In this document: positions 1 to 64,000 of the stretch, piece by piece
Position numbering within the stretch: the stretch's first letter is position 1
How the letters are laid out: each line of letters starts with the position of its first letter
Source of the DNA: Venatoribacter cucullus
GTDB lineage: Bacteria; Pseudomonadota; Gammaproteobacteria; Pseudomonadales; Oceanobacteraceae
Direction of reading: 5' to 3'
NCBI RefSeq assembly: GCF_016132445.1
Contig: NZ_CP046056.1
Coordinates: forward strand, 992,001-1,056,000
DNA length: 64,000 bases
The notes under the pieces: model-generated
The model's database searches: none
Told to the model about the DNA's origin: nothing
Seen by the model: the letters and a program-made list of their open reading frames with translations, nothing else
Program-made: the position numbers and the translations under genes

Positions 1-192
1 GTGCACACTCAGGCACCCGGTAATGGCGCTGCCATTGGTGGCATTAAAGTAAGCACGGAACAAGGCTGGTTCGCGGCGCGCCCCAGCGGTACTGAAGATA
101 TTTATAAAATCTATGCCGAAAGTTTTGCCGGTGAGAATCATCTTCAGCAGCTGATTGATGAGGCCAGAGCCTTATTAAGCGGAATTCTGTAG
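1..192 (+). CDS. pgm: Phosphoglucomutase, C-terminal fragment (cut by window start)
   Basis: This is the last 63 codons of an alpha-D-glucose-specific phosphoglucomutase, which interconverts glucose-1-phosphate and glucose-6-phosphate and so links central metabolism to nucleotide-sugar and glycogen synthesis. The visible part has the family's C-terminal phosphate-binding signature ([20 protein letters not shown]), in which R-P-S-G-T-E contacts the substrate phosphate, followed by a helical end. The frame is open to base 1, so the gene begins upstream; the GTG at base 1 is not a credible start. The neighbouring polysaccharide dehydratase on the other strand fits a surface-sugar context. The family is clear; the exact subfamily (Pgm rather than PgcA or AlgC) rests on this short motif only. 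Confidence 0.85.
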
Positions 193-349
193 CTATTGGT
201 CTATTGTTAACACCAATATCGTTTACGTATCAGGAGCCATGCCATGCCGACCAACTTTGCCAAGCCGGGCTTTGAGATATTACCGGTGGTTGGTGCGGCC
301 TGAATTTATTGTGACAGCAATGTTGCTTCTCTGACGAACAGGTTGAGCG

Positions 350-408
350 TTCCGGGTTAAGCGTTCTGCGTGCCCGGAATAGTGCTATCAGTTTTGATGA
401 ACGCTTAA
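350..408. repeat. TTAAGCGTTC palindromic intergenic repeat
   Basis: TTAAGCGTTC (357-366) is matched by its reverse complement GAACGCTTAA (399-408), and the left arm lies within a second hairpin TTCCGGG (350-356) / CCCGGAA (373-379). The same TTAAGCGTT/AACGCTTAA pair recurs between motY and argG at 5784-5853. It is one of several short palindromic motifs scattered through gaps in this window. Confidence 0.7.
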
Positions 409-447
409 CGCCGAAGCCTTGAACAGCTTGGGGTTAATATCTTAGGA

Positions 448-470
448 AACGGGCCGTCAGGCCCGTTTTG
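448..470 (+). terminator. Rho-independent terminator after pgm
   Basis: An 8-bp stem AACGGGCC (448-455) / GGCCCGTT (460-467) with a GTCA loop runs into a short T-rich stretch (TTTTGTT). It is correctly placed to end transcription from pgm. It may also act weakly on the convergent dehydratase gene, but the opposite strand has only a short T run. Confidence 0.75.
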
Positions 471-478
471 TTATGCTT

Positions 479-2368
479 TTATACACGCCCGGCGTTGAGT
501 ACCCAGTCCGGGCACTCGCCTTGTTTGTTGTAGGCCGCCGGTGCTTCCAGCAGCAGGCTGATAACATCTTCCACTTTAAATTCGTGACAGGCTTTATCCA
601 GCCGGTTCAGCAGGTTGTGGGTTTCCGGCCAGGTCAGATGAACCTCGTTGGCGGTCATAATGCGCGGATGTTCGGTGCCTTCCACGTTGTCGCCAATCAG
701 CAGCTCTTCGTACAGTTTTTCACCCGGGCGTAAGCCGGTGAATAAAATCTCGATATCACCCTGTGGGTTTTTCAGGCTGCGCTCCGTAAGACCAGACAAA
801 CGGATCATTTTTTTCGCCAGATCAACAATTCTGACCGGCTCGCCCATATCCAGTACAAAAACATCCCCACCTTTGCCCATGGCACCGGCCTGAATCACCA
901 GCTGAGAGGCTTCGGGAATGGTCATAAAGTAACGGATAATATCCGGATGGGTAACCGTGATGGGGCCACCGTTTTTAATTTGTTTGCGGAACAGCGGCAC
1001 CACCGAGCCGGAGGAGCCGAGTACATTGCCGAAACGCACCATACAGAACAGGGTGTCGGTTTGGCGCTTGGCCAGTGCCTGCAGCACCAACTCGGCCATA
1101 CGTTTGGAAGCACCCATTACATTAGTGGGGCGCACGGCCTTGTCAGTGGAAATTAATACAAAACGTTCAACCCCGGCAGCAATGGCGGCTTCGGCACAGT
1201 ACCAGGTACCGAATACGTTATTGCGCACGCCTTCAACCACATTATGCTCGACCATGGGCACGTGCTTATACGCCGCCGCGTGGTAAACCGTCTGAACTTT
1301 AAACGTACGGAATACGGTTTCCAGCCGGTTTTGTTTTTGCACGGAACCGAGGATGGAAATAATCGGCACATTAAGCTGATACTGTTCATTCAGCTGCTGC
1401 AGTTCCTGTTCAATGGCATACAGACTGTATTCGTTCAGTTCCAGCAGGATCAGTTTTTCCGGCTGTTGCAGTAAAGCCTGGCGGCATAATTCAGAACCAA
1501 TAGAACCACCGGCGCCGGTAATTAATACGATTTTTCCGTGGATACTTTCTTGTAGCAAGTCAGCACGGGCATCGACCTGGTCGCGGCCCAGCAGGTCTTC
1601 AATATCGACTTCGCGGACTTCTTCAATACGCGCTTTGCCACTGATAATGTCGGGAACCGATGGCGCTGTTAATACTTCGAGATTGTTTTCGGCCAGTTTT
1701 TCGATCAGCAATTTACGTTGCTGAATGCTGGTGCGCCCCAGTGCCAGTACAATTTTTTTAACATGTTGCTGTTCAAGCAGATCGCTCAGATTCAATGGCG
1801 AATAGACCTTCAGGCCATGAATGCTGCTTTTTTGTTTTTTGGGATCATCGTCAATAAAGGCAAACGGCCGGAATTGATTGCTGCTGCTGAGCGCCTGAGC
1901 TAAGGCAATACCTTGCTGACCAGCCCCATAAATAATCACCGGTTCTGATTTGGCTTTGCTGAGCTGGGTTACCACGCTGCGGATAAACAACCGTGGGGTG
2001 CCTAACAATGCAAAGGCGGTAAAAAAGTAAATAATGACGCTGGAGCGGGGAATGTTGGCCGGAATCAGGAAGGACGCTGTAGCCATGGTCAGGGCAGAAA
2101 CACCAATACCTAATGCCAGGGCACTGAACGCTTTACTGGTCATAAAGCGGACCACCGCGCGGTACAGCCCCAGCTTTACGAAGGCGACAGTGGTGATGAT
2201 TACCGTAATGGCCACCATCAGGTACATGGCTTCTGTCGTCTTGATGCTGAACGTACCATGACGCAATGCCAGCGCCAGGTACATAGCGACCGGGATAGCA
2301 AAGACATCGTAAGACAGGGCAATAAAACGCTTGGTGGAACGTGACGCGTTGAGTAACAGATGAATCAT
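479..2368 (-). CDS. Membrane nucleotide-sugar 4,6-dehydratase (WbpM/CapD/PglF family)
   Basis: The 629-residue protein has the layout of the WbpM/PglF/FlaA1-like dehydratases, which convert UDP-GlcNAc to a 4-keto-6-deoxy sugar for O-antigen, capsule or glycan synthesis. Four hydrophobic segments (about 14-35, 47-67, 80-103, 108-128) anchor it in the inner membrane. A first Rossmann-type region follows (GAGQQG, 148-153). The catalytic SDR domain starts with the cofactor motif TGAGGSIG (284-291). The segment at 407-422, ending in M-G-A-S-K, supplies the Met/Lys residues that replace the usual Tyr-x-x-x-Lys in this family. Its position beside pgm suggests the end of a surface-polysaccharide cluster. 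The exact sugar product cannot be read from sequence. Confidence 0.88.
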   Translation of the reverse strand: MIHLLLNASRSTKRFIALSYDVFAIPVAMYLALALRHGTFSIKTTEAMYLMVAITVIITTVAFVKLGLYRAVVRFMTSKAFSALALGIGVSALTMATASFLIPANIPRSSVIIYFFTAFALLGTPRLFIRSVVTQLSKAKSEPVIIYGAGQQGIALAQALSSSNQFRPFAFIDDDPKKQKSSIHGLKVYSPLNLSDLLEQQHVKKIVLALGRTSIQQRKLLIEKLAENNLEVLTAPSVPDIISGKARIEEVREVDIEDLLGRDQVDARADLLQESIHGKIVLITGAGGSIGSELCRQALLQQPEKLILLELNEYSLYAIEQELQQLNEQYQLNVPIISILGSVQKQNRLETVFRTFKVQTVYHAAAYKHVPMVEHNVVEGVRNNVFGTWYCAEAAIAAGVERFVLISTDKAVRPTNVMGASKRMAELVLQALAKRQTDTLFCMVRFGNVLGSSGSVVPLFRKQIKNGGPITVTHPDIIRYFMTIPEASQLVIQAGAMGKGGDVFVLDMGEPVRIVDLAKKMIRLSGLTERSLKNPQGDIEILFTGLRPGEKLYEELLIGDNVEGTEHPRIMTANEVHLTWPETHNLLNRLDKACHEFKVEDVISLLLEAPAAYNKQGECPDWVLNAGRV

Positions 2369-2531
2369 AATTAACCTGCCACAGCCGGTGGAGCAGAGTG
2401 TACTCCGGCCATGGACTCTCCTTGTTTGGCCGATAAAGCAGCATCAGCCATTATGTGTTTGTGACGAAGTTGGCATTATCCTGCCTCGGTATTCTTGTTG
2501 GCAAGTTATACCTTGGCAGGTTACAAAGAGA

Positions 2532-2897
2532 TTACAAAAAATCCCGCCACTCAATCAGCAGGTCTTTGAAGTCTTCCAGCCCGCAGGCGGCGCGGGATTC
2601 GGAGTCGTAAAAATCCAGATCTTCACCTTCCAGCTCTTCCAGCGAGTATTCCTGCAGCAACGTCAGGGCGGTTACTTCCGCGTCTTCACGGGTTAAGTGC
2701 AGCAGAAAATCGCGACCTTGCCACTGGTACTCACGCTGCGCACCGGCTTCCAGCTGGCCGATGGCCTGCAGAATAACGTCCAGTTGTTCTTTGTTGTTGC
2801 CCAGTTCATCGCTTAACCACAGGCCAAAGGCTTCATGATCCATGGATAAGCGGGCCGTGGGGATCTGGCGTTCGTTGTAAAAAAAGCGGTAATCCAT
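2532..2897 (-). CDS. yacL: UPF0231 family protein YacL
   Basis: This 121-residue acidic cytoplasmic protein matches the UPF0231/YacL family along its length: the N-terminal MDYRF start, a central S-M-D-H-E segment, and the C-terminal F-Y-D-S-E-S...C-G-L-E-D-F motif, which parallels E. coli YacL (YYDEESLSLCGVEDF). The function of the family is unknown. It lies 9 bp downstream of rnt on the same strand and is probably co-transcribed with rnt and pyrC. No membrane segment or signal peptide is visible. Confidence 0.85.
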   Translation of the reverse strand: MDYRFFYNERQIPTARLSMDHEAFGLWLSDELGNNKEQLDVILQAIGQLEAGAQREYQWQGRDFLLHLTREDAEVTALTLLQEYSLEELEGEDLDFYDSESRAACGLEDFKDLLIEWRDFL

Positions 2898-2906
2898 GGT
2901 ATTGGC

Positions 2907-3587
2907 TCAGTCGTTGTCGTCGTCGCTGTCGGCTTCGGTATTGGCCAGCGGCCAGCCCCCCAGGGTCTGGTAGCGGTTTACGATGTAGCAGAACAGTTCG
3001 GCGGTTTTCCAGGTGTCGTAGGCCGCGCTGTGGGCGGCATGGTTGTCAAAATCCAGCCCGGCCAGCCGGCAGGCGCGGGCCAGCACGGTATGGCCTAACG
3101 CCAGTGCGGACAAGCTGGCCGTATCGAACGAGGAAAACGGGTGAAAGGGATCGCGCTTGATATCATTACGGGCAATCGCGGCGCGCAGGAAGCCGTGGTC
3201 GAAGTGTGAGTTATGGCCCACTAACACGGCGCGGTTGCAGCCATGCAGTTTTACTTCGCGGCGAATGGTCTGGAACATGCTGGTTAAGGCGTCGATTTCA
3301 AATTCGGCGTCGCGTTCCGGGTCAAACGGGTCAATACCGGTAAAATCCAGTGCTTCTTTTTGCAGGTTGGCACCGTCGAAGGGATGGATGTTGGCGCTCA
3401 TGCTCTCGTGCGGGTGCAGCAGGCCTTGTTCATCCATACGCAGGGTTACCATGGCGATTTCCAGCAGCGCATCGGTATCGGCATTAAAACCGCCGGTTTC
3501 GACATCGACCACTACCGGTAAAAAGCCGCGGAAGCGACGTGCCATGGGGGTTTTTTCTGCAGAGTTGCTGTTTTGTGTTACCGACAT
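2907..3587 (-). CDS. rnt: Ribonuclease T
   Basis: RNase T is a 3'-5' exoribonuclease of the DEDDh family that trims the 3' ends of tRNA (end turnover) and other stable RNAs. The motifs are visible in order: VVVDVETGG (Exo I, D and E), GHNSHFDHGFL (Exo II) and HAAHSAAYDTWKTAELF (Exo III, catalytic His and Asp). I place the start at 3587 (MSVTQNS...), giving 226 residues, because GGAG lies about 10 bases upstream and the start then follows the pyrC stop by 4 bases. A longer frame from 3629 would overlap pyrC and add an atypical N-terminus. The rnt-pyrC neighbourhood with divergent motY is the Pseudomonas arrangement. Confidence 0.93.
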   Translation of the reverse strand: MSVTQNSNSAEKTPMARRFRGFLPVVVDVETGGFNADTDALLEIAMVTLRMDEQGLLHPHESMSANIHPFDGANLQKEALDFTGIDPFDPERDAEFEIDALTSMFQTIRREVKLHGCNRAVLVGHNSHFDHGFLRAAIARNDIKRDPFHPFSSFDTASLSALALGHTVLARACRLAGLDFDNHAAHSAAYDTWKTAELFCYIVNRYQTLGGWPLANTEADSDDDND

Positions 3588-3591
3588 CCGC

Positions 3592-4629
3592 TTAGTACTC
3601 CAGTTTCCAGCGCAGGGTTTCACCCGCACGCAGCGGCACGATAACGTCTTGCCCGAACGGCATTTCCGCCGGCACCTGCCAGGGTTGTTTCACCAGCGTG
3701 ATCTCGTCGCTGTTGCGTGGCAGGCCGTAGAAATCCGGGCCGTGGAAGCTGGCAAAGCCTTCCAGTTGGTCCAGCGCGCCTAAGTCTTCAAAAATTTCGG
3801 CGTACAGTTCAATAGCACCGTAAGCGGTGTAGCAGCCGGCACAGCCACAGGCGTTTTCTTTGGCGCCTTTGGCATGCGGGGCACTGTCGGTACCAAGGAA
3901 GAATTTGGCATTACCGCTGACCACCACATCCTGCAGGGCTTGCTGGTGCAGGTTGCGTTTCAGAATCGGCAGGCAGTAGAAGTGCGGTTTAATACCGCCA
4001 ACCAGCATGTGGTTACGGTTGTAGGCCAGATGCTGCACGGTAATGGTGGCGCCCACGTTCGGCCCCTGGCTTTTTACAAAATCGGCGGCGTCTTTGGTGG
4101 TGATGTGTTCAACCACCACTTTCAGGGTCGGGTGGCGGCTGACCAGCGGTGCCAGAATGGTGTCGAGGAACTCTTTTTCGCGGTCGAAAATATCCACATG
4201 GTTGTGGGTGACTTCGCCGTGTACCAGTAATGGCATGCCATGTTCAGCCAGGGCGGAGGCAATATGATCCAGCTTGCCCAGGTCGGTAACGCCAGAATGC
4301 GAGTTGGTGGTGGCACCGGCCGGGTAGAGTTTGACCGCTACAATATGGCCGGCGTCTTTGGCCTCGGCGATCATGTCCGGGGTGGTGTGGTCGGTTAAAT
4401 ACAGCACCATCAGCGGGTCAAAGTGAATGCCCTGCGGCACGCGCGATAAAATGCGGCTGCGGTATTCCAGCGCTTGTTCGGCATTCATGACCGGGGGTTG
4501 CAGGTTCGGCATGATGATGGCGCGTTTCATTACCCGGGCAGTGGCGGGCACGGTGTGTTGCAATAATGCGCCATCGCGCAGATGCAGGTGCCAGTCATCA
4601 GGGCGGGTGATGGTTATGCGTTCGGTCAT
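3592..4629 (-). CDS. pyrC: Dihydroorotase (class II, homodimeric)
   Basis: PyrC catalyses the reversible cyclisation of carbamoyl-aspartate to dihydroorotate, the third step of de novo pyrimidine synthesis. The 345-residue protein has the N-terminal zinc ligands in DDWHLHLRD (11-19), the K in [14 protein letters not shown] that is carbamylated to bridge the two metals, the histidine-bearing LLVHGEV and VEHITT segments, and GTDSAPH with the catalytic Asp. Length and motifs match the E. coli/Pseudomonas type. It heads a probable pyrC-rnt-yacL unit and is divergent from motY, with about 185 bp between the two starts. Confidence 0.97.
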
Positions 4630-4814
4630 AGCGGCAACCTTAAGCTGGAAGCTGTTGGTGTGGGTTACAAGACGGGTTTCGTTCAGAATGCCGCATTGTA
4701 CCCAAAGCCCGGCCGTTGCGCTTTGTTTTAAGGGCAGTTTTTACCGCTCAATTTTTTCGTCCGGCCGCCGATAACCCGTCCATACCCTTACTGTTTGTGG
4801 TAACAGGAATTCTG

Positions 4815-5774
4815 ATGCTTAGTAACCAAACTCTGTCCAAGTCTGTTGTCGAGGCGCTGCGGTTCTGTGCTGGCCGCTGTTTGTTAGCGCTGGCCATGAC
4901 TGGGGCTGCCGTTGCTGAGGCGGATCTGCACTATGGCAGCTCGGCGGAAGATACCCGCTGGCAGGTGAGTGGCTCGATCTTTGAGTGCCGGTTTGAACAG
5001 CCCATTCCCGGCTATGGCCGGGCTGTGTTCTACCATGAGGCCGGCGAAGATGTGGAATTCCGCCTGGAAACCCTGCGTAATTTAATGGCCTATACGCCTG
5101 CGGAAGTGACTATTTTGCCGCCGCCGTGGCAGCCGTCGGCGAAATCGGAGCATCTTGGCCAGGTGAAGGTGGTGGATGCAACACCGAACTTAAGTTTGGA
5201 TGCCCGCCGTACCAATCAGTTTTTACACGCACTGCTGGAAGGCAAGTGGCCGGCGATTTCCCATACCGCTTATTACGATAAGGGCCGGCAGGTGCGGGTG
5301 CATGTATCGGCCGTGGCCTTTAATGATTTTTACCCGGTATATCTGCAATGCGTCGACCAGCTGTTACCCATGAATTTTCGCCAGGTGAACCGCCTGAAAG
5401 TGCAGTTTGGCAGCGGTGAAGAGAAAATTGACGCTGAGGATATGGCCATTCTGGATCAGATTATTCATTACATTCAGAACGACCCCAGAGTGTTTGCGGT
5501 GTATCTGGATGGTCATGCCGATAGCATGGGGCGTCGTTATGATAACCGGCAAGTGTCCAAAGCGCGGGTAGAAGATGTGGAGCGCTATTTTATTACCAGG
5601 GGCATTAACCCGGATATGTTAACCACCCGTTTCCATGGCGACCGTTATCCGGTGGCCAATAACCGCACCGCCGCTGGCCGGGCAGAAAACCGCCGGGTAA
5701 CCATAAGACTGGAGCAGCGGGATGATATGCCGGTGCCGGATAATCTGATTTTCAGGCCGTCGGCGGGGGGGTAG
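4815..5774 (+). CDS. motY: Flagellar stator-ring protein MotY
   Basis: MotY forms the periplasmic T-ring that holds stator units around polar flagellar motors in Vibrio and Pseudomonas. I start at 4815 (MLSNQTLSK) because AGGAA sits 7 bases upstream; the frame is open further, to 4716. The product is about 319 residues. An Ala-rich signal peptide ends near AVAEA. The N-terminal domain (LHYGSSAEDTRWQ...FECRFEQPIPGYGRAVFYHEAGE) is the MotY-specific region, and the C-terminal OmpA-like peptidoglycan-binding domain carries YLDGHADSMG and RTAAGRAENRRVTI. Divergence from pyrC matches the Pseudomonas motY locus and implies a polar flagellum. Confidence 0.92.
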   Translation: MLSNQTLSKSVVEALRFCAGRCLLALAMTGAAVAEADLHYGSSAEDTRWQVSGSIFECRFEQPIPGYGRAVFYHEAGEDVEFRLETLRNLMAYTPAEVTILPPPWQPSAKSEHLGQVKVVDATPNLSLDARRTNQFLHALLEGKWPAISHTAYYDKGRQVRVHVSAVAFNDFYPVYLQCVDQLLPMNFRQVNRLKVQFGSGEEKIDAEDMAILDQIIHYIQNDPRVFAVYLDGHADSMGRRYDNRQVSKARVEDVERYFITRGINPDMLTTRFHGDRYPVANNRTAAGRAENRRVTIRLEQRDDMPVPDNLIFRPSAGG

Positions 5775-5783
5775 GGGTTGCGG

Positions 5784-5853
5784 CGTTAAGCGTTCAGCGC
5801 GCGTTGTCGCAAGACTCTGAGCGCGCCAAACCCTCAACACCAAACGCTTAACG
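5784..5853. repeat. TTAAGCGTT palindromic intergenic repeat between motY and argG
   Basis: CGTTAAGCGTT (5784-5794) is repeated as its reverse complement AACGCTTAACG (5843-5853), a perfect 11-bp inverted repeat enclosing a second one, GCGCGC (5797-5802 / 5821-5826). Eighteen bases at 5790-5807 recur in reverse complement at 8112-8129, and the CCAAACCCTCAAC segment near 5826 has a close relative near 8130. It lies between convergent genes and could act in transcript ending, although no T run follows either arm. Confidence 0.7.
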
Positions 5854-5858
5854 ATCAA

Positions 5859-7082
5859 TCACTTCAGCAATTTACGACCATTGTTGGCCGCAATACGCAT
5901 CCGCAGGGCGTTCAGCTTAATAAAGCCTTCCGCGTCTTTCTGATCGTAAGCACCACCGTCGTCTTCAAAGGTAGAGATACGGGTATCGAACAGGCTGTTG
6001 TCCGACTTACGGCCCACCACGATCACGTTACCTTTATACAGCTTCAGACGTACCACACCGTTTACCGGCGCCTGCGACTCGTCGATCATGGTCTGCAGCA
6101 TGGCCCGTTCCGGGCTCCACCAGTAGCCGTTGTAAACCAGGCTGGCGTAGCGTGGCATCAGTTCGTCTTTCAGGTGCGCCACTTCACGGTCCAGGGTGAT
6201 GGATTCGATGGCACGGTGTGCTTTCAGCATGATGGTGCCGCCCGGAGTTTCGTAGCAACCGCGGGACTTCATGCCCACATAACGGTTTTCGACGATATCC
6301 AGCCGGCCGATGCCGTTGGCACCACCGATTTTGTTCAGCGTTTCCAGTACGGTTGCCGGGCTCATTGTTACGCCGTTGATGGCCACGATATCGCCGCGCT
6401 CGTAGGTCAGTTCCAAATAGGTCGGAACGTCCGGAGCGTTTTCCGGGCTGACAGACCAGCGCCACATGTCTTCTTCATGCTCGGTCCAGGTGTCTTCCAG
6501 CACGCCGCCTTCATAGGAAATGTGCAGCAGGTTGGCGTCCATGGAGTACGGAGACTTTTTACCGGCTTTGTTGAAATCGATCGGGATGTTGCGCTCTTTG
6601 GCATAGGCCATCAGGGTTTCACGGGAAGTCAGATCCCATTCACGCCACGGCGCAATCACTTTTACACCCGGCTTCAGGGCATAGGCACCCAGCTCGAAAC
6701 GCACCTGGTCGTTACCTTTGCCGGTGGCGCCGTGGGAAATAGCATCGGCACCGGTTTCGTTGGCAATTTCAATCAGGCGCTTGGCGATCAGCGGGCGGGC
6801 AATGGAGGTGCCCAGCAGGTATTCGCCTTCGTAAATGGTGTTGGCGCGGAACATCGGGAAGACGAAATCGCGTACGAATTCTTCGCGCAGGTCTTCAATG
6901 TAAATTTCTTTAACGCCCATGGCTTCGGCTTTGGCGCGGGCCGGCTCGACTTCTTCACCCTGACCCAGGTCGGCGGTGAAGGTAACGATTTCACACTGGT
7001 AGGTGTCTTTCAGCCATTGAACAATAACCGAGGTATCAAGGCCACCTGAGTAGGCAAGCACGACTTTCTTAATGGCGGACAT
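5859..7082 (-). CDS. argG: Argininosuccinate synthase
   Basis: ArgG condenses citrulline and aspartate with ATP to argininosuccinate, the penultimate step of arginine synthesis. The N-terminal ATP-pyrophosphatase P-loop AYSGGLDTS is present, followed by TADLGQGEE, the citrulline/aspartate-binding [12 protein letters not shown] segment and [12 protein letters not shown] use the ATG at 7082 (MSAIKK), giving 407 residues, because GGAG stands 7 bases upstream and family members begin here; the frame is open to 7127. It is the only gene of arginine synthesis in the window and appears to be transcribed on its own, ending against motY. Confidence 0.97.
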
Positions 7083-7204
7083 GGGGTTTCTCCGGGTTGG
7101 CAGTGGGCTGGCGCAGCCATAGGGCACGGCAGCAGTGAATTCTGAGGGGCCACATTGTACTGATTGTGCCGGCTATAGCCAACAGCGGGGCCCGGTGAGC
7201 ATGG

Positions 7205-7714
7205 TTATGCTGGCGGGGTTTGCCACAATTCGCCGTAACGGTCGCGGTGGCTTAAGTACAGACGCAGGTCGAACTCCAGCTGGTGATAATCCGGCTCCAT
7301 ATAGCAGCACAGCTGGTAAAAGGCCTTGTTATGGTCTTTTTCGCGCAGGTGCGCCAGTTCGTGCACCACAATCATTTTTAATAAGGGTTCCGGCACGCGG
7401 CGGAACAGCGAGGAAATACGGATTTCTTGTTTAGCTTTCAATTTGCCGCCCTGTACCCGCGACACAAAGGTATGCAGCCCCAGTGCATTGTTAATAACGT
7501 GGATTTTGTCGTCATAGATAACCTTGCTGATCGGCGGTGAGCTGCGCAGATGGGCATTTTTCAGCGCCATGGCGTAATCGTACAGCGCCCGTTCGGAGTT
7601 CAGGCTGTGCGCCTGCGGGTATTTTTTCAGCAGCAAGCCGGCGGTTTTACCGGCGTCGAGCAGTGCCTGCGCCTGTTGCTGCAGGTTGGGACTGTAACTG
7701 CTGAGGTAATTCAT
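7205..7714 (-). CDS. YgjP-like metallopeptidase-domain protein
   Basis: The 169-residue protein has the zinc-metallopeptidase signature VVHELAHLREKDH (HExxH plus a downstream His) and the C-terminal PDYHQLEFDLRLYL segment typical of the YgjP/DUF45 (M48-like) family in Pseudomonas relatives. Substrates of these cytoplasmic proteins are unsettled. I chose the ATG at 7714 (MNYLSSYSP) because homologues I recall start with a similar L-x-Y-L-S-x-Y segment; ATGs at 7729 and 7738 are in frame, and none has a strong ribosome-binding site. There is no signal peptide. The upstream gap is filled with repeats, so its promoter probably lies in or beside them. Confidence 0.85.
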   Translation of the reverse strand: MNYLSSYSPNLQQQAQALLDAGKTAGLLLKKYPQAHSLNSERALYDYAMALKNAHLRSSPPISKVIYDDKIHVINNALGLHTFVSRVQGGKLKAKQEIRISSLFRRVPEPLLKMIVVHELAHLREKDHNKAFYQLCCYMEPDYHQLEFDLRLYLSHRDRYGELWQTPPA

Positions 7715-7750
7715 GGGGGCTTTGTTCATGGCTGGCATTTTACGGCATAT

Positions 7751-7819
7751 GGGTTGGCGCTTGCTACGCCATCGGCTTGACGCTTGCTGCGTTGCCGGCT
7801 TGACGCTCGCTGCGCTGGA
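7751..7819. repeat. Three 23-bp tandem repeats
   Basis: Units at 7751-7773, 7774-7796 and 7797-7819 share the core GGCTTGACGCTTGCTGCG with a few changes (the first is the most diverged). They lie just upstream of the YgjP-like gene and directly abut the ACGGGAGACGC motif. Confidence 0.75.
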
Positions 7820-7840
7820 CGGGAGACGGGAGACGCACAA
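7818..7840. repeat. Dispersed ACGGGAGACGC motif
   Basis: GACGGGAGACGGGAGACGC at the left of this segment is nearly repeated at 47436-47454 (one difference, GGAGGCGGG for GGAGACGGG) between the aroA part of tyrA/aroA and cmk. ACGGGAGACGC also occurs in reverse complement within 8155-8167. Three occurrences in non-coding gaps point to a dispersed intergenic motif. Confidence 0.6.
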
Positions 7841-7852
7841 ACATGCAGCTTG

Positions 7853-7875
7853 GCCAGCCTGGCGGCTGGCTTTTT
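7853..7875 (+). terminator. Terminator-like hairpin at edge of the 200-bp repeat
   Basis: GCCAGCC (7853-7859) pairs with GGCTGGC (7864-7870), followed by TTTTT (7871-7875), which has the form of an intrinsic terminator reading rightward. No rightward gene precedes it. The equivalent position of the second repeat copy also carries hairpins plus TTTTT, so this end of the repeat is structurally conserved though its sequence differs. Confidence 0.5.
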
Positions 7876-8070
7876 GCGGCCTTCGGCCGCTGGTATTGCA
7901 AGGGGAGGTATCCCCTTGCGAACCCCTCTGGCCCGCGTCCCAGCTGATCCTCGTTTACCAAAGCCAATAACGCATACGCGGCCAAGGGGCATCCATGCCC
8001 CTACCCGCTCGTTTGGAATCATCCAAACGATGCTACTGGCTTTGGCAAACTTCGGGCTGGCCCGAATGGG
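7871..8070 (+). repeat. 200-bp structured intergenic repeat, copy A
   Basis: This 200-bp sequence recurs in reverse orientation at 55089-55288 without gaps and with about 14 differences counted by eye. It folds on paper into consecutive hairpins: GCGGCC/GGCCGC (7876-7890), CAAGGGGA/TCCCCTTG (7899-7918), then a junction closed by CCAAAGCCAAT...GCAT (7958-7975) and ATGC...ACTGGCTTTGG (8030-8045) that encloses AGGGGCAT/ATGCCCCT (7985-8002) and CGTTTGGA/TCCAAACG (8010-8029), and finally TTCGGG/CCCGAA (8051-8066). The differences between copies fall mainly in loops and joints. The frame through it changes many residues between copies, arguing against a protein. Confidence 0.85.
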
Positions 8071-8111
8071 CTGTTGCAACCCCCAGTGACGCGAAGGTGT
8101 TGGATGCGTCC

Positions 8112-8201
8112 ACAACGCGCGCTGAACGCCCAACCCTCAACCCTGAACGACTAATAGCGTCTCCCGTAAAGCGTCCGGCCTCAAGCTTCAAGCGTCCGGC
8201 C
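8112..8201. repeat. Short repeats overlapping the 3' end of finR
   Basis: Bases 8112-8129 are the exact reverse complement of 5790-5807. AAGCGTCCGGCC occurs twice, at 8169-8180 and 8190-8201; the second copy lies in the last codons of finR, so its final residues (R-P-D-A) are encoded by repeat sequence. A reversed ACGGGAGACGC also lies here (8155-8167). Confidence 0.65.
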
Positions 8202-9081
8202 GGCACATCTCAATCCACGCATTGATCCCGGCGCTGCGGTATTTTTGTTTATGAATAATCAGATACAGCTGGCGGCTGAAGTCACGTTGCGGTGCGGTAA
8301 GGCGGATAAGGCTGCCGCGTTTGAAGGCATCCCCCAGGGTTATCAGGGACAAACAGCCGATGCCGAGGCCGGCTTCCACCGCGCGTTTAATGGCTTCGGT
8401 GTGTTGCAGTTCCAGGGTGACGTGCAGTTCCGGCAGCAGGCCGTGCAGGGCGCGGTCGAAGGCCTGGCGGGTGCCGGAACCGGCTTCGCGCAGAATCCAG
8501 CGGGCGCTGCGTAAGTCGGCATCGGTCAGAAAGCCCTGTTGCTGCTGCCGTTGCGCCAAATTGTCGTGCGGGTGGCAGAACAGTGCCAGTTCATCGCGCC
8601 GCCAGGGAATGATGTCCAGGTCGGGGTGGTTCAGCTCACCTTCAATCAGGCCGATATCCAGTTCGTAATTCAGCACTTTGTCGGCGATTTGCCGGGTATT
8701 GGCGACATCCAGTCGTACTGTGGCATCGGGATGGGCAGTCATGTACTGCGCCATCATACCCACCGCCAGGTAGTTGCCGATCGACAGGGTGGCGCCGACA
8801 TTCAGCGGTCCGGCTTCGGCGTGACGCAGCAGGGCCTGTTCAAAGTCCTGCGCCTGTGCCAGCAGGGCTTCGGCTTTGGGGCGCAGCAGCCGGCCCTGTT
8901 CATTCAGTTGCAGGCGTTTGCCGGCGCGGTCGAACAACTGCACACCAAACTGATGTTCAAAGTCTTTCAGCGCACTGCTGGCCGCACTTTGCGACATGGC
9001 CAGCTGGTCGGCGGCGCGGGTCAGGTTTTGAGAGTGGGCGATGGCAATAAACACCTGCAGTTGACGAAGGGTGTAGCGCAT
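8188..9081 (-). CDS. finR: LysR-family regulator, FinR-like
   Basis: This 297-residue LysR regulator has an N-terminal winged helix (about 1-60; MRYTLRQLQVFIAIAHSQNL... and MSQSAASSALKDFEHQFG) and a C-terminal effector-binding domain. The start, the LFDRAGKRLQLN wing and the divergent orientation to an fpr gene all match Pseudomonas FinR, which activates fprA and responds to superoxide and sulphite. The 123-bp divergent gap contains candidate operator repeats. The extreme C-terminus runs into intergenic repeat sequence. The family is certain; the FinR assignment is inferred from context and the N-terminal sequence. Confidence 0.85.
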   Translation of the reverse strand: MRYTLRQLQVFIAIAHSQNLTRAADQLAMSQSAASSALKDFEHQFGVQLFDRAGKRLQLNEQGRLLRPKAEALLAQAQDFEQALLRHAEAGPLNVGATLSIGNYLAVGMMAQYMTAHPDATVRLDVANTRQIADKVLNYELDIGLIEGELNHPDLDIIPWRRDELALFCHPHDNLAQRQQQQGFLTDADLRSARWILREAGSGTRQAFDRALHGLLPELHVTLELQHTEAIKRAVEAGLGIGCLSLITLGDAFKRGSLIRLTAPQRDFSRQLYLIIHKQKYRSAGINAWIEMCRPDA

Positions 9082-9089
9082 AATTGCCC

Positions 9090-9126
9090 CTTATTCGGTA
9101 AAACCGAACAAACTAATCTGAATAAG
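9090..9126. promoter_or_regulatory. Candidate FinR operator in the finR-fpr divergent promoter
   Basis: Two nested inverted repeats lie here: TTCGGT-AAA-ACCGAA (9094-9108), a perfect 6-bp dyad of the T-N11-A type expected for LysR regulators, and CTTATTC (9090-9096) / GAATAAG (9120-9126). The dyad is 9-14 bases upstream of the finR start and about 100 bases upstream of fpr, a usual place for an autoregulating, divergently acting LysR site. Confidence 0.55.
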
Positions 9127-9204
9127 TTGATTTTCCGATAGCTTGCCCTCAGTTACTCTGCTGCGCAATCCGAATCGTTATGTGTTTTCAGTCAGGAACC
9201 CGCC

Positions 9205-9978
9205 ATGAGCAATCTGATCCGCGAAACCGTTACCAGCGTGCATCACTGGAATGAAACTTTGTTCAGCTTTACCACCACACGCAGTCAGGGGCTGCGCTTT
9301 AAGAATGGTCATTTCACCATGATCGGTATTGAGGTGGAAAATAAGCCGCTGCTGCGCGCCTACAGTATTGCCAGTGCTAACTACGAAGAAGAGATGGAAT
9401 TTTTTTCCATCAAAGTACAGGACGGCCCGCTGACTTCGCGTTTACAAAAACTGCAGGTGGGCGATGAATTGCTGGTCGGCACTAAGCCGGTGGGTACGTT
9501 AATTACCGATAACCTGCTACCGGGTAAAAACCTGTACCTGCTCAGCACCGGCACGGGCTTAGCACCCTTTATGAGCATTATTAAAGACCTGGATGTGTAC
9601 GAGCAGTACGACAAGGTGATTCTGACCCACGGCGTACGCTGGGTGTCGGAGCTGGCCTATCAGCAGCGCATCGAGAACGAATTGCCGAACAACGAATATT
9701 TTGGCGATGTGGTGCGCGAGAAGCTGATTTATTACCCGACCGTTACCCGCGAGCCGTTCCGCAATAATGGTCGTTTAACCGATGCCATTACCAGCGGCAA
9801 GCTCACCCGTGATATTGGCCTTGCGGATCTGAACCCGGAAACCGATCGCTTCATGTTGTGTGGCAGCCCGGTCATGCTGGATGACTTAACGACAATTCTG
9901 GACCGCATGGGCTTTAAAGAAGCCCGTGGCGGCCAGCCGGGGCATTATGTGATTGAACGGGCGTTTGTGGAGAAGTAA
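9205..9978 (+). CDS. fpr: Ferredoxin/flavodoxin-NADP+ reductase
   Basis: Fpr moves electrons between NADPH and ferredoxin or flavodoxin, supporting Fe-S repair and oxidative-stress defence. The 257-residue protein has the FAD-binding RAYSIAS motif (R-x-Y-S), the NADP-binding STGTGLAPFMS region, and LCGSPVML near the C-terminus. It ends in FVEK, as in the subclass I Azotobacter/Pseudomonas enzymes. AGGA precedes the ATG. It is divergent from the LysR gene finR, and a strong hairpin terminator follows. Confidence 0.95.
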   Translation: MSNLIRETVTSVHHWNETLFSFTTTRSQGLRFKNGHFTMIGIEVENKPLLRAYSIASANYEEEMEFFSIKVQDGPLTSRLQKLQVGDELLVGTKPVGTLITDNLLPGKNLYLLSTGTGLAPFMSIIKDLDVYEQYDKVILTHGVRWVSELAYQQRIENELPNNEYFGDVVREKLIYYPTVTREPFRNNGRLTDAITSGKLTRDIGLADLNPETDRFMLCGSPVMLDDLTTILDRMGFKEARGGQPGHYVIERAFVEK

Positions 9979-10017
9979 GCCCGCTGCTTCTGGATAGATT
10001 GTGCGTCAACCGGCTCG

Positions 10018-10076
10018 GCCCGGTGGTGGTAGGAGGTGGCATCCTGGCCTGCTTTTTACCACCACCGGGCTTTTTT
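10018..10076 (+). terminator. Long-stem terminator after fpr
   Basis: GCCCGGTGGTGGTA (10018-10031) pairs perfectly with TACCACCACCGGGC (10057-10070) and is followed by TTTTTT (10071-10076). The 25-base loop is unusually long for a terminator and could itself pair GGA with TCC. It lies 40 bases after the fpr stop. Confidence 0.85.
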
Positions 10077-10184
10077 GTGGGCGCGGGGCAGGCTCTGGCA
10101 TTAATTCTGCTTATTCCTTCTGATAGCGGTTTTCCCGACGGAAAACCGACACTGAGTATTGATTGCTGTGACGGAGGAATGACA

Positions 10185-10634
10185 ATGCCGGGACAAGGTA
10201 CCGTTGAAGACGTGGTGCGCTGCCTGAATTTTGCCCAGGACGTGGGTAAGCAGATTAAGGCGGCTGGCTACCAGCTGGAAAAAGCCGATATGAAGATGCT
10301 GCTGGCGGATCTGACTGCGGCGGTGGCGTCGGCCAAAATGGAGCTGAGCCTGTTGCAGGGCGTGTGTGAAGCCCGCGATGCGGAGCTGATCCGTATGAAT
10401 GAAGTGCTGGTATTCAAAGGCAATTTACGCCGCCGCGGTGATGGCTATTACAAAACGCTGGATGGCCGCCCTTATGGCCAGCCTTATTGTTCTTACTGCT
10501 GGGAAGGCAGCCAGAAACTGCTGCATCTGCACAGTAAAATTCTCAGTCGTGATGTGCGGGTGTGCCCCGGTTGCAAGAACGAATATCAGGCGGCGCGTAC
10601 GCCGTATCTGGAAGCGGATGGCTTAATGGTCTGA
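10185..10634 (+). CDS. Unknown protein with helical N-terminus and C-terminal zinc ribbon
   Basis: I do not recognise this 149-residue protein. The first ~85 residues look like amphipathic helices (VEDVVRCLNFAQDVGKQIKAAGYQLEKADMKM... and AKMELSLLQGVCEARDAEL), probably a coiled coil. The C-terminal part has two CxxC knuckles, CSYC and CPGC, about 29 residues apart, as in a zinc ribbon. I start at the second of two close ATGs (10185) because GGAGG (10173-10177) is 7 bases upstream; the first, at 10179, is too close. It stands alone between a terminator and pldA. Combined helix-plus-ribbon proteins of this size occur on phages and plasmids, but nothing here proves such an origin. Confidence 0.75.
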   Translation: MPGQGTVEDVVRCLNFAQDVGKQIKAAGYQLEKADMKMLLADLTAAVASAKMELSLLQGVCEARDAELIRMNEVLVFKGNLRRRGDGYYKTLDGRPYGQPYCSYCWEGSQKLLHLHSKILSRDVRVCPGCKNEYQAARTPYLEADGLMV

Positions 10635-10742
10635 GCGCGCTGTGACCGGGTTAAAAAACCGGCCGCAGCGCGGGTTCAATGCTGTCAGAATCCGGATAAA
10701 GCTGGTTATAGTAGCGGCTTGCTAACTTCCGGAGCCACGCTG

Positions 10743-11789
10743 ATGCTTACCCGTGCCAGCCTTATGTGCATATTGCTGTGTTTTTTGCCCTTGCCGGTCA
10801 TGGCCGCCGCAACGTCGTCGGTTACTGAGGCGGAAGAGGATGATCCGGAAGCCAGTCTGGGCTCCTTATTGCCGGAAAGTGGCCCGGTACGGACGGAGAC
10901 CCGCAAAGTGGAGGTGGTGGCAGAAGAAGAATTTAACCGGGCCATCCGCCGCCTGCCGCAACTGGTGGAAAAGATCCGCATTGAACGACTGGCGGCTGAC
11001 AGCCGTTTTGTGTTGTTGCCGCACCGGCCCAATTATGTGCTGCCGTTAACCTGGCAATCGTCTCCCAGTGACCGGGAAGTGGATAAATTGCTGCAGAATA
11101 TTACCGGTAACCCCACGGCCAGTCGCGGTGATGAGGGCAATGATCATCTGGAAGCGGTGTTTCAGCTGAGCATTAAATACCAGTTGGCTAGTGATATTAT
11201 TGGTAAGCACAGCCGCATTGATGTGGCTTATACCAACCGGTCCTTCTGGCAGGCGTACAACGAAGATATTTCCCGTCCGTTCCGGGAAACCAACCATGAA
11301 CCCGAACTGATTTTTTCCTGGCAAACGCGCAATAAATACGTCGATTATTTTTCCCTGGCGTTAAATCATCAGTCTAATGGTCAGACCAGCAGCTTATCGC
11401 GCAGCTGGAACCGGGTGATTTTTGAAGCCGGTTCGGTCACCCGGCAAGGCATTATCAGTGCCAAACTCTGGTGGCGGATGCCGGAAAAAAGTGGTGCCGA
11501 TCCGTTAGACCCAACCGATGATGATAATCCGCGTATTGAACATTACATGGGGCCAGGTGAGCTGCGTTATCTGTACCCTTATGGTCAGCACAACTTAACA
11601 GTGATGCTGCGCAATAACTTTAAATGGGATGACAATCGCGGGGCTATTGAGCTGGGCTGGACCTTTCCGCTGACACCGCGCATTAAAGGCTATGTGCATT
11701 ATTTCAACGGTTATGGCGAAAGCCTGATTGATTATGACCGCCATCAGCAGCGCTTTGGCGTGGGCGTGTCATTAAGCGATTGGCTGTAA
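10743..11789 (+). CDS. pldA: Outer-membrane phospholipase A
   Basis: PldA (OMPLA) is an outer-membrane beta-barrel that removes acyl chains from phospholipids that have leaked into the outer leaflet. The 348-residue precursor has a clear signal peptide (MLTRASLMCILLCFLPLPVMA). The active-site signature is present: LNHQSNGQ supplies the catalytic His and Ser, and SRSWNR the Asn of the His-Ser-Asn triad. YTNRSFWQAYNEDISRPFRETNHEPE is the family's N-terminal barrel motif, and the alternating C-terminal strands end in VGVSLSDWL with an aromatic-rich last strand. CGGAG lies 8 bases before the ATG. It appears to be a single-gene unit. Confidence 0.93.
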   Translation: MLTRASLMCILLCFLPLPVMAAATSSVTEAEEDDPEASLGSLLPESGPVRTETRKVEVVAEEEFNRAIRRLPQLVEKIRIERLAADSRFVLLPHRPNYVLPLTWQSSPSDREVDKLLQNITGNPTASRGDEGNDHLEAVFQLSIKYQLASDIIGKHSRIDVAYTNRSFWQAYNEDISRPFRETNHEPELIFSWQTRNKYVDYFSLALNHQSNGQTSSLSRSWNRVIFEAGSVTRQGIISAKLWWRMPEKSGADPLDPTDDDNPRIEHYMGPGELRYLYPYGQHNLTVMLRNNFKWDDNRGAIELGWTFPLTPRIKGYVHYFNGYGESLIDYDRHQQRFGVGVSLSDWL

Positions 11790-11810
11790 CAACACGCCTG
11801 GCCGGCGAAC

Positions 11811-13688
11811 TTATTCAACAATAAATTTTTCGACGGTCTGGTTCAGACGGCTGGCCAGCTGCGCCAGCACCCGGCTGGCTTCGGCGGCCTGGCTGGCTTG
11901 TTCATGGCTGGTGGCAGCCAGTTCATTAACTGTAAGAATATTACGGTTAATTTCTTCCGCCGCGTAGCTTTGTTCTTCGGCAGCGGTGGCGATCTGGGTG
12001 TTCAGATCATTAATGCTGCTGATGTTGCTGTAAATGCTTTCCAGTGCGCTGCTGGTTTCACTGACTTTACGGATACCGACTTCGGCACGGTCGCGTGATT
12101 TCAATACGGTGGCCACCACATCGGCAGTGCCTTTATTGAATTCAGTAATATTGCTGCGGATGGATTCGGTGGATACCTGAGTGCGGCTGGCCAGGGTGCG
12201 CACTTCATCGGCCACCACGGCAAAACCGCGCCCTTGCTCACCAGCGCGGGCTGCTTCAATGGCTGCGTTCAGCGCCAGTAAATTGGTTTGCTCGGCGATG
12301 GCGCTGATTTCACCCAGAATTTCACCAATTTTCTGGCTGTCTTTCTGTAACCGGGTAATGGCTTCCGTAGCCTGCAGAATTTCAGTATTCAGGGTCTCAA
12401 TTTCGGTACGGGCATCGCTGGCAATGCCACGGCTTTGGGTCACTTCATGATGGATTTCGCTGACGGCGCTGGCCGCCTGGCCGGCATTGTTGGCAATGTT
12501 CTGAATGGTGGAGGTCATTTCCGTCATGGCGGTTACGGCTTGCGACACTTCATCCTGCTGCTGGTGGCTGGCGTCACCGACGGCTTTGGTGATGGCCGAC
12601 ATTTCTTCTGAAGCGGAGGCCACTTCGGTGGCACCGGCCTGCACCTGTGCCACGGTTTCGCGCAAGGTGGTAATCAGGCGGTCAAATGATGACGACAACA
12701 TGCCAATTTCGTCACCGGTTTTATGGTTGATTAAATGGGTTAAATCCAGATCACGGGCAATATGGCCGATTTTTTCGGTAATGGTTTGTACCGGCAAATA
12801 AATAGCGCGGGAAACTATAATGGTCAGGCCGGTAATAATGGCGAAGGTGAGCAGAATACTGATCCCCAGCGTCAGGTACACGCTTTGCGTTAACGCCTGC
12901 AGTTCCGTATCCAGTTGTTCGCGCAGCTGTTTAAAAATGCTGTCAGTCTGATGGATGGTGTCGCGCATTTCACCCTGCAGGCCTTCGCTTTCCGTTAACC
13001 CCATGTCCTGTTGTGCTTTAACCAGTTGCATAAAACGGTTCTGATACTGGTCGAGCAGGGCCTCTGCCTGGGTGGTGTCGTTTTCCTGCTGGTTCAAAAT
13101 TAACGCTGAACGCAGGGGTTCTATGCCGTCGTTAAAACGCTGAATGTAAGCGGCATCGAGGCGCAACATAAAATCTTTTTCGTGCCGGCGCAGCATCAGC
13201 ATGTGGTACAGCACATCGTAGGCCTGCGAGGCTTCCGCCATTTCTTCAATGTTGTGTACGGCTTTGCGTAATTCACCATACAGGCCCGATTTCGGATCCA
13301 GCCCAATGGTTTCCTGCAACGCCGTCAGGGCAATAAAACTGTCGTGATAGCGCTGGGTTTGTTGCTGCAGCTGACCGGTCAGGCGGGTATCAATTTCCAG
13401 CTGCTGCAGGGTATCGCTGAGGTTTTTGGTGTTATCCTGCAAGGCTTTAAAATTACTGCGGAACTGGTCGCGGTAGCGCAGTTCCAGCCGGGCCATAAAA
13501 TCTTTTTCGTTCCGGCGCAGCAGCAGAATATCGCTGTCGAGGAGTTGCAGTTGCAGTTGTGCATTGGCCAGCTGGTTTAATCTGGAAAACTGCTGTAAGC
13601 CCAGCAAGGCGGTCGCCAGCAGACCGGCGACGACCAGGGTGAGAATCAGGCTGTGTTTGTGACGGATGCTCAGGTTATTCAGATTCAT
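11811..13688 (-). CDS. Methyl-accepting chemotaxis protein with HBM sensor domain
   Basis: The 625-residue transducer starts at 13688 ([11 protein letters not shown]); a 15-codon extension to 13733 is open but not needed. A membrane segment near residues 12-30 and another near 275-297 flank a periplasmic domain with two related modules ([20 protein letters not shown] and [20 protein letters not shown]), the hallmark of the helical bimodular sensor that binds organic acids in Pseudomonas McpS-type receptors. A HAMP domain follows, then the cytoplasmic coiled coil with the conserved hairpin tip [20 protein letters not shown]. Together with motY it indicates a chemotactic, flagellated cell. The ligand is unknown. 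Confidence 0.93.
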
Positions 13689-13761
13689 GGTATTGACTGT
13701 TATGTCGGGAAACGTCAGCCAAGCATAGAACAAAAGCCATAAAGGGCCACCCGGCGGATGG

Positions 13762-14295
13762 CTAAAATCCCAATTTTGCTACCACCGCCTGCGGTTCAAT
13801 ATGCAGGGATTTCAGCATCATGCGCGCCATCCCTTCCTGCATGTTGCTGTCTTTCAATGTGTACACCGGTTGGCCGGTAAAGGCCGGCGCCAGCAGGTTC
13901 TGGGCCAGATTCTGCAGCTGCGGCTGCAACGCTGGCGCCAGGCCCTCAATGTGCAGTTCCGTAACCCGCGGATCATCAATGTAAAAGCTGTAGTCGCTGC
14001 GCTGGTAGCGCAGCTGACCGTCAACCGTAATCCAGCCATCACCGGCAAACCCAAAGGCGGTGTTAACCGCGACCCGGGTGCGGATGCTGAGGCGTTGTTC
14101 TGGCTGCAGCAGGGTGAGTAACGGCTCACTCAGGCTGAGGCTGTAGAGGCTGTGCTGTTGATGAATGGGCAGGCGGCGATCCAGTTCCTGCTGCAATTGC
14201 TGGCGGCTGAAGCGGATGTCTTGTGCCATTACGGTGTTGCTTAACAGCAGGCTGACCAGCAGCAACAGCAGTGTTTTTGGTAGGGTTATGTTCAT
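13762..14295 (-). CDS. DUF1439 periplasmic protein
   Basis: This 177-residue exported protein has a signal peptide ([20 protein letters not shown]...VMAQ) and the DUF1439 (YceB-like) layout: [19 protein letters not shown] near the start, then beta-rich sequence ending in a helical MLKSLHIEP region. YceB is a lipoprotein of unknown function; this member has no lipobox Cys and should be soluble in the periplasm. Its ATG overlaps the stop of the upstream BASS transporter gene by 4 bases (ATGA), so the two are translationally coupled and may work together, although the role is not known. Confidence 0.8.
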
Positions 14296-15230
14296 GAGCG
14301 CAGTTTCCGTAGGCGGCGGTTAATCTGCCATTTCCACAGTCCGGCCAGCAGACCGGCACTGATGTATTGGGCCAGGTTGAAGATGACGGCGGGCAGGGTG
14401 GCCAGCAGACCGCCGGCCTGTACCGCCAGCGCCATGGCCGCGCCGCTGTGTTGCATGCTGACATTTAAAGCAATGGCCCGGGCTTCGGCATCGGTATGGC
14501 CGTTCCAGCGGGGCAGGAAATAGGCCAGAGCCATAGCGAGCAGGTTGTACAGTACCACCGCAGCGACCACGGAGGCTGTGACCGCGGCGGTGAGAGCCAG
14601 TTCCGTGCGGCCTGTGGCAACCGTAATGGCGATGATCAGCAGCATCAGCAGGCTGATAATGGTGTCCATCTGCGGCTGCAGGGTTTTGCTGAGGGCCGGT
14701 ATAAAGCGGTGGCAGAACATGCCGGCCAGCAACGGCAGCAGCATCAGGGTAAGGATATTCTGCAGGACCGCCGGCGCATAAAGAACGACCTCGCTGCCAC
14801 TCAGAAAGCTGATCATCCAGGGGGCATGCACGATGCTCAGCAGGGCGCCGAATACGGTAAGGCAAAACGACAGGGCGACATCACCACTGGCCAGATAGGT
14901 AAAGGCCGTGGCGGCAATGGCACCGGCACAGGCGCCGGTAATAATCAGGCCCAGTGCAACCCCGGGCTGCAGGTTCAGCAGCAGGGTCAGGCCAAAAGCC
15001 AGTACCGGCATCAGGATAAACTGCAGTAACAGCCCCATGGCCAGCGCGCTGGGATGATTCCAGAGGCGGCGGAAATCGGCCGGGCGCAGAATCAACCCCA
15101 GACAAAATAAGGTGATGGTGAGCAGCGGCAACACGGCCTCGCCCAGGCCATTCAGGCCTTCCGGCTCGAACCAGGCCAGCAGGCTGACAACAACAACCAA
15201 AACAGGAAATAAACGGGCAACTGTGAACAT
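14292..15230 (-). CDS. BASS-family (bile acid:sodium symporter-like) transporter
   Basis: The 312-residue inner-membrane protein has about nine to ten hydrophobic segments and the fold-defining motifs of the BASS superfamily: ITLFCLGLILRPADF, then GACAGAIAATAFTYLASGDVALS in the discontinuous-helix region, and ALNVSMQHSGAAMALA, which resembles the second crossing motif. Bacterial members carry organic anions such as pantothenate or 2-keto acids together with sodium; the substrate here is not readable. GGAGG is 5 bases before the ATG, a strong site. It overlaps the following DUF1439 gene by 4 bases. Confidence 0.88.
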   Translation of the reverse strand: MFTVARLFPVLVVVVSLLAWFEPEGLNGLGEAVLPLLTITLFCLGLILRPADFRRLWNHPSALAMGLLLQFILMPVLAFGLTLLLNLQPGVALGLIITGACAGAIAATAFTYLASGDVALSFCLTVFGALLSIVHAPWMISFLSGSEVVLYAPAVLQNILTLMLLPLLAGMFCHRFIPALSKTLQPQMDTIISLLMLLIIAITVATGRTELALTAAVTASVVAAVVLYNLLAMALAYFLPRWNGHTDAEARAIALNVSMQHSGAAMALAVQAGGLLATLPAVIFNLAQYISAGLLAGLWKWQINRRLRKLRS

Positions 15231-15348
15231 GGGAACCTCCGTAGCGGAACGCTATGTTACCAGCCGGCGCTGGCTTTGTGTCTGGTTCTGACCGGGGCAG
15301 GCGGTGATAATGCGGTTTTTATTCATAACCACGTCAGGGGAGCCTGTT

Positions 15349-15978
15349 ATGCAGATTGCGGTTAAGGATCTGGACTCGGTACAAAACTATCATTTGCTGA
15401 TTCAGACGGTATTGCCGCGGCCCATTGCCTGGATCTTAACGGCCAATGTCAATGAGGCCAGTGATGGCAGTGCCGGTGCCTTTAATCTGGCCCCCTATTC
15501 ATTCTTTGCGCCGGTTTGTGCCGAGCCGCCAACCCTGGTGGTGTCGATCGGTAAAAAACCCGCCGGCCCGGAAAAAGACACCTATGTGAATCTGCAGCGC
15601 GATGGCCGCTGTGTGGTGCACATTGCCTCGGTGGATGATTTACCGGCATTGAACGACAGTTCGGCGACGCTGGATTATGGCGTCAGTGAAATTGAGCGGC
15701 AGGGGTTGGCGCTCTGCGCTGAACCCGGTTGGTCGTTGCCGCGGCTGCAGCAGGCGCCGGTGGCGTTTTTATGCCGCTACCAGCAGCAGGTGGATATTGG
15801 CCCGCAGGCGCAGCATCTGGTGTTTCTGGAAGTGGAGCAGGTCTGGCTGAATGATGATATTGCCACTACGGAACCGCGCCTGCAGGTGGACGCCGCGGCA
15901 CTGAATCCGCTGGCGCGGCTGGGTGGCAGTGAATACGCCAGCCTCGGCGAGCTGATTAAGCGCCCGCGGCCGGCCTGA
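15349..15978 (+). CDS. Flavin reductase-like (FMN-binding split-barrel) protein
   Basis: The 209-residue protein is of the flavin reductase-like/DIM6 type: VLPRPIAWILTANVN near the N-terminus binds FMN phosphate, AFNLAPYSFFAPVCAEPPTLVVSIG is the core strand region, and the C-terminus has LNPLARLGGSEYASL. Proteins of this group act as FMN-dependent NAD(P)H reductases or oxidoreductases of unknown substrate. I start at 15349, where AGGGGA lies 7 bases upstream, rather than at 15304. It is divergent from the BASS transporter gene and convergent with the SDR gene, so it is transcribed alone. Confidence 0.85.
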   Translation: MQIAVKDLDSVQNYHLLIQTVLPRPIAWILTANVNEASDGSAGAFNLAPYSFFAPVCAEPPTLVVSIGKKPAGPEKDTYVNLQRDGRCVVHIASVDDLPALNDSSATLDYGVSEIERQGLALCAEPGWSLPRLQQAPVAFLCRYQQQVDIGPQAQHLVFLEVEQVWLNDDIATTEPRLQVDAAALNPLARLGGSEYASLGELIKRPRPA

Positions 15979-15998
15979 TGGCTGAGTAATAAGCCGGT

Positions 15999-16766
15999 TT
16001 ACCGGCTCAGCAATCGTAATACCTTTCCCAGTACCGCGCGCGGCAGTATCTGGCTTAAGGCCCAGCCGAGTTTGAATTGCAGGCTGACGGCGCGGTGGGT
16101 ACGGGGCTTTTCAATTTGTTGCAGCACCACATCGGCAACGTCTTCTGGGTACAGGTTAACCCCCAGTTTGTCGATGACCGGTGCACTGCGTTCCTGCGCG
16201 TTCAGCATGGGGGAGCTGACAAAGGGCGGCATGACGTCGACCACGCGAATGCCGTATTCCTCCCACTCCAGATCCAGCGCTTCGGTTAAGCCCGAGACGG
16301 CAAATTTGGAGGCGGAATAGCTGGCAAACATCGGAATACCGTAAGTTGCCGATGCTGAGCTCATGTTGATGACCAGTGAACCGCTGGTGTGGCGCAGGTA
16401 GGGAAAGGCCGCCAGGCAGCAGTTCATCACGCCGGTGACGTTAATATCGATAATCTGCTGGTGGCGTTCGGCGCTGATGTTCTCAAAGCGGTCGACCTGC
16501 AGAATGCCGGCGCAGTTAAACAGCAAGCGCAGCTGCTGTTCGTGGTCACCGGCAAAGCAACCGATTACCTGCCGGCATTGCTCGGCATCGCGTACGTCCA
16601 GCGCATAACAATGAATACGTTGTTCATCCCAGCCGAGCGTCAGCTCGCGCAGGCCGGCCTCATTAATGTCCGCCAGCCCCAGCTGCCAGCCCTGCGCGTA
16701 CAGGGCTTTGGCGGTGGCCAGACCGATGCCGGAGGCGGCACCGGTAATAAAGGCGGTTTTCATCAT
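15999..16766 (-). CDS. Short-chain dehydrogenase/reductase
   Basis: This classical SDR of 255 residues has the cofactor motif TGAASGIG (9-16), DIN after the second strand, NCAG, and the catalytic Ser...Tyr-x-x-x-Lys (MSSAS...YSASK). The SPM segment after it forms the substrate lid. The substrate is unknown. Two adjacent ATGs (16766, 16763) are possible; AAGGAA lies about 8 bases before the first. The leader just upstream is a striking A-tract repeat, described separately. It follows the pitrilysin-like gene on the same strand after 62 bases and may share its transcript. Confidence 0.9.
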   Translation of the reverse strand: MMKTAFITGAASGIGLATAKALYAQGWQLGLADINEAGLRELTLGWDEQRIHCYALDVRDAEQCRQVIGCFAGDHEQQLRLLFNCAGILQVDRFENISAERHQQIIDINVTGVMNCCLAAFPYLRHTSGSLVINMSSASATYGIPMFASYSASKFAVSGLTEALDLEWEEYGIRVVDVMPPFVSSPMLNAQERSAPVIDKLGVNLYPEDVADVVLQQIEKPRTHRAVSLQFKLGWALSQILPRAVLGKVLRLLSR

Positions 16767-16777
16767 GTTGGCGTTCC

Positions 16778-16807
16778 TTTTTTTGTTTTTTTGTTTTTTT
16801 GTTTTTG
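16778..16807. repeat. Homopolymer octamer repeat (T7G x3, T5G) in the SDR leader
   Basis: On the plus strand, three T7G units (16778-16801) are followed by T5G (16802-16807). On the coding strand of the SDR gene this is a run of CAAAAAAA units ending in the AAGGAA ribosome-binding site. Such simple repeats are prone to slipped-strand changes, so the distance or structure of the leader could vary between cells. Confidence 0.85.
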
Positions 16808-16828
16808 TGAAAGGGCTGATGGGCCGGG

Positions 16829-19660
16829 TTATTCCCCGGCCGGTACGGTAAAGCGTTGCAGCTGGTCACGCGGCAGGCTGGTCAGAGCCCCGGCGTTCTG
16901 CACCTGGCCACCCTGGGTAATAATCACCCAGGGCCGGCCCTGCTCCAGCAGGGCGTGCTGATACAGCGCGCGGACATCGTCCAGCGTCAGCTGATCCACT
17001 TCGGCGGCAATGGCTTCGTTGGTGTCGAAGGTTGACCGGCCAATATCAGCGTCGCGCCAGAAACGGGCAAATTTTTCGCCCATGTTTTTCGGTTTTTCCA
17101 GCAGCAGGGTTTTCAGGCCTTGCTGATACGCCTGAAATTCGGTTTCACCCATATTGGCAAGTACCGCTTCAAAGTCAGCAAAGAAGCGCTCGCTGCTGTC
17201 GAGAATATCCTGCGGGCCGGCGTCGGGTGACTGCACAATAAAGGCCAGTCCGGGCACGGTTTGCTGCGGAAATTGGGTAGCAAAGACCACATAGCCCAGC
17301 TGTTCTTCGGTACGTAGGCGCTGGTAATAGGGCGCACTGAGCATCTGCCCCAGCAATGAGAAGCGGGCGCGGTTGCGGTCACTGTTGTCCAGCCCCTGTA
17401 CGTAGAGCACCAGGGCCTTGTCCTGATGGTCGAGGTCGAGGTTCAGCTGGTGGCGTGCTACCGGTGGTTGCAGCACCGCCGGCAGCGGCAGCTCCGTACC
17501 GGTGGCCGGGTAATGGCGGCTGACAGTATCGGCAAAGGTTTGGGCCTGGGCGGCGCTGAGGCTGCCGTGTACATACATTTGCAGGCTCAGGCCGGTACCG
17601 AAGCGTTGGGCAAAGTCCAGTACATCGGCGCGGGTTACGTTAGCCAGTTCCTGCAGCAGTTGGTGCTCGCTGAACGACGGGTCGTACAGCCACTGCCGCA
17701 GTTCCGCCAGCGCGCGTTCGAAGGGTTTATTTTTCAGCTGATTTTCCAGACTGCGTTGCAGCGAGGCGCGGTAGCGGTCGAAGTCATCATCGCTCAGCTG
17801 GCTGTCCTGCATTTGTTGCAGCAACCGCTCCAGCAGTACCGGCAGTTTGTGCTGATAACCGGCGAGGGTAATTTCCAGACCACGGCCGCTGGCGCTCAGC
17901 TGATAGCTGAGGCCGGCCAGATGCGCCGGATAGCTGAAGGTGTTCAGATTTTCATTGACGCTGCGGGCATACAACTGTGCCAGCACCCGGTCACGGGCGC
18001 TGTTCTGCACCGATGCTTGTTGCAGCTGGATCAGTACACGGGCTTTCGGCTGGGCAAATTCCTGTTCCGGGTAGTACCACAGGCGCAGACCTGTGTCGTT
18101 GCGCAGCAACGCTGGTTTGTTCTGCGGTTCACCCTTATACAGGCTGAAATCGGTCGGAATAAAAGGGTTGGGTTGTGGCAGGAACAGCGCCTGCTGCAGT
18201 TCCGCTTCCAGCTGCGCATCAGCCTGATAGTTCAGCGGGCGGATGCGGATGGGGGTGTTGTACCAGGGGTCAACGGTATCGGTAGCAACGCCCGGGGCAA
18301 TGATGGTGCGCAGCATATTGTTGCCGTTCAGGGCATCCAGATAGGGCTTAAGCTGTGCCGGGCTGGCGGGCTGCCAGCGGTAATCGCCATAAATCACATC
18401 TTCGGGCGGGTACACCAACAGGTTGCTGCTGAGGCGTACGACATAGTCGGACAAACGGCTGTGCTCCTGAAAGCGGAACATCAGATCGCTGAGCTGATGC
18501 TGTTCCGTTAACAGATAATCCGGCAGCGGTTGTTGTTGCAGCAGGCCTATGTAGTGCAACAGTGCCTGGGTAATGCGGTCGGTCTGCAACAGGCCGGCGC
18601 GGGTCAGCTGGATTTGCACCACCAGGTTGGATTCGCTGTGGGTGCTGAGTGAGCGTCCGGCGCTTAAGCCTTCGGCCCAGCCCTGGGCTTTCAGATAGGC
18701 CAGCAGACTGCCTTCGCCTTCATGGCCGAGCAGATGGGTCAGCAGCTGCACCGGTTTCACCGCGTAGTTGGATTGGGTTTCCGGCATCGGGAAGGTGAAT
18801 TGCAGACGGCGGATTTCTTTGACTGGTTCAATGTTCAGGTCCAGCGGCAGCTGGCCGTCGGCAAACAGCGGCGGGTTGGGCTGGCGCGGTGTGGTATTGC
18901 GCAGCGGTACGGCGGCAAAGTGTTGCTCGGCCCATTGTTGCAGCTGGTCCAGTTCGTAGTTACCGGCCAGCACTAAGGTCATGCGGTCAGCCGAATAATG
19001 TTTGGCATAAAAATCCAGCAGTTCATCACGCACATTGCCATCGGGGCGATCGGCCAGGGTATCCAGGTTGCCGGTGGCGAATGAGGCAAAGGGGTGCTGC
19101 GGGTTCATGGCCTGTTTTTCGGCCGAGAAAATCCGGCGGAAATCGTCTTTCAGCTTGGCACTGTATTCCGCATGCACGGCATTTTTTTCGCGCTCGACGT
19201 AGGTGGCGTCGAAGGTGGGGGAAATAAAGAAGGGTGCGAAGCGGTCAAGCGCACCGGGCAGGGCGTTGTTGTCCAGCTCGAAGAAATAAGTGGTTTGGCT
19301 GTGGGCGGTAAAGGCGTTGTGGCTGCCGCCGTGGCGGCTGATGTAAGCCTGGTACTCACCGGCTTCCGGATAGGGTTCGGTGCCTAAAAACAGCATGTGT
19401 TCAAGGAAGTGCGCCAGGCCTTCACGACCGGCCGGGTCATCGCCACTGCCGGCATCAACACTGACAGCAGCGGCCGCTTTGTCGGCGTCCGGATTCTGTA
19501 CCAGCACCACTTTCATGCCGTTGGGTAACTGCAGATAACGATAACTGAACGGATCGGCGGGGCTGACAATCAGCTCCGGTTGGGCAGACATACGGAACAT
19601 AGAGAATCCAATAGCAGCCAGAACAATGGCGAAAAATATCCAGTAACGGGGCGAGAACAT
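16829..19660 (-). CDS. ptrA: Pitrilysin/insulinase-family (M16) zinc protease
   Basis: The 943-residue protein has the M16 inverted zinc motif HFLEHMLFLG (HxxEH) and the downstream Glu in NAVHAEYSAKLKDD, the layout of protease III. Four homologous half-domains follow, with the usual degenerate C-terminal half; EEQLGYVVF is the conserved substrate-binding segment. A hydrophobic N-terminus (YWIFFAIVLAAIGFSMF) should export it or anchor it in the inner membrane, facing the periplasm, where such enzymes degrade small peptides. AAGGAG lies 5 bases before the ATG. It follows a small gene by 29 bases. The symbol is by family similarity. Confidence 0.9.
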   Translation of the reverse strand: MFSPRYWIFFAIVLAAIGFSMFRMSAQPELIVSPADPFSYRYLQLPNGMKVVLVQNPDADKAAAAVSVDAGSGDDPAGREGLAHFLEHMLFLGTEPYPEAGEYQAYISRHGGSHNAFTAHSQTTYFFELDNNALPGALDRFAPFFISPTFDATYVEREKNAVHAEYSAKLKDDFRRIFSAEKQAMNPQHPFASFATGNLDTLADRPDGNVRDELLDFYAKHYSADRMTLVLAGNYELDQLQQWAEQHFAAVPLRNTTPRQPNPPLFADGQLPLDLNIEPVKEIRRLQFTFPMPETQSNYAVKPVQLLTHLLGHEGEGSLLAYLKAQGWAEGLSAGRSLSTHSESNLVVQIQLTRAGLLQTDRITQALLHYIGLLQQQPLPDYLLTEQHQLSDLMFRFQEHSRLSDYVVRLSSNLLVYPPEDVIYGDYRWQPASPAQLKPYLDALNGNNMLRTIIAPGVATDTVDPWYNTPIRIRPLNYQADAQLEAELQQALFLPQPNPFIPTDFSLYKGEPQNKPALLRNDTGLRLWYYPEQEFAQPKARVLIQLQQASVQNSARDRVLAQLYARSVNENLNTFSYPAHLAGLSYQLSASGRGLEITLAGYQHKLPVLLERLLQQMQDSQLSDDDFDRYRASLQRSLENQLKNKPFERALAELRQWLYDPSFSEHQLLQELANVTRADVLDFAQRFGTGLSLQMYVHGSLSAAQAQTFADTVSRHYPATGTELPLPAVLQPPVARHQLNLDLDHQDKALVLYVQGLDNSDRNRARFSLLGQMLSAPYYQRLRTEEQLGYVVFATQFPQQTVPGLAFIVQSPDAGPQDILDSSERFFADFEAVLANMGETEFQAYQQGLKTLLLEKPKNMGEKFARFWRDADIGRSTFDTNEAIAAEVDQLTLDDVRALYQHALLEQGRPWVIITQGGQVQNAGALTSLPRDQLQRFTVPAGE

Positions 19661-19689
19661 GCCGTCTCCTTGGGGTATTGGGTTAGGCT

Positions 19690-19950
19690 TCAGTGCGACG
19701 GGCCGGTATGCCGGGCAATGGCCTGGGCATCGGCCAGACTGTGGCGCTGTGGGTCAAGCGCCGCAATGCTGCTCAGACGGTGTTGACAGTCATCCAGTTC
19801 CGCCAGCAGCAACGCCGTTTGTTGTGAAAAGGCCTGGTCGATCACCTCATACAGCGCCTGGGCCGGATCATGAGCCGCGGCGGCGGCCGGTGTGCGCAGG
19901 GCTTTCAGGCAGGCCAGAGCAATCTGGTGGTAGGCGTGGTCTTTGTTCAC
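19690..19950 (-). CDS. Small helical protein of unknown function
   Basis: This 86-residue protein starts with GTG at 19950, supported by a strong GAGGAG about 5 bases upstream, which is the main reason to accept it. The sequence is helical, Ala/Leu/Gln-rich, with no membrane segment, signal peptide or Cys motif; it ends in ARHTGPSH. I recognise no family. It lies between the REC-PAS-EAL-like regulator (63 bases upstream) and the pitrilysin-like protease (29 bases downstream), all on the same strand, so it is probably in one transcript with them. Confidence 0.65.
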   Translation of the reverse strand: MNKDHAYHQIALACLKALRTPAAAAAHDPAQALYEVIDQAFSQQTALLLAELDDCQHRLSSIAALDPQRHSLADAQAIARHTGPSH

Positions 19951-20013
19951 AGGGGCTCCTCAGCTGGGACAAACGGAAAACAGGGGCTGATCATACCCGA
20001 TTCCGGGGTGGAA

Positions 20014-21864
20014 TCACGCGCCCTGATCACCCTGTCCGGCGAACCATTGCAACTGTTCTGCGCTGATAAGAGGGGACAGCAGATCCCCGGCCAGCCAGTC
20101 CAGTTGGTTCAGGTGCGCCGCGGCCAGTTGTTCCGGGCTGTCTATGCGGTCGGCATACAGCAGCAGGGGTTGTTCATGCAGTTTTTGCAACAGACGCCGG
20201 CTCTGTGGTGTAACTTTGCTGCCACGCAACTGGCTGAGAAATTCGGCCGTCATACAGACGCCGGCAATGGGTTGTTGCAGGATCTGGCGCGGGTTCAGAA
20301 ACCCCTGACCGAATTGCTGCAACAGCAGTTGGCAGTGCTGGTCACGCAGCTGGTCACGGAATGCGATGGCAGCATCGCTCTGGTCCAGCAAGTCTGCTTC
20401 GCTGATGCGGGCAAACCCCTGCCAGCTGTGGCCGGGTAATTGGTTTAACGCTTGCAACAGGGCGCCGGTATCACGGCGGGAGGCCTGACTGACATTCAGC
20501 AGTACCTTCATCGGGTTGCCAAACAGTGGTTGCCAGCGTTGCTGCAATTCCTGCAGCCCGCCATACCAGTCTGCCTGATCACGCTGATCTGGCGGCGGCA
20601 GTTCCACGGCCACCAGACGCCCGGAACGGTTGAAGACCGGCCGTATCTGCACCGGTGTGGTCGGACGGGTGGGCGTAACCACGGGCCTGGCGACAGCAGA
20701 ATCGGCGGCCCCGGCGGGGATGCTGACGCGGGGCATTCCCAGTCGTTGGCGCAGCCAGTCAGTCCAGCAGTCAATGTCCGCCGGTTTCTGCTCCAGACTC
20801 AGTTGCGGATGCAGCGGTTGCTGGCGCTGTTGCAGCTGCAGCGGTTGTTCAAACTGCAGGCGGATCGCCTGTTGCAGAGCGTGCTGGGCAACGGGGTCGA
20901 GATCAGCCGGCAATAACAGCAGAAAACTCTGTGGTTGTGGTGAATAAATATTGTACCGATCGCCACTGGCCACCTGCAGTCGCTCAAAGCAGATGGAGGC
21001 CACGTCGCGGTTGCTGACCTCGCCGGGAGGGAAGGTAATCACCAGCAGTTGCACGTCGTGCGCCTGGGCCCCGGCATCCTGCTGCAGACGCTGCAGATGA
21101 TGTTCGCCACTGTAGCGTTGCAGTTCGTCCTGCAGACCCCGTTCGGGTGCCAGTGTGCCGGTGACCGGCTGACACAGGCACAGGCGGAAATTCGGCCCCA
21201 GCGGACTGATGGTCATGCGGGTGGTCATGGCCGCCTGGTGGGGGCGCTGAAAGGTAAAAATACCCAGCCAGCTCTGTTGTTGTTCGGTCTGATGGGTAAC
21301 TTCGGTTTCCAGACTGACCGGCATGGCGCTGAGTGCCGGGGCAAACAGATTGATGCCATGCAGGTCAGCGGGCTGGCAGTTTAACAACCGGCACAGCGGT
21401 TCATTGGCGTGGCGTACGACCCAGTTTTCATCGGTTAACAGCAGCAGTTCCTGCTGGCTGAGTTGTTGCTGCAGATGGTTGCTGTGTTGCAACAGTTGTT
21501 GCTGGCGCAGACCTTCGTGGATATCCAGTGTCAGCAGCAGGTTGTCCCAGGGTTTGGCGACGAAGCGGTGGATATCGCCGTTTTGCCAGGCCAGCCGCAG
21601 GGCGGCGTAATCAACCTGGCCGGACAGCAGCAGGCGATAGGTGGCGGGTGACCGTTCACGCACCTGCCGGCACAGGGTAAGGCCATCGGTGCCGGGCATT
21701 TTGTAGTCGGTAATCAGCAGATGGATACTGTGCTGGCCGAACATCTGCAGCGCCTCATCGGCGTTGCTGGCCTGCAGTATTTGCCAGGGTTCGCCCCGCA
21801 GCATACGTTTGATGGCATCGGTGATGCCGCTTTCGTCATCGACCAGCAACAGAGTGCGTTGCAT
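20014..21864 (-). CDS. Response regulator with PAS and degenerate EAL-like output
   Basis: The 616-residue protein begins with an intact receiver domain (about 1-115): LLLVDDE acidic pair, phospho-acceptor Asp in DYKMPG, and KPW. A PAS-like segment follows (about 140-235; LTDENWVVRHANEPLCRLL). The long Gln-rich middle (about 240-390) has no clear motif. The last ~200 residues look like an EAL domain that has lost its catalytic residues: NVSQASRRD, ARISEADLL in place of the usual ITE, and LDWLAGDLLSPLISAEQL in place of the D-x-x-QG-x-x-x-x-P end. It probably binds a partner rather than cleaving c-di-GMP. I start at 21864, where GGAG is 6 bases upstream, not at 21876. It is divergent from an HTH gene with 81 bp between starts. 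Confidence 0.75.
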   Translation of the reverse strand: MQRTLLLVDDESGITDAIKRMLRGEPWQILQASNADEALQMFGQHSIHLLITDYKMPGTDGLTLCRQVRERSPATYRLLLSGQVDYAALRLAWQNGDIHRFVAKPWDNLLLTLDIHEGLRQQQLLQHSNHLQQQLSQQELLLLTDENWVVRHANEPLCRLLNCQPADLHGINLFAPALSAMPVSLETEVTHQTEQQQSWLGIFTFQRPHQAAMTTRMTISPLGPNFRLCLCQPVTGTLAPERGLQDELQRYSGEHHLQRLQQDAGAQAHDVQLLVITFPPGEVSNRDVASICFERLQVASGDRYNIYSPQPQSFLLLLPADLDPVAQHALQQAIRLQFEQPLQLQQRQQPLHPQLSLEQKPADIDCWTDWLRQRLGMPRVSIPAGAADSAVARPVVTPTRPTTPVQIRPVFNRSGRLVAVELPPPDQRDQADWYGGLQELQQRWQPLFGNPMKVLLNVSQASRRDTGALLQALNQLPGHSWQGFARISEADLLDQSDAAIAFRDQLRDQHCQLLLQQFGQGFLNPRQILQQPIAGVCMTAEFLSQLRGSKVTPQSRRLLQKLHEQPLLLYADRIDSPEQLAAAHLNQLDWLAGDLLSPLISAEQLQWFAGQGDQGA

Positions 21865-21945
21865 GAAGTACTCCATAATTCAACTTGCTTTAAGCACAGG
21901 CTATCTATACTGGAATTCAGTGTGATAACCAAACGGGATGTTGCA

Positions 21946-22488
21946 GTGAGGGAAAAACAAGCCTTAACCACCGGAGATGTAGCCCGCTACTGTGGTGTGA
22001 ACTTCCGGACCGTCATTCGCTGGATTGAACGTGGCCACCTGGAAGCCTATAAACTGCCGGGGCGCGGTGATAACCGGATTCCGGTGGCGGGTTTTATCAG
22101 CTTTTTGCAACGCAACAATATGCCGGTGCCGGATGAACTCCTGCAGGGTGGACGTACCCTGTTGTTGCTGACCGCCAATGAAGATTTTTCGGCTGAACTG
22201 GCTTCCTGCGTGCGTAAAGCCGGCTGGGATTGTTTGCTGTTGAATGATCCGTTGCAGTTTGGTTACCGGCTGGCTGAACAGCAACCAGCAGCGCTGGTGG
22301 TAACCAGTTGTGCGGCCCAGGATTCAGTAGCCCGCCTGTTGCGGGATACTGAACAGCGTGACCGTCTGTTGCTGGTGATCAATCAGGATATCGATCCGGT
22401 AACCTGTAACGATGGCTGGCACTGCTTTCAATGGCCCCGGGACCAGCAGGCCCTGCTGGCGTTACTGAGTGGCGCGGTAAGCGCCTGA
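21946..22488 (+). CDS. HTH (excisionase/MerR-like) protein with receiver-like C-terminus
   Basis: The N-terminal ~55 residues are a helix-turn-helix of the excisionase/BldC type (TTGDVARYCGVNFRTVIRWIERGHLEAYKLPGRGDNRI). The remaining ~110 residues resemble a response-regulator fold (TLLLLTANEDFSAELASCVRKAGWDCLLLNDPLQ...ALVVTS) but lack the acidic pair and phospho-acceptor Asp, so phosphorylation is unlikely. I start at GTG 21946 (180 residues); GGGA lies about 8 bases upstream. Its head-to-head placement with the REC-PAS-EAL-like gene suggests a two-gene regulatory pair, perhaps autoregulated from the shared gap. Targets are unknown. Confidence 0.7.
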   Translation: MREKQALTTGDVARYCGVNFRTVIRWIERGHLEAYKLPGRGDNRIPVAGFISFLQRNNMPVPDELLQGGRTLLLLTANEDFSAELASCVRKAGWDCLLLNDPLQFGYRLAEQQPAALVVTSCAAQDSVARLLRDTEQRDRLLLVINQDIDPVTCNDGWHCFQWPRDQQALLALLSGAVSA

Positions 22489-22896
22489 TCAGAGCACGCT
22501 GCCGTAAGGAATATACCGGTTGTCGGTCAGTTTCTTCAGTTGGCGTATGGCCTCTTTGTCGGGTAACTGGTTGTGCTGACGCAACCAGCGGAAGATCCAG
22601 ATGGCCGGATTGCGTTTGCCGCATTGCCAGCCGCTGAGCTGCTGCTCGGCCAGGGTGTAAAAGAGTGCCAATGGAAACAGCTGCTGCGGTGGCAGTTGTT
22701 GCAGGGCTGGTTGCCAGTCTTCTTCCTGCAGTTGCAGCCAGGCGCTGGCCTGTTGTTGCTGCGCGGCACTGAGCTGATCCGCCAGGGTCTGCTCACCGGC
22801 CTGTATCCGCTCGCCCAAAGCAGCGAACATTTGTAACATTTGCAGGTCAATCTGGGCCGCGGTGGTGGTTTTTACTGGCTGCCATTCATTAATCAT
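22489..22896 (-). CDS. Unknown Gln-rich protein
   Basis: I do not recognise this 135-residue cytoplasmic protein. It is rich in Gln, Leu and Trp, predicted helical, and has no Cys pair, signal or membrane segment. The C-terminal third (NPAIWIFRWLRQHNQLPDKE and RYIPYGSVL) is the most ordered-looking part and could be a conserved tail. Its stop abuts the stop of the convergent HTH gene (22488/22489), with no terminator between them. It is divergent from the acyltransferase gene at 23025. Codon use resembles its neighbours, so I consider it a real gene. Confidence 0.65.
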   Translation of the reverse strand: MINEWQPVKTTTAAQIDLQMLQMFAALGERIQAGEQTLADQLSAAQQQQASAWLQLQEEDWQPALQQLPPQQLFPLALFYTLAEQQLSGWQCGKRNPAIWIFRWLRQHNQLPDKEAIRQLKKLTDNRYIPYGSVL

Positions 22897-23024
22897 TTGC
22901 TGTATTTCCGGTCGTTAATACCTCTTTGGGACGTTAGGATATACCAGGATGGCGCAGTGATATACCGTGCCACCGGAGGCATAATAACGCCCCTGCATTG
23001 ACCTGACCCTGTCTGTGAGACTTC

Positions 23025-24212
23025 ATGCCGAACACCGATCCAGCCAATAGCGCCGATATTTACGCCGATATCCGTCCTTATGATGACGCCGAAGTTGCGG
23101 CGGTACTGCAACGTTTGCTGCACTCCCCGGATTTGTTCCGGGCGTTGCTGCGCTTCCGTTTTCCCGCTAAGCCCGGGTGGTATTACCGCCTGTTCAGCCC
23201 GCTGTTGCGCTGGTATCTGCAGCGTCAGGCCCGCACGATAAAAACAGTGGATGACTTTCAGCGCTGGCTGGCGCCATTAATTGCGCTGTTGCTGGAGCGT
23301 TCATCGCAGCAGATTGATGTGCGTGGGCTCGAGCATTTAACCCCGGGCACGCCGTATTTGTTTATTTCCAATCACCGCGACATCGCCATGGATCCGACGC
23401 TGATTAATTACAGCCTGCACCATGCCGGCTGGCCGACCAGCCGCATTGCGATTGGCGATAATCTGCTCAGCCACCCTGATGTGGCCGATATCATGCGGCT
23501 GAATAAAAGCTTTGTGGTGAAGCGTTCGTTCGCCAATAACCGCGAGAAACTGCGCGAATTGCAGAAGCTTTCGGGGTATATCCGTCAGTCGCTGGACGAA
23601 GGTGTGTCCATCTGGATTGCTCAGCGTGAAGGCCGGGCCAAAGACGGGCTGGATGCGACCGATACGGCAGTGCTGAAAATGCTGGCGCTTAATGGCCGTG
23701 AGCGTGGCGAAGACTTTACCCGCACCCTGCAGCAGATGCGGCCGGTGCCGGTCTGTATTCAATACGAGTGGGACCCCTGCGATGTCTTAAAAGCCAATGA
23801 GCTGGTGACATTGGCTAACAATGGCCGCTACGACAAAGCGCCGGGGGAAGACACCCGCAGTATCCTGCTGGGCATGACCGGTCAGAAAGGCCGCATTATT
23901 GTCGATTTTGGCCGCCCTCTGGCGGGTGATGAGCTGAACAGCGCTGACCAGATGGCGCAGGCCATTGACCGGCAACTGGAGCAGATGCGGGAAATTTTAC
24001 CGGTCCAGCGTACCGCGCTGGCACTGCTGCAGCGTGACTTCAGCGGTTATGAGCAATTCAGTGGTGCGGAATGGCACAGTGAGGTGGCCAACCAGCTGGA
24101 GCAGCGTCTGCAACCACTGGCGGCACCGGTGCGCCAGCGGTTGTTGCAGACCTATGCCATGCCCCTGTTAGCGGCCGGTACGCTCAGTTCTGCCGGTTCA
24201 GCAGTTCATTAA
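23025..24212 (+). CDS. Glycerolipid acyltransferase-family protein (PlsC-like domain)
   Basis: This 395-residue protein has an acyltransferase domain in its centre: FISNHRDIAMDP (about 123-134) aligns with the catalytic NHxxxxD block, and WIAQREGRAKDG with the FPEGTRS-like block III. His and Asp are separated by five residues here rather than four, a feature I associate with the HRDI-type family of bacterial glycerol acyltransferases. The N-terminal ~90 residues form a soluble extension; there are no convincing membrane segments. It probably acylates a lysophospholipid or related acceptor at the inner membrane. Its 3' end overlaps that of the convergent lipoprotein gene by 29 bases. Confidence 0.78.
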   Translation: MPNTDPANSADIYADIRPYDDAEVAAVLQRLLHSPDLFRALLRFRFPAKPGWYYRLFSPLLRWYLQRQARTIKTVDDFQRWLAPLIALLLERSSQQIDVRGLEHLTPGTPYLFISNHRDIAMDPTLINYSLHHAGWPTSRIAIGDNLLSHPDVADIMRLNKSFVVKRSFANNREKLRELQKLSGYIRQSLDEGVSIWIAQREGRAKDGLDATDTAVLKMLALNGRERGEDFTRTLQQMRPVPVCIQYEWDPCDVLKANELVTLANNGRYDKAPGEDTRSILLGMTGQKGRIIVDFGRPLAGDELNSADQMAQAIDRQLEQMREILPVQRTALALLQRDFSGYEQFSGAEWHSEVANQLEQRLQPLAAPVRQRLLQTYAMPLLAAGTLSSAGSAVH

Positions 24213-24981
24213 TGCGCCGGTTGGCCGGCTCGGCTACCGAGGTGCGGGGGAATTCGGTGGTAACTTTCCGCAGATAACCCAATGCCTTCTGGTTGTTGCC
24301 CTGCTGGTTGTAGGGGCTCATAAAAATCAGGCCGAGCTGATACAGCGCCTTGGCGCGCATCTCATCGGATGAGGCTTTGTTTTCGTACAGTATCAGGTAC
24401 ACCGCTTCGGCATCGTCGGTGCGGCTATGGGTGATCGCACGTTCACTCATGGGCGTTAATTCTGCGTCATAGGTGATGCGCTCGCTGCCCAGCAGTTCGT
24501 TACGGTTAACGTCTTTCAGTAACTGGCTGGCATTCAGCTGTACCGGTTCCTGCGCCCGCTGTTCCAGCAGTTGCAGACGATGGGCAATTTTCGGCCCCAG
24601 CCGTGAGGACGGAAATTCCTGCTGATGGCGCAATAAATAGGTGCGCGCCAGCTGGTCGTCCCGCTGATCGTTGTAACGGTTCATATACAGCAGGGCAATC
24701 TGGTACAGCGCCAGGGATTTCATATTGGTGCTGTATTCGCGGTTGTTATAGCCCAACAGATAGGTATTAACCGCTTCTTCGGTGCGGTCTTCACTGATGG
24801 CCTGCACCGAGTAGGTGAGTAAATCGGGTTCTTCGCGCAGGGCGGCGGCGGCCCGCAGCTTGATATTTTCGTCGTGTAACGCCAGTTGCTGGGCGCCGGT
24901 ACCGGCAACCAGAATAGGGGTGGTAGCCGCACAACCCGCCAGGCCGGCCAGCGCGAAGGCGGTAAACAGTAACTTGATCAT
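24184..24981 (-). CDS. Lipoprotein with TPR-like repeats
   Basis: The 265-residue precursor starts best at 24981 (MIKLLFTAFALAGLAGC), which gives a classic lipoprotein signal with lipobox L-A-G-C. The residue after Cys is Ala, so sorting to the outer membrane is likely. The mature part has two repeated helical sections, SLALYQIALLYMNRYNDQRDDQLARTYLL and AKALYQLGLIFMSPYNQQGNNQKALGYL, each a Sel1/TPR-like unit in the stress of Y-Q-I/L-x-L-I/L. This suggests a protein-binding scaffold. The function is unknown. It is divergent from fieF, and its 3' end overlaps the acyltransferase gene. Confidence 0.78.
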   Translation of the reverse strand: MIKLLFTAFALAGLAGCAATTPILVAGTGAQQLALHDENIKLRAAAALREEPDLLTYSVQAISEDRTEEAVNTYLLGYNNREYSTNMKSLALYQIALLYMNRYNDQRDDQLARTYLLRHQQEFPSSRLGPKIAHRLQLLEQRAQEPVQLNASQLLKDVNRNELLGSERITYDAELTPMSERAITHSRTDDAEAVYLILYENKASSDEMRAKALYQLGLIFMSPYNQQGNNQKALGYLRKVTTEFPRTSVAEPANRRINELLNRQN

Positions 24982-25146
24982 ATTGGTATCCCTGATCATA
25001 TTTTTGGAGTTCGGTGAGAAGCGCCAGTGTAATCAGGGCTGCCGGCGCTGCAAAGGTAGGTTCAGGCCAGCGGGAAGATATTTTCCGGTTCTGGCACAAT
25101 GGCGGTGGCGATAGCCAGACCGGCTGATTTAACCAAGGAAAGATTC

Positions 25147-26010
25147 ATGACCGATCAACGTGCCAGATTAATTAAAACCGCTGCGGTGGCGTCTTTATGC
25201 ACCGCGCTGATATTGCTGGCGGCCAAGATTTTTGCCTGGGTATTGAGCGATTCCGCCAGCGTGCTGTCGTCATTACTGGATTCGCTGATGGACATTGCCG
25301 CCTCGGCCGTTAATTTTTACGCCGTACGCTATGCACTGGTGCCGGCCGACCGCGACCATCCTTTTGGCCATACCAAGGCCGAAGGCATTGCGGCGCTGAT
25401 TCAATCGGCGTTTATTCTGGGTTCCGCGGTGGTGCTGCTGTTGCACGTGGTGGAGCGTTTGCTGAACCCGCAACCGGTCACGGCATTGGAAGAGAGCATC
25501 GGGGTGATGCTGTTTTCAGCGCTGGCTACTGCGGCACTGGTGTTGTATCAGCGTTATGTGTACCGGCAAACGGGCTCCCTGGCCATTAAGGCCGATTCCG
25601 CCCATTACTACGGCGATATTCTCACCAGTCTGGCGGTGGTTGGTGCGTTACTGGCCGCCTATTGGGAACAGTATTGGCTGGACCCGGTGGTGGCGCTGGT
25701 TATTGCACTGGTGTTGTTGTCCAGTGTGCTGGAAATTGTAAAAGCTGCGCTGACGGTGCTGATGGATCAGGCGATGGAGCCGGATGATCTGTCCCGTCTG
25801 CGGCAGGCGGTACTCAGCTGCCCCGGGGTGCGGGGATGCCATGATCTGCTGACCCGGCAATCCGGGCCGGTGCAGTTTATTCAGCTGCATCTGGAGCTGG
25901 ATGGCCAGCAGTCTTTGTATGATGCCCATGCTATTGGCCGGCGGGTAGAGCTGGCGATTCTGGCTGAGTTTCCGCAGGCGCAGATTATTATTCACCAGGA
26001 CCCGGTCTGA
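25147..26010 (+). CDS. fieF: Cation diffusion facilitator, FieF-like
   Basis: The 287-residue protein has six hydrophobic helices and a C-terminal cytoplasmic metal-binding domain, as in E. coli FieF (YiiP), which exports Zn2+ and Fe2+ in exchange for protons. The metal-site residues are visible: DSLMD in helix 2 (the two Asp of the transport site) and HYYGD in helix 5 (His and Asp). DRDHPFGHTKAEG is the conserved loop between helices 2 and 3. AAGGAAAG precedes the ATG at 25147. The last residues are followed after 7 bases by a barrel-like protein gene, probably co-transcribed. Confidence 0.92.
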   Translation: MTDQRARLIKTAAVASLCTALILLAAKIFAWVLSDSASVLSSLLDSLMDIAASAVNFYAVRYALVPADRDHPFGHTKAEGIAALIQSAFILGSAVVLLLHVVERLLNPQPVTALEESIGVMLFSALATAALVLYQRYVYRQTGSLAIKADSAHYYGDILTSLAVVGALLAAYWEQYWLDPVVALVIALVLLSSVLEIVKAALTVLMDQAMEPDDLSRLRQAVLSCPGVRGCHDLLTRQSGPVQFIQLHLELDGQQSLYDAHAIGRRVELAILAEFPQAQIIIHQDPV

Positions 26011-26017
26011 CCCCCTG

Positions 26018-27025
26018 ATGCGCTATTGGCTGTTGCTGACCATTCTGTGGATCGCCCCGGTGTATAGCTGGTGGCCCCAGCCGGTGTTGCTGCCGGAAGA
26101 TGCGGCCGCCCGCTTACCGGACATGGCCGCGCCGCCGGAGACGGTGGCAGAACCGCAGCAAACACTGGCCGCCGACGGTTCGCTGGAATCATCCCGCGCC
26201 TGGCTGGCGGGGTATCTGAATTCGGTATCCGGCAGTCTGGACTCTTTCTTTGTGGATGCGTTTTTTGGCGACGACCTGATTGGCGATGACGTCAGTGGTA
26301 CCCGCGGCAAAATCAGTATGGCGACGCGCAAGGTATCCGGTGACGCGCTGGAGTTTAAATTCGGGGTCAGCGTTAAGCTGGATCTTCCCAACACGAATGA
26401 CCGGCTTAAGCTGCTGATTGAATCCGATGAGGAAGACGATGGCGTGCAGCAGAATTTTCTGGATTCCGTGGATAACACCAGTTATTCCACCGCCCTGCGT
26501 TTTCTGGTGAATGAACGGGCGGCCTGGCGTACCGATTTTGATGTGGGTATCCGCGGTGGCTTGCCGTTCAATCCTTTCAGCCGCTTCCGGGCCCGCCGTT
26601 ACGCTTATCTGTCGGAATGGGAAATGCGGGCAACGCAGACGCTGTATTATTTCCGTGACGATGGCTGGGGGGAAGATACCGAACTGCGGCTGGATTATCC
26701 GCTGAACACGGAAAAATTATTCCGTATTAATACCCGCGCCCGTTATCTGTTGGATAACCGGTTTTTTGATCTGAACTACGATTTAGCGCTTTACCATGAG
26801 CTGGGGCCGCATTCGGTCTTGGCTTACAACGCGGGTGCCAGTGGCGATTCGGCACAGGGTGCCACCTTTTACAGTTATTACGCCGGGGTGCGTTACCGGC
26901 GGCAGGTGTATCGTGACTGGATGTTTTTTGAGATTGCACCGCAATTTGAATGGCATCGTGATACCGATTACCGCACCCGGCCGGTATTGATGTTGCGGCT
27001 GGAGTCGCTGATTTCAAAGGATTGA
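26018..27025 (+). CDS. Putative outer-membrane beta-barrel protein of unknown function
   Basis: The 335-residue protein has a signal peptide (MRYWLLLTILWIAPVYSWW) and an acidic, Pro/Glu-rich stretch after it. The rest consists of alternating hydrophobic/aromatic residues with charged turns (LEFKFGVSVKLDLP, TQTLYYFRDDGWGEDTELRLDYPL, YYAGVRYRRQVYRDWMFFEIAPQFEWH), as expected of amphipathic beta strands. No family motif is recognised. The ATG is 7 bases after the fieF stop, so the two probably share a transcript; a link to metal efflux is possible but unsupported. The last strand ends LRLESLISKD, without a C-terminal Phe, so barrel assembly is inferred, not shown. Confidence 0.65.
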   Translation: MRYWLLLTILWIAPVYSWWPQPVLLPEDAAARLPDMAAPPETVAEPQQTLAADGSLESSRAWLAGYLNSVSGSLDSFFVDAFFGDDLIGDDVSGTRGKISMATRKVSGDALEFKFGVSVKLDLPNTNDRLKLLIESDEEDDGVQQNFLDSVDNTSYSTALRFLVNERAAWRTDFDVGIRGGLPFNPFSRFRARRYAYLSEWEMRATQTLYYFRDDGWGEDTELRLDYPLNTEKLFRINTRARYLLDNRFFDLNYDLALYHELGPHSVLAYNAGASGDSAQGATFYSYYAGVRYRRQVYRDWMFFEIAPQFEWHRDTDYRTRPVLMLRLESLISKD

Positions 27026-27084
27026 CCAGCCGGCAGAACCGCCACTGTGTTGCCGAGGCAGCTGTTACCGAATGTACGTGGCCG

Positions 27085-27113
27085 GTGACAAAAAATAACT
27101 TCTGCTTTGTCAC
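27085..27113. promoter_or_regulatory. Inverted repeat upstream of the diguanylate cyclase gene
   Basis: GTGACAAA (27085-27092) and TTTGTCAC (27106-27113) form a perfect 8-bp dyad with a 13-base spacer, about 65 bases before the start of the GGDEF gene. It could be an operator or, together with the nearby T-rich stretch, part of a terminator for the preceding gene. I cannot decide between these. Confidence 0.4.
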
Positions 27114-27177
27114 GTTCTGACCGATGCTCCTGTTGTTTTTTTAAATAATAACAATCCGCTTTATACGGAAGCACTGT

Positions 27178-28428
27178 GTGCAAAGTTCACATACCCTCAA
27201 CCAGGATGATGCCCTGGAACAGATCAGTCAGAATGTTGATTTTCTGACTCAGCAACTGCACCGCGGGCGTCGTATCGGCCGGTTTCCCCGGTTGCTTGAA
27301 CACGAATATCTGCGCGCCCGTAATCGCCGCTTTCTGGAGATCGACCGGCGGATTATTGCCGGTGGGTTGTTGTTTTATCTGGCATTTTGCTGGTCTGATA
27401 TTCTGCTGGGAGGGGCTAGCGCCCAGTTGCTGGTCAGCCTGCGTGTCGGTTTTGCTGCGGTCTTGTTTGCCTTGTTGTGGTGGGTGCCACGTTCTTTTCT
27501 GGCCCCTTATATGATGGTGGTTGCCGCTGTGGGTGTCTTTGCAGCCGGTGCTTCAGTGCTGTTTTTTATTACCCTGATTCCTGCGGAAATGCGCTTCGCC
27601 TATCACCTGGGTATGGTACCGATTCAGGTGTTTACCATGGTGGCGCTGCGGCTCAGCATGCGGGCGATGCTGACGGTATCGCTGGGGTTGTTTGCGTTAT
27701 ATGTCTTGCTGCTGTTGTTGCAACCGTTACAAACCGGCCAGGCGGAGATGGATCAGATATTGATGGTCTTCGTTCCGCTGTTTGTGTCGTTCTGGCTGAT
27801 GCTGATTGGTCTGGGTGCCTATCTGGCCTATGCCGTGGAGTCCGGCGCCCGTAATGACTATGTGCAGAACCGTTTGTTAACCCTGGAAGCGGTACGGCTG
27901 AAAGTATTAACCCGGCAACTGCATGAACTGTCGACCACCGACAGCCTTACCGGTATCGCCAACCGGCGTTATTTTGAACAGCAGCTGGATATTGAATGGC
28001 GCCGCGCCATCCGCCAGCAGCAACCTCTGGCACTGGTAATGATCGATGCCGATCGCTTTAAGGATTACAACGATTGTTACGGGCATCAGCAGGGCGATAT
28101 TTGCCTGCAAAGCATTGCCGGAGTGATTGCTGCGCATTGCCAGCGTCCGGCCGATCTGTGCGCCCGCTTCGGGGGTGAGGAATTTGTTTTGTTATTGCCC
28201 GGCAGCAGCACGGCGGATGCCGCCCGGCTGGCGGAAAAAATCCGCCTTGATCTGGCGGCTCTGCAGTTGCCGCACGAACGTTCGGAGGCGGGTTTCTGTA
28301 CCCTCAGTGCCGGGGTGGCAGCGATGATTCCGGCGGTCGGTGAGCACAGCGATGAACTGCTGCGCCGCGCCGACCGGCGCTTATATCAGGCCAAGGATAA
28401 GGGCCGTAATTGCGTGGTCAGTGCCTGA
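27178..28428 (+). CDS. Membrane-bound diguanylate cyclase (GGDEF)
   Basis: The 416-residue protein makes the second messenger c-di-GMP. An N-terminal soluble stretch (1-55) is followed by about six hydrophobic segments between residues 60 and 220, then a GGDEF domain (about 250-415) with LTGIANRR, the active-site motif RFGGEEF, and an intact inhibitory I-site R-P-A-D five residues before it. So it should be active and feedback-inhibited by its product. The start is GTG at 27178, with CGGAA about 9 bases upstream. The stop lies 3 bases from the stop of the convergent acyltransferase gene. Confidence 0.9.
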   Translation: MQSSHTLNQDDALEQISQNVDFLTQQLHRGRRIGRFPRLLEHEYLRARNRRFLEIDRRIIAGGLLFYLAFCWSDILLGGASAQLLVSLRVGFAAVLFALLWWVPRSFLAPYMMVVAAVGVFAAGASVLFFITLIPAEMRFAYHLGMVPIQVFTMVALRLSMRAMLTVSLGLFALYVLLLLLQPLQTGQAEMDQILMVFVPLFVSFWLMLIGLGAYLAYAVESGARNDYVQNRLLTLEAVRLKVLTRQLHELSTTDSLTGIANRRYFEQQLDIEWRRAIRQQQPLALVMIDADRFKDYNDCYGHQQGDICLQSIAGVIAAHCQRPADLCARFGGEEFVLLLPGSSTADAARLAEKIRLDLAALQLPHERSEAGFCTLSAGVAAMIPAVGEHSDELLRRADRRLYQAKDKGRNCVVSA

Positions 28429-28431
28429 TTG

Positions 28432-29313
28432 TCAGGCATTGTGCAGTTGTTGCAGTTGCTGGTCTTTTTGTTCCCAGAGCTTTTGCACCCACAACTGAAA
28501 ATTCAGCCGGTATTGTTCATCGGCATCGTAATCACCCTGACGTAATTCCTGCGGAATATCGATTTCGTTGATGATGACGGTGCAGCGCTGCATTTTGCCC
28601 TGCAGAAAATCCCAGAAGGTCGGAATACCCTGCGGGTAATGAATGGTGACATCCAATACCGAACGGAACTGCTCGCCCATGGCACTCATGGCAAAGGCCA
28701 TGCCACCGGCTTTGGGTTTCAGCAGATAAGTAAAGGGTGATTGCTGCTCATCGTGCTTGTGTTGGGTAAAACGGGTGCCTTCCAGAAAATTCATTACGCT
28801 GGTGGGCATATCGCGGAATTTTTCGCAGGCTTTGCGGGTGGTTTCCAGATCCTGACCACGCTTTTCCGGGTGCTTTTCCAGGTAGGCCTTGCTGTAGCGT
28901 TTCATAAAGGGGAAATCCAGCGCCCACCAGGCCGCCCCCATAATGGGTACTTTGATCAGTTCTTGCTTGAGGAAGAATTTCAGCAGCGGAATGCGGCCAT
29001 TCAGCGCGTGTTGCAGTACCAGAATATCCACCCAGCTCTGGTGGTTGCTGATCACGAAATACCAGCCTTTTTTATCCAGCCCGGACGGGCGCTGAATGGT
29101 CCAGTCCATTTTCTGGGTTAACCACATCCAGCCAGAATTACAGCTGACCCAGGCGTTGGCAATTAACGTAAGAATGGCGGTCAGTAATTTCCGCACCGGA
29201 CGGATGGGCAGAATGATTTTCAGCAGCGTAAAAGCAAACAGCAGGATGCACCAGAACATAATGTTCAGGGTCAGCAGCAGGCTGGCAATAACGCCGGTGA
29301 TTACAGGTGGCAT
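28432..29313 (-). CDS. Lysophospholipid acyltransferase, YihG-like
   Basis: This 293-residue inner-membrane protein matches the YihG/PlsC-type acyltransferases. A hydrophobic N-terminus (about 5-50) precedes ISNHQSWVDI (catalytic H-x4-D), and FLEGTRFT (block III) follows. KPKAGGMAFAMSAMG is the same motif as in E. coli YihG. It probably transfers an acyl chain to the sn-2 position of lysophosphatidic acid or a related lipid. It is last in a minus-strand run that begins with the Bax-like gene and includes pta and ackA, 26 bases after pta. Confidence 0.85.
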   Translation of the reverse strand: MPPVITGVIASLLLTLNIMFWCILLFAFTLLKIILPIRPVRKLLTAILTLIANAWVSCNSGWMWLTQKMDWTIQRPSGLDKKGWYFVISNHQSWVDILVLQHALNGRIPLLKFFLKQELIKVPIMGAAWWALDFPFMKRYSKAYLEKHPEKRGQDLETTRKACEKFRDMPTSVMNFLEGTRFTQHKHDEQQSPFTYLLKPKAGGMAFAMSAMGEQFRSVLDVTIHYPQGIPTFWDFLQGKMQRCTVIINEIDIPQELRQGDYDADEQYRLNFQLWVQKLWEQKDQQLQQLHNA

Positions 29314-29339
29314 AACGGTGGCTCCCGGGTATTTTTTTA

Positions 29340-31454
29340 TTATTCAGTTGGTTGTTGTTCTTGTTGCTGGGCCTGAATGGCCGTCAGCGCAATGGTATAA
29401 ACGATGTCCTCAATTAAGGCCCCACGCGACAGGTCGTTGACCGGCTTGGCCAGGCCCTGCAGCATCGGCCCGATGCTGATGACATTGGCGCTGCGCTGCA
29501 CGGCTTTGTAGGTGGTATTACCGGTGTTCAGATCCGGGAACACCAGTACCGTCGCCTGGCCGGCCACCGGGCTGTCGGGTGCTTTGCTGCGGGCCACACT
29601 GGCGGTGGTGGCGGCGTCATACTGCAGCGGGCCGTCAATAATCAGATCGGGGCGCAGCTGACGCACCAGTTCGGTGGCGGTGCGGACTTTTTCCACATCG
29701 GCACCGCTGCCGGATTTGCCGGTACTGTAACTGACCATGGCAATGCGCGGGCTGATGCCCATGGCCAGGGCCGATTCCGCACTCTGAATGGCAATATCAG
29801 CCAGCTCTTCGGCATTTGGGTCGGGGTTAACCGCACAGTCGCCGTACACCAGCACCTGATCGGGCAAACCCATAAAAAAGACCGACGACACCAGCTTGGC
29901 GCCGGGCGCGGTTTTGATCAGCTGCAGCGCCGGACGGATGGTGTTGGCGGTGGTGTGAATGGCGCCGGATACCAGCCCGTCGACTTCGTTCTGCGCCAGC
30001 ATCATGGTACCCAGCACCACGTTATCTTCCAGCTGCGCCAGCGCCATGGGTTCGGTCAGTTGTTTGTGTTTGCGCAGCTCGACCATACCGGCGACGTAGT
30101 TCTGGCGCACGCTGGCGGGGGCAATCATCTGCAGCCCGTCGGGCAGTTCCACTTCGTTGGCCTGGGCTATCTGGACGATGCGTTCCGGGTCTCCCAGTAA
30201 CACGCAGTTGGCAATACCACGGCTCTGACAAATCGCCGCAGCCTGAATGGTGCGGGGTTCTTCACCTTCCGGCAGCACAATGCGCTTGTTGGCCGCGCGG
30301 GCTTTTTCCACCATCTGATAGCGGAACGCGGCCGGACTGAGGCGGCTGGCATGGGGTTGCCCCAGTTGCTGCATCAGGGTGGGCATGTCCAGATGGTTGG
30401 CCACGGTTTCCATAATCAGCTGGACGCGGTCGGCGTCATCAATGGCGACCTGGGTATCCATGTGGGTCAGCTGCTGCGCCGTGGCAAAGGTATCGAGGTG
30501 GGTCTGCAGCACCGGAATGCCGGTTTGCAGCGCGCTGCGGCACAGGTTGATCAGGTTGTCGGCCGGTTTGATGCCGTGGGTCAGCAGCAAGCCGGCCAGC
30601 GGGGTGCCGTTGGTGGCGGCCATGGCGGCGGCGACCAGAATATCGTCGCGGTCGCCGGGGGCAACCAGCAGGGTGCCGGGGCGCAATACGTCGATCATAT
30701 TGCCCAGCGAGCGGGCGCCCATGGCAATGCGCATAACCCGGCGGGTGTCGAGTTCGCCGGCGTTCAGAATCTCGGCATTCAGGGCGCGGGCGACATCCAG
30801 GGTACGCGGGCTGATCAGCTCGGCGGTCCAGGGAATGGTACCCAGCAGCGGACAGTTATTCAGTTTCAGCTGGCTGAAATCTTCGCTCTGGGTGGCCGGG
30901 GTAACTTCACCCACCGACGGGATGCCGGTATGGCGCGGGCCGCGGCCGGCTTTGTTAATCACACAACCGAGCAGATTGGCCTGGGCTCCGCCAAAGATAC
31001 CCAGCTGGATTTTCAGCTCGGTCTGGACCTGCTGGACGGTGCGGTTACGGCCGCTGGCAACCAGCAGAATTTCAGCATTCAGGGCCTTGGCAATTTCGGC
31101 GTTCAGTTTGGCGGTGTAAGGTTCGCTGCGGTCCGGTACCAGGCCTTCAATAAGCACCACGTCGCAGTCGCGGCTGGCAATGGCATGCAGGGCGACGGTG
31201 TCTTCCAGCACCCGGTCGAGCATGCCGTCACTGACCCGCTGTTGCACCAGATTCAGGTGCATGGGGTCGGGTGTCTGCAGATGCAGCAGGGTGCGCACCA
31301 GATGGGTAGAGCGCTCGCTGGCGGCATAGCCGGGCGCTACCGGTTTAACAAAACCCACTTTCAGACCCTGCGCGTCAAGCGCCCGGATTAACCCCAGGCT
31401 GATGCTGGTTAAGCCACTTTCCAGCCCGGTGGGGGCAATAAAAATATTGATCAT
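29340..31454 (-). CDS. pta: Phosphate acetyltransferase
   Basis: Pta exchanges the CoA of acetyl-CoA for phosphate to give acetyl phosphate, used with AckA for acetate overflow or uptake. The 704-residue length is the long proteobacterial form. An N-terminal P-loop-like (DRTGG/BioD-type) domain starts MINIFIAPTGLESG, and the C-terminal PTA domain (about 375-700) has GEEPRT, GSGADVEKVRTATELV and FPDLNTGNTTYKAVQR. It overlaps the ackA stop by 4 bases (ATGA), indicating coupled translation. Confidence 0.97.
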   Translation of the reverse strand: MINIFIAPTGLESGLTSISLGLIRALDAQGLKVGFVKPVAPGYAASERSTHLVRTLLHLQTPDPMHLNLVQQRVSDGMLDRVLEDTVALHAIASRDCDVVLIEGLVPDRSEPYTAKLNAEIAKALNAEILLVASGRNRTVQQVQTELKIQLGIFGGAQANLLGCVINKAGRGPRHTGIPSVGEVTPATQSEDFSQLKLNNCPLLGTIPWTAELISPRTLDVARALNAEILNAGELDTRRVMRIAMGARSLGNMIDVLRPGTLLVAPGDRDDILVAAAMAATNGTPLAGLLLTHGIKPADNLINLCRSALQTGIPVLQTHLDTFATAQQLTHMDTQVAIDDADRVQLIMETVANHLDMPTLMQQLGQPHASRLSPAAFRYQMVEKARAANKRIVLPEGEEPRTIQAAAICQSRGIANCVLLGDPERIVQIAQANEVELPDGLQMIAPASVRQNYVAGMVELRKHKQLTEPMALAQLEDNVVLGTMMLAQNEVDGLVSGAIHTTANTIRPALQLIKTAPGAKLVSSVFFMGLPDQVLVYGDCAVNPDPNAEELADIAIQSAESALAMGISPRIAMVSYSTGKSGSGADVEKVRTATELVRQLRPDLIIDGPLQYDAATTASVARSKAPDSPVAGQATVLVFPDLNTGNTTYKAVQRSANVISIGPMLQGLAKPVNDLSRGALIEDIVYTIALTAIQAQQQEQQPTE

Positions 31455-32632
31455 AAGGCCTCGGTCAGCTGGTAAGTATCCAGCGCAATCATGCGTTCTT
31501 CATCGGTCGGAACGACCAATACCAGTGGTGATCCTTGCTGGGTAATGCGGCCCTGGTCATCACCATGTTGCTGGTTCAGGCTGCTGTCGAGGCGGAAGTT
31601 CCGGTTACGCCAGGCGGCCAGAATCCGCTGACGCACTCCGGCGGCGTGCTCACCGATACCGCCGGTAAAGACCACGGCATCGATATCGGCCAGCGACACT
31701 GACAAGGCAGCAAAACTGCGCGCGACGCGGAAGCAGAACACATCGATGGCGCGCCTGGCCGTGGCGTTGCCGTCGGCCTCCGCCTGTAACAGGGTGCGCA
31801 TATCGTTACTGAGACCGGATAAGCCTTTCAGACCGCTGTTGCGGTTGAGTTCGTGCATGCATTGTTCCAGCGTCAGGCCACGGCTGCGTTGCATGTGTTC
31901 GATCAGGCCGGGGTCAATATCGCCACAGCGGGAACCCATCACCAGGCCTTCCAGTGGGGTTAAGCCCATGGTGCTGTCGACGGACTGGCCAAAACGAACC
32001 GCGGTGGCGCTGCAGCCGTTGCCCAGGTGGGCAATCAGCAGATTGGTTTCTTCGACCGGTTTGTGCAGCCGGCGGGCCGCTTCCTGAGTAACGTAGCGGT
32101 AACTGGTGCCATGAAAACCATAGCGGCGTACGGCATCCTGTTCATACCAGTCATAAGGTACGCCATACAGGTAAGCCGCTTCCGGAATGCTCTGGTGGAA
32201 CGAGGTATCAAAAACTGCAATCTGCGGAATGCCGGCAAAGAGTTCACGGCACAGTTCAATGCCCTGCACATTTAACGGGTTATGCAATGGGGCCAGGGCC
32301 GATAAGCTGGCCAGATCGGCCAGGTTGCTGTCGTCAATAACGGTGCTGTGTGCAAAACGCTCACCGCCATGTACAACCCGGTGGCCAACACCGCGCAGAT
32401 TGCCAAGCCAGGGTTGCGCCAGTTGCAGAAAGGCCTGCATGGCGCTGCGGTGGCTGGCGTGTTCGCCGAGAGATTGCTGATGTTCCAGTTCGCCCCGGAT
32501 GCGGATGGCAGAGCCGGGTTCATTCAGGCGTTCGGCCAGTGCCGTAAGGGCAGGGTGGGCGGCGGTGGCGGAGGTATACAGGGCAAATTTTACCGAAGAG
32601 CTGCCGCTGTTAATAACCAGTACAGAATCCAT
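31451..32632 (-). CDS. ackA: Acetate kinase
   Basis: AckA converts acetyl phosphate and ADP to acetate and ATP. The 393-residue protein starts with the ASKHA phosphate-binding motif VLVINSGSSSVKFALY, then VGHRVVHGGERF, the DTSFHQSIP catalytic Asp region, RRYGFHGTSYRYV, and TGGIGEHAAGVR near the end. All are diagnostic. The gene lies 29 bases after the PilZ gene and overlaps pta by 4 bases, so it probably belongs to a bax-pilZ-ackA-pta unit. Confidence 0.97.
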   Translation of the reverse strand: MDSVLVINSGSSSVKFALYTSATAAHPALTALAERLNEPGSAIRIRGELEHQQSLGEHASHRSAMQAFLQLAQPWLGNLRGVGHRVVHGGERFAHSTVIDDSNLADLASLSALAPLHNPLNVQGIELCRELFAGIPQIAVFDTSFHQSIPEAAYLYGVPYDWYEQDAVRRYGFHGTSYRYVTQEAARRLHKPVEETNLLIAHLGNGCSATAVRFGQSVDSTMGLTPLEGLVMGSRCGDIDPGLIEHMQRSRGLTLEQCMHELNRNSGLKGLSGLSNDMRTLLQAEADGNATARRAIDVFCFRVARSFAALSVSLADIDAVVFTGGIGEHAAGVRQRILAAWRNRNFRLDSSLNQQHGDDQGRITQQGSPLVLVVPTDEERMIALDTYQLTEAL

Positions 32633-32661
32633 GTGTATGTTCCCGGGTAAGTGGAGCGGTG

Positions 32662-33036
32662 TCAGGCTGCCTGTGGGCGCTTCAGACCTTGCTCCAGTTG
32701 ATGCAGTACGGAATAGGCCGCGCGGCTGGCGCCGGCAGGCATGTCGCCAAGGGTAAACTGAACGGCGTAACGATAGTGGCCGGTATGTTCATCACCACGG
32801 ATGATGCGGGCGGGGACCGCCTGCAGGCGGTGATCATGGCTGGCCAGATTCAGCAACAGGCGCTGGCCGGGCTTCAGCCTGAGATCGCTGAGCATGGTCA
32901 GGCCGCTGATGGCAAAGTCGCTGACGGTGGCCGGCTGGGGTTTTTTCGGGCGTCCAAACCAGTTGAACAGACAAAATTCGAGTTTTAACCGGCCAGCAGG
33001 TTGGCGCTGACGGAAACGACGTTCGGCTGGTTGCAC
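32662..33036 (-). CDS. PilZ-domain c-di-GMP-binding protein
   Basis: The 124-residue protein is little more than a PilZ domain, which senses c-di-GMP. The N-terminal Arg-rich motif (ERRFRQRQPAGRLKL; RxxxR) and the D/N-x-S-x-x-G motif, here DFAISGL, are both present, followed by the usual beta-barrel strands (RLLLNLASHDHRLQAVPARIIR and YAVQF). It starts with GTG at 33036, one base after the Bax-like gene's stop, with GGGGA upstream, so translation is coupled. Its place before ackA-pta might link c-di-GMP and acetate metabolism, but this is only a suggestion. Confidence 0.85.
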   Translation of the reverse strand: MQPAERRFRQRQPAGRLKLEFCLFNWFGRPKKPQPATVSDFAISGLTMLSDLRLKPGQRLLLNLASHDHRLQAVPARIIRGDEHTGHYRYAVQFTLGDMPAGASRAAYSVLHQLEQGLKRPQAA

Positions 33037-33037
33037 T

Positions 33038-33832
33038 TTATTCCCCGGAAGCAGAATCAGAATCGCGCTGATTGTCGCCGCCCGGAGAGGTTACGTCAAA
33101 GCGTTGCAGCTGATTAAACTCAATCATCTGCTGAATTTCATCAATATAGTCCTGGCCGCGCTCGGAATAGCTCTGTAATCCCTCGCTGAGGGTAATACCG
33201 CTGGGGTAACCCTGTTGCTCCAGTTCCTGCAGGCGTAATTCACGCAGTTGCCGGTAGCTTGGGTGGCTGTTGAGGTTGCGCATATAGCTTTCGATGGATT
33301 GCAGCGGGTCAGCAAAAGCGCGTACTTCATGGCGTGCATCGTCGCCCCGGCCTTCCGGAATCAGGCCGCAGCCTTCACTGAAACACCACTGGCCGAACAG
33401 GTTGTTGCCGTCGCGGGCAAAGCGTGACGTGCCCCAGGCCGATTCGTTGGCGGCCTGCGCCAGTACCAGCGATGGCGGAATAGCATTCACGCGGCGCAGC
33501 AGTAAGTCCTGCTGTTGTTCCGGAATATCGGTGGTAATACGGTATTTTTCCAGCAGGTGCTGCAGTTCCTGCTGTTCGGCTGTGCTCAGGCTGTCGGGTT
33601 CCAGCAGCCATTTTTCGGCCAGCGCGCGTTCAGCCAGAATGCGGCTGTTGGCTTCCTCAACCAGCGGCAGCAGGTAATCGAAAAATGCCTGCTTTTTTTC
33701 TTGTACATCATTGATGGTGGAAAAATCGGGCATGGGCGGCACGTCGAAGGACGTGGCCGGGCCGGCGGTGTGCTGGTCTGGTTGATCACAACCGGCGAGT
33801 ATCAGCAGCAGACTGAAGAGTATTTTTTTCAT
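33038..33832 (-). CDS. Bax-like glucosaminidase-domain lipoprotein
   Basis: The 264-residue precursor starts best at 33832 (MKKILFSLLLILAGC), giving a lipoprotein signal with L-A-G-C, and Asp at +2, which tends to hold lipoproteins at the inner membrane. The C-terminal half (about 120-250) is a glucosaminidase-type lysozyme-like domain with LAQAANESAWGTSRFA (catalytic Glu), NNLFGQWCFSEGCG and SYMRNLNSHPSYRQLR, matching E. coli Bax and the FlgJ/peptidoglycan hydrolase family. It probably cuts murein in the periplasm. A longer frame to 33883 lacks a signal sequence and is rejected. It heads a coupled pair with the PilZ gene. Confidence 0.85.
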   Translation of the reverse strand: MKKILFSLLLILAGCDQPDQHTAGPATSFDVPPMPDFSTINDVQEKKQAFFDYLLPLVEEANSRILAERALAEKWLLEPDSLSTAEQQELQHLLEKYRITTDIPEQQQDLLLRRVNAIPPSLVLAQAANESAWGTSRFARDGNNLFGQWCFSEGCGLIPEGRGDDARHEVRAFADPLQSIESYMRNLNSHPSYRQLRELRLQELEQQGYPSGITLSEGLQSYSERGQDYIDEIQQMIEFNQLQRFDVTSPGGDNQRDSDSASGE

Positions 33833-33921
33833 CGGATAGCAGTTTTGTTTGCGATACCGCCTAGTGTAGCGGATGGATCTCATCCGCCATTGAACCTGAA
33901 TGTCCGGAAATGTCAGGAAGT

Positions 33922-34251
33922 TTACAGATGCAGATGGTGATTAAAGCGTTTCAGCAGGCTGGATAGCTGCTCGGCCGTACGTTGGCGACGGGTCAGGCCG
34001 TGGCAGGCCAGCTGGAAATCTTCCAGAGTATGCAGCAGTTCATGAGGGCTTACGGTGATTACTTCGTATTCATAATGGTGATCCTGCACGCTGATCTTCA
34101 GCAGCTCCATATATTCGTTGGTCAGCAGGCGGATAAGGTTGAATACCTGATCTTTGCCGTCACAGGTGTTGGCTTCCCAGTAGGTGTCTTCCAGAGTCTG
34201 CAGCAGATCCCAGATGAGTTCGCTGGCCTGGCTGATGGTGATGCTGGTCAT
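33922..34251 (-). CDS. Small unknown protein
   Basis: I do not recognise this 109-residue protein. It is acidic and helical in the first half (SELIWDLLQTLEDTYWEANTCDGKDQVF) and has a basic, helical end (RQRTAEQLSSLLKRFNHHLHL). The ATG at 34251 is chosen because GGGAGC lies 3 bases before it; the open frame to 34368 has no such site and would run across the olsB-like gene's terminator. No signal, membrane segment or metal motif is visible. It is preceded by the olsB-like gene and terminator on the same strand and followed by the Bax-like gene after 89 bases. Confidence 0.65.
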   Translation of the reverse strand: MTSITISQASELIWDLLQTLEDTYWEANTCDGKDQVFNLIRLLTNEYMELLKISVQDHHYEYEVITVSPHELLHTLEDFQLACHGLTRRQRTAEQLSSLLKRFNHHLHL

Positions 34252-34340
34252 AATGCTCCCGCTGTGGCTTAGGTAACTGCCGTTAAGGTTAGCTGATAAT
34301 TGCGCCCGGGGTGGCTGATCTGCGGCAAGGGAAGAGAAGG

Positions 34341-34364
34341 AAAAAAAGGCGGCCTGAGCCGCCT
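34341..34364 (-). terminator. Terminator after the OlsB-like gene
   Basis: On the minus strand AGGCGGC (34364-34358) pairs with GCCGCCT (34353-34347), with loop TCAG and a T run (34346-34341) after it. It lies 18 bases after the OlsB-like stop, the expected position for ending that gene's transcript. Confidence 0.85.
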
Positions 34365-34381
34365 GCATTAAGCGCCGCCGG

Positions 34382-35158
34382 TCAGGCTTCGGCGCGGGTA
34401 AAATGACGCAGGTAACGCTGGTTCATATCCTTACGGTCCAGCAGAATCAGGGCATCGGCGACGTTAAAGGCTTTATCGAGGCAGGGCTCGCCGCAGACTT
34501 TCAGGCCAATACGCAGATAGGCTTTTAACAGGGGAGGCATCAGCGCCTTGCCGTCCAGATCGGTGTCGACCGTTGGCATCGGGACTTTGGGGGTGGCGCG
34601 GAGATGTTCCGGGGTGAAGTGATTGTCACGCAGATGGTTCACAATGGCGACAGCACGGCTGTAGCCATCGCGTAACGGGATACTGGCGCAACCCATCAGG
34701 TAATCAATGTTGTGGGCGGCCATAAACTGGGCGATGCCGGACCACAGCAGGCCAATGACGGAGCCGCTGCGGAATTCGGTATCTACGCAGGTGCGGCCAA
34801 TTTCCATATAGCGCTTACCGGGCAGTAAAATGGCGCTTAAATCAAACTCGGTCGCGGAGTAGAAACCACCGGCTTTGGCCGCCAGTTCGTTGGTAAGAAT
34901 GCGGCTGTAACCCACCACGCGATCATTGGCGATGTCTTTTACGATCAGATGCAGACAGTATTCATCAAAATGATCCTGATCCAGCCCCTGTTCGCTGCCG
35001 CTGACGGCGGCGCCCATATCTTCAGCAAAGACGCGATAGCGTAAGGCCATGGCCTGGCGGATTTCAGCCGGGTCCTGAGTAACCCGGGCCACTAGAGTGG
35101 AATCGAGTATGTCAGCCTGAAGCTGATGCTGCTGTGCAGTGGCTTGCTGCATGGTCAT
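34382..35158 (-). CDS. OlsB-like N-acyltransferase (GNAT/hemolysin family)
   Basis: The 258-residue protein belongs to the acyl-ACP-using GNAT family of ornithine-lipid synthase OlsB and autoinducer-synthase-like enzymes. Motifs are ALRYRVFAEDMGA near the N-terminus, FDEYCLHLIVKD, VVGYSRIL, and MEIGRTCVDTEFRSGSVIGLLWSGIAQF. OlsB makes lyso-ornithine lipid, the first step of a phosphorus-free membrane lipid used under phosphate limitation. No OlsA-type partner is adjacent, although two other acyltransferases lie in the window. A terminator follows. Other acyl-amino acid products are possible. Confidence 0.78.
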   Translation of the reverse strand: MTMQQATAQQHQLQADILDSTLVARVTQDPAEIRQAMALRYRVFAEDMGAAVSGSEQGLDQDHFDEYCLHLIVKDIANDRVVGYSRILTNELAAKAGGFYSATEFDLSAILLPGKRYMEIGRTCVDTEFRSGSVIGLLWSGIAQFMAAHNIDYLMGCASIPLRDGYSRAVAIVNHLRDNHFTPEHLRATPKVPMPTVDTDLDGKALMPPLLKAYLRIGLKVCGEPCLDKAFNVADALILLDRKDMNQRYLRHFTRAEA

Positions 35159-35211
35159 ATCCGTTCTCGTTAAGGTAAGGGGAATCTAAAACCGGGCTGT
35201 GACATTTGCAT

Positions 35212-35231
35212 GACAATCCCCGACAATCCCC
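35212..35231. repeat. Direct repeat in a promoter region
   Basis: GACAATCCCC occurs twice in immediate succession (35212-35221, 35222-35231) and a third partial GAC follows. It lies in the divergent gap between the OlsB-like gene and a small exported-protein gene and may be a binding site for a regulator. Confidence 0.5.
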
Positions 35232-35276
35232 GACGTTCGTCTGATGGCGCGCTATGCTAAGTGACCGGGAGGAATT

Positions 35277-35873
35277 ATGAAACCGTTGATTGTTACACTT
35301 CTGTTACTTTTTTCTGTGTCCGTTCCGGCGCAGCCAGGCTTGTCAACAGCGACTGCGGAAGCCGTGATACGGGCGGCTCTTAAGGCGGAAACGCTGATGT
35401 GGAGCCCCTTTCCTTTGCCTTATGAGGTCGACCGCTCGCAGACCACCACGGACAGTGTGCTGCTGGAAGCTTTGTATAAGCATGGGCAGGTAACGCGGGA
35501 AAGTGAACTGCGGCTGGCCGGTGAAACGGTCAACGGGCGCTCACGCAAAGTGGCTCAGGCTTTATGGATATACCGTTACCCGGAAGGGCGTGCAGAAGAT
35601 ACGGGCGAGGGCTTTTATTACGGCCGGCCGGAATTGCTGCGCATTGTCGAGCTGTCTGCCCCTTATCTGGTCGGCGAGTATTACTACGCTGAGGCCTTTA
35701 TTCAGTGGGCGGCGGTGGATCTGGAGGCCTGGATTCAGGATCCGGCCTTACGTACGGCCCGGACTTTGCGGCGCAGTCTGGAATCCCGGACCAGGCCCTT
35801 TGAACGGCGGGTGTATCTGCAGTTTGATGGACAGCAATGGGGCTTCTGGCGCGGCCAGCCGGGGCAGCTGTGA
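35277..35873 (+). CDS. Exported protein of unknown function
   Basis: The 198-residue precursor has a signal peptide (MKPLIVTLLLLFSVSVPAQPG), so it is periplasmic or secreted. The mature part is acidic, with a repeated aromatic pattern (YPEGRAEDTGEGFYYG, PYLVGEYYYAEAFIQWAAVDLEAWIQ) and no recognisable domain or Cys motif. GGGAGGAA lies just upstream of the ATG. The gene is divergent from the OlsB-like gene and convergent with the thioredoxin-like gene, whose stop is only 4 bases away. Confidence 0.65.
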   Translation: MKPLIVTLLLLFSVSVPAQPGLSTATAEAVIRAALKAETLMWSPFPLPYEVDRSQTTTDSVLLEALYKHGQVTRESELRLAGETVNGRSRKVAQALWIYRYPEGRAEDTGEGFYYGRPELLRIVELSAPYLVGEYYYAEAFIQWAAVDLEAWIQDPALRTARTLRRSLESRTRPFERRVYLQFDGQQWGFWRGQPGQL

Positions 35874-35877
35874 CGGG

Positions 35878-36396
35878 TTAGCGGGTACGCAGTAATAACC
35901 CCGGCGGGGTGGTAAAACCGCGGTCGCGGTGCAGTACCTTGCCATCACGGCCGACCACGTAATAGCTGGGAAAGGCATCGATTTGCCAGCGCTGCATGGT
36001 GCCTGCTGTGCCCAGTAATACTTCCCCCTGAAAACCACTGCTGCGGACAAAGTCTTCCACTTCGGCCTGGTTTTGCCAGTCCAGAGCGATAACCACCACG
36101 CGCAGGTCATCGCCGGACAGCAGATTCAGTGACGGCATACTGACTTTGCACACCGCACACCAGGGGGCGAAAAAATACACCAGAGTTTTGTTGTGTGCGG
36201 CAGGCCATTGCAGGGTGCCGGTTCCTGCCGGAACAGCGGGCAGCGTTTCTGCCGGCGCCGGTTCACCGCTGTTCAGCATATGGCGGCTTAGCCACAGACT
36301 GAATCCGGCAACCAGCATCAGCACCAGTGCCATTTCAGCCAGCCAGCGGCTGCGCCGGCGTGGCTCAGATGGCACGGGAGAAGCGGTTTTGCTCAT
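35878..36396 (-). CDS. Membrane-anchored thioredoxin-like protein (TlpA/ResA type)
   Basis: The 172-residue protein has one N-terminal membrane segment (about 21-42; LAEMALVLMLVAGFSLWL) and a thioredoxin domain facing the periplasm, with active site WCAVC (CxxC) after YFFAP, and a cis-Pro loop (AFPSYYVV). Proteins like this reduce or protect cysteines during cytochrome maturation or envelope repair; which is not clear. I start at 36396 (MSKTASPV); the longer frame to 36417 adds a few residues. The start lies 32 bases inside the end of hemN, so the two overlap and are probably co-transcribed. Confidence 0.82.
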   Translation of the reverse strand: MSKTASPVPSEPRRRSRWLAEMALVLMLVAGFSLWLSRHMLNSGEPAPAETLPAVPAGTGTLQWPAAHNKTLVYFFAPWCAVCKVSMPSLNLLSGDDLRVVVIALDWQNQAEVEDFVRSSGFQGEVLLGTAGTMQRWQIDAFPSYYVVGRDGKVLHRDRGFTTPPGLLLRTR

Positions 36397-37744
36397 GCTG
36401 CTGCAGGTAAGTATCAAAGGCCATGCAGACGTTGCGTGACAACAAACGGCCGCGCTCGGTAATACGGATACCGCTGGCGCTGATTTCGACCAGCTCGTCT
36501 TTGACCATGGGTTCCAGCTCGGTCAGGCTGGCAGCCAGTGCCGCCCGGCTGTCGATGCCAAACTGCTGATCCAGAACAGCAAAATCGACACCCAGATGGC
36601 ACAGCAGGCCGCTGATCACGGCCCGGCGCAGACGATCGTCAGCACTGGTATGCAGTTGCTTCATGACCGGCAGCTGGTCCAGCCCCAGGGCTTCTTCATA
36701 ACCGTCCATGGTGGTCTGGTTCTGCAGATACCAGTCACCGATCTGGCTGATGGATGAAATGCCAAAACCGATCAGGTCACAGTTGCCGTGGGTGGTGTAG
36801 CCCTGGAAATTACGGTGCAGTTTGCCACTGGCCTGAGCCCGGGCGAGTTCATCATCCGGCTTGGCGAAGTGGTCCATACCTACATAGTGGTAGTTGGCTT
36901 CCGAAAGCTTGTTAATGCAGTGCCCCAGAATCGCCAGTTTTTCACCGGCATCGGGCAGATCTTCGGCGTTAATACGGCGTTGTGGTTTAAAGCGTTCCGG
37001 CAGGTGGGCGTAGTTAAACACGGACAACCGGTCCGGGCTCATGTCCACAATGGCATCCAGGGTGCGGTCGAAGGTTTCCAGGCTCTGGAAGGGCAGGCCG
37101 TAGATCAGATCCATATTGATGGAGCGGAAACCCAGTTCTCTTGCTTCCAGCATTACCGCGCGGATCATGCTTTCCGGCTGAATACGGTTAACGGCTTCCT
37201 GCACTTTATGTTCGAGGTCCTGCACACCAAAGCTGATGCGGTTAAAGCCCAGCTGGCGCAGCAGTTTCAGGGTGTTGGGGCGCAGTTCACGCGGGTCGAT
37301 CTCAATCGAGAAATCGGCATCAGCGGCGGTGCTGAAACGGAACTGTGAGCGCAGAAATTCCATCAGCTCGGTCAGCTGCTCATCGGTCAGAAAGGTGGGG
37401 GTGCCGCCGCCCAGGTGCAGCTGTTCGACCGGGGCGTCGCCCTGCAGCAGCGCACGCTTCATAAGGATTTCCTGTTTCAGAATCTCCAGATAGGGCGCTG
37501 AGCGGCTGGTGTCTTTGGTAACAATCTTATTGCAGCCACAGTAGTAGCAAACATGGCGGCAGAACGGAATGTGCAGATACAGCGACAGCGGTTTGGCCGG
37601 ATCACGCTGGGCAAAGGCACTGCGTTCATCGGCATCGCTGACGGCAGGTTTGAACTCGACCGCGGTCGGGTAAGAGGTATAGCGCGGGCCGGCTTTGTTA
37701 TAGCGCTGGATCAGCAAGGGATCCCAGAACAGAAATTCACTCAT
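36365..37744 (-). CDS. hemN: Oxygen-independent coproporphyrinogen III oxidase
   Basis: HemN is a radical-SAM enzyme that decarboxylates coproporphyrinogen III in heme synthesis when oxygen is absent. The signature CRHVCYYC holds the three cluster-binding cysteines (CxxxCxxC). YTSYPTAVEF is the family's N-terminal motif, and GGGTP and the C-terminal HemN domain follow; the 459-residue length is the true HemN, not HemW, type. I start at 37744, with AGGTGAG 8 bases upstream; a GTG at 37756 is possible. No clear FNR box was found upstream. The gene fits the low-oxygen theme of the ubi and nor genes at the right end. Confidence 0.95.
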   Translation of the reverse strand: MSEFLFWDPLLIQRYNKAGPRYTSYPTAVEFKPAVSDADERSAFAQRDPAKPLSLYLHIPFCRHVCYYCGCNKIVTKDTSRSAPYLEILKQEILMKRALLQGDAPVEQLHLGGGTPTFLTDEQLTELMEFLRSQFRFSTAADADFSIEIDPRELRPNTLKLLRQLGFNRISFGVQDLEHKVQEAVNRIQPESMIRAVMLEARELGFRSINMDLIYGLPFQSLETFDRTLDAIVDMSPDRLSVFNYAHLPERFKPQRRINAEDLPDAGEKLAILGHCINKLSEANYHYVGMDHFAKPDDELARAQASGKLHRNFQGYTTHGNCDLIGFGISSISQIGDWYLQNQTTMDGYEEALGLDQLPVMKQLHTSADDRLRRAVISGLLCHLGVDFAVLDQQFGIDSRAALAASLTELEPMVKDELVEISASGIRITERGRLLSRNVCMAFDTYLQQHEQNRFSRAI

Positions 37745-37898
37745 GGTCGTACTCACCTGATAGTTGCAGGAATGCTACCGCATTGGTGCCGGTATTGTTA
37801 TTGCCCCATATCAATTCTGCCGGCGCGGAGGGGGTAGGTGGCGGCTCCTGATGGTGTAGGCCGATGTCGCCGGACTCGCTAGGTATCCTGTTGATTTA

Positions 37899-37907
37899 TG
37901 GTATGAT
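37899..37907 (+). promoter_or_regulatory. Extended -10 promoter candidate for gyrA
   Basis: TGGTATGAT is a near-consensus extended -10 element (TG-n-TATGAT), about 120 bases before the gyrA start. The matching -35 region is weak, which is usual for extended -10 promoters. Confidence 0.5.
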
Positions 37908-38027
37908 TCGGGCCTTTATTGGCAGCCCGCCGGAAGCCCTTGCAGGCCCGGTGGTGCACCAACCACAAGGACAGAGTCACCTGCTACAACCATAACAGGG
38001 TGATTCCAGACGACGGGCCGGGTATCT

Positions 38028-40682
38028 ATGGGTGAGTTAGCCAGAGAAGTTCTTCCGATTAACATTGAAGACGAGCTGCAGCAGTCTTATCTCGATTACG
38101 CCATGAGCGTGATTGTGGGCCGGGCGTTGCCAGATGTGCGTGACGGTCTTAAGCCGGTACACCGCCGCGTTCTGCACGCCATGAACGTGCTGGGTAACGA
38201 TTGGAACAAGCCCTATAAAAAATCTGCCCGTGTGGTGGGTGACGTGATCGGTAAATACCACCCGCACGGCGATTCGGCGGTGTATGACACCATCGTGCGG
38301 ATGGCGCAGGACTTCTCCATGCGTTACCGGCTGGTGGATGGTCAGGGTAACTTTGGTTCGGTCGACGGCGACTCTGCGGCGGCTATGCGTTACACCGAAG
38401 TGCGGATGGCTAAAATCAGCCACGACATTCTGGCTGATATCGACAAAGAAACTGTGGACTGGGTGCCCAACTACGACGGCACGGAACAGATTCCGGCGGT
38501 TATGCCGACCCGGGTGCCAAACCTGCTGGTAAACGGCTCCTCCGGTATTGCCGTGGGTATGGCCACCAATATTCCGCCGCACAACCTGACGGAAGTACTG
38601 AACGGCTGTCTGGCGCTGATCGATAATCCGGAATTGGATATCGATGGCCTGATGGAATATATACCCGGCCCGGATTTCCCGACCGGTGCTTTTATCAACG
38701 GCCGTGAAGGCATCGTTGAAGCCTACCGCACCGGCCGTGGCCGTATTTACCTGCGCGCCCGGCATCATTTTGAAGAAGACGACAAAAACGGCAAAGTCTC
38801 CATCATCTTCACCGAGATTCCGTATCAGGTGAACAAGGCCCGTCTGATCGAAAAGATCGCCGAGCTGGTGAAAGAAAAGAAAATCGAAGGCATCACCGAA
38901 CTGCGCGACGAGTCTGACAAAGACGGTATGCGTATTGTGGTGGAACTGCGCCGTGGCGAAATGCCGGAAGTGGTGTTGAACAATCTGTTTGCGCAAACCC
39001 AGCTGCAGGGCGTGTTCGGTATTAATACCGTGGCGCTGGTCGACGGTCAGCCGAAAATTCTGAACCTGAAACAGCTGCTGGAAGCCTTCGTTAAGCACCG
39101 CCGTGAAGTGGTGACCCGCCGGACCATTTACGATCTGCGCAAAGCCCGTGAGCGTGGCCATTTGCTCGAAGGTCTGGCGCTGGCGCTGGCCAATATTGAT
39201 CCGGTAATTGAACTGATCAAAAAATCCCCGACTGCCGCCGAAGCCAAAGAGCGCTTAATCGCCACGCCCTGGGCGCCGGGTGATGTGCTGGATATGCTCG
39301 AACGTGCCGGTCCGGATGCCTGTCGTCCGGATGATCTGCCGGAAGAATACGGTTTCCGTAATGGTTCTTACCATCTGTCACCGGCTCAGGCACAAGCCAT
39401 TCTGGATCTGCGCCTGCAGAAGCTGACCGGCCTTGAGCACGAAAAACTGATTGAAGAATACCAGCTGAAACTGGAAGAAATTGCCGGCTTCCTGGAAATT
39501 CTGGGCAGTGCTGAACGCCTGATGGAAGTCATCCGCGAAGAGCTGGTGGCCATCCGGGAAGAATACGGCGATGCCCGTAAGACCGAAATCATGGCGCAGA
39601 AACGCGACCTGACCATGGCCGACCTGATTCCGGAAGAAACCCTGGTATTAACTCTGTCGCACGGTGGCTATGCCAAAACCCAGCCGATGGATGCTTACCA
39701 GGCGCAGAAGCGCGGTGGCAAGGGCAAGTCAGCGGCCAGTGTCAAAGACGAAGACTTTATTGAACGCATGCTGGTGGTGAACAGCCACGATACCGTGCTG
39801 TGCTTTACCGACGCCGGCAAAGTGTACTGGCTGACCGTGTATGACATTCCGCAGGCCAGCCGTAACGCCAAGGGCCGGCCGATTGTGAACGTGCTGAACC
39901 TCGGCGAAGGTGAGCGCATCACGGCTATTTTACCGGTGCCTGAATACCGCGAAGACCGTTTCGTATTCATGGTCACCGCCCGCGGTACGGTAAAGAAAAC
40001 CACGCTGGACCAGTTCAGCCGTCCGCGTTCAGTGGGCCTGATTGCCTGTGAACTGGACGACGGCGATCATCTGGTGGGTGTGGCCATTACCGACGGCAGC
40101 CAGGATATTCTGATGATGTCCAATGCCGGTAAAGCGGTGCGTTTCAAAGAGTCGGATGTCCGTGCCATGGGCCGTGGTGCCCGTGGTGTGCGTGGTATCA
40201 AACTGAATGAAGGCCAGCGCGTAATCTCCCTGATCGTACCGGAAGAAGGTGGCACCATTCTGACCGCGTCTGAGCGTGGTTACGGTAAGCGCACCGAGGT
40301 TACCGAATTCCCGACCAAAGGCCGTGGCACCCAGGGCGTTATCGCCATGGTGGTGGATGACCGTAACGGCCCGCTGGTCGGTGCCGTACAGGTATTTGAT
40401 GGCGACGAAGTGATGCTGATCAGCGATCAGGGCACACTGGTGCGTACCCGGGTGAACGAAGTATCGGTGCTGGGCCGCAACACCAAAGGCGTGACGCTGA
40501 TTAAAGTCGATGCCAAAGAAAAACTGGTGGGTGTGGAACGTATCTGCGATACCGATGAAGAAGATGCCGATGTGCTGGATACCGAGGGTGTTAACCCGGA
40601 TGCCGCAGAGCCGGGAATGAATGGTGCAGACGATGCTGCAACCAATAACGACGTAACAGAAGAAAGCGATAACGAGGAATAA
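38028..40682 (+). CDS. gyrA: DNA gyrase subunit A
   Basis: GyrA is the breakage-reunion subunit of gyrase, which introduces negative supercoils with GyrB. The 884-residue protein has the winged-helix domain with the catalytic Tyr at 122 (AAMRYTE). The quinolone-resistance region has the same numbering as E. coli, with S83 and D87 ([10 protein letters not shown]), i.e. the sensitive residues. The C-terminal beta-pinwheel has the GyrA box (QKRGGKG) that wraps DNA, and the extreme C-terminus is acidic, also typical. It is followed 12 bases later by a Wzz-like gene. Confidence 0.98.
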
Positions 40683-40694
40683 GGAATGGAGCCC

Positions 40695-41786
40695 ATGAAT
40701 CAGGGACAGTACAACCACGCAGCCGATGAAATTGATCTGTTTGATCTGATCGATGATATCAAGGAGAAATGGTACTGGCTGATCGGTACCGGCTTGGTCA
40801 GCGTAGTGCTGGCGGGTTTGTATGCTTTTATGGCAACTCCTACCTTTCAGACCGAAGTGGTGTACAAGCCTGTTACTGAAGCGGAATTGTTGCCGCTGAA
40901 CCAGCCGCGTCTGAAAGATGTGTTCGATATTGCTGCAGATAAAAGTTATATGACCGCTGAGCAGGCGTTTAAGGATGTGCGTGCTCAGGCCCTTTCGGGG
41001 TCATTATTGCGGGAATTTTATAACCTGTTGCTCAGTGAAAAAGATCCGCAGCTGTTGCCGTTGATTTTTAATGAAAAAATTTCACCGGAGCAGAATTTCA
41101 GCAAATTTACCGAGCGTTTCAGCAGCGTGGACCCGGGCGCTAAGCAAAATGATGTTTTTTTACGGCTGAAATTTGAGCTGTCTGATGCAGCACTGGCCAG
41201 TGCAGTACTCAATCGTTACAGCGATTTTATGTTGCAAAAACATCGTGATGAAACCCGTGAAGCGGTCAGTATGCGTATTGAAGCCAAACTGGACCAGTGG
41301 CGGATTCAGGCGGATGAAATGCGTACCAAATATCTGGCTGAAAAAGAGCGTCGCCTGCTGACTTTGGAAGAAGCCGCAGCGGTTGCAGCCAGCATTAATC
41401 AGCAGCGCCCACTGTACGATGCTGAACGTGTTTCCGTGGGCGCTCAGCCTCCGCTGTATATGATGGGTGAAAAAGCCTTGCGCTCAGAAATTACCCAATT
41501 AAAAGGGCGCGCTCAGCGCGGCGAGGATGCTTATATTGCTGGCTTGCCTGAATTACTGTGGAAAATTAAAACGGTAGAAGAAACCCAAATTGCCTGGAAT
41601 CGGGTGAAATATATTCAGCTGGATCAGTCTGCTATTGTGCCGTTGTCGGCGATTAAACCACGCAAGTTGCTGGTCCTGGCACTGGGTGCTGTCGCAGGTG
41701 GCATGGCTGGTATTATGTTTGCACTGATGGCCGCTGCACAGGTGCGGCGTCGCCAGCGGAAACTGAATGAAAAAGCACGTAGTTGA
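40695..41786 (+). CDS. Wzz-like polysaccharide chain-length protein
   Basis: This 363-residue inner-membrane protein has the Wzz/PCP layout: one membrane segment near the N-terminus (about 34-54; WLIGTGLVSVVLAGLYAFMA), a periplasmic domain with long helices (DEMRTKYLAEKERRLLTLEEAAAVAAS), and a second membrane segment near the C-terminus (about 325-350; PRKLLVLALGAVAGGMAGIMFALMA) with the Pro/Gly-rich motif before it. Such proteins set the length of O-antigen or exopolysaccharide chains. I use the ATG at 40695. Its base composition is visibly more A+T-rich than gyrA and serC, and it lies between these two genes, which usually adjoin in Pseudomonas, so it may be a later insertion. Confidence 0.82.
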   Translation: MNQGQYNHAADEIDLFDLIDDIKEKWYWLIGTGLVSVVLAGLYAFMATPTFQTEVVYKPVTEAELLPLNQPRLKDVFDIAADKSYMTAEQAFKDVRAQALSGSLLREFYNLLLSEKDPQLLPLIFNEKISPEQNFSKFTERFSSVDPGAKQNDVFLRLKFELSDAALASAVLNRYSDFMLQKHRDETREAVSMRIEAKLDQWRIQADEMRTKYLAEKERRLLTLEEAAAVAASINQQRPLYDAERVSVGAQPPLYMMGEKALRSEITQLKGRAQRGEDAYIAGLPELLWKIKTVEETQIAWNRVKYIQLDQSAIVPLSAIKPRKLLVLALGAVAGGMAGIMFALMAAAQVRRRQRKLNEKARS

Positions 41787-41803
41787 TCAATAAGTTTTGA
41801 ATC

Positions 41804-41836
41804 AGGTGCGTCTGCAAAGGCGCACCTTTTGTATTT
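41804..41836 (+). terminator. Terminator after the Wzz-like gene
   Basis: AGGTGCG (41804-41810) pairs with CGCACCT (41821-41827), followed by TTTTG and a further T-rich stretch. It separates the gyrA/wzz transcript from serC. Confidence 0.75.
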
Positions 41837-41870
41837 TAAGTGTGTGAGTTCTTAGCGAGTGCCTTTGCAA

Positions 41871-42953
41871 ATGACCCGACTGTATAACTTCTGTGCCGGC
41901 CCGGCCGCGTTGCCACTGCCTGTTCTGGAACAAGCCCGCGATGAAATAACCGATTGGCACGGCAAAGGCCTGTCGATTATGGAAATGAGCCACCGCAGTA
42001 AAGAGTTTGTGGCAGTGGCGGCGCAGGCTGAACAGGATCTGCGTGATCTGTTAAAAATTCCGGCCAATTACAAAGTGCTGTTTATGCAGGGCGGCGCCCA
42101 CAGTCAGTTCAGCATGGTGCCGATGAACCTGCTGCGCGGTGGCAAAAAAGCTGACTATATCGTTACCGGTCAGTGGTCCAAGAAGGCCGTGGGCGAAGCC
42201 AAGCGCTATGCCGATGTACATATTGCGGCCAGCACCGAAGGCAATAATTTCACGTCTGTACCGGCGCAGCACGAGCTGGACCTGAGTGCGGATGCCGCCT
42301 ATGTGCATTATTGCCCGAACGAAACCATTGGCGGGGTGAAGTTTGATTACATTCCCGATGTCGGCGACAAAGTGCTGGTGGCGGATTATTCTTCGTCGAT
42401 TTTGTCTGAGCCGATTGATGTATCGAAATTCGGTTTAATTTACGCCGGCGCACAGAAAAACATTGGTCCTGCCGGTATCTGTGTGGTGATCGTCCGTGAA
42501 GATCTGCTGGGTGACACTCTGCCGGGCACGCCGACCATGTTTGATTACAAAGTCTGTGCTGATAACGACTCCATGTACAACACGCCGCCGACCTACAGCT
42601 GGTATCTGGCCGGGCTGGTATTCCAGTGGCTGAAAGCTCAGGGCGGGGTAGAAGGCATTGCTGTGGTGAATCATCGCAAAGCCGCCAAACTGTACGATTA
42701 CATTGATAACAGCGGTTTTTACGCCAACCCGGTGGTAAAAAATAACCGTTCCATTATGAACGTGCCGTTCACCCTGCAGGACGCCGCGCTGGATAAAACC
42801 TTCCTGGCGGAAAGCGAAGCGGCTGGCTTACTGAATTTAGCCGGTCACCGCAGTGTGGGTGGTATGCGTGCGTCCATTTATAACGCGGTTTCGGAAGAAG
42901 CCGTTGACGCTTTAATCGCCTTTATGGCGGATTTTGCCAAACGTCACGGTTGA
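41871..42953 (+). CDS. serC: Phosphoserine aminotransferase
   Basis: SerC transfers an amino group from glutamate to 3-phosphohydroxypyruvate (serine synthesis) and also acts in pyridoxal phosphate synthesis. The 360-residue protein has [11 protein letters not shown] at the start, [18 protein letters not shown], the pyridoxal-binding Lys in [12 protein letters not shown], and [13 protein letters not shown] at the end. An ATG at 41871 is preceded in frame by GTG at 41859; I choose the ATG by family alignment. It starts the serC-pheA-hisC-tyrA/aroA-cmk cluster, with pheA 10 bases on. Confidence 0.97.
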
Positions 42954-42963
42954 GAGAATACCC

Positions 42964-44055
42964 ATGAGTGAAGCCCGGGAACTTGAGCAGCTGCGCCAGC
43001 AGATCGACAGCTTAGATCAGCAGATTCAGAGCCTGATTAATCAGCGTGCCCGCTGTGCTCAGCAGGTGGCCGAGGTTAAGCATAAATATGCTCAGCCGGG
43101 TGAACCCGTGGTGTTTTATCGCCCGGAGCGCGAAGCGCAGGTGTTGCGTAATGTGATGGCCCGTAATGAAGGCCCGCTGCCCAATGAGGGCATGGCGCGG
43201 TTATTCCGGGAAATTATGTCGCAATGTCTGGCGCTGGAAGAGCCGCTGCAGGTGGCCTATTTGGGCCCGGAAGGGACCTTTACCCAACAGGCAGCGGTGA
43301 AACATTTTGGCCATGCCGTTACCTGCCGCAGCCAGATTTCCATTGCTGATGTATTCCGCGAAGTGGAAAGCGGTGCTGCTCATTACGGCGTGGTGCCGGT
43401 GGAAAATTCCACCGAGGGCGTGGTTACCCACACGCACGACAGCTTTTTTGATTCCAGCCTGAAAATCTGCGGTGAAGTGGCGTTGCGTATACACCATAAT
43501 TTGCTGGTTACAACTCCGGATCAGAAGGTTGAGCGCATTTATTCCCATGCGCAGTCGCTGGGCCAGTGCCGGCGCTGGCTGGATCAGCATTACCCGGGAA
43601 TTGAGCGCATTGCGGTCAGCTCCAACGCCGAAGCGGCGCGGCGGGCCAGTAAAGAAGAAGGCAGCGCGGCGATTGCCAGCGAAGCGGCGGCCGAGCTGTA
43701 TCAGCTGCATACCCAGGCGGCCAATATTGAAGACCGTCCGGATAACACCACGCGCTTCCTGATTATTGGTCGTCAGCCCACCACCCCCAGTGGCGATGAT
43801 AAAACCTCGGTATTAATTGCCAGCCGCAATCAGCCGGGGGCCCTGTATCAGGTGCTGGAGCCGTTCCACAAAGCAGGTATCAGCCTGACCCGGATTGAAA
43901 CCCGGCCCGCGCGCAGCGGTACCTGGAGCTATGTATTTTTTATTGATTTTGAAGGCCACCGCGACGATGCCAGCATCGCGCCGGTGATGGAAGAATTACG
44001 CAATATTGCGGTGGATTTCCGCTGGTTAGGCTCTTACCCCAAAGCAGTGATGTAA
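42964..44055 (+). CDS. pheA: Chorismate mutase/prephenate dehydratase
   Basis: This bifunctional 363-residue enzyme converts chorismate to prephenate (N-terminal AroQ mutase, about 1-90; LEQLRQQIDSLDQQIQSLINQRA) and prephenate to phenylpyruvate (dehydratase, about 95-270; VAYLGPEGTFTQQAA, VPVENSTEGVV). A C-terminal ACT domain (about 283-357; ASRNQPGALYQVLEPF and LTRIETRP) binds Phe for feedback inhibition. It starts 10 bases after serC, and hisC follows after 8 bases, so the three are one transcript. Confidence 0.97.
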   Translation: MSEARELEQLRQQIDSLDQQIQSLINQRARCAQQVAEVKHKYAQPGEPVVFYRPEREAQVLRNVMARNEGPLPNEGMARLFREIMSQCLALEEPLQVAYLGPEGTFTQQAAVKHFGHAVTCRSQISIADVFREVESGAAHYGVVPVENSTEGVVTHTHDSFFDSSLKICGEVALRIHHNLLVTTPDQKVERIYSHAQSLGQCRRWLDQHYPGIERIAVSSNAEAARRASKEEGSAAIASEAAAELYQLHTQAANIEDRPDNTTRFLIIGRQPTTPSGDDKTSVLIASRNQPGALYQVLEPFHKAGISLTRIETRPARSGTWSYVFFIDFEGHRDDASIAPVMEELRNIAVDFRWLGSYPKAVM

Positions 44056-44063
44056 GGTTTCTT

Positions 44064-45176
44064 ATGACAGTGAATTTTCAGCAGTTAGCCGTGACCGGCG
44101 TACAAAGTCTGCAGCCGTATCAGCCGGGTAAGCCCATCGATGAGCTGGCGCGTGAGTTGGGCCTGAACGAAGCCGACATCGTTAAACTGGCCAGCAATGA
44201 AAACCCGCTCGGCCCCAGTCCGAAAGCATTGGCGGCGGCGCAGGCAGCGCTGACGGATATGACCCTGTACCCGGACGGTGCCGGTTTTGTGCTGAAAAAA
44301 GCCTTGTGTGACAAGCTCGGCATTCAGCCGCAGCAAATTGTATTGGGCAACGGCTCCAGCGATATCCTCGATTTTATTACCCGGGTGTTCGTCAATGACG
44401 GCGACAACGTGGTGACCTCGCAGCACGCCTTCGCTATTTATGGTCTGGTGGCCAAAATGGTTGGTGCCGAATGCATTAATGTACCGGCGAAAAACTTTGG
44501 CCATGATCTGGATGCGATGGCCGCCGCCATTAATGATCGTACCCGCATCGTCTTCGTCACCAACCCGAATAATCCGACCGGCACTTGGCTGAAAAAAGAC
44601 GAGTTGGTCGCGTTTTTAAATAAAGTACCGGCGCAGGTCCTGGTGCTGCTGGACGAAGCCTATTTTGAGTATGTGCAGGAAGCCGACTACCCGGATGGTA
44701 TTCAGCTGTTACCGCAGTATCCGAACCTGATTATCGCCCGTACCTTCTCCAAGGCTTATGGTCTGGCGGCCTTGCGCGTCGGTTACAGTGTCTCCAGCCC
44801 CGAACTGGCCGATTTAATGAACCGGGTGCGGCCGCCGTTTAACGTTAATTCGGTGGCGCTGGCTGCTGCCGCGGCGGCGTTAGCGGATGACGATTATGTG
44901 GCGCGCAGCGTGGCGGAAAATACTGCGGGTATGCAGCAGTTAACTAACGCTTTTGCAGCCATGAACCTCAGTTATATTCCGTCGGTGGGTAATTTTATTG
45001 CTTTTAAAGTACCGGCTGGTGTGAAAGCCATGGATGTGTACAACCAGCTGCTTGGTAAGGGCGTAATTGTTCGTCCGGTCGGTAATTACGAAATGCCGGA
45101 TTATCTGCGTGTTTCTATCGGCACGGCCGCGGAAAACACCGCGTTTATTCATGCGTTGCAAGCGGTGCTGTCTTGA
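44064..45176 (+). CDS. hisC: Histidinol-phosphate/aromatic aminotransferase
   Basis: This 370-residue fold-type I aminotransferase has the HisC motifs: LASNENPLGPSP, FVTNPNNPTGTW, and the pyridoxal-binding Lys in RTFSKAYGLAALRVGY. Pseudomonas has an equivalent (HisC2) in the same position between pheA and tyrA/aroA, where it probably transaminates aromatic keto acids in addition to, or instead of, imidazole-acetol phosphate. So the true substrate may be prephenate or phenylpyruvate. The stop overlaps the TTG start of tyrA/aroA by 3 bases. Confidence 0.92.
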   Translation: MTVNFQQLAVTGVQSLQPYQPGKPIDELARELGLNEADIVKLASNENPLGPSPKALAAAQAALTDMTLYPDGAGFVLKKALCDKLGIQPQQIVLGNGSSDILDFITRVFVNDGDNVVTSQHAFAIYGLVAKMVGAECINVPAKNFGHDLDAMAAAINDRTRIVFVTNPNNPTGTWLKKDELVAFLNKVPAQVLVLLDEAYFEYVQEADYPDGIQLLPQYPNLIIARTFSKAYGLAALRVGYSVSSPELADLMNRVRPPFNVNSVALAAAAAALADDDYVARSVAENTAGMQQLTNAFAAMNLSYIPSVGNFIAFKVPAGVKAMDVYNQLLGKGVIVRPVGNYEMPDYLRVSIGTAAENTAFIHALQAVLS

Positions 45177-47416
45177 GTGCGGAAACCCCTTTCTTTATTC
45201 CCCGCCTGAGTATTATCGGGCTGGGTTTAATTGGCTGCTCCTGGGCTAAGGGTTTGCGTGTGCGCGGCTGTGTTGGCGAAGTGCTGGGCTACGACCGTAA
45301 TCTGGATTCCATGCAGGAAGCGCTGAACAGCGGCATTATTGACCGTATTAGCTCTGACCTGGCGGCGGCGGTTGCGGGTGCTGACCTGGTGATTATTTCC
45401 GTACCTATTCTGGCGGTACGGCAGGTGCTGCAGGAAATTGCACCGCATCTGGCTGCCCATGCGGTGATTACTGATGTGGGCTCGGTTAAAGGCTCGGTGG
45501 CGGACGATGTGGCGGCGGTGTTCGGTGCCGATTTTCCGCGTTTTGTGCTGGGCCACCCCATTGCCGGTTCCGAGCGCAGTGGTGTAAGTGCTGCCGACGA
45601 AAATCTGTACGTGCGGCACAAGGTGATTATTACCCCGCAACCGCATACCGATAAAACCGCGCTGCGGTTGGTGCGCCGGGCATGGCGGGCGGTGGAAGCC
45701 GACGTGGAAAGCATGGACGTGGTGCATCACGATGAAGTACTGGCCGCCACCAGCCATCTGCCGCATCTGATGGCCTATTCACTGGTGGATACGCTGGCCA
45801 ATACCCACGAAAACAAAGAAATTTTTAATTACGCTGCCGGCGGCTTCCGCGATTTTACCCGCATTGCCGCCAGCAGCCCGGTTATGTGGCGGGATATTTT
45901 TTCTGCCAATAAAACGCAGATTCTGAAAACACTCGATCTGTTTACCCACGATCTGCATTTTTTACGCGCGGCCATTGAAGCCGATGACACCACCACCGTC
46001 ATGGGGGTGCTGACCCGGGCCAAAGTGGCGCGCGATCATTTCTCTAAAATACTTGCCCGCAGGGCCTATGTAGAACCTATGAAAACGGCATCTGTTACTT
46101 ATATCGCTTCACCTTCCGGCGCGCTGACCGGCACCTTCCGTGTGCCCGGCGATAAATCCATTTCCCACCGTTCCATCATGCTGGGATCGCTGGCCGAAGG
46201 CACCACGGAAGTGACTGGCTTTCTGGAAGGCGAAGACAGCCTGGCGACGCTGCAGGCGTTCCGCGATATGGGCGTGGTGATTGAAGGCCCACACCGTGGC
46301 CGGGTGACCATTCATGGTGTCGGTCTGCACGGTCTGCAGCCGCCACCGGGGCCGCTGTATCTGGGTAACTCCGGAACCTCTATGCGCTTGCTGGCGGGCT
46401 TAATGGCCGGCCAGACCTTTGATGTGGAGATGAGTGGCGATGCGTCGTTGTCCAAGCGTCCGATGGGCCGGGTGGCCGATCCGCTGAAACGGATGGGCGC
46501 GGTGGTGGATACCGCCGACGGCGGCCGTCCGCCCATTAAAGTGCACGGCGCGGGTAAGCTGACCGGCATTCACTACGATCTGCCGATGGCCAGCGCCCAG
46601 GTGAAAAGCTGTGTGCTGCTGGCCGGCCTGTACGCCGAAGGCGAAACCTCGGTAACCGAACCAGCCCCGACCCGTGACCATACCGAGCGGATGCTGAAAG
46701 GCTTTGGCTACGACGTGCAGGTGAACGGCAACACCGTCACCCTGCGTTCCGGTGGCAAACTGACCGCCACCAATATCGACGTACCAGCCGATATTTCCTC
46801 GGCCGCCTTCTTTATGGTGGGGGCCAGCATTGCCGAAGGATCGGATATTACCCTTGAGCACGTCGGCATGAACCCGACCCGCGATGGCATCATCAATATC
46901 CTGCGCGCCATGGGCGGCAATATTGAGGTGCTGAACCCGCGTGAAGTCGGCGGTGAGCCGGTAGCCGATATCCGTATCCGCAGCGCCAGACTGAAAGGCA
47001 TTCATATTCCGGAAGATCAGGTGCCGCTGGCCATTGACGAATTTCCGGCGCTGTTTATTGCCGCCGCCTGTGCTGAAGGCGAAACCATTCTGACCGGCGC
47101 GGAAGAACTGCGCGTGAAAGAAAGCGACCGCATTCAGGTGATGATCGACGGCCTCACCACGCTGGGCGTACAGGCCGAAGGTACTGCCGACGGTGCCATC
47201 ATTCAGGGTCTGGGCCACAGTGGCCTGCTCGGTGGCGGCGAAGTGATCAGCCACGGCGACCACCGCATTGCCATGAGCTTTGCCATGGCGTCATTGCGGG
47301 CGTCCAGCGCCATCACCATTCTGGATTGTGCCAACGTCGCGACCTCGTTCCCGGGCTTTGTCGATCTGGCTAACAATGCTGGCCTGGAACTGGATGTGCT
47401 GACCACCAAGGCCTGA
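45173..47416 (+). CDS. Fused prephenate dehydrogenase and EPSP synthase
   Basis: One 747-residue protein carries TyrA (about 1-290; GLGLIGCSWAKGL cofactor motif, VGSVKGSV, GHPIAGSERSG) and AroA (about 305-747; PGDKSISHRSIMLGSLA, LGNSGTSMRLL, KESDRIQVM, DHRIAMSFA). TyrA makes 4-hydroxyphenylpyruvate for tyrosine; AroA makes 5-enolpyruvylshikimate-3-phosphate. AroA has GNSGTS and the KxSxR motif of glyphosate-sensitive class I enzymes. The fusion is known in Pseudomonas. The start is TTG at 45173, overlapping the hisC stop (TTGA); there is no in-frame ATG before the NAD motif. Expression therefore probably depends on coupling to hisC. Confidence 0.95.
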   Translation: MSAETPFFIPRLSIIGLGLIGCSWAKGLRVRGCVGEVLGYDRNLDSMQEALNSGIIDRISSDLAAAVAGADLVIISVPILAVRQVLQEIAPHLAAHAVITDVGSVKGSVADDVAAVFGADFPRFVLGHPIAGSERSGVSAADENLYVRHKVIITPQPHTDKTALRLVRRAWRAVEADVESMDVVHHDEVLAATSHLPHLMAYSLVDTLANTHENKEIFNYAAGGFRDFTRIAASSPVMWRDIFSANKTQILKTLDLFTHDLHFLRAAIEADDTTTVMGVLTRAKVARDHFSKILARRAYVEPMKTASVTYIASPSGALTGTFRVPGDKSISHRSIMLGSLAEGTTEVTGFLEGEDSLATLQAFRDMGVVIEGPHRGRVTIHGVGLHGLQPPPGPLYLGNSGTSMRLLAGLMAGQTFDVEMSGDASLSKRPMGRVADPLKRMGAVVDTADGGRPPIKVHGAGKLTGIHYDLPMASAQVKSCVLLAGLYAEGETSVTEPAPTRDHTERMLKGFGYDVQVNGNTVTLRSGGKLTATNIDVPADISSAAFFMVGASIAEGSDITLEHVGMNPTRDGIINILRAMGGNIEVLNPREVGGEPVADIRIRSARLKGIHIPEDQVPLAIDEFPALFIAAACAEGETILTGAEELRVKESDRIQVMIDGLTTLGVQAEGTADGAIIQGLGHSGLLGGGEVISHGDHRIAMSFAMASLRASSAITILDCANVATSFPGFVDLANNAGLELDVLTTKA

Positions 47417-47433
47417 GGCTTGGTGGCAGAAGC

Positions 47434-47471
47434 AAGACGGGAGGCGGGAGACGCAAAGCGCTGCCCGTCTT
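47434..47471. repeat. Inverted repeat with ACGGGAGACGC motif between tyrA/aroA and cmk
   Basis: AAGACGGG (47434-47441) pairs with CCCGTCTT (47464-47471); the left arm lies in a segment that nearly matches 7818-7836. It is the third location of this dispersed motif. No T run follows, so it is probably not a strong terminator. Confidence 0.6.
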
Positions 47472-47497
47472 AAACGGAAAAAATGAAAGGATCAGCC

Positions 47498-48178
47498 ATG
47501 AATACTCAGGCTCCTGTAATCACCATCGATGGCCCGTCCGGTGCCGGCAAAGGTACGGTGTGTGCCCGTCTGGCGCAGGTGCTGAACTGGCAACTGCTGG
47601 ATAGCGGGGCGCTGTACCGTATCACCGGCCTGGCCGCCAGCCGCAAGGGCCTGGCACTGGATGACGAAGCTGCCGTGGCGGCGGTGGCGGCGGCGCTGGA
47701 TGTGCGCTTTGAACCGACTCCGGTGGGCGTGCGTGTGATTCTGGAAGGCGACGATGTCACCAGCACCATCCGTACCGAAGAAGTGGGCAGTCTGGCCTCC
47801 CAGGTGGCGGCCTTGCCGGCAGTGCGCGATGCGCTGCTGCAGCGTCAGCGCGACTTCCGTACCGCCCCGGGTGTGATTGCCGACGGCCGCGATATGGGCA
47901 CGGTGGTGTTCCCTGATGCGCCGGTGAAAGTATTCCTCACCGCCAGTGCCGAGGAACGCGGTCAGCGCCGCTACAAACAGTTGCTTGAAAAGGGCTTTCA
48001 TGCTAGTTTGCCGGCCCTTATCGAAGACATCCGGGCCCGCGATGAGCGTGACAGCAACCGTGCTGTTGCCCCATTGAAGCCAGCGCAAGATGCTGTGCTG
48101 ATCGACAGCACCTCAATGAGTATTGAGGAAGTGTGCGATCAGGTTATGAATCTTGTCCGAACAGCAGGACTGATCTGA
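47498..48178 (+). CDS. cmk: Cytidylate kinase
   Basis: Cmk phosphorylates CMP and dCMP to the diphosphates. The 226-residue protein has the P-loop [13 protein letters not shown] at its start, LLDSGALYR, the CMP-binding [13 protein letters not shown] segment, and the lid region [11 protein letters not shown] start at 47498, with AAAGGA 6 bases upstream; the frame to 47483 adds five residues. It lies upstream of rpsA as in E. coli and Pseudomonas, and an internal terminator separates the two. Confidence 0.96.
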
Positions 48179-48187
48179 GATGAAACA

Positions 48188-48231
48188 GGCGTGTGAGCCG
48201 GCTCTGTAAGAGAACACATGCCCGTTTTTTT
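48188..48231 (+). terminator. Terminator between cmk and rpsA
   Basis: GGCGTGTG (48188-48195) pairs with CACATGCC (48215-48222), with one G-T pair, and is followed by TTTTTTT (48225-48231). The loop contains AGCCGGCT, a second dyad. It probably limits read-through from cmk into rpsA, which would then have its own promoter in the remaining 93 bases. Confidence 0.7.
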
Positions 48232-48324
48232 GTCTGACTAACCCCAAATGTCTGGCCATTTGGATAGCGTCGTCTTCCATTATTCACCCCCGGAAGCGCG
48301 CACTAACGAAATAGGTAAATACTC

Positions 48325-50013
48325 ATGAGCATGAGCGAAAGCTTTGCAGCACTGTTTGAAGAATCCCTGAAAGAACTGGACATGCAGACTGGTTCCATCG
48401 TGACCGGTACCGTTGTTGATATCGACAGCGACTGGGTTACTGTGAACGCTGGCCTGAAATCAGAAGCCGTTATTCCGCGTGTACAGTTCCTGAACGAAAA
48501 AGGTGAGCTGGAAGTTAAAATCGGCGACACCACTCAGGTTTCTCTGGAAGCCGTTGAAGATGGTTTCGGTGAAACCAAGCTCTCCCGCGAAAAAGCCAAG
48601 CGTGCTGAAAGCTGGATCGAGCTGGAAAAAGCCTTCGAAGCTGACGAAATGGTCATGGGTATCATCAACGGTAAAGTCAAAGGTGGCTTCACTGTTGAAC
48701 TGAAAAACATCCGTGCGTTCCTGCCAGGCTCTCTGGTAGACGTGCGTCCTGTGCGCGATACCGCTCACCTGGAAGGCAAAGAGCTGGAATTCAAAGTTAT
48801 CAAGCTGGACGCCAAGCGTAACAACGTTGTGGTATCCCGTCGTGCCGTTCTGGAAGCTGCTAACAGCCAGGAACGCGAAGAACTGCTGGCTAACCTGCAG
48901 GAAGGCCAGTCTGTTAAAGGTATCGTTAAGAACCTGACCGACTACGGTGCATTCGTAGATCTGGGCGGTGTTGACGGCCTGCTGCACATCACTGACATGG
49001 CGTGGAAACGCATCAAGCACCCGAGCGAAATCGTTGCTGTTGGCGATGAAATCGACGTTAAAGTGCTGAAGTTTGACCGCGAGCGCAACCGTGTGTCTCT
49101 GGGTCTGAAGCAGCTGGGTGATGATCCGTGGGTCAGCATCAACGAGCGTTACCCGGAAAATGCCCGTGTGAAAGCACGCGTAACCAACCTGACTGACTAC
49201 GGCTGCTTCGCTGAGCTGGAAGAAGGCGTTGAAGGTCTGGTGCACGTTTCTGAAATGGATTGGACCAACAAGAACATCCACCCGAGCAAAGTCGTTCAGG
49301 TTGGTGATGAAATCGACGTAATGGTTCTGGACATCGATGAAGAACGTCGTCGTATTTCTCTGGGTATCAAGCAGTGCACCATGAACCCATGGGAAGAGTT
49401 CGGTACCAAGTTCAACAAAGGCGACAAGATCAACGGTAAGATCAAGTCCATCACTGACTTCGGTATCTTCATTGGTCTGGACGGCGGCATCGACGGTCTG
49501 GTTCACCTGTCTGACATTTCCTGGAACGAAACCGGCGAAGAAGCCGTACGTCGCTACAAGAAAGGTGATGAGCTGGAAACCGTTATCCTGTCTATCGACC
49601 CAGAGCGTGAGCGTATCTCTCTGGGCGTGAAACAGCTGGAAAGCGATCCGTTCTCTGAGTTCGTAGCTGAAAACGACAAAGGCACTCTGGTTACCGGTAA
49701 AGTGATTGCCGTAGAAGCCAAGTCTGCCACTGTTGAAATCGCTCCGGGCGTAGAAGCCACTCTGAAAGCGTCTGAAATCAGCCGCGACAAAGTGGAAGAT
49801 GCCCGTAACGCTCTGAACGAAGGTGACACCGTTGAAGCGGTTATCACTGCCGTTGACCGTAAGAACCGCACCATCAGCCTGTCTGTTAAGTCTAAAGACG
49901 ATGTAGCTGACAAAGCGGCTCTGAAAGAACAGCGCGCTAAAGCAGAAGCTGAGATGACTGGTCCGACCACCATCGGCGACCTGCTGAAAGAACAGCTGAA
50001 CAAAAACAGCTGA
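48325..50013 (+). CDS. rpsA: 30S ribosomal protein S1
   Basis: S1 is the large, RNA-binding ribosomal protein that unfolds and docks mRNA. The 562-residue protein has six S1 (OB-fold) repeats at about 20-88, 105-172, 192-260, 277-347, 364-434 and 451-520; repeats 3-6 each show the G-x-V-x-x-x-T-x-F/Y-G and V-H-x-S pattern ([35 protein letters not shown]). Codon use is strongly biased to preferred codons (e.g. CTG, GAA, CGT), as expected for a highly expressed gene. The protein often represses its own mRNA, and the leader could contain such a site. Confidence 0.98.
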
Positions 50014-50049
50014 TCGGTACTGACCGATACCGGGTGGTGTAACAGCCAC

Positions 50050-50085
50050 CCAATAAAAAACCCGCTACGGCGGGTTTTTTATTGG
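50050..50085. terminator. Bidirectional terminator between rpsA and the DUF3108 gene
   Basis: A perfect 16-bp stem (50050-50065 and 50070-50085) with loop TACG has A6 before and T6 after the GC core, so it acts as an intrinsic terminator in both directions between the two convergent genes. Confidence 0.95.
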
Positions 50086-50119
50086 GTTTTTTCTGCGCCG
50101 ATGGGGTGCCGGCTGCTGG

Positions 50120-50950
50120 TTATTCGATGCCGCTGACATCAATCTGATAGCGCAATTTGCCTTTTTCATAGTAGGCCAGCCGTATCAGCTGATACTGATG
50201 CCGGGGTGAGAACCAGGCAAACAACTGCCGTTTATTACTGCTGCGGATCTGCTGCACCTTAATGGCCTGCAGTTGGCCGATGGCGGTATCCAATGGTTCT
50301 TCACCGACCACAACAAAACGGTGTTCACGGATTTTATCTTCATCAAACACCGGATAGTTCAGTTCGGTTTTACCCTGTGCCAGATCCAGGCTGGCCTGCA
50401 GCATATAGCTGAGGCTGTCCTGCACGCCGGGCTGCCAGATATCCTTGTACAGCTTGTTGTTCTGCGCATCGGTGATCTCTTGCCGTGCCGGTGCAAATAA
50501 CACCGTCTGCGTGGGTGTGTTCAGAAAGCCGGTGGTCTGGTAACGGTACAGCAGTGGCTGCAGCTGTTGTTCCTGTAAAGAGAACTCAGTGCTTTCGTGC
50601 AGGGTGGCGATACTGGCTTCGGCATCAAAGGTAAAGCGCCAGCGGTTATTATCCAGCCGTTCCAGCTGGCGTTTGCCTTCAATATCAAAGCTGAACCAGC
50701 CCAATTCATAACGGGTTTTATAATGCACGGTAAAGGGCTGCAGGGTCAGGCGGTTCTCTGTGGCGGCTGCTGTCACTGTGTTGGTATGGCTGAGCACGGC
50801 GGCTGGTTCTGCTGTCGCCACGGGCACGGCATTGGTTGCGGTTTCCGGTGCACTGTCAGCTGCGGCCGGCAGCGCTGCTAACAGACTGGCGGGCAGTGTT
50901 ATCAGCAGGGTGGCGGCCAGAGGCCGGAAGGGGGCGTGGGCTATTAACAT
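50120..50950 (-). CDS. DUF3108 periplasmic protein
   Basis: The 276-residue precursor has a signal peptide (PLAATLLITLPASLLAALPAAA) and a DUF3108 domain (about 70-275) with FTVHYKTRYELGWFSFDIEGKRQL, and the C-terminal YQLIRLAYYEKGKLRYQIDVSGIE. The family is beta-rich and of unknown function. It lies just after purN on the same strand, as PA0943 does relative to purN/purM in P. aeruginosa. An Ala/Thr-rich linker follows the signal. It is divergently separated from nothing: the gene simply follows purN after 89 bases. Confidence 0.82.
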   Translation of the reverse strand: MLIAHAPFRPLAATLLITLPASLLAALPAAADSAPETATNAVPVATAEPAAVLSHTNTVTAAATENRLTLQPFTVHYKTRYELGWFSFDIEGKRQLERLDNNRWRFTFDAEASIATLHESTEFSLQEQQLQPLLYRYQTTGFLNTPTQTVLFAPARQEITDAQNNKLYKDIWQPGVQDSLSYMLQASLDLAQGKTELNYPVFDEDKIREHRFVVVGEEPLDTAIGQLQAIKVQQIRSSNKRQLFAWFSPRHQYQLIRLAYYEKGKLRYQIDVSGIE

Positions 50951-51039
50951 AACGGCATCCGTTAAGAATGTGCCGGCAGTATAACGCGCTTAAAAAGAGG
51001 AAGTCAGGGACCGTGTTGGTCCCTGTTCGGCGTCGCTGT

Positions 51040-51711
51040 TCAGGATTCCAGCGCTAAGCCACTGGCAGGCAGGGGATTACCGTCCAGCATGGCCTGCTTA
51101 CCCTGCATTTTCAGGCGGCCTTCAACAAACCATTTCACCGCAATGGGGTAAATAATGTGTTCCTGGGCATGCACCCGTTGTTGCAGGCTGGTGGCGTCAT
51201 CAGTGGGCTGCACCGGCACCACGGCCTGAATAATATTCGGGCCGTCATCCAGCACTTCCGTCACAAAGTGCACGGTGACCCCATGTTGGCTGTCGCCGGC
51301 GTCCAGAGCGCGCTGATGCGTATTCAGGCCCTGATATTTGGGTAGCAGTGACGGATGAATATTCAGCAGGCGGCCTTCGTAATGGGCGACAAATGCCGGG
51401 GTAAGAATACGCATAAAGCCGGCCAGTATGACCAGGTCGGGTTCGCAGTCATCAATCTGCTGGCGCAGTTCGGCGTCAAAGGCTTCGCGGCTGCTGTACT
51501 CTTTATGGTCGATAACCAGCGTTGGCAGACCGCGGTCGCGGGCTTTCTGCACGCCGGCGGCATCCGGGCGGTTGCAGATAACGCCGGCAATATCGGCATC
51601 AATCTGGCCGGCACTGATGGCTTCGGCAATGGCCAGCATATTGCTGCCACTGCCGGAGATCAGAATTACGAGGCGCGGCGTGTGACCGGCCCCGGCATTG
51701 CTCAGGTTCAT
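51040..51711 (-). CDS. purN: Phosphoribosylglycinamide formyltransferase
   Basis: PurN adds the formyl group of 10-formyl-tetrahydrofolate to GAR in purine synthesis. The 223-residue protein has the phosphate-binding [24 protein letters not shown], the catalytic [18 protein letters not shown] (Asn-His) and [17 protein letters not shown] (Asp). The start overlaps the purM stop by 4 bases, so the two are translationally coupled. Confidence 0.96.
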
Positions 51712-52760
51712 ACGATACGGGTACCGGTAAACTGTACCTGAGCTTCCTCAGCCTGACGGGCAGCCACTTCACCAATGATCCAGCTTTGTTCACCTTCGGC
51801 GTTCAGCAATGCCACGGCGGCATCGGCTTTGGCTTCCGGCAGGGCCACGATAAGGCCAACACCACAGTTAAAGGTGCGGAACATTTCTGCGGTAGCCACG
51901 TTGCCAGCCTGTTGCAGCCACTCAAACACCGCCGGCCATTTCCAGCTGTTGGTATCAATAATGGCTTTGCAGTCGTCCGGCAGTACGCGCGGAATATTTT
52001 CCTGGAAACCGCCACCGGTCACGTGACACATGGCGTGCACTTCACTGGCATTAATCAGCTTCAGGGCGGACTTCACATAAATACGGGTCGGTGCCATCAG
52101 GGCATCCGCCAGGCTCTGGCCGTCGACGTCTACGGTCAGGTCGGCATTGGATACTTCCAGGATCTTGCGAATCAGGGAGTAGCCATTGGAGTGCGGGCCA
52201 GAAGAGGCAACGGCAACCAGTTTGTCGCCGGCGGCCACTTTAGAGCCATCAATAATCTGGGATTTTTCGACGATACCCACACAGAAACCGGCCAGGTCGT
52301 AATCTTCGCCTTCGTACATGCCCGGCATTTCAGCAGTTTCACCGCCGACCAGAGAAGCGCCGGCCTGTTCGCAGCCGATACCAATACCGTTGATTACATC
52401 GGACGCAACATCAACATTCAGTTTGCCGGTGGCGTAATAATCGAGGAAGAACAGCGGCTCGGCGCCGGCGACTACCAGATCGTTCACACACATGGCCACC
52501 AGATCAATGCCGATGCTGTCGTGCTTTTTCAGGTCCATGGCCAGACGCAGCTTGGTGCCCACGCCATCGGTACCGGATACCAGTACCGGCTCGCGGTAGC
52601 CCTGCGGCAGTTCAAACAGGGCGCCGAAACCGCCCAGGCCTGCCATTACCTCGGGGCGGCGGGTCCGTTTGGCAACGCCTTTGATGCGTTCAACCAATGC
52701 ATTACCAGCGTCGATATCGACGCCTGCGTCTTTGTAGCTCAGGGATTGCTTGTCACTCAT
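51708..52760 (-). CDS. purM: Phosphoribosylformylglycinamidine cyclo-ligase
   Basis: PurM closes the imidazole ring to form AIR, using ATP. The 350-residue protein begins [20 protein letters not shown] (52760); [35 protein letters not shown] and [13 protein letters not shown] are the family signatures. The reading frame is open another 133 codons upstream, but that part has no resemblance to PurM and lacks sensible composition, so it is not included. The divergent DUF2066 gene starts 166 bases away; the shared gap should hold both promoters. Confidence 0.96.
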
Positions 52761-52926
52761 GCCGTCGTCACTGGGTGGCCAAAAGAAAGGCGCACATTCT
52801 AACGATTTGTTGTCCTGTCTGCATCTTTCTTCTGGTGTTTTCGGTGTTGCGTGAGGTGTGGGCATTGCTGACCCTGCGTGGCACAATACCGGCCTTTTTA
52901 AACGACGGTCACAGAGGGAGCCGGTT

Positions 52927-53937
52927 GTGCGTATTATCGGCCTGTTGTTGGTGTGGTGCCTGAGCCTGAATGCGCAGGCGGTTATGGTGTCGGATTTATA
53001 TGAAATGCAGGTGCCGGTGGCAGACCAATCGGCCGTCAGCCGTGCCCCGGCGATGCAGGAAGCCTTAATGCTGGTGCTGGTGAAAGTTGCCGGTGAGCAG
53101 GGAGCGGCCCAGCACGAATTGCTGCAGCAACAGCTGAGTAATCCGGAGGTGTTCGTCAAAAGTTTCCGCTATGTGCGCGATGAAGCGGATGCTTCGCTGC
53201 AGCTGAAGGTTAGCTTCGCCCCGAATCTGATTGATGATGTGCTGCGCCAGGCGCAACTGCCGGTGTGGGGCAAAAGCCGGCCATTGGTGTTGTTGTGGCA
53301 GGCGGTGGAAGACAACCGGCAACGGCTGGTGCTGAACCAGAATGAACAGCAATGGCGTCTGCAGCTCGAGCGCGCAATGAGCGAACGCGGCATTCCGTTA
53401 TTGTGGCCGGCGCTGGATATGGAAGATGAAATTGCCCTGCCGGCGGGCAGCTTGTGGGGCTTATTCCGCGCCGATGTGCGTAAGGCCTCTGAGCGTTATA
53501 TGGCCGATGCGCAAATGGCTGGCCGGTTGGCGCCGGCGGCCGGCATTGGCTTTGCCTACCGGGGGTTTCTGCTGCACCGCGATGAGGCGCTGGAATTAAG
53601 CGCCGAGGGCGAAGATGTGCTGGCTGTATTGCGTCAGATTGCGGATCAGGTCGCGGTTTTTCTGGCCCAGCGTTACGCGGTACGCAATCAGGGGGAAACT
53701 TCCGGACAGATGATTATGGTGTCGGGGGTGGATAATTTCCGCCAGTACCATGAGTTGCTGGCTTATCTGAACAGTAACAACGCGATTGATCAGGTGCATA
53801 TCCGCAGTGTCGATACCAATAATCTGATCCTTGAACTGGACCTGGCTGCCGACTGGGCTCAGGTCTGGAGCGTACTGGCTCTTGACCGCCGTCTGGTGGC
53901 CACCGAACAACCCCAGGTATACCGCTGGCAGCCCTGA
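52927..53937 (+). CDS. DUF2066 exported protein
   Basis: The 336-residue precursor starts with GTG at 52927, supported by GGGAG 6 bases upstream. It has a signal peptide ([18 protein letters not shown]), then a DUF2066 domain starting [15 protein letters not shown], with [15 protein letters not shown] and [15 protein letters not shown]. Function unknown. The order purM-DUF2066-hda, with purM divergent, is as in Pseudomonas (PA0945-PA0947). hda follows after 8 bases and is probably co-transcribed. Confidence 0.85.
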
Positions 53938-53945
53938 GATAACCG

Positions 53946-54638
53946 ATGAATCAGCAGTTAACCTTATCTGTCGCCATTCGCGACGATGCCCGTTTTGCCA
54001 ACTATTATGCTGGCCCTAACGAGCAGATCGTGCAGGCCCTGCAACAGCAATGGACGGTGCGCGGCGAGCCCTACATTTATTTATGGGGCAGTCCTGGCAG
54101 CGGTTGCAGCCATTTACTGCAGGCCTCCTGTCACTATGCCGAAGGGCTGGGGCATCAGAGTGTTTACCTGCCGCTGGATGAGCTGGCCGATTATGGCCCG
54201 GCGGTGCTGGACGGTATGGACCAGTTGCCGTTGGTGGCACTCGACCATCTGCAGGCCGTGGCTGGCCGTTCGGACTGGGAAGAAGCGTTATTTCACCTGT
54301 TTAACCGCATCCGTGACCGGCAAAGTCATTTGCTGATTGCGGCTGGCCAGCCGCCGGCGGCGCTGGGTATTCAGCTGCCGGATTTACTCTCACGACTGAA
54401 CTGGGGGGTAAGCTACGCGGTGCAGGAGCTGGATGACAACGACAAAATACTGGCGTTGTTGTTGCGCGCGCGCCGCCGTGGGTTGAACCTCAGCGACGAC
54501 GTGGCGCGCTTTATTCTTACCCGCGGCCCGCGGGATATGCAGGGGTTGTTCGATTTGCTCGAACGGCTGGATGCGGCGTCGTTGGCGGCGCAGCGGAAGC
54601 TGACCATTCCTTTTGTTAAAGCAGAGCTACAGTGGTGA
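53946..54638 (+). CDS. hda: DnaA regulatory inactivator Hda
   Basis: Hda binds the sliding clamp and promotes hydrolysis of DnaA-bound ATP, preventing over-initiation. The 230-residue protein has the N-terminal clamp-binding sequence QQLTLSV (pentapeptide QL-x-L-x), a Walker A-like GSPGSGCSHLLQA in which the usual Lys is replaced by Cys (Hda proteins commonly have Arg here), and the AAA+ lid with RGPRDMQGLFDLLERLD. Hda normally works with ADP and without a canonical P-loop Lys, so the change is tolerable. The stop is followed directly by the hairpin block. Confidence 0.93.
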   Translation: MNQQLTLSVAIRDDARFANYYAGPNEQIVQALQQQWTVRGEPYIYLWGSPGSGCSHLLQASCHYAEGLGHQSVYLPLDELADYGPAVLDGMDQLPLVALDHLQAVAGRSDWEEALFHLFNRIRDRQSHLLIAAGQPPAALGIQLPDLLSRLNWGVSYAVQELDDNDKILALLLRARRRGLNLSDDVARFILTRGPRDMQGLFDLLERLDAASLAAQRKLTIPFVKAELQW

Positions 54639-55088
54639 CACTGCCAGCCTGCCGGGCTGGTTTAGCTGCCACTGCGTGGCAGCTATTGCGGGGCTCCGCC
54701 CCCGCGCCCCGATTGCGAGGAACTTATCCTCGCGCTCCAGCTTGGTTGCCTGCCATCCATGGCGGCAACCCTTCGGGCCATCATTTTGTGATGTCACAAA
54801 TTGCTCCTGCAATTTGTTGCGCTGTATAGCACGTATTTCCTCATTCACCGTCATTGCCTGCGGCCACGGATCGTAAGGCGCGTCGTGCGCCACGATCCTC
54901 GCCCGGTCCATCCGGGCGGGCCTGTCAATGACGGTTCATTTTGGCGTGCTATAGGCGCGGATAAAACCGCAGCGGCTACGCCGGTATGGCTTTATTGAGC
55001 GCGCTACGCGCGCAAAACCAAAACCCAAATTTGATTATTTCCGGCCGCAGGCCGCATTAGCTTTTCAAGTTGCTGCTGTTTTGCCCGG

Positions 55089-55288
55089 CCCATTCGTTCC
55101 AGCCCGAAGTTTGGCAAAGCCAATAGCATCGTTTGGATGACTCCAAACGAGTGGCCAGGGGCATGGATGCCCCTTGGCCGCGTATGCTCAATTGGCTTTG
55201 GTAAACAAGGATCAGCTGGGACGCGGGCCTTAGGGGTTCGCAAGGGGATACCTCCCCTTGCAATACCAGCGGCCGAAGGCCGCAAAAA
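55089..55288 (-). repeat. 200-bp structured intergenic repeat, copy B
   Basis: This is the reverse-oriented partner of 7871-8070, the same length with about 14 substitutions. Relative to copy A, one A-C mismatch in the long-range stem becomes A-T here, the AGGGGCAT/ATGCCCCT stem is extended by GGCC pairs, and the last hairpin (TTCGGG) is weaker. The conserved stems carry no substitutions. Confidence 0.85.
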
Positions 55289-55308
55289 GCCGTCACGCAG
55301 TGACGGCT
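55284..55308 (-). terminator. Terminator-type hairpin after aspC
   Basis: On the minus strand AGCCGTCAC (55308-55300) pairs with GTGACGGCT (55296-55288) and is followed by TTTTT (overlapping 55288-55284). It lies 30 bases past the aspC stop and is well placed to end its transcript. It is also the inner hairpin of the right end of the hairpin block. Confidence 0.75.
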
Positions 55309-55337
55309 CAACCAGCCTGTAAGGCTGGCCTACAGGC

Positions 55338-56519
55338 TCAGCTCAGCGCTTTTTTGATGCGCGCCAGCGCGTCTTCCAGCACTTCCATGCTGGTCGCGAA
55401 CGACAACCGCATATAACCCGGCGTGCCGAACGCCGAACCCGGCACCAGTGCCACGCCAGCTTCCAGCAGCAGTTTTTCGGCGAAGTCGATGTCGTTGTCG
55501 ATACCAGCCTTGGCCATCGCTTCTTTCACGTTCGGGTAAGCGTAGAACGCACCGTCAGCTGCAATGCAGCTGAAGCCCGGAATTTCATTCAGGGTTTTCA
55601 CCACATAGTCGTGGCGTTCTTTAAACGCTTTCACCATTGGCGTAACGCAATCACGGCCGCCGTTCAGGGCTGCTTCCGCGGCAATCTGAGAGATGGAGGT
55701 CGGGTTAGAGGTGCTCTGTGACTGCACTTTGGTCATGGCGCTGATCAGTTTCACCGGGCCAGCTGCGTAGCCGATGCGCCAGCCGGTCATGCTGTAGGCT
55801 TTGGAGACACCGTTCAGCACGATGGTGCGGTCGTACAGATCCGGGCACACGGTCAGAATGTTTTCGAAACCGAAATCCGCCCACCAGATGTATTCGTACA
55901 TATCATCGGTGGCCACCAGTACGTGCGGGTGCTTGCGCAGCACGTCGCCCAGGGCTTTCAGCTCGTCGGCGGTGTAGGCCACGCCGGACGGGTTGGATGG
56001 GCTGTTCAGTACCACGATTTTGGTTTTCGGGGTAATGGCGGCATCCAGCTGGGCGGCGGTAATTTTGAAGCGGGTGCTTTCATCGGTATTCAGAATCACC
56101 GGTACGCCGCCGGCCACTACCACCATATCGGGGTAAGACACCCAGTAGGGCGCCGGAATAATGACCTCATCGCCCGGGTTGATAAAGGCCAGGCTCAGGT
56201 TAAAGAAGCTCTGCTTGCCACCGCACGACACCAGAATCTGATTCGGCTCGTAGCTTAAGCCGTTGTCATTTTTCAGCTTATTGATAATGGCTTTTTTCAG
56301 GCCAGGGGTGCCATCCACGGCGGTGTACTTGGTGAATCCTTTATTAATGGCTTCAATAGCGGCCTGTTTGATGTGCTCGGGGGTGTCGAAATCCGGCTCG
56401 CCGGCGCCCAGGCCAATAATGTCTTTGCCGGCTGCTTTCAGTTCGGCAGCCCGTTTGGTCACTGCGAGGGTAGGGGAAGGCTTGATCTGTTGCACGCGAT
56501 CAGACAGTTGCAGGTCCAA
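55338..56519 (-). CDS. Aspartate aminotransferase (class I, subgroup Ib)
   Basis: This 393-residue pyridoxal-phosphate enzyme interconverts aspartate and oxaloacetate with glutamate/2-oxoglutarate; subgroup Ib members often also act on prephenate or aromatic substrates. Motifs are LGAGEPDFDTPEHI, VLNSPSNPSGVAY, the catalytic Lys in LNGVSKAYSMTGWRIGYAAG, and MRLSFATSMEVLEDAL at the end. The start is probably TTG at 56519 (L-D-L-Q-L-S-D-R-V), where relatives start M-x-L-Q-L-S-D-R-V; GAGGAT is 6 bases upstream. No in-frame ATG lies nearby. A long frame continuing to 56987 overlaps uvrB and is not part of the protein. Confidence 0.93.
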   Translation of the reverse strand: MDLQLSDRVQQIKPSPTLAVTKRAAELKAAGKDIIGLGAGEPDFDTPEHIKQAAIEAINKGFTKYTAVDGTPGLKKAIINKLKNDNGLSYEPNQILVSCGGKQSFFNLSLAFINPGDEVIIPAPYWVSYPDMVVVAGGVPVILNTDESTRFKITAAQLDAAITPKTKIVVLNSPSNPSGVAYTADELKALGDVLRKHPHVLVATDDMYEYIWWADFGFENILTVCPDLYDRTIVLNGVSKAYSMTGWRIGYAAGPVKLISAMTKVQSQSTSNPTSISQIAAEAALNGGRDCVTPMVKAFKERHDYVVKTLNEIPGFSCIAADGAFYAYPNVKEAMAKAGIDNDIDFAEKLLLEAGVALVPGSAFGTPGYMRLSFATSMEVLEDALARIKKALS

Positions 56520-56633
56520 AATGGTATCCTCAAAACACAGTGTGGATGGCGGCAGGCGCAGCACCGCAGGGGCTGACCGCCGGTCAAAAAAACCGCATGA
56601 TTCTATCTGATAAAGAGCATTTCTGGAATCCTG

Positions 56634-58667
56634 ATGACCAAAGCATTTGAGCTTTCCTCCAAATATTCTCCGGCCGGTGATCAGCCGGAGGCTATCCGTC
56701 AGCTGGTGGCTGGTGTGAATGCCGGCCTGCTTAAGCAAACCCTGTTGGGCGTGACCGGCTCGGGTAAAACCTTCACCATGGCCAATGTGATTGCCCAGTG
56801 TCAGCGCCCGGCCATTATCATGGCGCACAACAAAACCCTGGCGGCGCAGCTGTACGGTGAGTTCAAAGAGTTTTTCCCCAATAACTCGGTGGAGTATTTC
56901 GTTTCTTATTACGACTACTACCAGCCGGAAGCCTATGTGCCATCGTCCGATACCTTTATTGATAAAGACGCCTCGGTTAACGAACACATTGAACAGATGC
57001 GCTTGTCAGCCACCAAAGCGCTGATGGAACGCCGCGACGCTATTATTGTGGCGACGGTGTCGGCCATTTACGGTTTGGGTGATCCGGATTCTTACTTAAA
57101 AATGATGCTGCATATTGTGCGTGGTGACAGCATTGATCAGCGTGCGATTTTGCGCCGGCTGGCGGAATTGCAGTACACCCGCAACGAAATGGATTTTCAT
57201 CGCGGTACTTACCGCGTGCGCGGTGATGTGATCGATATTTTCCCGGCTGAAAGCGACGACGAAGCGGTACGCATTGAATTATTCGACGACGAAGTGGAAC
57301 AGATCAGTTTGTTTGATCCGCTCACCGGCGAGGTGCTGAATAAACAGGCGCGCGTTACTATTTATCCGAAAACCCACTACGTAACGCCGCGCCAGCGCAT
57401 TCTGGATGCCATAGAAGGTATTAAGGTGGAGCTGGACGAACGCCTGCAGTATTACCGCGATAATAATTTACTGGTAGAAGCACAGCGGCTGGAACAACGC
57501 ACCCGTTACGACCTGGAAATGATGCAGGAGCTGGGTTACTGCTCGGGCATTGAAAACTACTCGCGCTATTTATCCGGCCGTGAAGCCGGCGCGCCGCCGC
57601 CAACGTTGTTCGATTATATTCCCGATGATGCACTGATTTTTGTCGATGAATCGCACGTTACCATTCCGCAGATTGGCGGCATGTACCGGGGTGACCGTTC
57701 GCGTAAAGAAACCCTGGTACAGTTTGGTTTCCGGCTGCCATCGGCGCTGGATAACCGCCCGATGCGCTTTGAAGAATGGGAAGCCATTGTGCCGCAGTGC
57801 ATTTTTGTCTCGGCCACACCGGGCAACTACGAAAAAGAGCATCAGGATGCGGTGGTCGAGCAGGTGGTACGCCCAACCGGCTTAATTGATCCGGTGATTG
57901 AAGTGCGTCCAGCCACCGGCCAGGTGGACGATGTACTGCATGAATTGCAACTGCGCACCGCCGTGGGCGAGCGGGTATTAATTACCGTGCTGACCAAACG
58001 CATGGCGGAAGATTTAACCAACTTTCTGCAGGAACAGAATATCCGCGTGCGTTATCTGCACTCCGATATTGATACCGTCGAACGGGTGGAAATTATCCGC
58101 GATCTGCGTCTCGGCGAGTTCGATGTATTGGTGGGTATTAACTTACTGCGCGAAGGACTGGATATTCCGGAAGTGTCGCTGGTGGCCATTTTTGATGCGG
58201 ATAAAGAAGGCTTCCTGCGCAGCGAACGCTCATTAATTCAGACCATTGGCCGCGCTGCCCGTAACCTGAACGGCAAGGCCATTCTGTACGCCGACCGCAT
58301 CACCGATTCCATGCAGAAAGCCATAGACGAAACCGACCGCCGGCGAGAAAAACAGGTACGTTTTAATACCGAACACGGCATTACCCCGGTGGGAGTCACC
58401 AAATCGGTGGCCGATATTCTGGAAGCCGCACCGCCACCGGGTAAGAAAGGCAAAGCCATGAAAACCCGGGGCCGCAAAGTGGCGGAAGACAAGGGCGCGT
58501 ACGGTAGTGGTGACTGGCAGCATCTGCCGGCGGCAGAGCTTGTGAAACAGGTGGCTAAAGTGGAAGACCAGATGTTCAAAGCTGCCCGCGACCTGCAGTT
58601 TGAAGAAGCCGCGCGCCTGCGCGACCTGCTGCATGAGATGAAGCAGAAGGTGATTGCCAACAGCTGA
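56634..58667 (+). CDS. uvrB: Excinuclease ABC subunit B
   Basis: UvrB is the damage-verifying helicase of nucleotide excision repair, acting between UvrA loading and UvrC incision. The 677-residue protein has Walker [11 protein letters not shown], the beta-hairpin region with [17 protein letters not shown], Walker B LIFVDESH, helicase motif [11 protein letters not shown], and the C-terminal UvrB/UvrC-interaction motif [27 protein letters not shown]. The gene is complete. No consensus LexA site (CTG-N10-CAG) is visible in the gap to aspC, so induction by damage is uncertain. Confidence 0.98.
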
Positions 58668-58764
58668 GCTGAAGCCGGCTCTGGACTGCATGTGGTTGTT
58701 TTTGCAGGGAATTCCGGCATTGCCGCCGGCGGGAAGCGGAAGGGCAGGTAGCGCAAAAAAGCAC

Positions 58765-58793
58765 TTGCGCGACCCCGGTGGCGTGGGTAATAT
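58765..58793 (+). promoter_or_regulatory. Promoter of the tRNA-Val gene
   Basis: TTGCGC (58765-58770) and TAATAT (58788-58793) are separated by exactly 17 bases, 12 bases before the mature tRNA. The G+C-rich stretch after the -10 (ACGCGCC) is the discriminator type found on stringently controlled stable-RNA promoters. Confidence 0.75.
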
Positions 58794-58805
58794 ACGCGCC
58801 ACTTC

Positions 58806-58882
<77 letters not shown>

Positions 58883-58890
58883 AATACTAA

Positions 58891-58920
58891 AAGCCACACC
58901 TGCCGGTGTGGCTTTTTTTT
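58891..58920 (+). terminator. Terminator after tRNA-Val
   Basis: AAGCCACACC (58891-58900) and GGTGTGGCTT (58905-58914) form a 10-bp stem with loop TGCC, followed by T6, a strong intrinsic terminator 8 bases after the tRNA. Confidence 0.95.
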
Positions 58921-59130
58921 ACCCCTCTCTACCCACAATGAACCTGCAGCAGCGGTTGCTGCGGCTTTTGCAGCCGATAGAATCGATATATTGCTGATGG
59001 CTCCTGCGCGGGCTTGTACCGGGTACCGGCGTTGGCATCATTCTGGATATGAGGGTTGGATGATGCTGTTTTGGTGGGTTACCGGGCCATTGGCGTCTTT
59101 ATTTCAGCAGCCTTGCAGAGCAGGTAAGTT

Positions 59131-59535
59131 ATGCAGATTGATAATTACGAAGACCTGATTATGGCCGCCATGGCGCAGACTGAGCCGCAACGCCTGTTGT
59201 TTGTGTTTGCCAAATCCGAATTACCCGAAGGCTATACCGCCGAGCAGCAGCAGCGCTTTGAACAGGGCGAAGGCGGGGTGCTGAGTCCGGTGCTCTGCGT
59301 GGATAAGCTGCCAGGTGAAGTGATGCATTTTCACGAGCTGGTCAGTGAGTCGCAAAAAACCGGGATTGATTGGGATGTGGCCTTTGTCGGTGCAATGGCT
59401 GGGCGTGATGGTTTTCCGCCAATGCCGGATGATGCCGAGCCTGCTCTGCAGTTAATGATGAATAAAATTAACGCCGGCATGATCGGCGAATTTCTGACCT
59501 TTAACCGCCAGGGCGATATGATCGGTTTGTATTAA
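59131..59535 (+). CDS. Small conserved protein (often mislabelled ribonucleotide reductase subunit)
   Basis: The 134-residue acidic cytoplasmic protein shows a pattern shared by relatives in Pseudomonas: PQRLLFVFAKSELP near the start, EGGVLSPVLCVDKLPGEV, IDWDVAFVGAMAGRDG, and FLTFNRQGDMIGLY at the end. Databases often label these proteins as ribonucleotide reductase subunit alpha, but nothing here resembles that enzyme, so I give no function. It is transcribed alone, 210 bases after the tRNA terminator and convergent with ubiT. Confidence 0.75.
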   Translation: MQIDNYEDLIMAAMAQTEPQRLLFVFAKSELPEGYTAEQQQRFEQGEGGVLSPVLCVDKLPGEVMHFHELVSESQKTGIDWDVAFVGAMAGRDGFPPMPDDAEPALQLMMNKINAGMIGEFLTFNRQGDMIGLY

Positions 59536-59566
59536 TCCGGTCTTGTTCTGACTTATTTAGAGTCAC

Positions 59567-60055
59567 TCACTTCTCTGCCTGCCGGCTCTGGTAGATGTGG
59601 CTTAATAAGCGCATCAACGGGGCCGGAATCCGTTGCGTTAACGGTACGGTATCAATCATATTTTTCAGGTACAGCCCCAGCTCGGTATCGCCGGTAATTA
59701 ATAATTTACGGCGGAAAAACAGCGTATCCGGGTCGGCGTCACCGTGCAGTATCTGCAGCAGTGAATACTGATCACTGCGCAACATCACTTCCGATGGCTG
59801 CGCCGGCAGCAGTGCCTGCAACCGTTGGCCGTTAAAAGTCAGGCTGAACGAGAAATTCAGGTCGGTAATTTCCACCCTCGCAATCCGTCGGCGCAGAAAT
59901 TCCAGCTCACCGGCGCGGCATTCTGGTTGTAAAACATGGTTCAGCGCCTGCGTCAGTATGAGCTCCATAACAGGCGCCGGCGTGTAACGGGTGACACGGG
60001 CGGGTAATTGCGGCAAGTAGTGTTGTACCCGCTGGCGTAATGCGGCAGCCATCAT
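59567..60055 (-). CDS. ubiT: Anaerobic ubiquinone synthesis accessory factor UbiT (SCP2 domain)
   Basis: UbiT is a lipid-binding SCP2-like protein needed, with UbiU and UbiV, for ubiquinone synthesis without oxygen. The 162-residue protein fits the UbiT type: an N-terminal helix (MELILTQALNHVLQ), then the SCP2 core with ITDLNFSFSLTFNGQRL and TLFFRRKLLITGDTELGLYLKN. No membrane segment. It is divergent from ubiU with 158 bases between starts, as in several proteobacteria, which gives support from context. I looked for an FNR-type box in the gap and found none that is clear. Confidence 0.87.
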   Translation of the reverse strand: MMAAALRQRVQHYLPQLPARVTRYTPAPVMELILTQALNHVLQPECRAGELEFLRRRIARVEITDLNFSFSLTFNGQRLQALLPAQPSEVMLRSDQYSLLQILHGDADPDTLFFRRKLLITGDTELGLYLKNMIDTVPLTQRIPAPLMRLLSHIYQSRQAEK

Positions 60056-60213
60056 GGTGCTGATCCTGAAAAAAATACCCCGTAAGGCTAACGACGATAG
60101 ATCTGTACGGCAAAACCCCGGAATGGGTAGCTGCGGATTACTCCTTCCTGGGCTTAGTCAGCGGCGGCCGCTTTTTATAGCATGGCCGCTGAATTATCAG
60201 CAGCGGACAGGTT

Positions 60214-61209
60214 ATGGAACTGTTGTGTCCGGCGGGGAGCTTGCCCGCCTTGAAAGCGGCCATCGATCATGGTGCCGATGCGGTCTATGTCGGGCTGAAA
60301 GACGATACCAATGCCCGGCATTTTGCCGGCTTAAATCTGGCCAGTGCCGGTCTGGATGAGGCGGTGCAATACGTGCACCGGCATGGCCGGAAAATTCACG
60401 TTGCCATTAATACCTTTGCCCACCCCGATGGCTGGGAACGCTGGCAGCGCGCGGTGGATATTGCGGTTAACAGTGGTGCCGATGTGCTGATTCTGGCGGA
60501 TATTTCACTGCTCGCCTATGCCCATGAGCGTTACCCGCACATTGAAAAACATTTATCGGTGCAGGCGTCATCCACCAACCCGGCCGCCATTGATTTTTAC
60601 CGTCAGTTTGGCATTTCCCGGGTGGTGTTGCCGCGGGTATTGTCGATGCAGCAGGTGCGGGCGTTAGCGCGACTGTGTGAAACCCCGCTGGAAGTCTTTG
60701 CCTTTGGCAGCCTGTGCATTATGGCGGAAGGACGCTGTTATTTAAGTTCTTATATGACCGGTGAATCACCCAATACCGCCGGGGCCTGTTCGCCGGCGGC
60801 TTATGTGCGCTGGGATGAAAAAAGTGACGGTACGCTGGAATCGCGCCTGAACGGTGTGGTAATTGATCGCTTTGCTGAAGGCGAAAATGCCGGTTATCCC
60901 ACTCTGTGCAAAGGTCGTTTTCAGGTCGGTGATGATCTGTACAACGTGCTGGAAGAACCCACCAGTTTAAATACCCTGGAATTACTGCCCGAATTATACA
61001 AAGAAGGCATTGTGTCGCTGAAAATTGAAGGCCGCCAACGCAGCCCGGCCTATGTGGCCAGCATTACCAAAATATGGCGCCAGGCCATTGATGCCGTGCA
61101 GCAGGATGCTGAGCGCTTTCAGGTTAAGGACGAGTGGAACCGGGTACTCAGTTCACTGGCGGAAGGCAGCCAGACCACGCTGGGTGCGTATCACCGCAAG
61201 TGGAAATAA
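60214..61209 (+). CDS. ubiU: O2-independent ubiquinone hydroxylase subunit UbiU (U32 family)
   Basis: UbiU forms a heterodimer with UbiV; each carries a [4Fe-4S] cluster, and together they hydroxylate the ubiquinone ring in an O2-independent way. The 331-residue protein has LLCPAGSLPALKAAIDHGADAVYVG at its start, then FAFGSLCIMAEGRCYLSSY, NTAGACSPA and YPTLCKGRF, which supply four Cys for the cluster, and the KIEGRQRSPAYV motif of peptidase-U32-like proteins. The older annotation as a protease is not supported for this branch. ubiV starts 3 bases after the stop. Confidence 0.93.
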   Translation: MELLCPAGSLPALKAAIDHGADAVYVGLKDDTNARHFAGLNLASAGLDEAVQYVHRHGRKIHVAINTFAHPDGWERWQRAVDIAVNSGADVLILADISLLAYAHERYPHIEKHLSVQASSTNPAAIDFYRQFGISRVVLPRVLSMQQVRALARLCETPLEVFAFGSLCIMAEGRCYLSSYMTGESPNTAGACSPAAYVRWDEKSDGTLESRLNGVVIDRFAEGENAGYPTLCKGRFQVGDDLYNVLEEPTSLNTLELLPELYKEGIVSLKIEGRQRSPAYVASITKIWRQAIDAVQQDAERFQVKDEWNRVLSSLAEGSQTTLGAYHRKWK

Positions 61210-61212
61210 ACC

Positions 61213-62091
61213 ATGAAATATTCCTTAGGCGCTATTCAGTATTTCTGGCCCAAAGAGGTGGTGCAGAGTTTTTATAAAGACGTTGCCGATGATGCCGGGG
61301 TGGATATTGTCTACTTAGGTGAAACCGTCTGTCAGAAACGTACCGAACTGCGTTTTGCTGATTATATGGACATTGCCCATCAGCTGCGTGAAGCCGGTAA
61401 AACCGTGTGTTTATCCACCATGACGTTACTGGAAGCGCCTGCACTGGTGCGCGAGATGGTGCGCTATGTGGATAACGGCGAATTTATGGTGGAAGCCAAC
61501 GACGTGGGGGCCATTCAGATTGCCCGGGAAAAGCATCTGCCTTTTGTCGCCGGCGCTGCCATTAATTGCTACAACCAGCACAGCCTGAAATACCTGTTGC
61601 AGCAGGGCATGCAGCGCTGGGTGATGCCGGTGGAATTATCCCGCGACTGGCTGCAAACCCTGTTGCAACAAGACAGCCTGCAGGAGGATATCGGCCGCTT
61701 TGAAACCGAAGTGTTTGCCTTTGGGCATTTACCGCTGGCCTGGTCGGCACGCTGTTTTACCGCCCGATCGGAAGACCGCCAGAAAGACCAGTGCGAGCTG
61801 TGCTGCATTAAGTACCCGAAAGGCCGCGAGGTAATCAGCCAGGATGGCCAGCAGGTGTTTGTACTGAATGGTATTCAGACCCAGTCCGGCCACCGCTGTA
61901 ATTTAATTAACGATCTGCCTTCCATGCAGGGGCTGGTGGATGTGGTGCGGATCAGTCCGGAACCCGAAGGCACGCTGGAGTGGCTGGCCGCTTTCCGCGC
62001 CAATGAGCAGGGCGGGCAGCCGGTTAAGCTGGGGCCGACCGACAGCAACGGTTACTGGCGCCGGGTGGCCGGTATGCTGCAGGTCAGTTAA
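61213..62091 (+). CDS. ubiV: O2-independent ubiquinone hydroxylase subunit UbiV (U32 family)
   Basis: The partner of UbiU. The 292-residue protein starts MKYSLGAIQYFWPKEVV and has the U32-type TIM-barrel sequence with VVYLGETVCQKR-like (IVYLGETVCQKRTELR) and LPLAWSARCFTARSEDRQKDQCELCC, a Cys-rich stretch likely to hold the [4Fe-4S] cluster. The start is 3 bases after ubiU, so they are coupled and expected in equal amounts. It ends against a convergent DGC gene. Confidence 0.93.
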   Translation: MKYSLGAIQYFWPKEVVQSFYKDVADDAGVDIVYLGETVCQKRTELRFADYMDIAHQLREAGKTVCLSTMTLLEAPALVREMVRYVDNGEFMVEANDVGAIQIAREKHLPFVAGAAINCYNQHSLKYLLQQGMQRWVMPVELSRDWLQTLLQQDSLQEDIGRFETEVFAFGHLPLAWSARCFTARSEDRQKDQCELCCIKYPKGREVISQDGQQVFVLNGIQTQSGHRCNLINDLPSMQGLVDVVRISPEPEGTLEWLAAFRANEQGGQPVKLGPTDSNGYWRRVAGMLQVS

Positions 62092-62133
62092 CTGACGTTT
62101 CATGGGCACAAGTGGGTGCTGGTGGGTACTGAC

Positions 62134-62175
62134 GGTCAGTCAGAATCGATCAGTCAGAATCGGTCAGTCGGAATC
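62134..62175. repeat. Three 14-bp tandem repeats
   Basis: GGTCAGTCAGAATC (62134-62147), GATCAGTCAGAATC (62148-62161) and GGTCAGTCGGAATC (62162-62175) are tandem units differing by one base from the first. The last lies in the final codons of the DGC gene on the other strand, so the protein's end (I-V-D-S-D) is partly repeat-encoded. Confidence 0.85.
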
Positions 62176-62559
62176 AACGATGGCCGTTAACGGAATCAAC
62201 TGCGGCAGAATCGTCTGGTTGATTTCCTGCACCAGCTGTTCGGCCACCTCATCACTGTATTCTTCCGCGCATTTCTTTTTCAGGCCGTAATCAGCCAGCT
62301 GCAGATGGTGGCTGGGTTGTACGCCAATATTGGCCAGGCTGTGTTTGGCACAGCTGAGTGCGCAGCCATCAATGGCCAGAATCGGGCGGCCGGAACGGGC
62401 CAGTTTCAATAAGGGTTTTACCTGCCCGCCGACACCGGCAATACAGGACATTTGTGCGTGCTGGCGACGATCGAGGGTTACGGCAATGCGGTTAGCCAGT
62501 TGTGCTACCTGCGAGCAACCGGAACAGGAATAAACCAGCGGTAAATCATTCTTTTTCAT
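62164..62559 (-). CDS. DGC-domain putative metal-binding protein
   Basis: The 131-residue protein matches the DGC family: YSCSGCSQVAQLANRIAVTLDR, AQMSCIAGVGG, ILAIDGCALSCAKHSL (the D-G-C motif), and a Cys in KKKCAEEYSD. Seven Cys suggest a zinc or Fe-S site; the function is unknown. The start at 62559 has GGAG 7 bases upstream; an upstream open extension is not included. It lies downstream of the cytochrome c and nor accessory genes on the same strand, so it may be co-expressed with a denitrification unit. Confidence 0.82.
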   Translation of the reverse strand: MKKNDLPLVYSCSGCSQVAQLANRIAVTLDRRQHAQMSCIAGVGGQVKPLLKLARSGRPILAIDGCALSCAKHSLANIGVQPSHHLQLADYGLKKKCAEEYSDEVAEQLVQEINQTILPQLIPLTAIVDSD

Positions 62560-62653
62560 AAGCAGACTCCGGCCCGCAACGGGCGTGTTTAGCCTGCAGC
62601 GACGGATAATCAGAAGCGTGCCGGCCGGAACACCGGCCGGCAGCCGGCACAGA

Positions 62654-62971
62654 TTATTTGTGCGCTTGCTGGCTGTAATAAGCGGCCAGGTTGGCGATAT
62701 CGGCATCGCTCAGGCCTTTGGCCATTGGTGCCATAATGGCGGCGTTACCACCGGTACGCTGACCGTCACGGTAGGCCTTCATAGACGCTTCCAGGTAGGT
62801 AGCGTGCTGACCGGCCAGTTTCGGGTACATTGGCACCATGCTGTTGCCATCCGCACCATGACAGGCGGCGCAGACACCGGATTTAGCCTTACCAGCTGCG
62901 GCATCAGCGGCCATAGCGCCACCTGACATCAACAAACCGGCGACGGCGGTGAACAGTACGATTTTTCTCAT
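62654..62971 (-). CDS. Small periplasmic cytochrome c
   Basis: The ~105-residue precursor has a signal peptide ([18 protein letters not shown]) and one heme c site (CAACH), then the axial Met ligand in the family's M-x-P-M region ([12 protein letters not shown]), as in class I c553/c4-like cytochromes. It would shuttle electrons in the periplasm, for example to a terminal or nitric oxide reductase. Two adjacent ATGs (62974, 62971) are possible; AAGGAG is closer to ideal for the second. Its place next to norF and norE suggests a role in that respiration. Confidence 0.9.
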
Positions 62972-63002
62972 CATCTTTCTCCTTGGTTTTGCCTTGAGGC
63001 TT

Positions 63003-63269
63003 TTACTGCCATACAGCAGTCAGTGCGACGGCAGTGGCCGTTATAAATAACCACCCCTGCAGTATACGACGCAAAAACGCAGGCGCCTGCCTGAGTTCCA
63101 TAAAATCCTGAATAATCCACCAGCCTTTGACTAATGTCGCAGCCCAGGCCAGCCCATACCACAGCAACATATTGCCGGTGTTGCCCGGCGACAGGGCGAC
63201 CACCAGGGTCAGCAGCAGCATAATCAGCCACAGTATCAGCAGCCGGTTACCGGTTACAGCGGTTGTCAT
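63003..63269 (-). CDS. norF: COX4-like membrane protein, NorF-like
   Basis: The 88-residue protein is a small membrane protein with three hydrophobic segments ([46 protein letters not shown]) and [14 protein letters not shown] between the second and third, a motif of cytochrome-oxidase subunit IV-like/NorF proteins. NorF supports assembly or activity of the NO reductase complex. It lies 9 bases after norE on the same strand, and the assignment depends on that context. Confidence 0.78.
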
Positions 63270-63278
63270 TATGCCTCC

Positions 63279-63866
63279 TCAGCGCAGCAGATACAGGGTT
63301 GGAAACAACACAATCCAGACCAGGTCCACCATGTGCCAGTACAGCGCCACGTTTTCTGCGGTTTTGGTCCGGTCAGCAGGGTTGTGACGGTGATTTTTCA
63401 ACCAGCGCGCAACCAGCAGCAGAAACAGAATACCGGCTAATACGTGCAGAAAATGAAAGAACGTGGCGAAAAAATAAAAACCGAAAAAGGCATCATAATG
63501 CAGGCTGTATCCCTGCTCATAGAGTGCCGTATATTCCGATAATTTGACGATGATATAGATCATGCCAGCCGCTGCCGCCGCGATAAAATAACGCCCGGCC
63601 TCAGGCTGCTGCCGGCGTACCTGTTGTACCCCCACGGCTGCCAGCCAGCTGCCGGTCAGCAGTGCCATCGTGTTGATAATACCGGCATGCAGGTGCAGCT
63701 GTTGTAAGCCGCTGGCGACCATTTCAGGCTGAAACAGCCGCAGCAGGGCGAAACCGATAATCAGCAGGCCGAATACCCCCAGTTCAGCGCAGAGGAAAAA
63801 CCACAGCGCAATATCACCGGGAATATCGTCTTTAACATCATCGACAGGGTGGCTTTGGGTATTCAT
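63279..63866 (-). CDS. norE: COX3-like membrane protein, NorE-like
   Basis: The 195-residue protein has about five membrane segments and motifs of cytochrome oxidase subunit III (FFLCAELGVFGLLI, FFHFLHVLAGILFLL, ENVALYWHMVDLVWIVLFPTLYLL). The short form next to a COX4-like gene and downstream of norD is the NorE type, needed for efficient NO reductase activity in several denitrifiers. Its ATG overlaps the norD stop by 4 bases. A genuine cytochrome c oxidase subunit is less likely without subunits I and II nearby. Confidence 0.85.
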   Translation of the reverse strand: MNTQSHPVDDVKDDIPGDIALWFFLCAELGVFGLLIIGFALLRLFQPEMVASGLQQLHLHAGIINTMALLTGSWLAAVGVQQVRRQQPEAGRYFIAAAAAGMIYIIVKLSEYTALYEQGYSLHYDAFFGFYFFATFFHFLHVLAGILFLLLVARWLKNHRHNPADRTKTAENVALYWHMVDLVWIVLFPTLYLLR

Positions 63867-64000
63867 AGCATACGTCCGGTCAGATTCAGGTACAGGCGTG
63901 GTAACAACTGCGGCAACTGGTCGGCGCGGTTCAGACGGAAATAGCGCTGCTGGCCGAACACATAGGGCACATAGTCGGCGGTGCTCTGGTCAATGGTGAC
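63863..64000 (-). CDS. norD: NorD, C-terminal fragment (cut by window end)
   Basis: The last 45 codons read VTIDQSTADYVPYVFGQQRYF and end RLYLNLTGRML, matching the C-terminus of NorD-type VWA proteins (V-T-I-D-x-x-x-x-x-Y-L/V-P-x-x-F-G). NorD, with the ATPase NorQ, activates the NO reductase NorCB. The gene extends beyond 64000. This implies that norCB and norQ lie upstream, outside the window. The stop overlaps the norE start. Confidence 0.78.
   Translation of the reverse strand, partial: VTIDQSTADYVPYVFGQQRYFRLNRADQLPQLLPRLYLNLTGRML

Follow-up and report, generated by a model that had tools for sequence, protein, structure and literature searches.

The hairpin-rich repeat present in two inverted copies in the 64,000-nucleotide stretch of DNA analysed here (subsequently named the window; positions 992001-1056000 in a genome that forms a single contig of 2,827,114 bases) is probably an arm of a palindromic, non-coding mobile element, which in sister species takes a MITE-like, terminator-seeking form with TwoAYGGAY modules. 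The copies had been predicted to match in inverted orientation, gap-free and with about 14 differences: aligning 7871-8070 with the reverse complement of 55089-55288 gave no gaps and exactly 14 differences (93% identity), and blastn of copy 1 against copy 2 yielded 93% identity across 204 bases. In a blastn search of its own genome the window repeat reached E = 6.5e-84, far beyond chance. The fold of 7848-8090 gave z values of -7.3 (DNA, plus strand) and -7.9 (RNA, minus strand), and as good a fold was seen in none of 200 shuffled sequences. Substitutions, expected to cluster in loops, were indeed rarer in paired positions (7 in 140, compared with 7 in 60 unpaired ones), a trend that is not significant (Fisher p = 0.13). 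The original prediction was right in part: the finding is real and larger than first stated. The limits given to the unit were too narrow, as the repeat runs past both ends and copy 2 is part of an element of ∼700 bp at about 54641-55335.

Read from its end, the element contains short-loop hairpins, a hairpin (P0) with a CCCCTC tract, a module with a long arm (P1 and P2) and two hairpins, P3 and P4 (the Y module), a centre, and then the same parts in mirror order. A covariance model of P0 and the Y module, R1, was built from 25 modules. The features of both copies are the following, in window coordinates:

7850..8072, plus strand: copy 1, a single arm from the end hairpins to the Y module read on the plus strand (repeat coverage; L001 1542-1766)
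7850-7869: terminator-like end hairpin of copy 1
7895-8072: match of copy 1 to covariance model R1
7205-7747, minus strand: YgjP-like gene, left neighbour of copy 1
8188-9081, minus strand: finR, right neighbour of copy 1
7898-7919, plus strand: P0 hairpin GCAAGGGGAGGTATCCCCTTGC, with third tract CCCCTC at 7923-7928 (together 7898..7928)
7933..8067, minus strand: match of copy 1 to RF01731 TwoAYGGAY (38.0 bits, cut-off 43)
7978..8008, minus strand: P3 hairpin of the Y module, with loop AUGGAU on this strand (alignment and consensus structure)
8009..8030, minus strand: P4 hairpin of the Y module, with GGA in the stem instead of the loop
54641..55335, strand given as '.': copy 2, a complete element: a facing pair of Y modules with arrays of end hairpins
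53946-54638, plus strand (hda), and stop at 55338, minus strand (aspC): convergent neighbours of copy 2, which fills the gap
55087..55264, minus strand: the arm of copy 2 first noticed, a type A Y module with P0 (R1 match; genome 1047087-1047264)
54793..54950, plus strand: opposite arm of copy 2, a type C Y module of the same shape and different sequence (R1, E 1.5e-17; genome 1046793-1046950)
55288..55308, minus strand: end hairpin AGCCGTCAC-GTGACGGCT with TTTTTG behind it, resembling a terminator of aspC

At 7797-7835 copy 1 is flanked by another repeat (GACGCTCGCTGCGCTGGACGGGAGACGGGAGACGC with related words), distinct from the first, which recurs near other elements (L017 1657-1691, L024 2793-2830).

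The reading as a dispersed multi-hairpin repeat with kept structure was borne out by the rest of the genome, where further copies are numerous: blastn with 7821-8120 as query found 45 matches, and R1 found 62 at E ≤ 0.1. When the R1 matches listed were clustered by hand, arms in both orientations lay at at least 28 places, so that the two window copies are not special as possible sites for an inversion of the 47 kb between them. Among the matches listed, 20 of the 28 places have a pair of modules in (+,-) order, separated by a few hundred bases, and none has the opposite order; by R1, copy 1 is a single arm and copy 2 a pair. R1 also picks up facing pairs in sister genomes. Unit lengths, estimated from repeat coverage at 24 loci, range from ∼250 to 900 bases and are mostly 600-850. 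The Y module occurs in three sequence types (A, B and C) with one shape; for types A and B (25 modules), both sides are changed in 18 of the 42 consensus pairs, covariation that alone is no proof of selection because palindromes can self-correct during replication. Some copies carry hairpin-rich inserts, either 58 bases beside P1 or 72 bases in the P3 loop, and hairpins are swapped and nested. The centre may contain a 6-7-base microsatellite; in L013, L014 and L018 the facing modules are separated by simple tandem repeats, (CCAAAAA)n and (GGGTTTT)n among them. None of 24 elements contained a gene according to the coding scan, and we rejected a coding function, since the open reading frames across the repeat are mechanical readings of palindromes.

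Further observations concern the surroundings of the elements. A double hairpin of the end arrays, ACCGCCATGGATGGCGG..TTTTGCAGGAGCAAAA (L014:1333-1382, L051-L061), is 87-98% identical across the genus and occurs beyond it, in further genera of both the family and the order. REP-like words of the GTAGGAGCGGGCCATGCCCGCGA type, an identification we presume, and TTCAGCCTGAGCCTGTCGAAGG stand beside elements, for example at L079 880-1037. A tandem glycine riboswitch adjoins one hairpin cluster in genome G002 (L077 1076-1298). The present genome measures 2.83 Mb at 99.6% completeness; the eight congeners are much larger (3.9-4.4 Mb).

The repeat had been thought not to be tied to one gene context. 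More than one context does occur, but the choice is not arbitrary: all 26 resolved elements adjoin the 3′ end of a gene, and none lies between divergent genes. Gene orientation was taken from a simple hexamer coding scan, which read 11 of 24 elements of this genome as convergent, 12 as tandem and none as divergent and left one unassigned; with L080-L082 added, the 26 resolved elements comprise 12 convergent and 14 tandem sites (L010 and L083 stand outside the count). The gaps among the 58 genes of the window are 37 tandem, 10 divergent and 10 convergent. The edge of the element mostly lies <30 bases from a stop codon, and the stop-to-stop position would follow from the fact that entry between genes or just behind them harms neither neighbour. 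For 20 stretches of G003 the same scan gave 10 convergent, 5 tandem and 4 unassigned sites and one possibly divergent site (L173), a reading that depends on a weak gene call (score 13, threshold 12). Some elements of G322 and G212, genomes with unreliable gene calls, lie upstream of a gene; of the apparently divergent sites there, L193 and L204 turned out to have their tRNA and ABC gene on the same strand, and L199 and L200 may be divergent.

Relatives do not carry the copies at the same places. In all eight congeners hda adjoins aspC across a gap of tens to <200 bases that lacks the element and holds an ordinary terminator (A-tract, hairpin, T-tract); here the gap measures 700 bases and that terminator is gone. 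The gap between finR and the YgjP-like gene measures 13-40 bases in four congeners, those where the two were found together, compared with 440 bases here. A terminator-like hairpin stands within 100 bases of 25 of 34 element-facing gene ends in this genome, as against 8.4 in shuffled sequences, and the hairpin-rich ends, many of them terminator-like, probably serve the neighbouring genes. The same count in G003 was 2 of 16 (0.4 in shuffles), so that the G003 elements do not obviously restore termination.

Evidence for movement of the element comes from the sister species. Elements L156 and L172 of G003 have empty counterparts in G008 with flanks 92-96% identical, and at the filled sites the target is duplicated as TTATTCTGAACG and GGCTATTAGCC. 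Further duplications are CCCTGCGCCAT (L135), CGCGATTGCGG (L158, L137) and CGGCATCACGC (L130); the sister-species element is ∼680 bp long and its target duplications 11-12 bp. We rebuilt the empty sites of 11 elements by removing one copy of the duplication and joining the flanks. Six of them (L172, L158, L130, L137, L159, L147) then showed a clear A-tract/hairpin/T-tract terminator; among the other five L157 and L161 are weak and L156, L135 and L140 show none. Duplications are imperfect in L161, L159 and L147, while L157 and L140 showed no duplication. The target rule of IS231A is GGG(N)5CCC, which the 11-base targets of the sister-species elements resemble.

The terminal inverted repeat of the sister-species elements, at least 17 bases long, is shared with an insertion sequence of the IS4 family: CACTGCTGTCCCACAGT ends both these elements and a 1272-bp insertion sequence with an IS4 transposase. 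The terminal repeat CACTGCTGTCCCACAGTNTG was found in at least 120 stretches of the species collection, mostly in Gammaproteobacteria and in a few other phyla, with Thalassolituus marinus, Alcanivorax and Zhongshania among the carriers. One carrier, Alcanivorax nanhaiticus, has it at both ends of a 1272-base unit (L236 6070-7341) that encodes a transposase of the IS4 family, 382 residues long (NF033592, 247 bits against a cut-off of 115; Pfam DDE_Tnp_1 and DUF4372). Units with a CACTGCTGTCCCACAGTNTG end carry 9-10-base duplications in 7 of 10 cases, an eleventh unit, L256, being left out since it is the same TwoAYGGAY element as L140. That an IS4-type transposase moves the element into terminators is well supported for the sister species, and we infer that it acts in trans. 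One gene gap holds the element in inverted orientation in G003 relative to G008 (flanks 94-96% identical, element 95.3% over 572 bases), which reflects either a flip or two insertions; this small inversion was the only one seen. Another G003 element is interrupted by 1.2 kb (L164 2218-3453) and is intact in G008 (L126), with flank matches that overlap by 4 bases; the insertion is probably an insertion sequence. In the genome of the window, no convincing target duplication was seen at the 23 elements examined, and their end sequences differ from the terminal repeat of the sister species. We infer that these copies have the same origin as the sister-species elements.

The Y module itself resembles a known RNA family. 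At the gathering cut-off, Rfam models identified only a tRNA in the window, while a looser threshold gave matches to RF01731 (TwoAYGGAY) in several loci. Copy 1 can be aligned with this model from end to end, linkers UAG, AG and CG included. Its score of 38.0 bits (genome-wide E 2.0e-4) and the best score in its own genome, 39.8 bits, both fall short of the gathering cut-off, 43 bits. At E ≤ 1 all nine genus genomes match and none of 14 control genomes does, and the cut-off was passed in four of the nine, all of them sister genomes, by at least 30 modules. A sample of 274 genomes of the class, searched with stricter filters, gave RF01731 matches at E ≤ 0.001 in 17 and scores above the cut-off in 13; at these settings the present genome had no match. 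From four RF01731-positive genomes, 16 of 20 loci were scanned; all 16 were over the cut-off, and 7 of these have an outward-facing pair within ∼300 bases. The RF01731 matches compared are Y modules on the centre-to-end strand. The module is best described as a diverged, sequence-replaced homologue of the candidate RNA TwoAYGGAY. Among the papers listed by the literature searches, no title or abstract presents TwoAYGGAY as a repeat or MITE.

This kinship raises the possibility that the repeat is first of all a functional RNA family, in which GGA loops bind and titrate CsrA/RsmA in the manner of sponge RNAs of the CsrB/RsmZ type, the many 3′ UTRs form a distributed decoy and mobility is secondary. 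We regard this as doubtful, though it accounts for several observations. GGA loops are strand-specific: among 35 modules of this genome GGA lies in or next to the loop in 49 of 98 hairpins of the centre-to-end strand and in 0 of 97 of the other, and in congeners (48 of 53 R1 matches) the values are 79 of 116 and 2 of 123. The centre-to-end strand has the better RNA fold in 34 of 35 modules, csrA is present in all nine genus genomes, and PMC4333381 proposes RF01731 as a CsrA-binding RNA. On the other hand, neither window copy yielded a promoter-like site, and read-in from the neighbouring genes gives the non-GGA strand of the first module. Furthermore, in type A modules the P3 loop AUGGAU retains GGA but P4 has it in the stem, so that one of the two loops is lost. 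The double hairpin of the end arrays carries its loop GGA on the strand opposite to that of the Y module; with this, and with GGA hidden in type A P4, a CsrA reading of every hairpin was discarded. An RNA function of the modules would be an attractive addition to the mobile element.

It is unlikely that the repeat is in essence a DNA-structure element, a cruciform or intrastrand triplex that makes replication pause or controls supercoiling where genes converge. The argument for it comes from P0: its third tract reads CCCCTC where the hairpin is GGGG/CCCC and CCTCTC where it is GGAG/CTCC, and hairpin and tract agree at 36 of 37 pattern-matched places. The 37 are counted after removal of one duplicate row, and broken tracts such as that of copy 2 (CCCCTAA) are outside the count; the exception is one row of L041, and L028 has a mutated 5′ hairpin arm. 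P0 and the third tract could possibly fold into an intrastrand triplex in a register known from Holder et al. (PMC4666352), who also describe the triplex motifs of E. coli as intergenic and partly arranged in inverted pairs. However, the agreement amounts to few independent events, because there are only two linked alleles of one 30-base stretch; the tract is broken in copy 2, and DNA structure is unnecessary for explaining the position or the spread of the element.

A REP-type bacterial interspersed mosaic element moved by a RAYT (Y1 transposase) is quite improbable. The repeat is palindromic and extragenic, lies at 3′ ends, forms inverted pairs and has the presumed REP-like words nearby, but Y1_Tnp (PF01797) has no match in its own genome (5 of 14 controls match), a result on which we rejected RAYT/REP mobilisation, and the 11-12-bp target duplications and IS4-family terminal repeats of the sister species do not fit it. 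Least probable of all is that ordinary terminators grew where they stood, through replication slippage and template switching and with no transposition: the close filling of gaps with no visible target duplication and the swapped, nested hairpins would agree with it and it may apply to part of the end arrays of this genome, but the same sequence stands at at least 28 gaps, and for the sister species it is contradicted by exact empty sites and 11-12-bp duplications.

The mobile palindromic element that we favour would when complete be a pair of Y-shaped multi-hairpin modules, turned towards each other on either side of a short centre and closed by arrays of end hairpins. In the sister species it behaves as a MITE-like unit with IS4-family terminal repeats that duplicates 11-12 target bases on entry, and these often make up the loop and the inner part of the stem in a Rho-independent terminator. 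Its ends may terminate transcription in vivo, and its modules may bind CsrA. More speculatively, TwoAYGGAY in Gammaproteobacteria may mostly be an arm of such a mobile, terminator-seeking palindrome: IS4-type transposition would set facing pairs in terminator loops where genes converge, and the pairs would then do the work of the terminator and supply many transcript 3′ ends with CsrA-binding hairpins, turning a selfish element into a genome-wide post-transcriptional decoy in which stems turn over while loops and shape persist. This extended proposal is tentative, and we hold it to be possible rather than probable. If true, a database RNA family would have to be re-filed as part of a mobile element, an insertion sequence lineage would use transcription terminators as a safe harbour between genes, and the modules would provide a natural series of hairpins with replaced sequence and conserved shape. 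Whether bacterial MITEs spread CsrA-binding sites over 3′ UTRs would become a testable question.

Several known systems invite comparison. The sister-species element resembles MITEs of the IS4 family in having insertion sequence terminal repeats of at least 17 bases, 11-12-bp duplications, no gene and many copies; it differs in its long inner palindromes with RNA-like modules, its preference for terminator loops and, in the genome of the window, other ends. With REP/BIME sequences and the insertion sequences that target them it shares the nature of extragenic palindromes at gene 3′ ends, and insertion sequences of several families including IS4 (ISRm22) target palindromes according to PMC1525189. 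Unlike REP/BIME, the element described here comes without RAYT, measures 600-850 bases, contains three-way modules and in the sister species duplicates its target. The BOX, RUP and SPRITE repeats of pneumococci belong to a different organism, and their sequences are presumably unrelated to this element. According to PMC10969869 they are likewise MITE-like repeats, some terminator-like, that insert into one another. The triplex motifs of E. coli combine purine/pyrimidine tracts with a matching third tract and are intergenic, sometimes in inverted pairs (PMC4666352); their sequence is another one, the register is of class II as opposed to class I/III for P0, and P0 is embedded in a larger element. 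In shape the Y module resembles RF01731 (clan CL00106), with the same three-way form, the linkers and two hairpins that have GGA in the loop on one strand, P4 of type A excepted. Sister-species modules pass its gathering score, whereas those of the present genome stay below the cut-off (best 39.8), and here the structure is an arm of a dispersed facing pair as opposed to a single cis-regulatory RNA.

Follow-up and report, generated by a model that had tools for sequence, protein, structure and literature searches.

The convergent genes hda (53946-54638, plus strand) and aspC (55341-56450, minus strand), both identified by Pfam, face each other across a 685-bp block (54644-55328) of the Venatoribacter cucullus genome (NZ_CP046056.1). 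Coordinates refer to the window, the 64,000-nt stretch that was analysed (positions 992,001 to 1,056,000 of the contig). An earlier note on this DNA had described the gap as tiled by hairpins, and their layout and coordinates were recovered as first described. The ends (54644-54684 and 55288-55328), taken there for inverted copies, match at 33 of 41 bases after reverse complementing, and the inverted arms reach 59 nt at 75% identity in a repeat search of the block; the nested stems 54825-54953, 54847-54935, and 54868-54917 reappear in computed folds. Folded as plus-strand RNA, the block gives -376.4 kcal/mol, where dinucleotide shuffles give -264.7 +/- 7.0 (z -15.9); z is -16.9 against such shuffles for minus-strand RNA and -14.7 for DNA. 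None of the 20 shuffles folded as well as the real block, on either strand; the order in the 685 bp exceeds chance.

The outermost left hairpin, CCAGCC..GGCTGG (54644-54660), seen in the sequence and present as an inverted copy at the other end, is followed by a second hairpin, AGCTGCCAC-TGC-GTGGCAGCT (54664-54684; sequence and folds), and by a GCGGGGC hairpin beside the left unit (54688-54705), which the 14-copy alignment places in other copies as well. The left structured unit (54715-54970, minus strand), of type M3 in the BLAST unit census given below, has its 5' end at the centre and its 3' end outward; it includes a 3' hairpin (54715-54733) and is broken up by a nested insert of ~73 bp (~54744-54816, minus strand) with two GGA-loop hairpins, GCAGGAGC and CATGGATG. 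The insert is unique to the window copy, being absent from 13 of 13 other aligned copies; hairpins of its kind are arranged in tandem in congeners. Such arrays, which look CsrB-like, were seen close to terminators at four congener loci; their period is 72-75 bp, and they consist of two GGA-loop hairpins, one with AUGGAU and the other with GCAGGAGC or GCCGGGAGC.

The centre (54971-55083), delimited by alignment of copies, contains an GGCTACGCC arm, a GCGCGC hairpin (54999-55013), an A-rich tract (55014-55037), and an GGCCGCAGGCC arm (55041-55054). The right structured unit (55084-55262, plus strand), placed by the census and by the covariance model R1, is of type I: a three-way junction with a 3' hairpin (55240-55261). 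A loop survey locates its CATGGATG hairpin loop, of the AYGGAY type, at 55161-55170 (plus strand). Outside this unit lie an GCGGCCGAAGGCCGC hairpin (55269-55283; folds), the right hairpin AGCCGTCAC-GCA-GTGACGGCT (55288-55308; motif scan), and the outermost right hairpin CCAGCC..GGCTGG (55312-55328; inverted-repeat comparison). The hairpin at 55288-55308 resembles a terminator when read inward on the minus strand, where T5 follows, and its 22-mer motif is found at 24 places in the genome with up to three mismatches.

A search of the single-contig genome (2,827,114 bp) returned 147 repeat pieces at ~30 places; ~31 genome stretches were examined and 14 copies were aligned. The block is non-coding and recurs at these ~30 places, rather than being found once and conserved only as coding sequence in relatives. 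Structured units of ~180 nt number 49 in the 2.83-Mb genome, all intergenic; 40 form 20 twins and nine are single (~29 scattered copies). Each unit follows one plan, in which a long closing stem and then a second stem are followed by two hairpins and finally by an GCAAGGGG..CCCCTTGC hairpin. Twin order is constant: the minus unit comes first and the plus unit second, both facing outward from an A-rich centre. The three unit types (I, n = 20; II, n = 15; M3, n = 14) have a common fold, with stems that differ by compensatory changes. By make-up, ten twins are M3/I, four M3/II, and six I/II, with no same-type pair among the 20. Against random pairing, the unlikeness of twin halves has P 0.0006 in V. 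cucullus; four other genomes give P 0.015, 0.07, 0.27, and 0.31. These values are too sharp, as the copies have common descent and do not count as independent events; a tendency toward unlike partners is only suggestive. The aligned copies are modular, with whole hairpins swapped and terminal modules varying from copy to copy; the central arms occur in either order relative to types I and II, so that reassortment has taken place.

The A-rich centres at four loci contain simple tandem tracts, for example (CCAAAAA)n or (GGCTTTT)n; the length of the central tract is very variable between copies, possibly through slippage, and could serve as a strain marker. The genome is reduced (2.83 Mb, where eight congeners have 3.9-4.4 Mb), yet the repeat is amplified in it. 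The window also holds a single, untwinned type I unit (7897-8075, minus strand; census, R1, and a match to the Rfam family RF01731 at E 2e-4), which a GCCAGCC..GGCTGG hairpin with T5 adjoins (together 7853-8075, minus strand). It lies between tandem minus-strand genes, reads in their direction, and may be a 5' leader of the gene that follows; the six single units found between tandem genes all have this sense orientation. REP-like TGTAGGAGCGGGC..GCCCGCGA repeats, similar to Pseudomonas REPs, adjoin single units at loci L038 (~4600-5400) and L049. Exact 18-mer core scans gave three chance-level matches in genome contigs and none in viral contigs, and plasmid and phage searches for the element gave no match.

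A real and conserved RNA structure of the units is well supported. The RNAalifold consensus of 25 type I and II units has 54 pairs, 21 of them changed on both sides, and 98.4% of cells pair in the MAFFT alignment; covariation is 0.360 against 0.143 +/- 0.008 for shuffled and at most 0.107 for slid alignments, much of it being the I/II difference and hence few independent events. R1, built from types I and II with M3 left out, recovers 14 of 14 M3 units (E 1e-14 to 1e-20). It matches the left unit of the window copy at 54795-54961 (minus strand, E 1.4e-16) and the right unit at 199.7 bits (E 9e-44), the sequence of the right unit being itself part of the model.

When stems are read outward, exceptions to pairing are G.T in 24 and A.C in four column events (p 2e-4), or 17 and two with poor columns dropped; unpaired columns are without bias (C>T 15, G>A 16). 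Six sets of relatives give 33 G.T and 18 A.C (p 0.049), weaker than in V. cucullus, and events in related copies depend on one another. The hairpin loops of the 49 units contain 64 GGA on the outward strand and three on the opposite one; over the 20 whole twins the counts by strand are 88 and 11. Loop GGA amounts to 1.41 per unit against 0.54 in composition shuffles. Usually, though, only a single loop of the pair is a good GGA loop, and two of the 49 units are without any, which counts against CsrA-binding units. The G.U/A.C asymmetry and the GGA loops suggest to us that selection acts on RNA, or on one strand at the least; as both favour the outward strand, we consider RNA more probable than an element working solely as DNA. 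No ordinary sigma-70 promoter was found in the 685-bp block.

An Rfam search with the window copy alone gave no match; the relation to the orphan family RF01731 (TwoAYGGAY; clan CL00106), the only Rfam relative of the units, emerged via covariance-model homologues. Run over 391 genomes of the order, R1 finds full-length homologues in another genus of the family and in two genomes of other families, G145 and G380 (E 1e-5 to 5e-12), and a weak match in one congener. Their stems are quite different, while the loops CATGGATG and CAGGGATG recur. One homologue from the related genus passes the RF01731 gathering score (43.6 against 43). The top three matches to RF01731 in the whole V. cucullus genome fall on units of this element and are correctly oriented (E 8e-5 to 6e-4), with scores below the gathering cut-off (best 39.8 against 43 bits); R1 in return matches RF01731 loci of another genome at E 1.7e-5. 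Two adjacent hairpins within a closing stem are present in the 25-unit consensus structure, as in RF01731. The two loops are not both AYGGAY, and usually one canonical AYGGAY loop is kept: AUGGAU occurs once in type I, type II carries AGGAU/AGGAC or none, and M3 has one AUGGA. The V. cucullus units further differ from RF01731 in having an additional conserved 3' segment, with a GGGG..AAGGGG hairpin, and outer hairpins. Five unit homologues at four loci of G380 are apparently single, with no twin within 1.5 kb.

RF01731 matched 23 of 369 Gammaproteobacteria searched, several with at least seven copies. When 40 RF01731 loci were re-read, two units were present in 18, as 17 outward twins and one inward; the loci with outward twins belong to other families. 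Outward twins and dispersal are thus not peculiar to V. cucullus. In one genus (g299), similarity between loci often extends over the ~600-bp element alone, and at some orthologous sites the halves are not the same. The main texts naming the family, supplements aside, contain no mention that we found of a twin or dispersed nature. The loci suggest that RF01731 is often one half of a paired, spreading element.

The earlier note had proposed a mobile-element body or a large structured RNA, and something of each survives: the block is a copy of a dispersed, transposase-free repeat with RNA-like covarying halves, and a classical non-autonomous transposon is not supported. The possibility that the element is a DNA-level mobile element of MITE or BIME kind, its hairpins being single-strand transposase substrates or palindrome-corrected and RNA playing no part, must be weighed here; we regard it as unlikely. 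The copies are dispersed, modular, and lineage-specific, the ends are inverted, both strands fold equally, and template-switch palindrome correction could yield two-sided changes without selection. Against this, the covariance model connects units across families, and neither the G.T/A.C asymmetry nor one-strand GGA loops are expected of strand-symmetric DNA. As in MITEs, the element is short, non-coding, and inverted at its ends, with transposase absent; unlike MITEs, it has no fixed ends, and its structure is kept across families by covariation. The note had seen no target-site duplication, and none is recognisable at the one site compared with eight congeners, where the whole gap is replaced. 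REP and BIME sequences with their RAYTs are similar in being extragenic palindromes that are dispersed, mosaic and inverted in arrangement, and often located at gene 3' ends, but the element here is far larger and has a conserved three-way junction. A Y1_Tnp (PF01797) search of the V. cucullus genome gave no match, its controls being positive; the absence of a transposase reported for the block extends in this respect to the genome, it counts against a DNA-level element, and an origin by REP/RAYT is rejected on this ground.

The gene context raises a further alternative, that the element is a bidirectional terminator or 3'-end stabiliser between convergent genes, replacing the normal terminator, with the ending or protection of both mRNAs as its main job. 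The gap between hda and aspC measures 67-186 bp in eight congeners and contains a short A-stem-T terminator; in V. cucullus the element occupies the gap and this terminator is gone, so that the element takes its place and is not cleanly inserted beside it. Of the V. cucullus twins, 13 lie in convergent gaps, seven in tandem gaps, and none in divergent gaps, as judged from crude ORF calls with the window copy set by hand as convergent; the 51 gene pairs of the window comprise 10 convergent, 31 tandem, and 10 divergent. Many outer hairpins end in T5, and in part of the copies hairpins such as GCCGTCAC-TGC-GTGACGGC+T5 resemble inward terminators. A terminator, however, requires ~40 bp, against 685 here; the T-run is missing at some ends; and the conserved part is the inner unit, with an outward strand bias that is antisense to the nearest gene. 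Termination as the main job is considered improbable.

A link to CsrA is proposed from the loops. RF01731 has been put forward as CsrA-binding by others (PMC4333381). Loops such as GGUACAGGAUGUACC and GCAUGGAUGC were compared with the CsrA SELEX consensus RUACARGGAUGU (PMC7652899), to which GGUACAGGAUGUACC (type II) is a close match. SELEX hairpins are mostly short-stemmed and the unit hairpins long, which counts against a CsrA reading. The genome has one csrA gene (PF02599), its reading frame intact, and loop GGA on the RNA strand is above chance, as expected of CsrA-binding RNAs. The GGA loops are probably bound by CsrA. Two ordinary sRNA genes of CsrB or RsmX/Y/Z type are a very improbable account of the block: arrays of GGA-loop hairpins (also in CsrC) and the clan in common with RF01731 speak for it, but CsrB, RsmX, RsmY, and RsmZ are without a gathering-score match in the window (RsmY has only a chance-level match, minus strand, E 1.1), and 49 dispersed units, with neither promoter nor terminator evident at their ends, are unlike one or few dedicated single-locus genes that have both.

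We read the block as a copy of a lineage-amplified dispersed element with two outward TwoAYGGAY-like RNAs, probably CsrA-binding, and give this reading a probability of about 0.6. The analysis shows the repeat nature, the twin geometry, the conserved secondary structure, the relation to RF01731, and the amplification in the lineage; transcription and mobility of the element we infer. In the proposed mechanism the units would act as RNA, read outward, and the GC-rich hairpins would cap the element, partly working as inward terminators. Terminators of this orientation in some copies would shut out flanking transcripts, a point against the RNA reading. The GGA-bearing loops would bind the sole CsrA, and transcripts carrying units would either sequester it or come under its control. 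Copies may be found at gene 3' ends because they do little harm there or have a useful 3'-UTR or terminator function. Twin units would have to differ in sequence, because equal units would make a ~180-bp palindrome, presumably unstable as DNA and prone to mis-folding as RNA.

More tentatively, TwoAYGGAY may commonly be half of a bipartite selfish element that multiplies without its own transposase, in which two structurally equal, sequence-different CsrA-binding RNAs stand back to back; dozens of CsrA sites would be spread over gene 3' ends, with copy number tuning a global regulator. We think this possible, though doubtful. If the main reading is right, TwoAYGGAY, a family described yet unexplained, would gain an architecture of outward twins with unlike partners, a dispersed and lineage-amplified behaviour in the genome, and a testable function. 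The repeat would then carry sites for a global RNA regulator, joining selfish DNA to the Csr/Rsm network, and would serve as a natural experiment on the absence of matching partners within twins.
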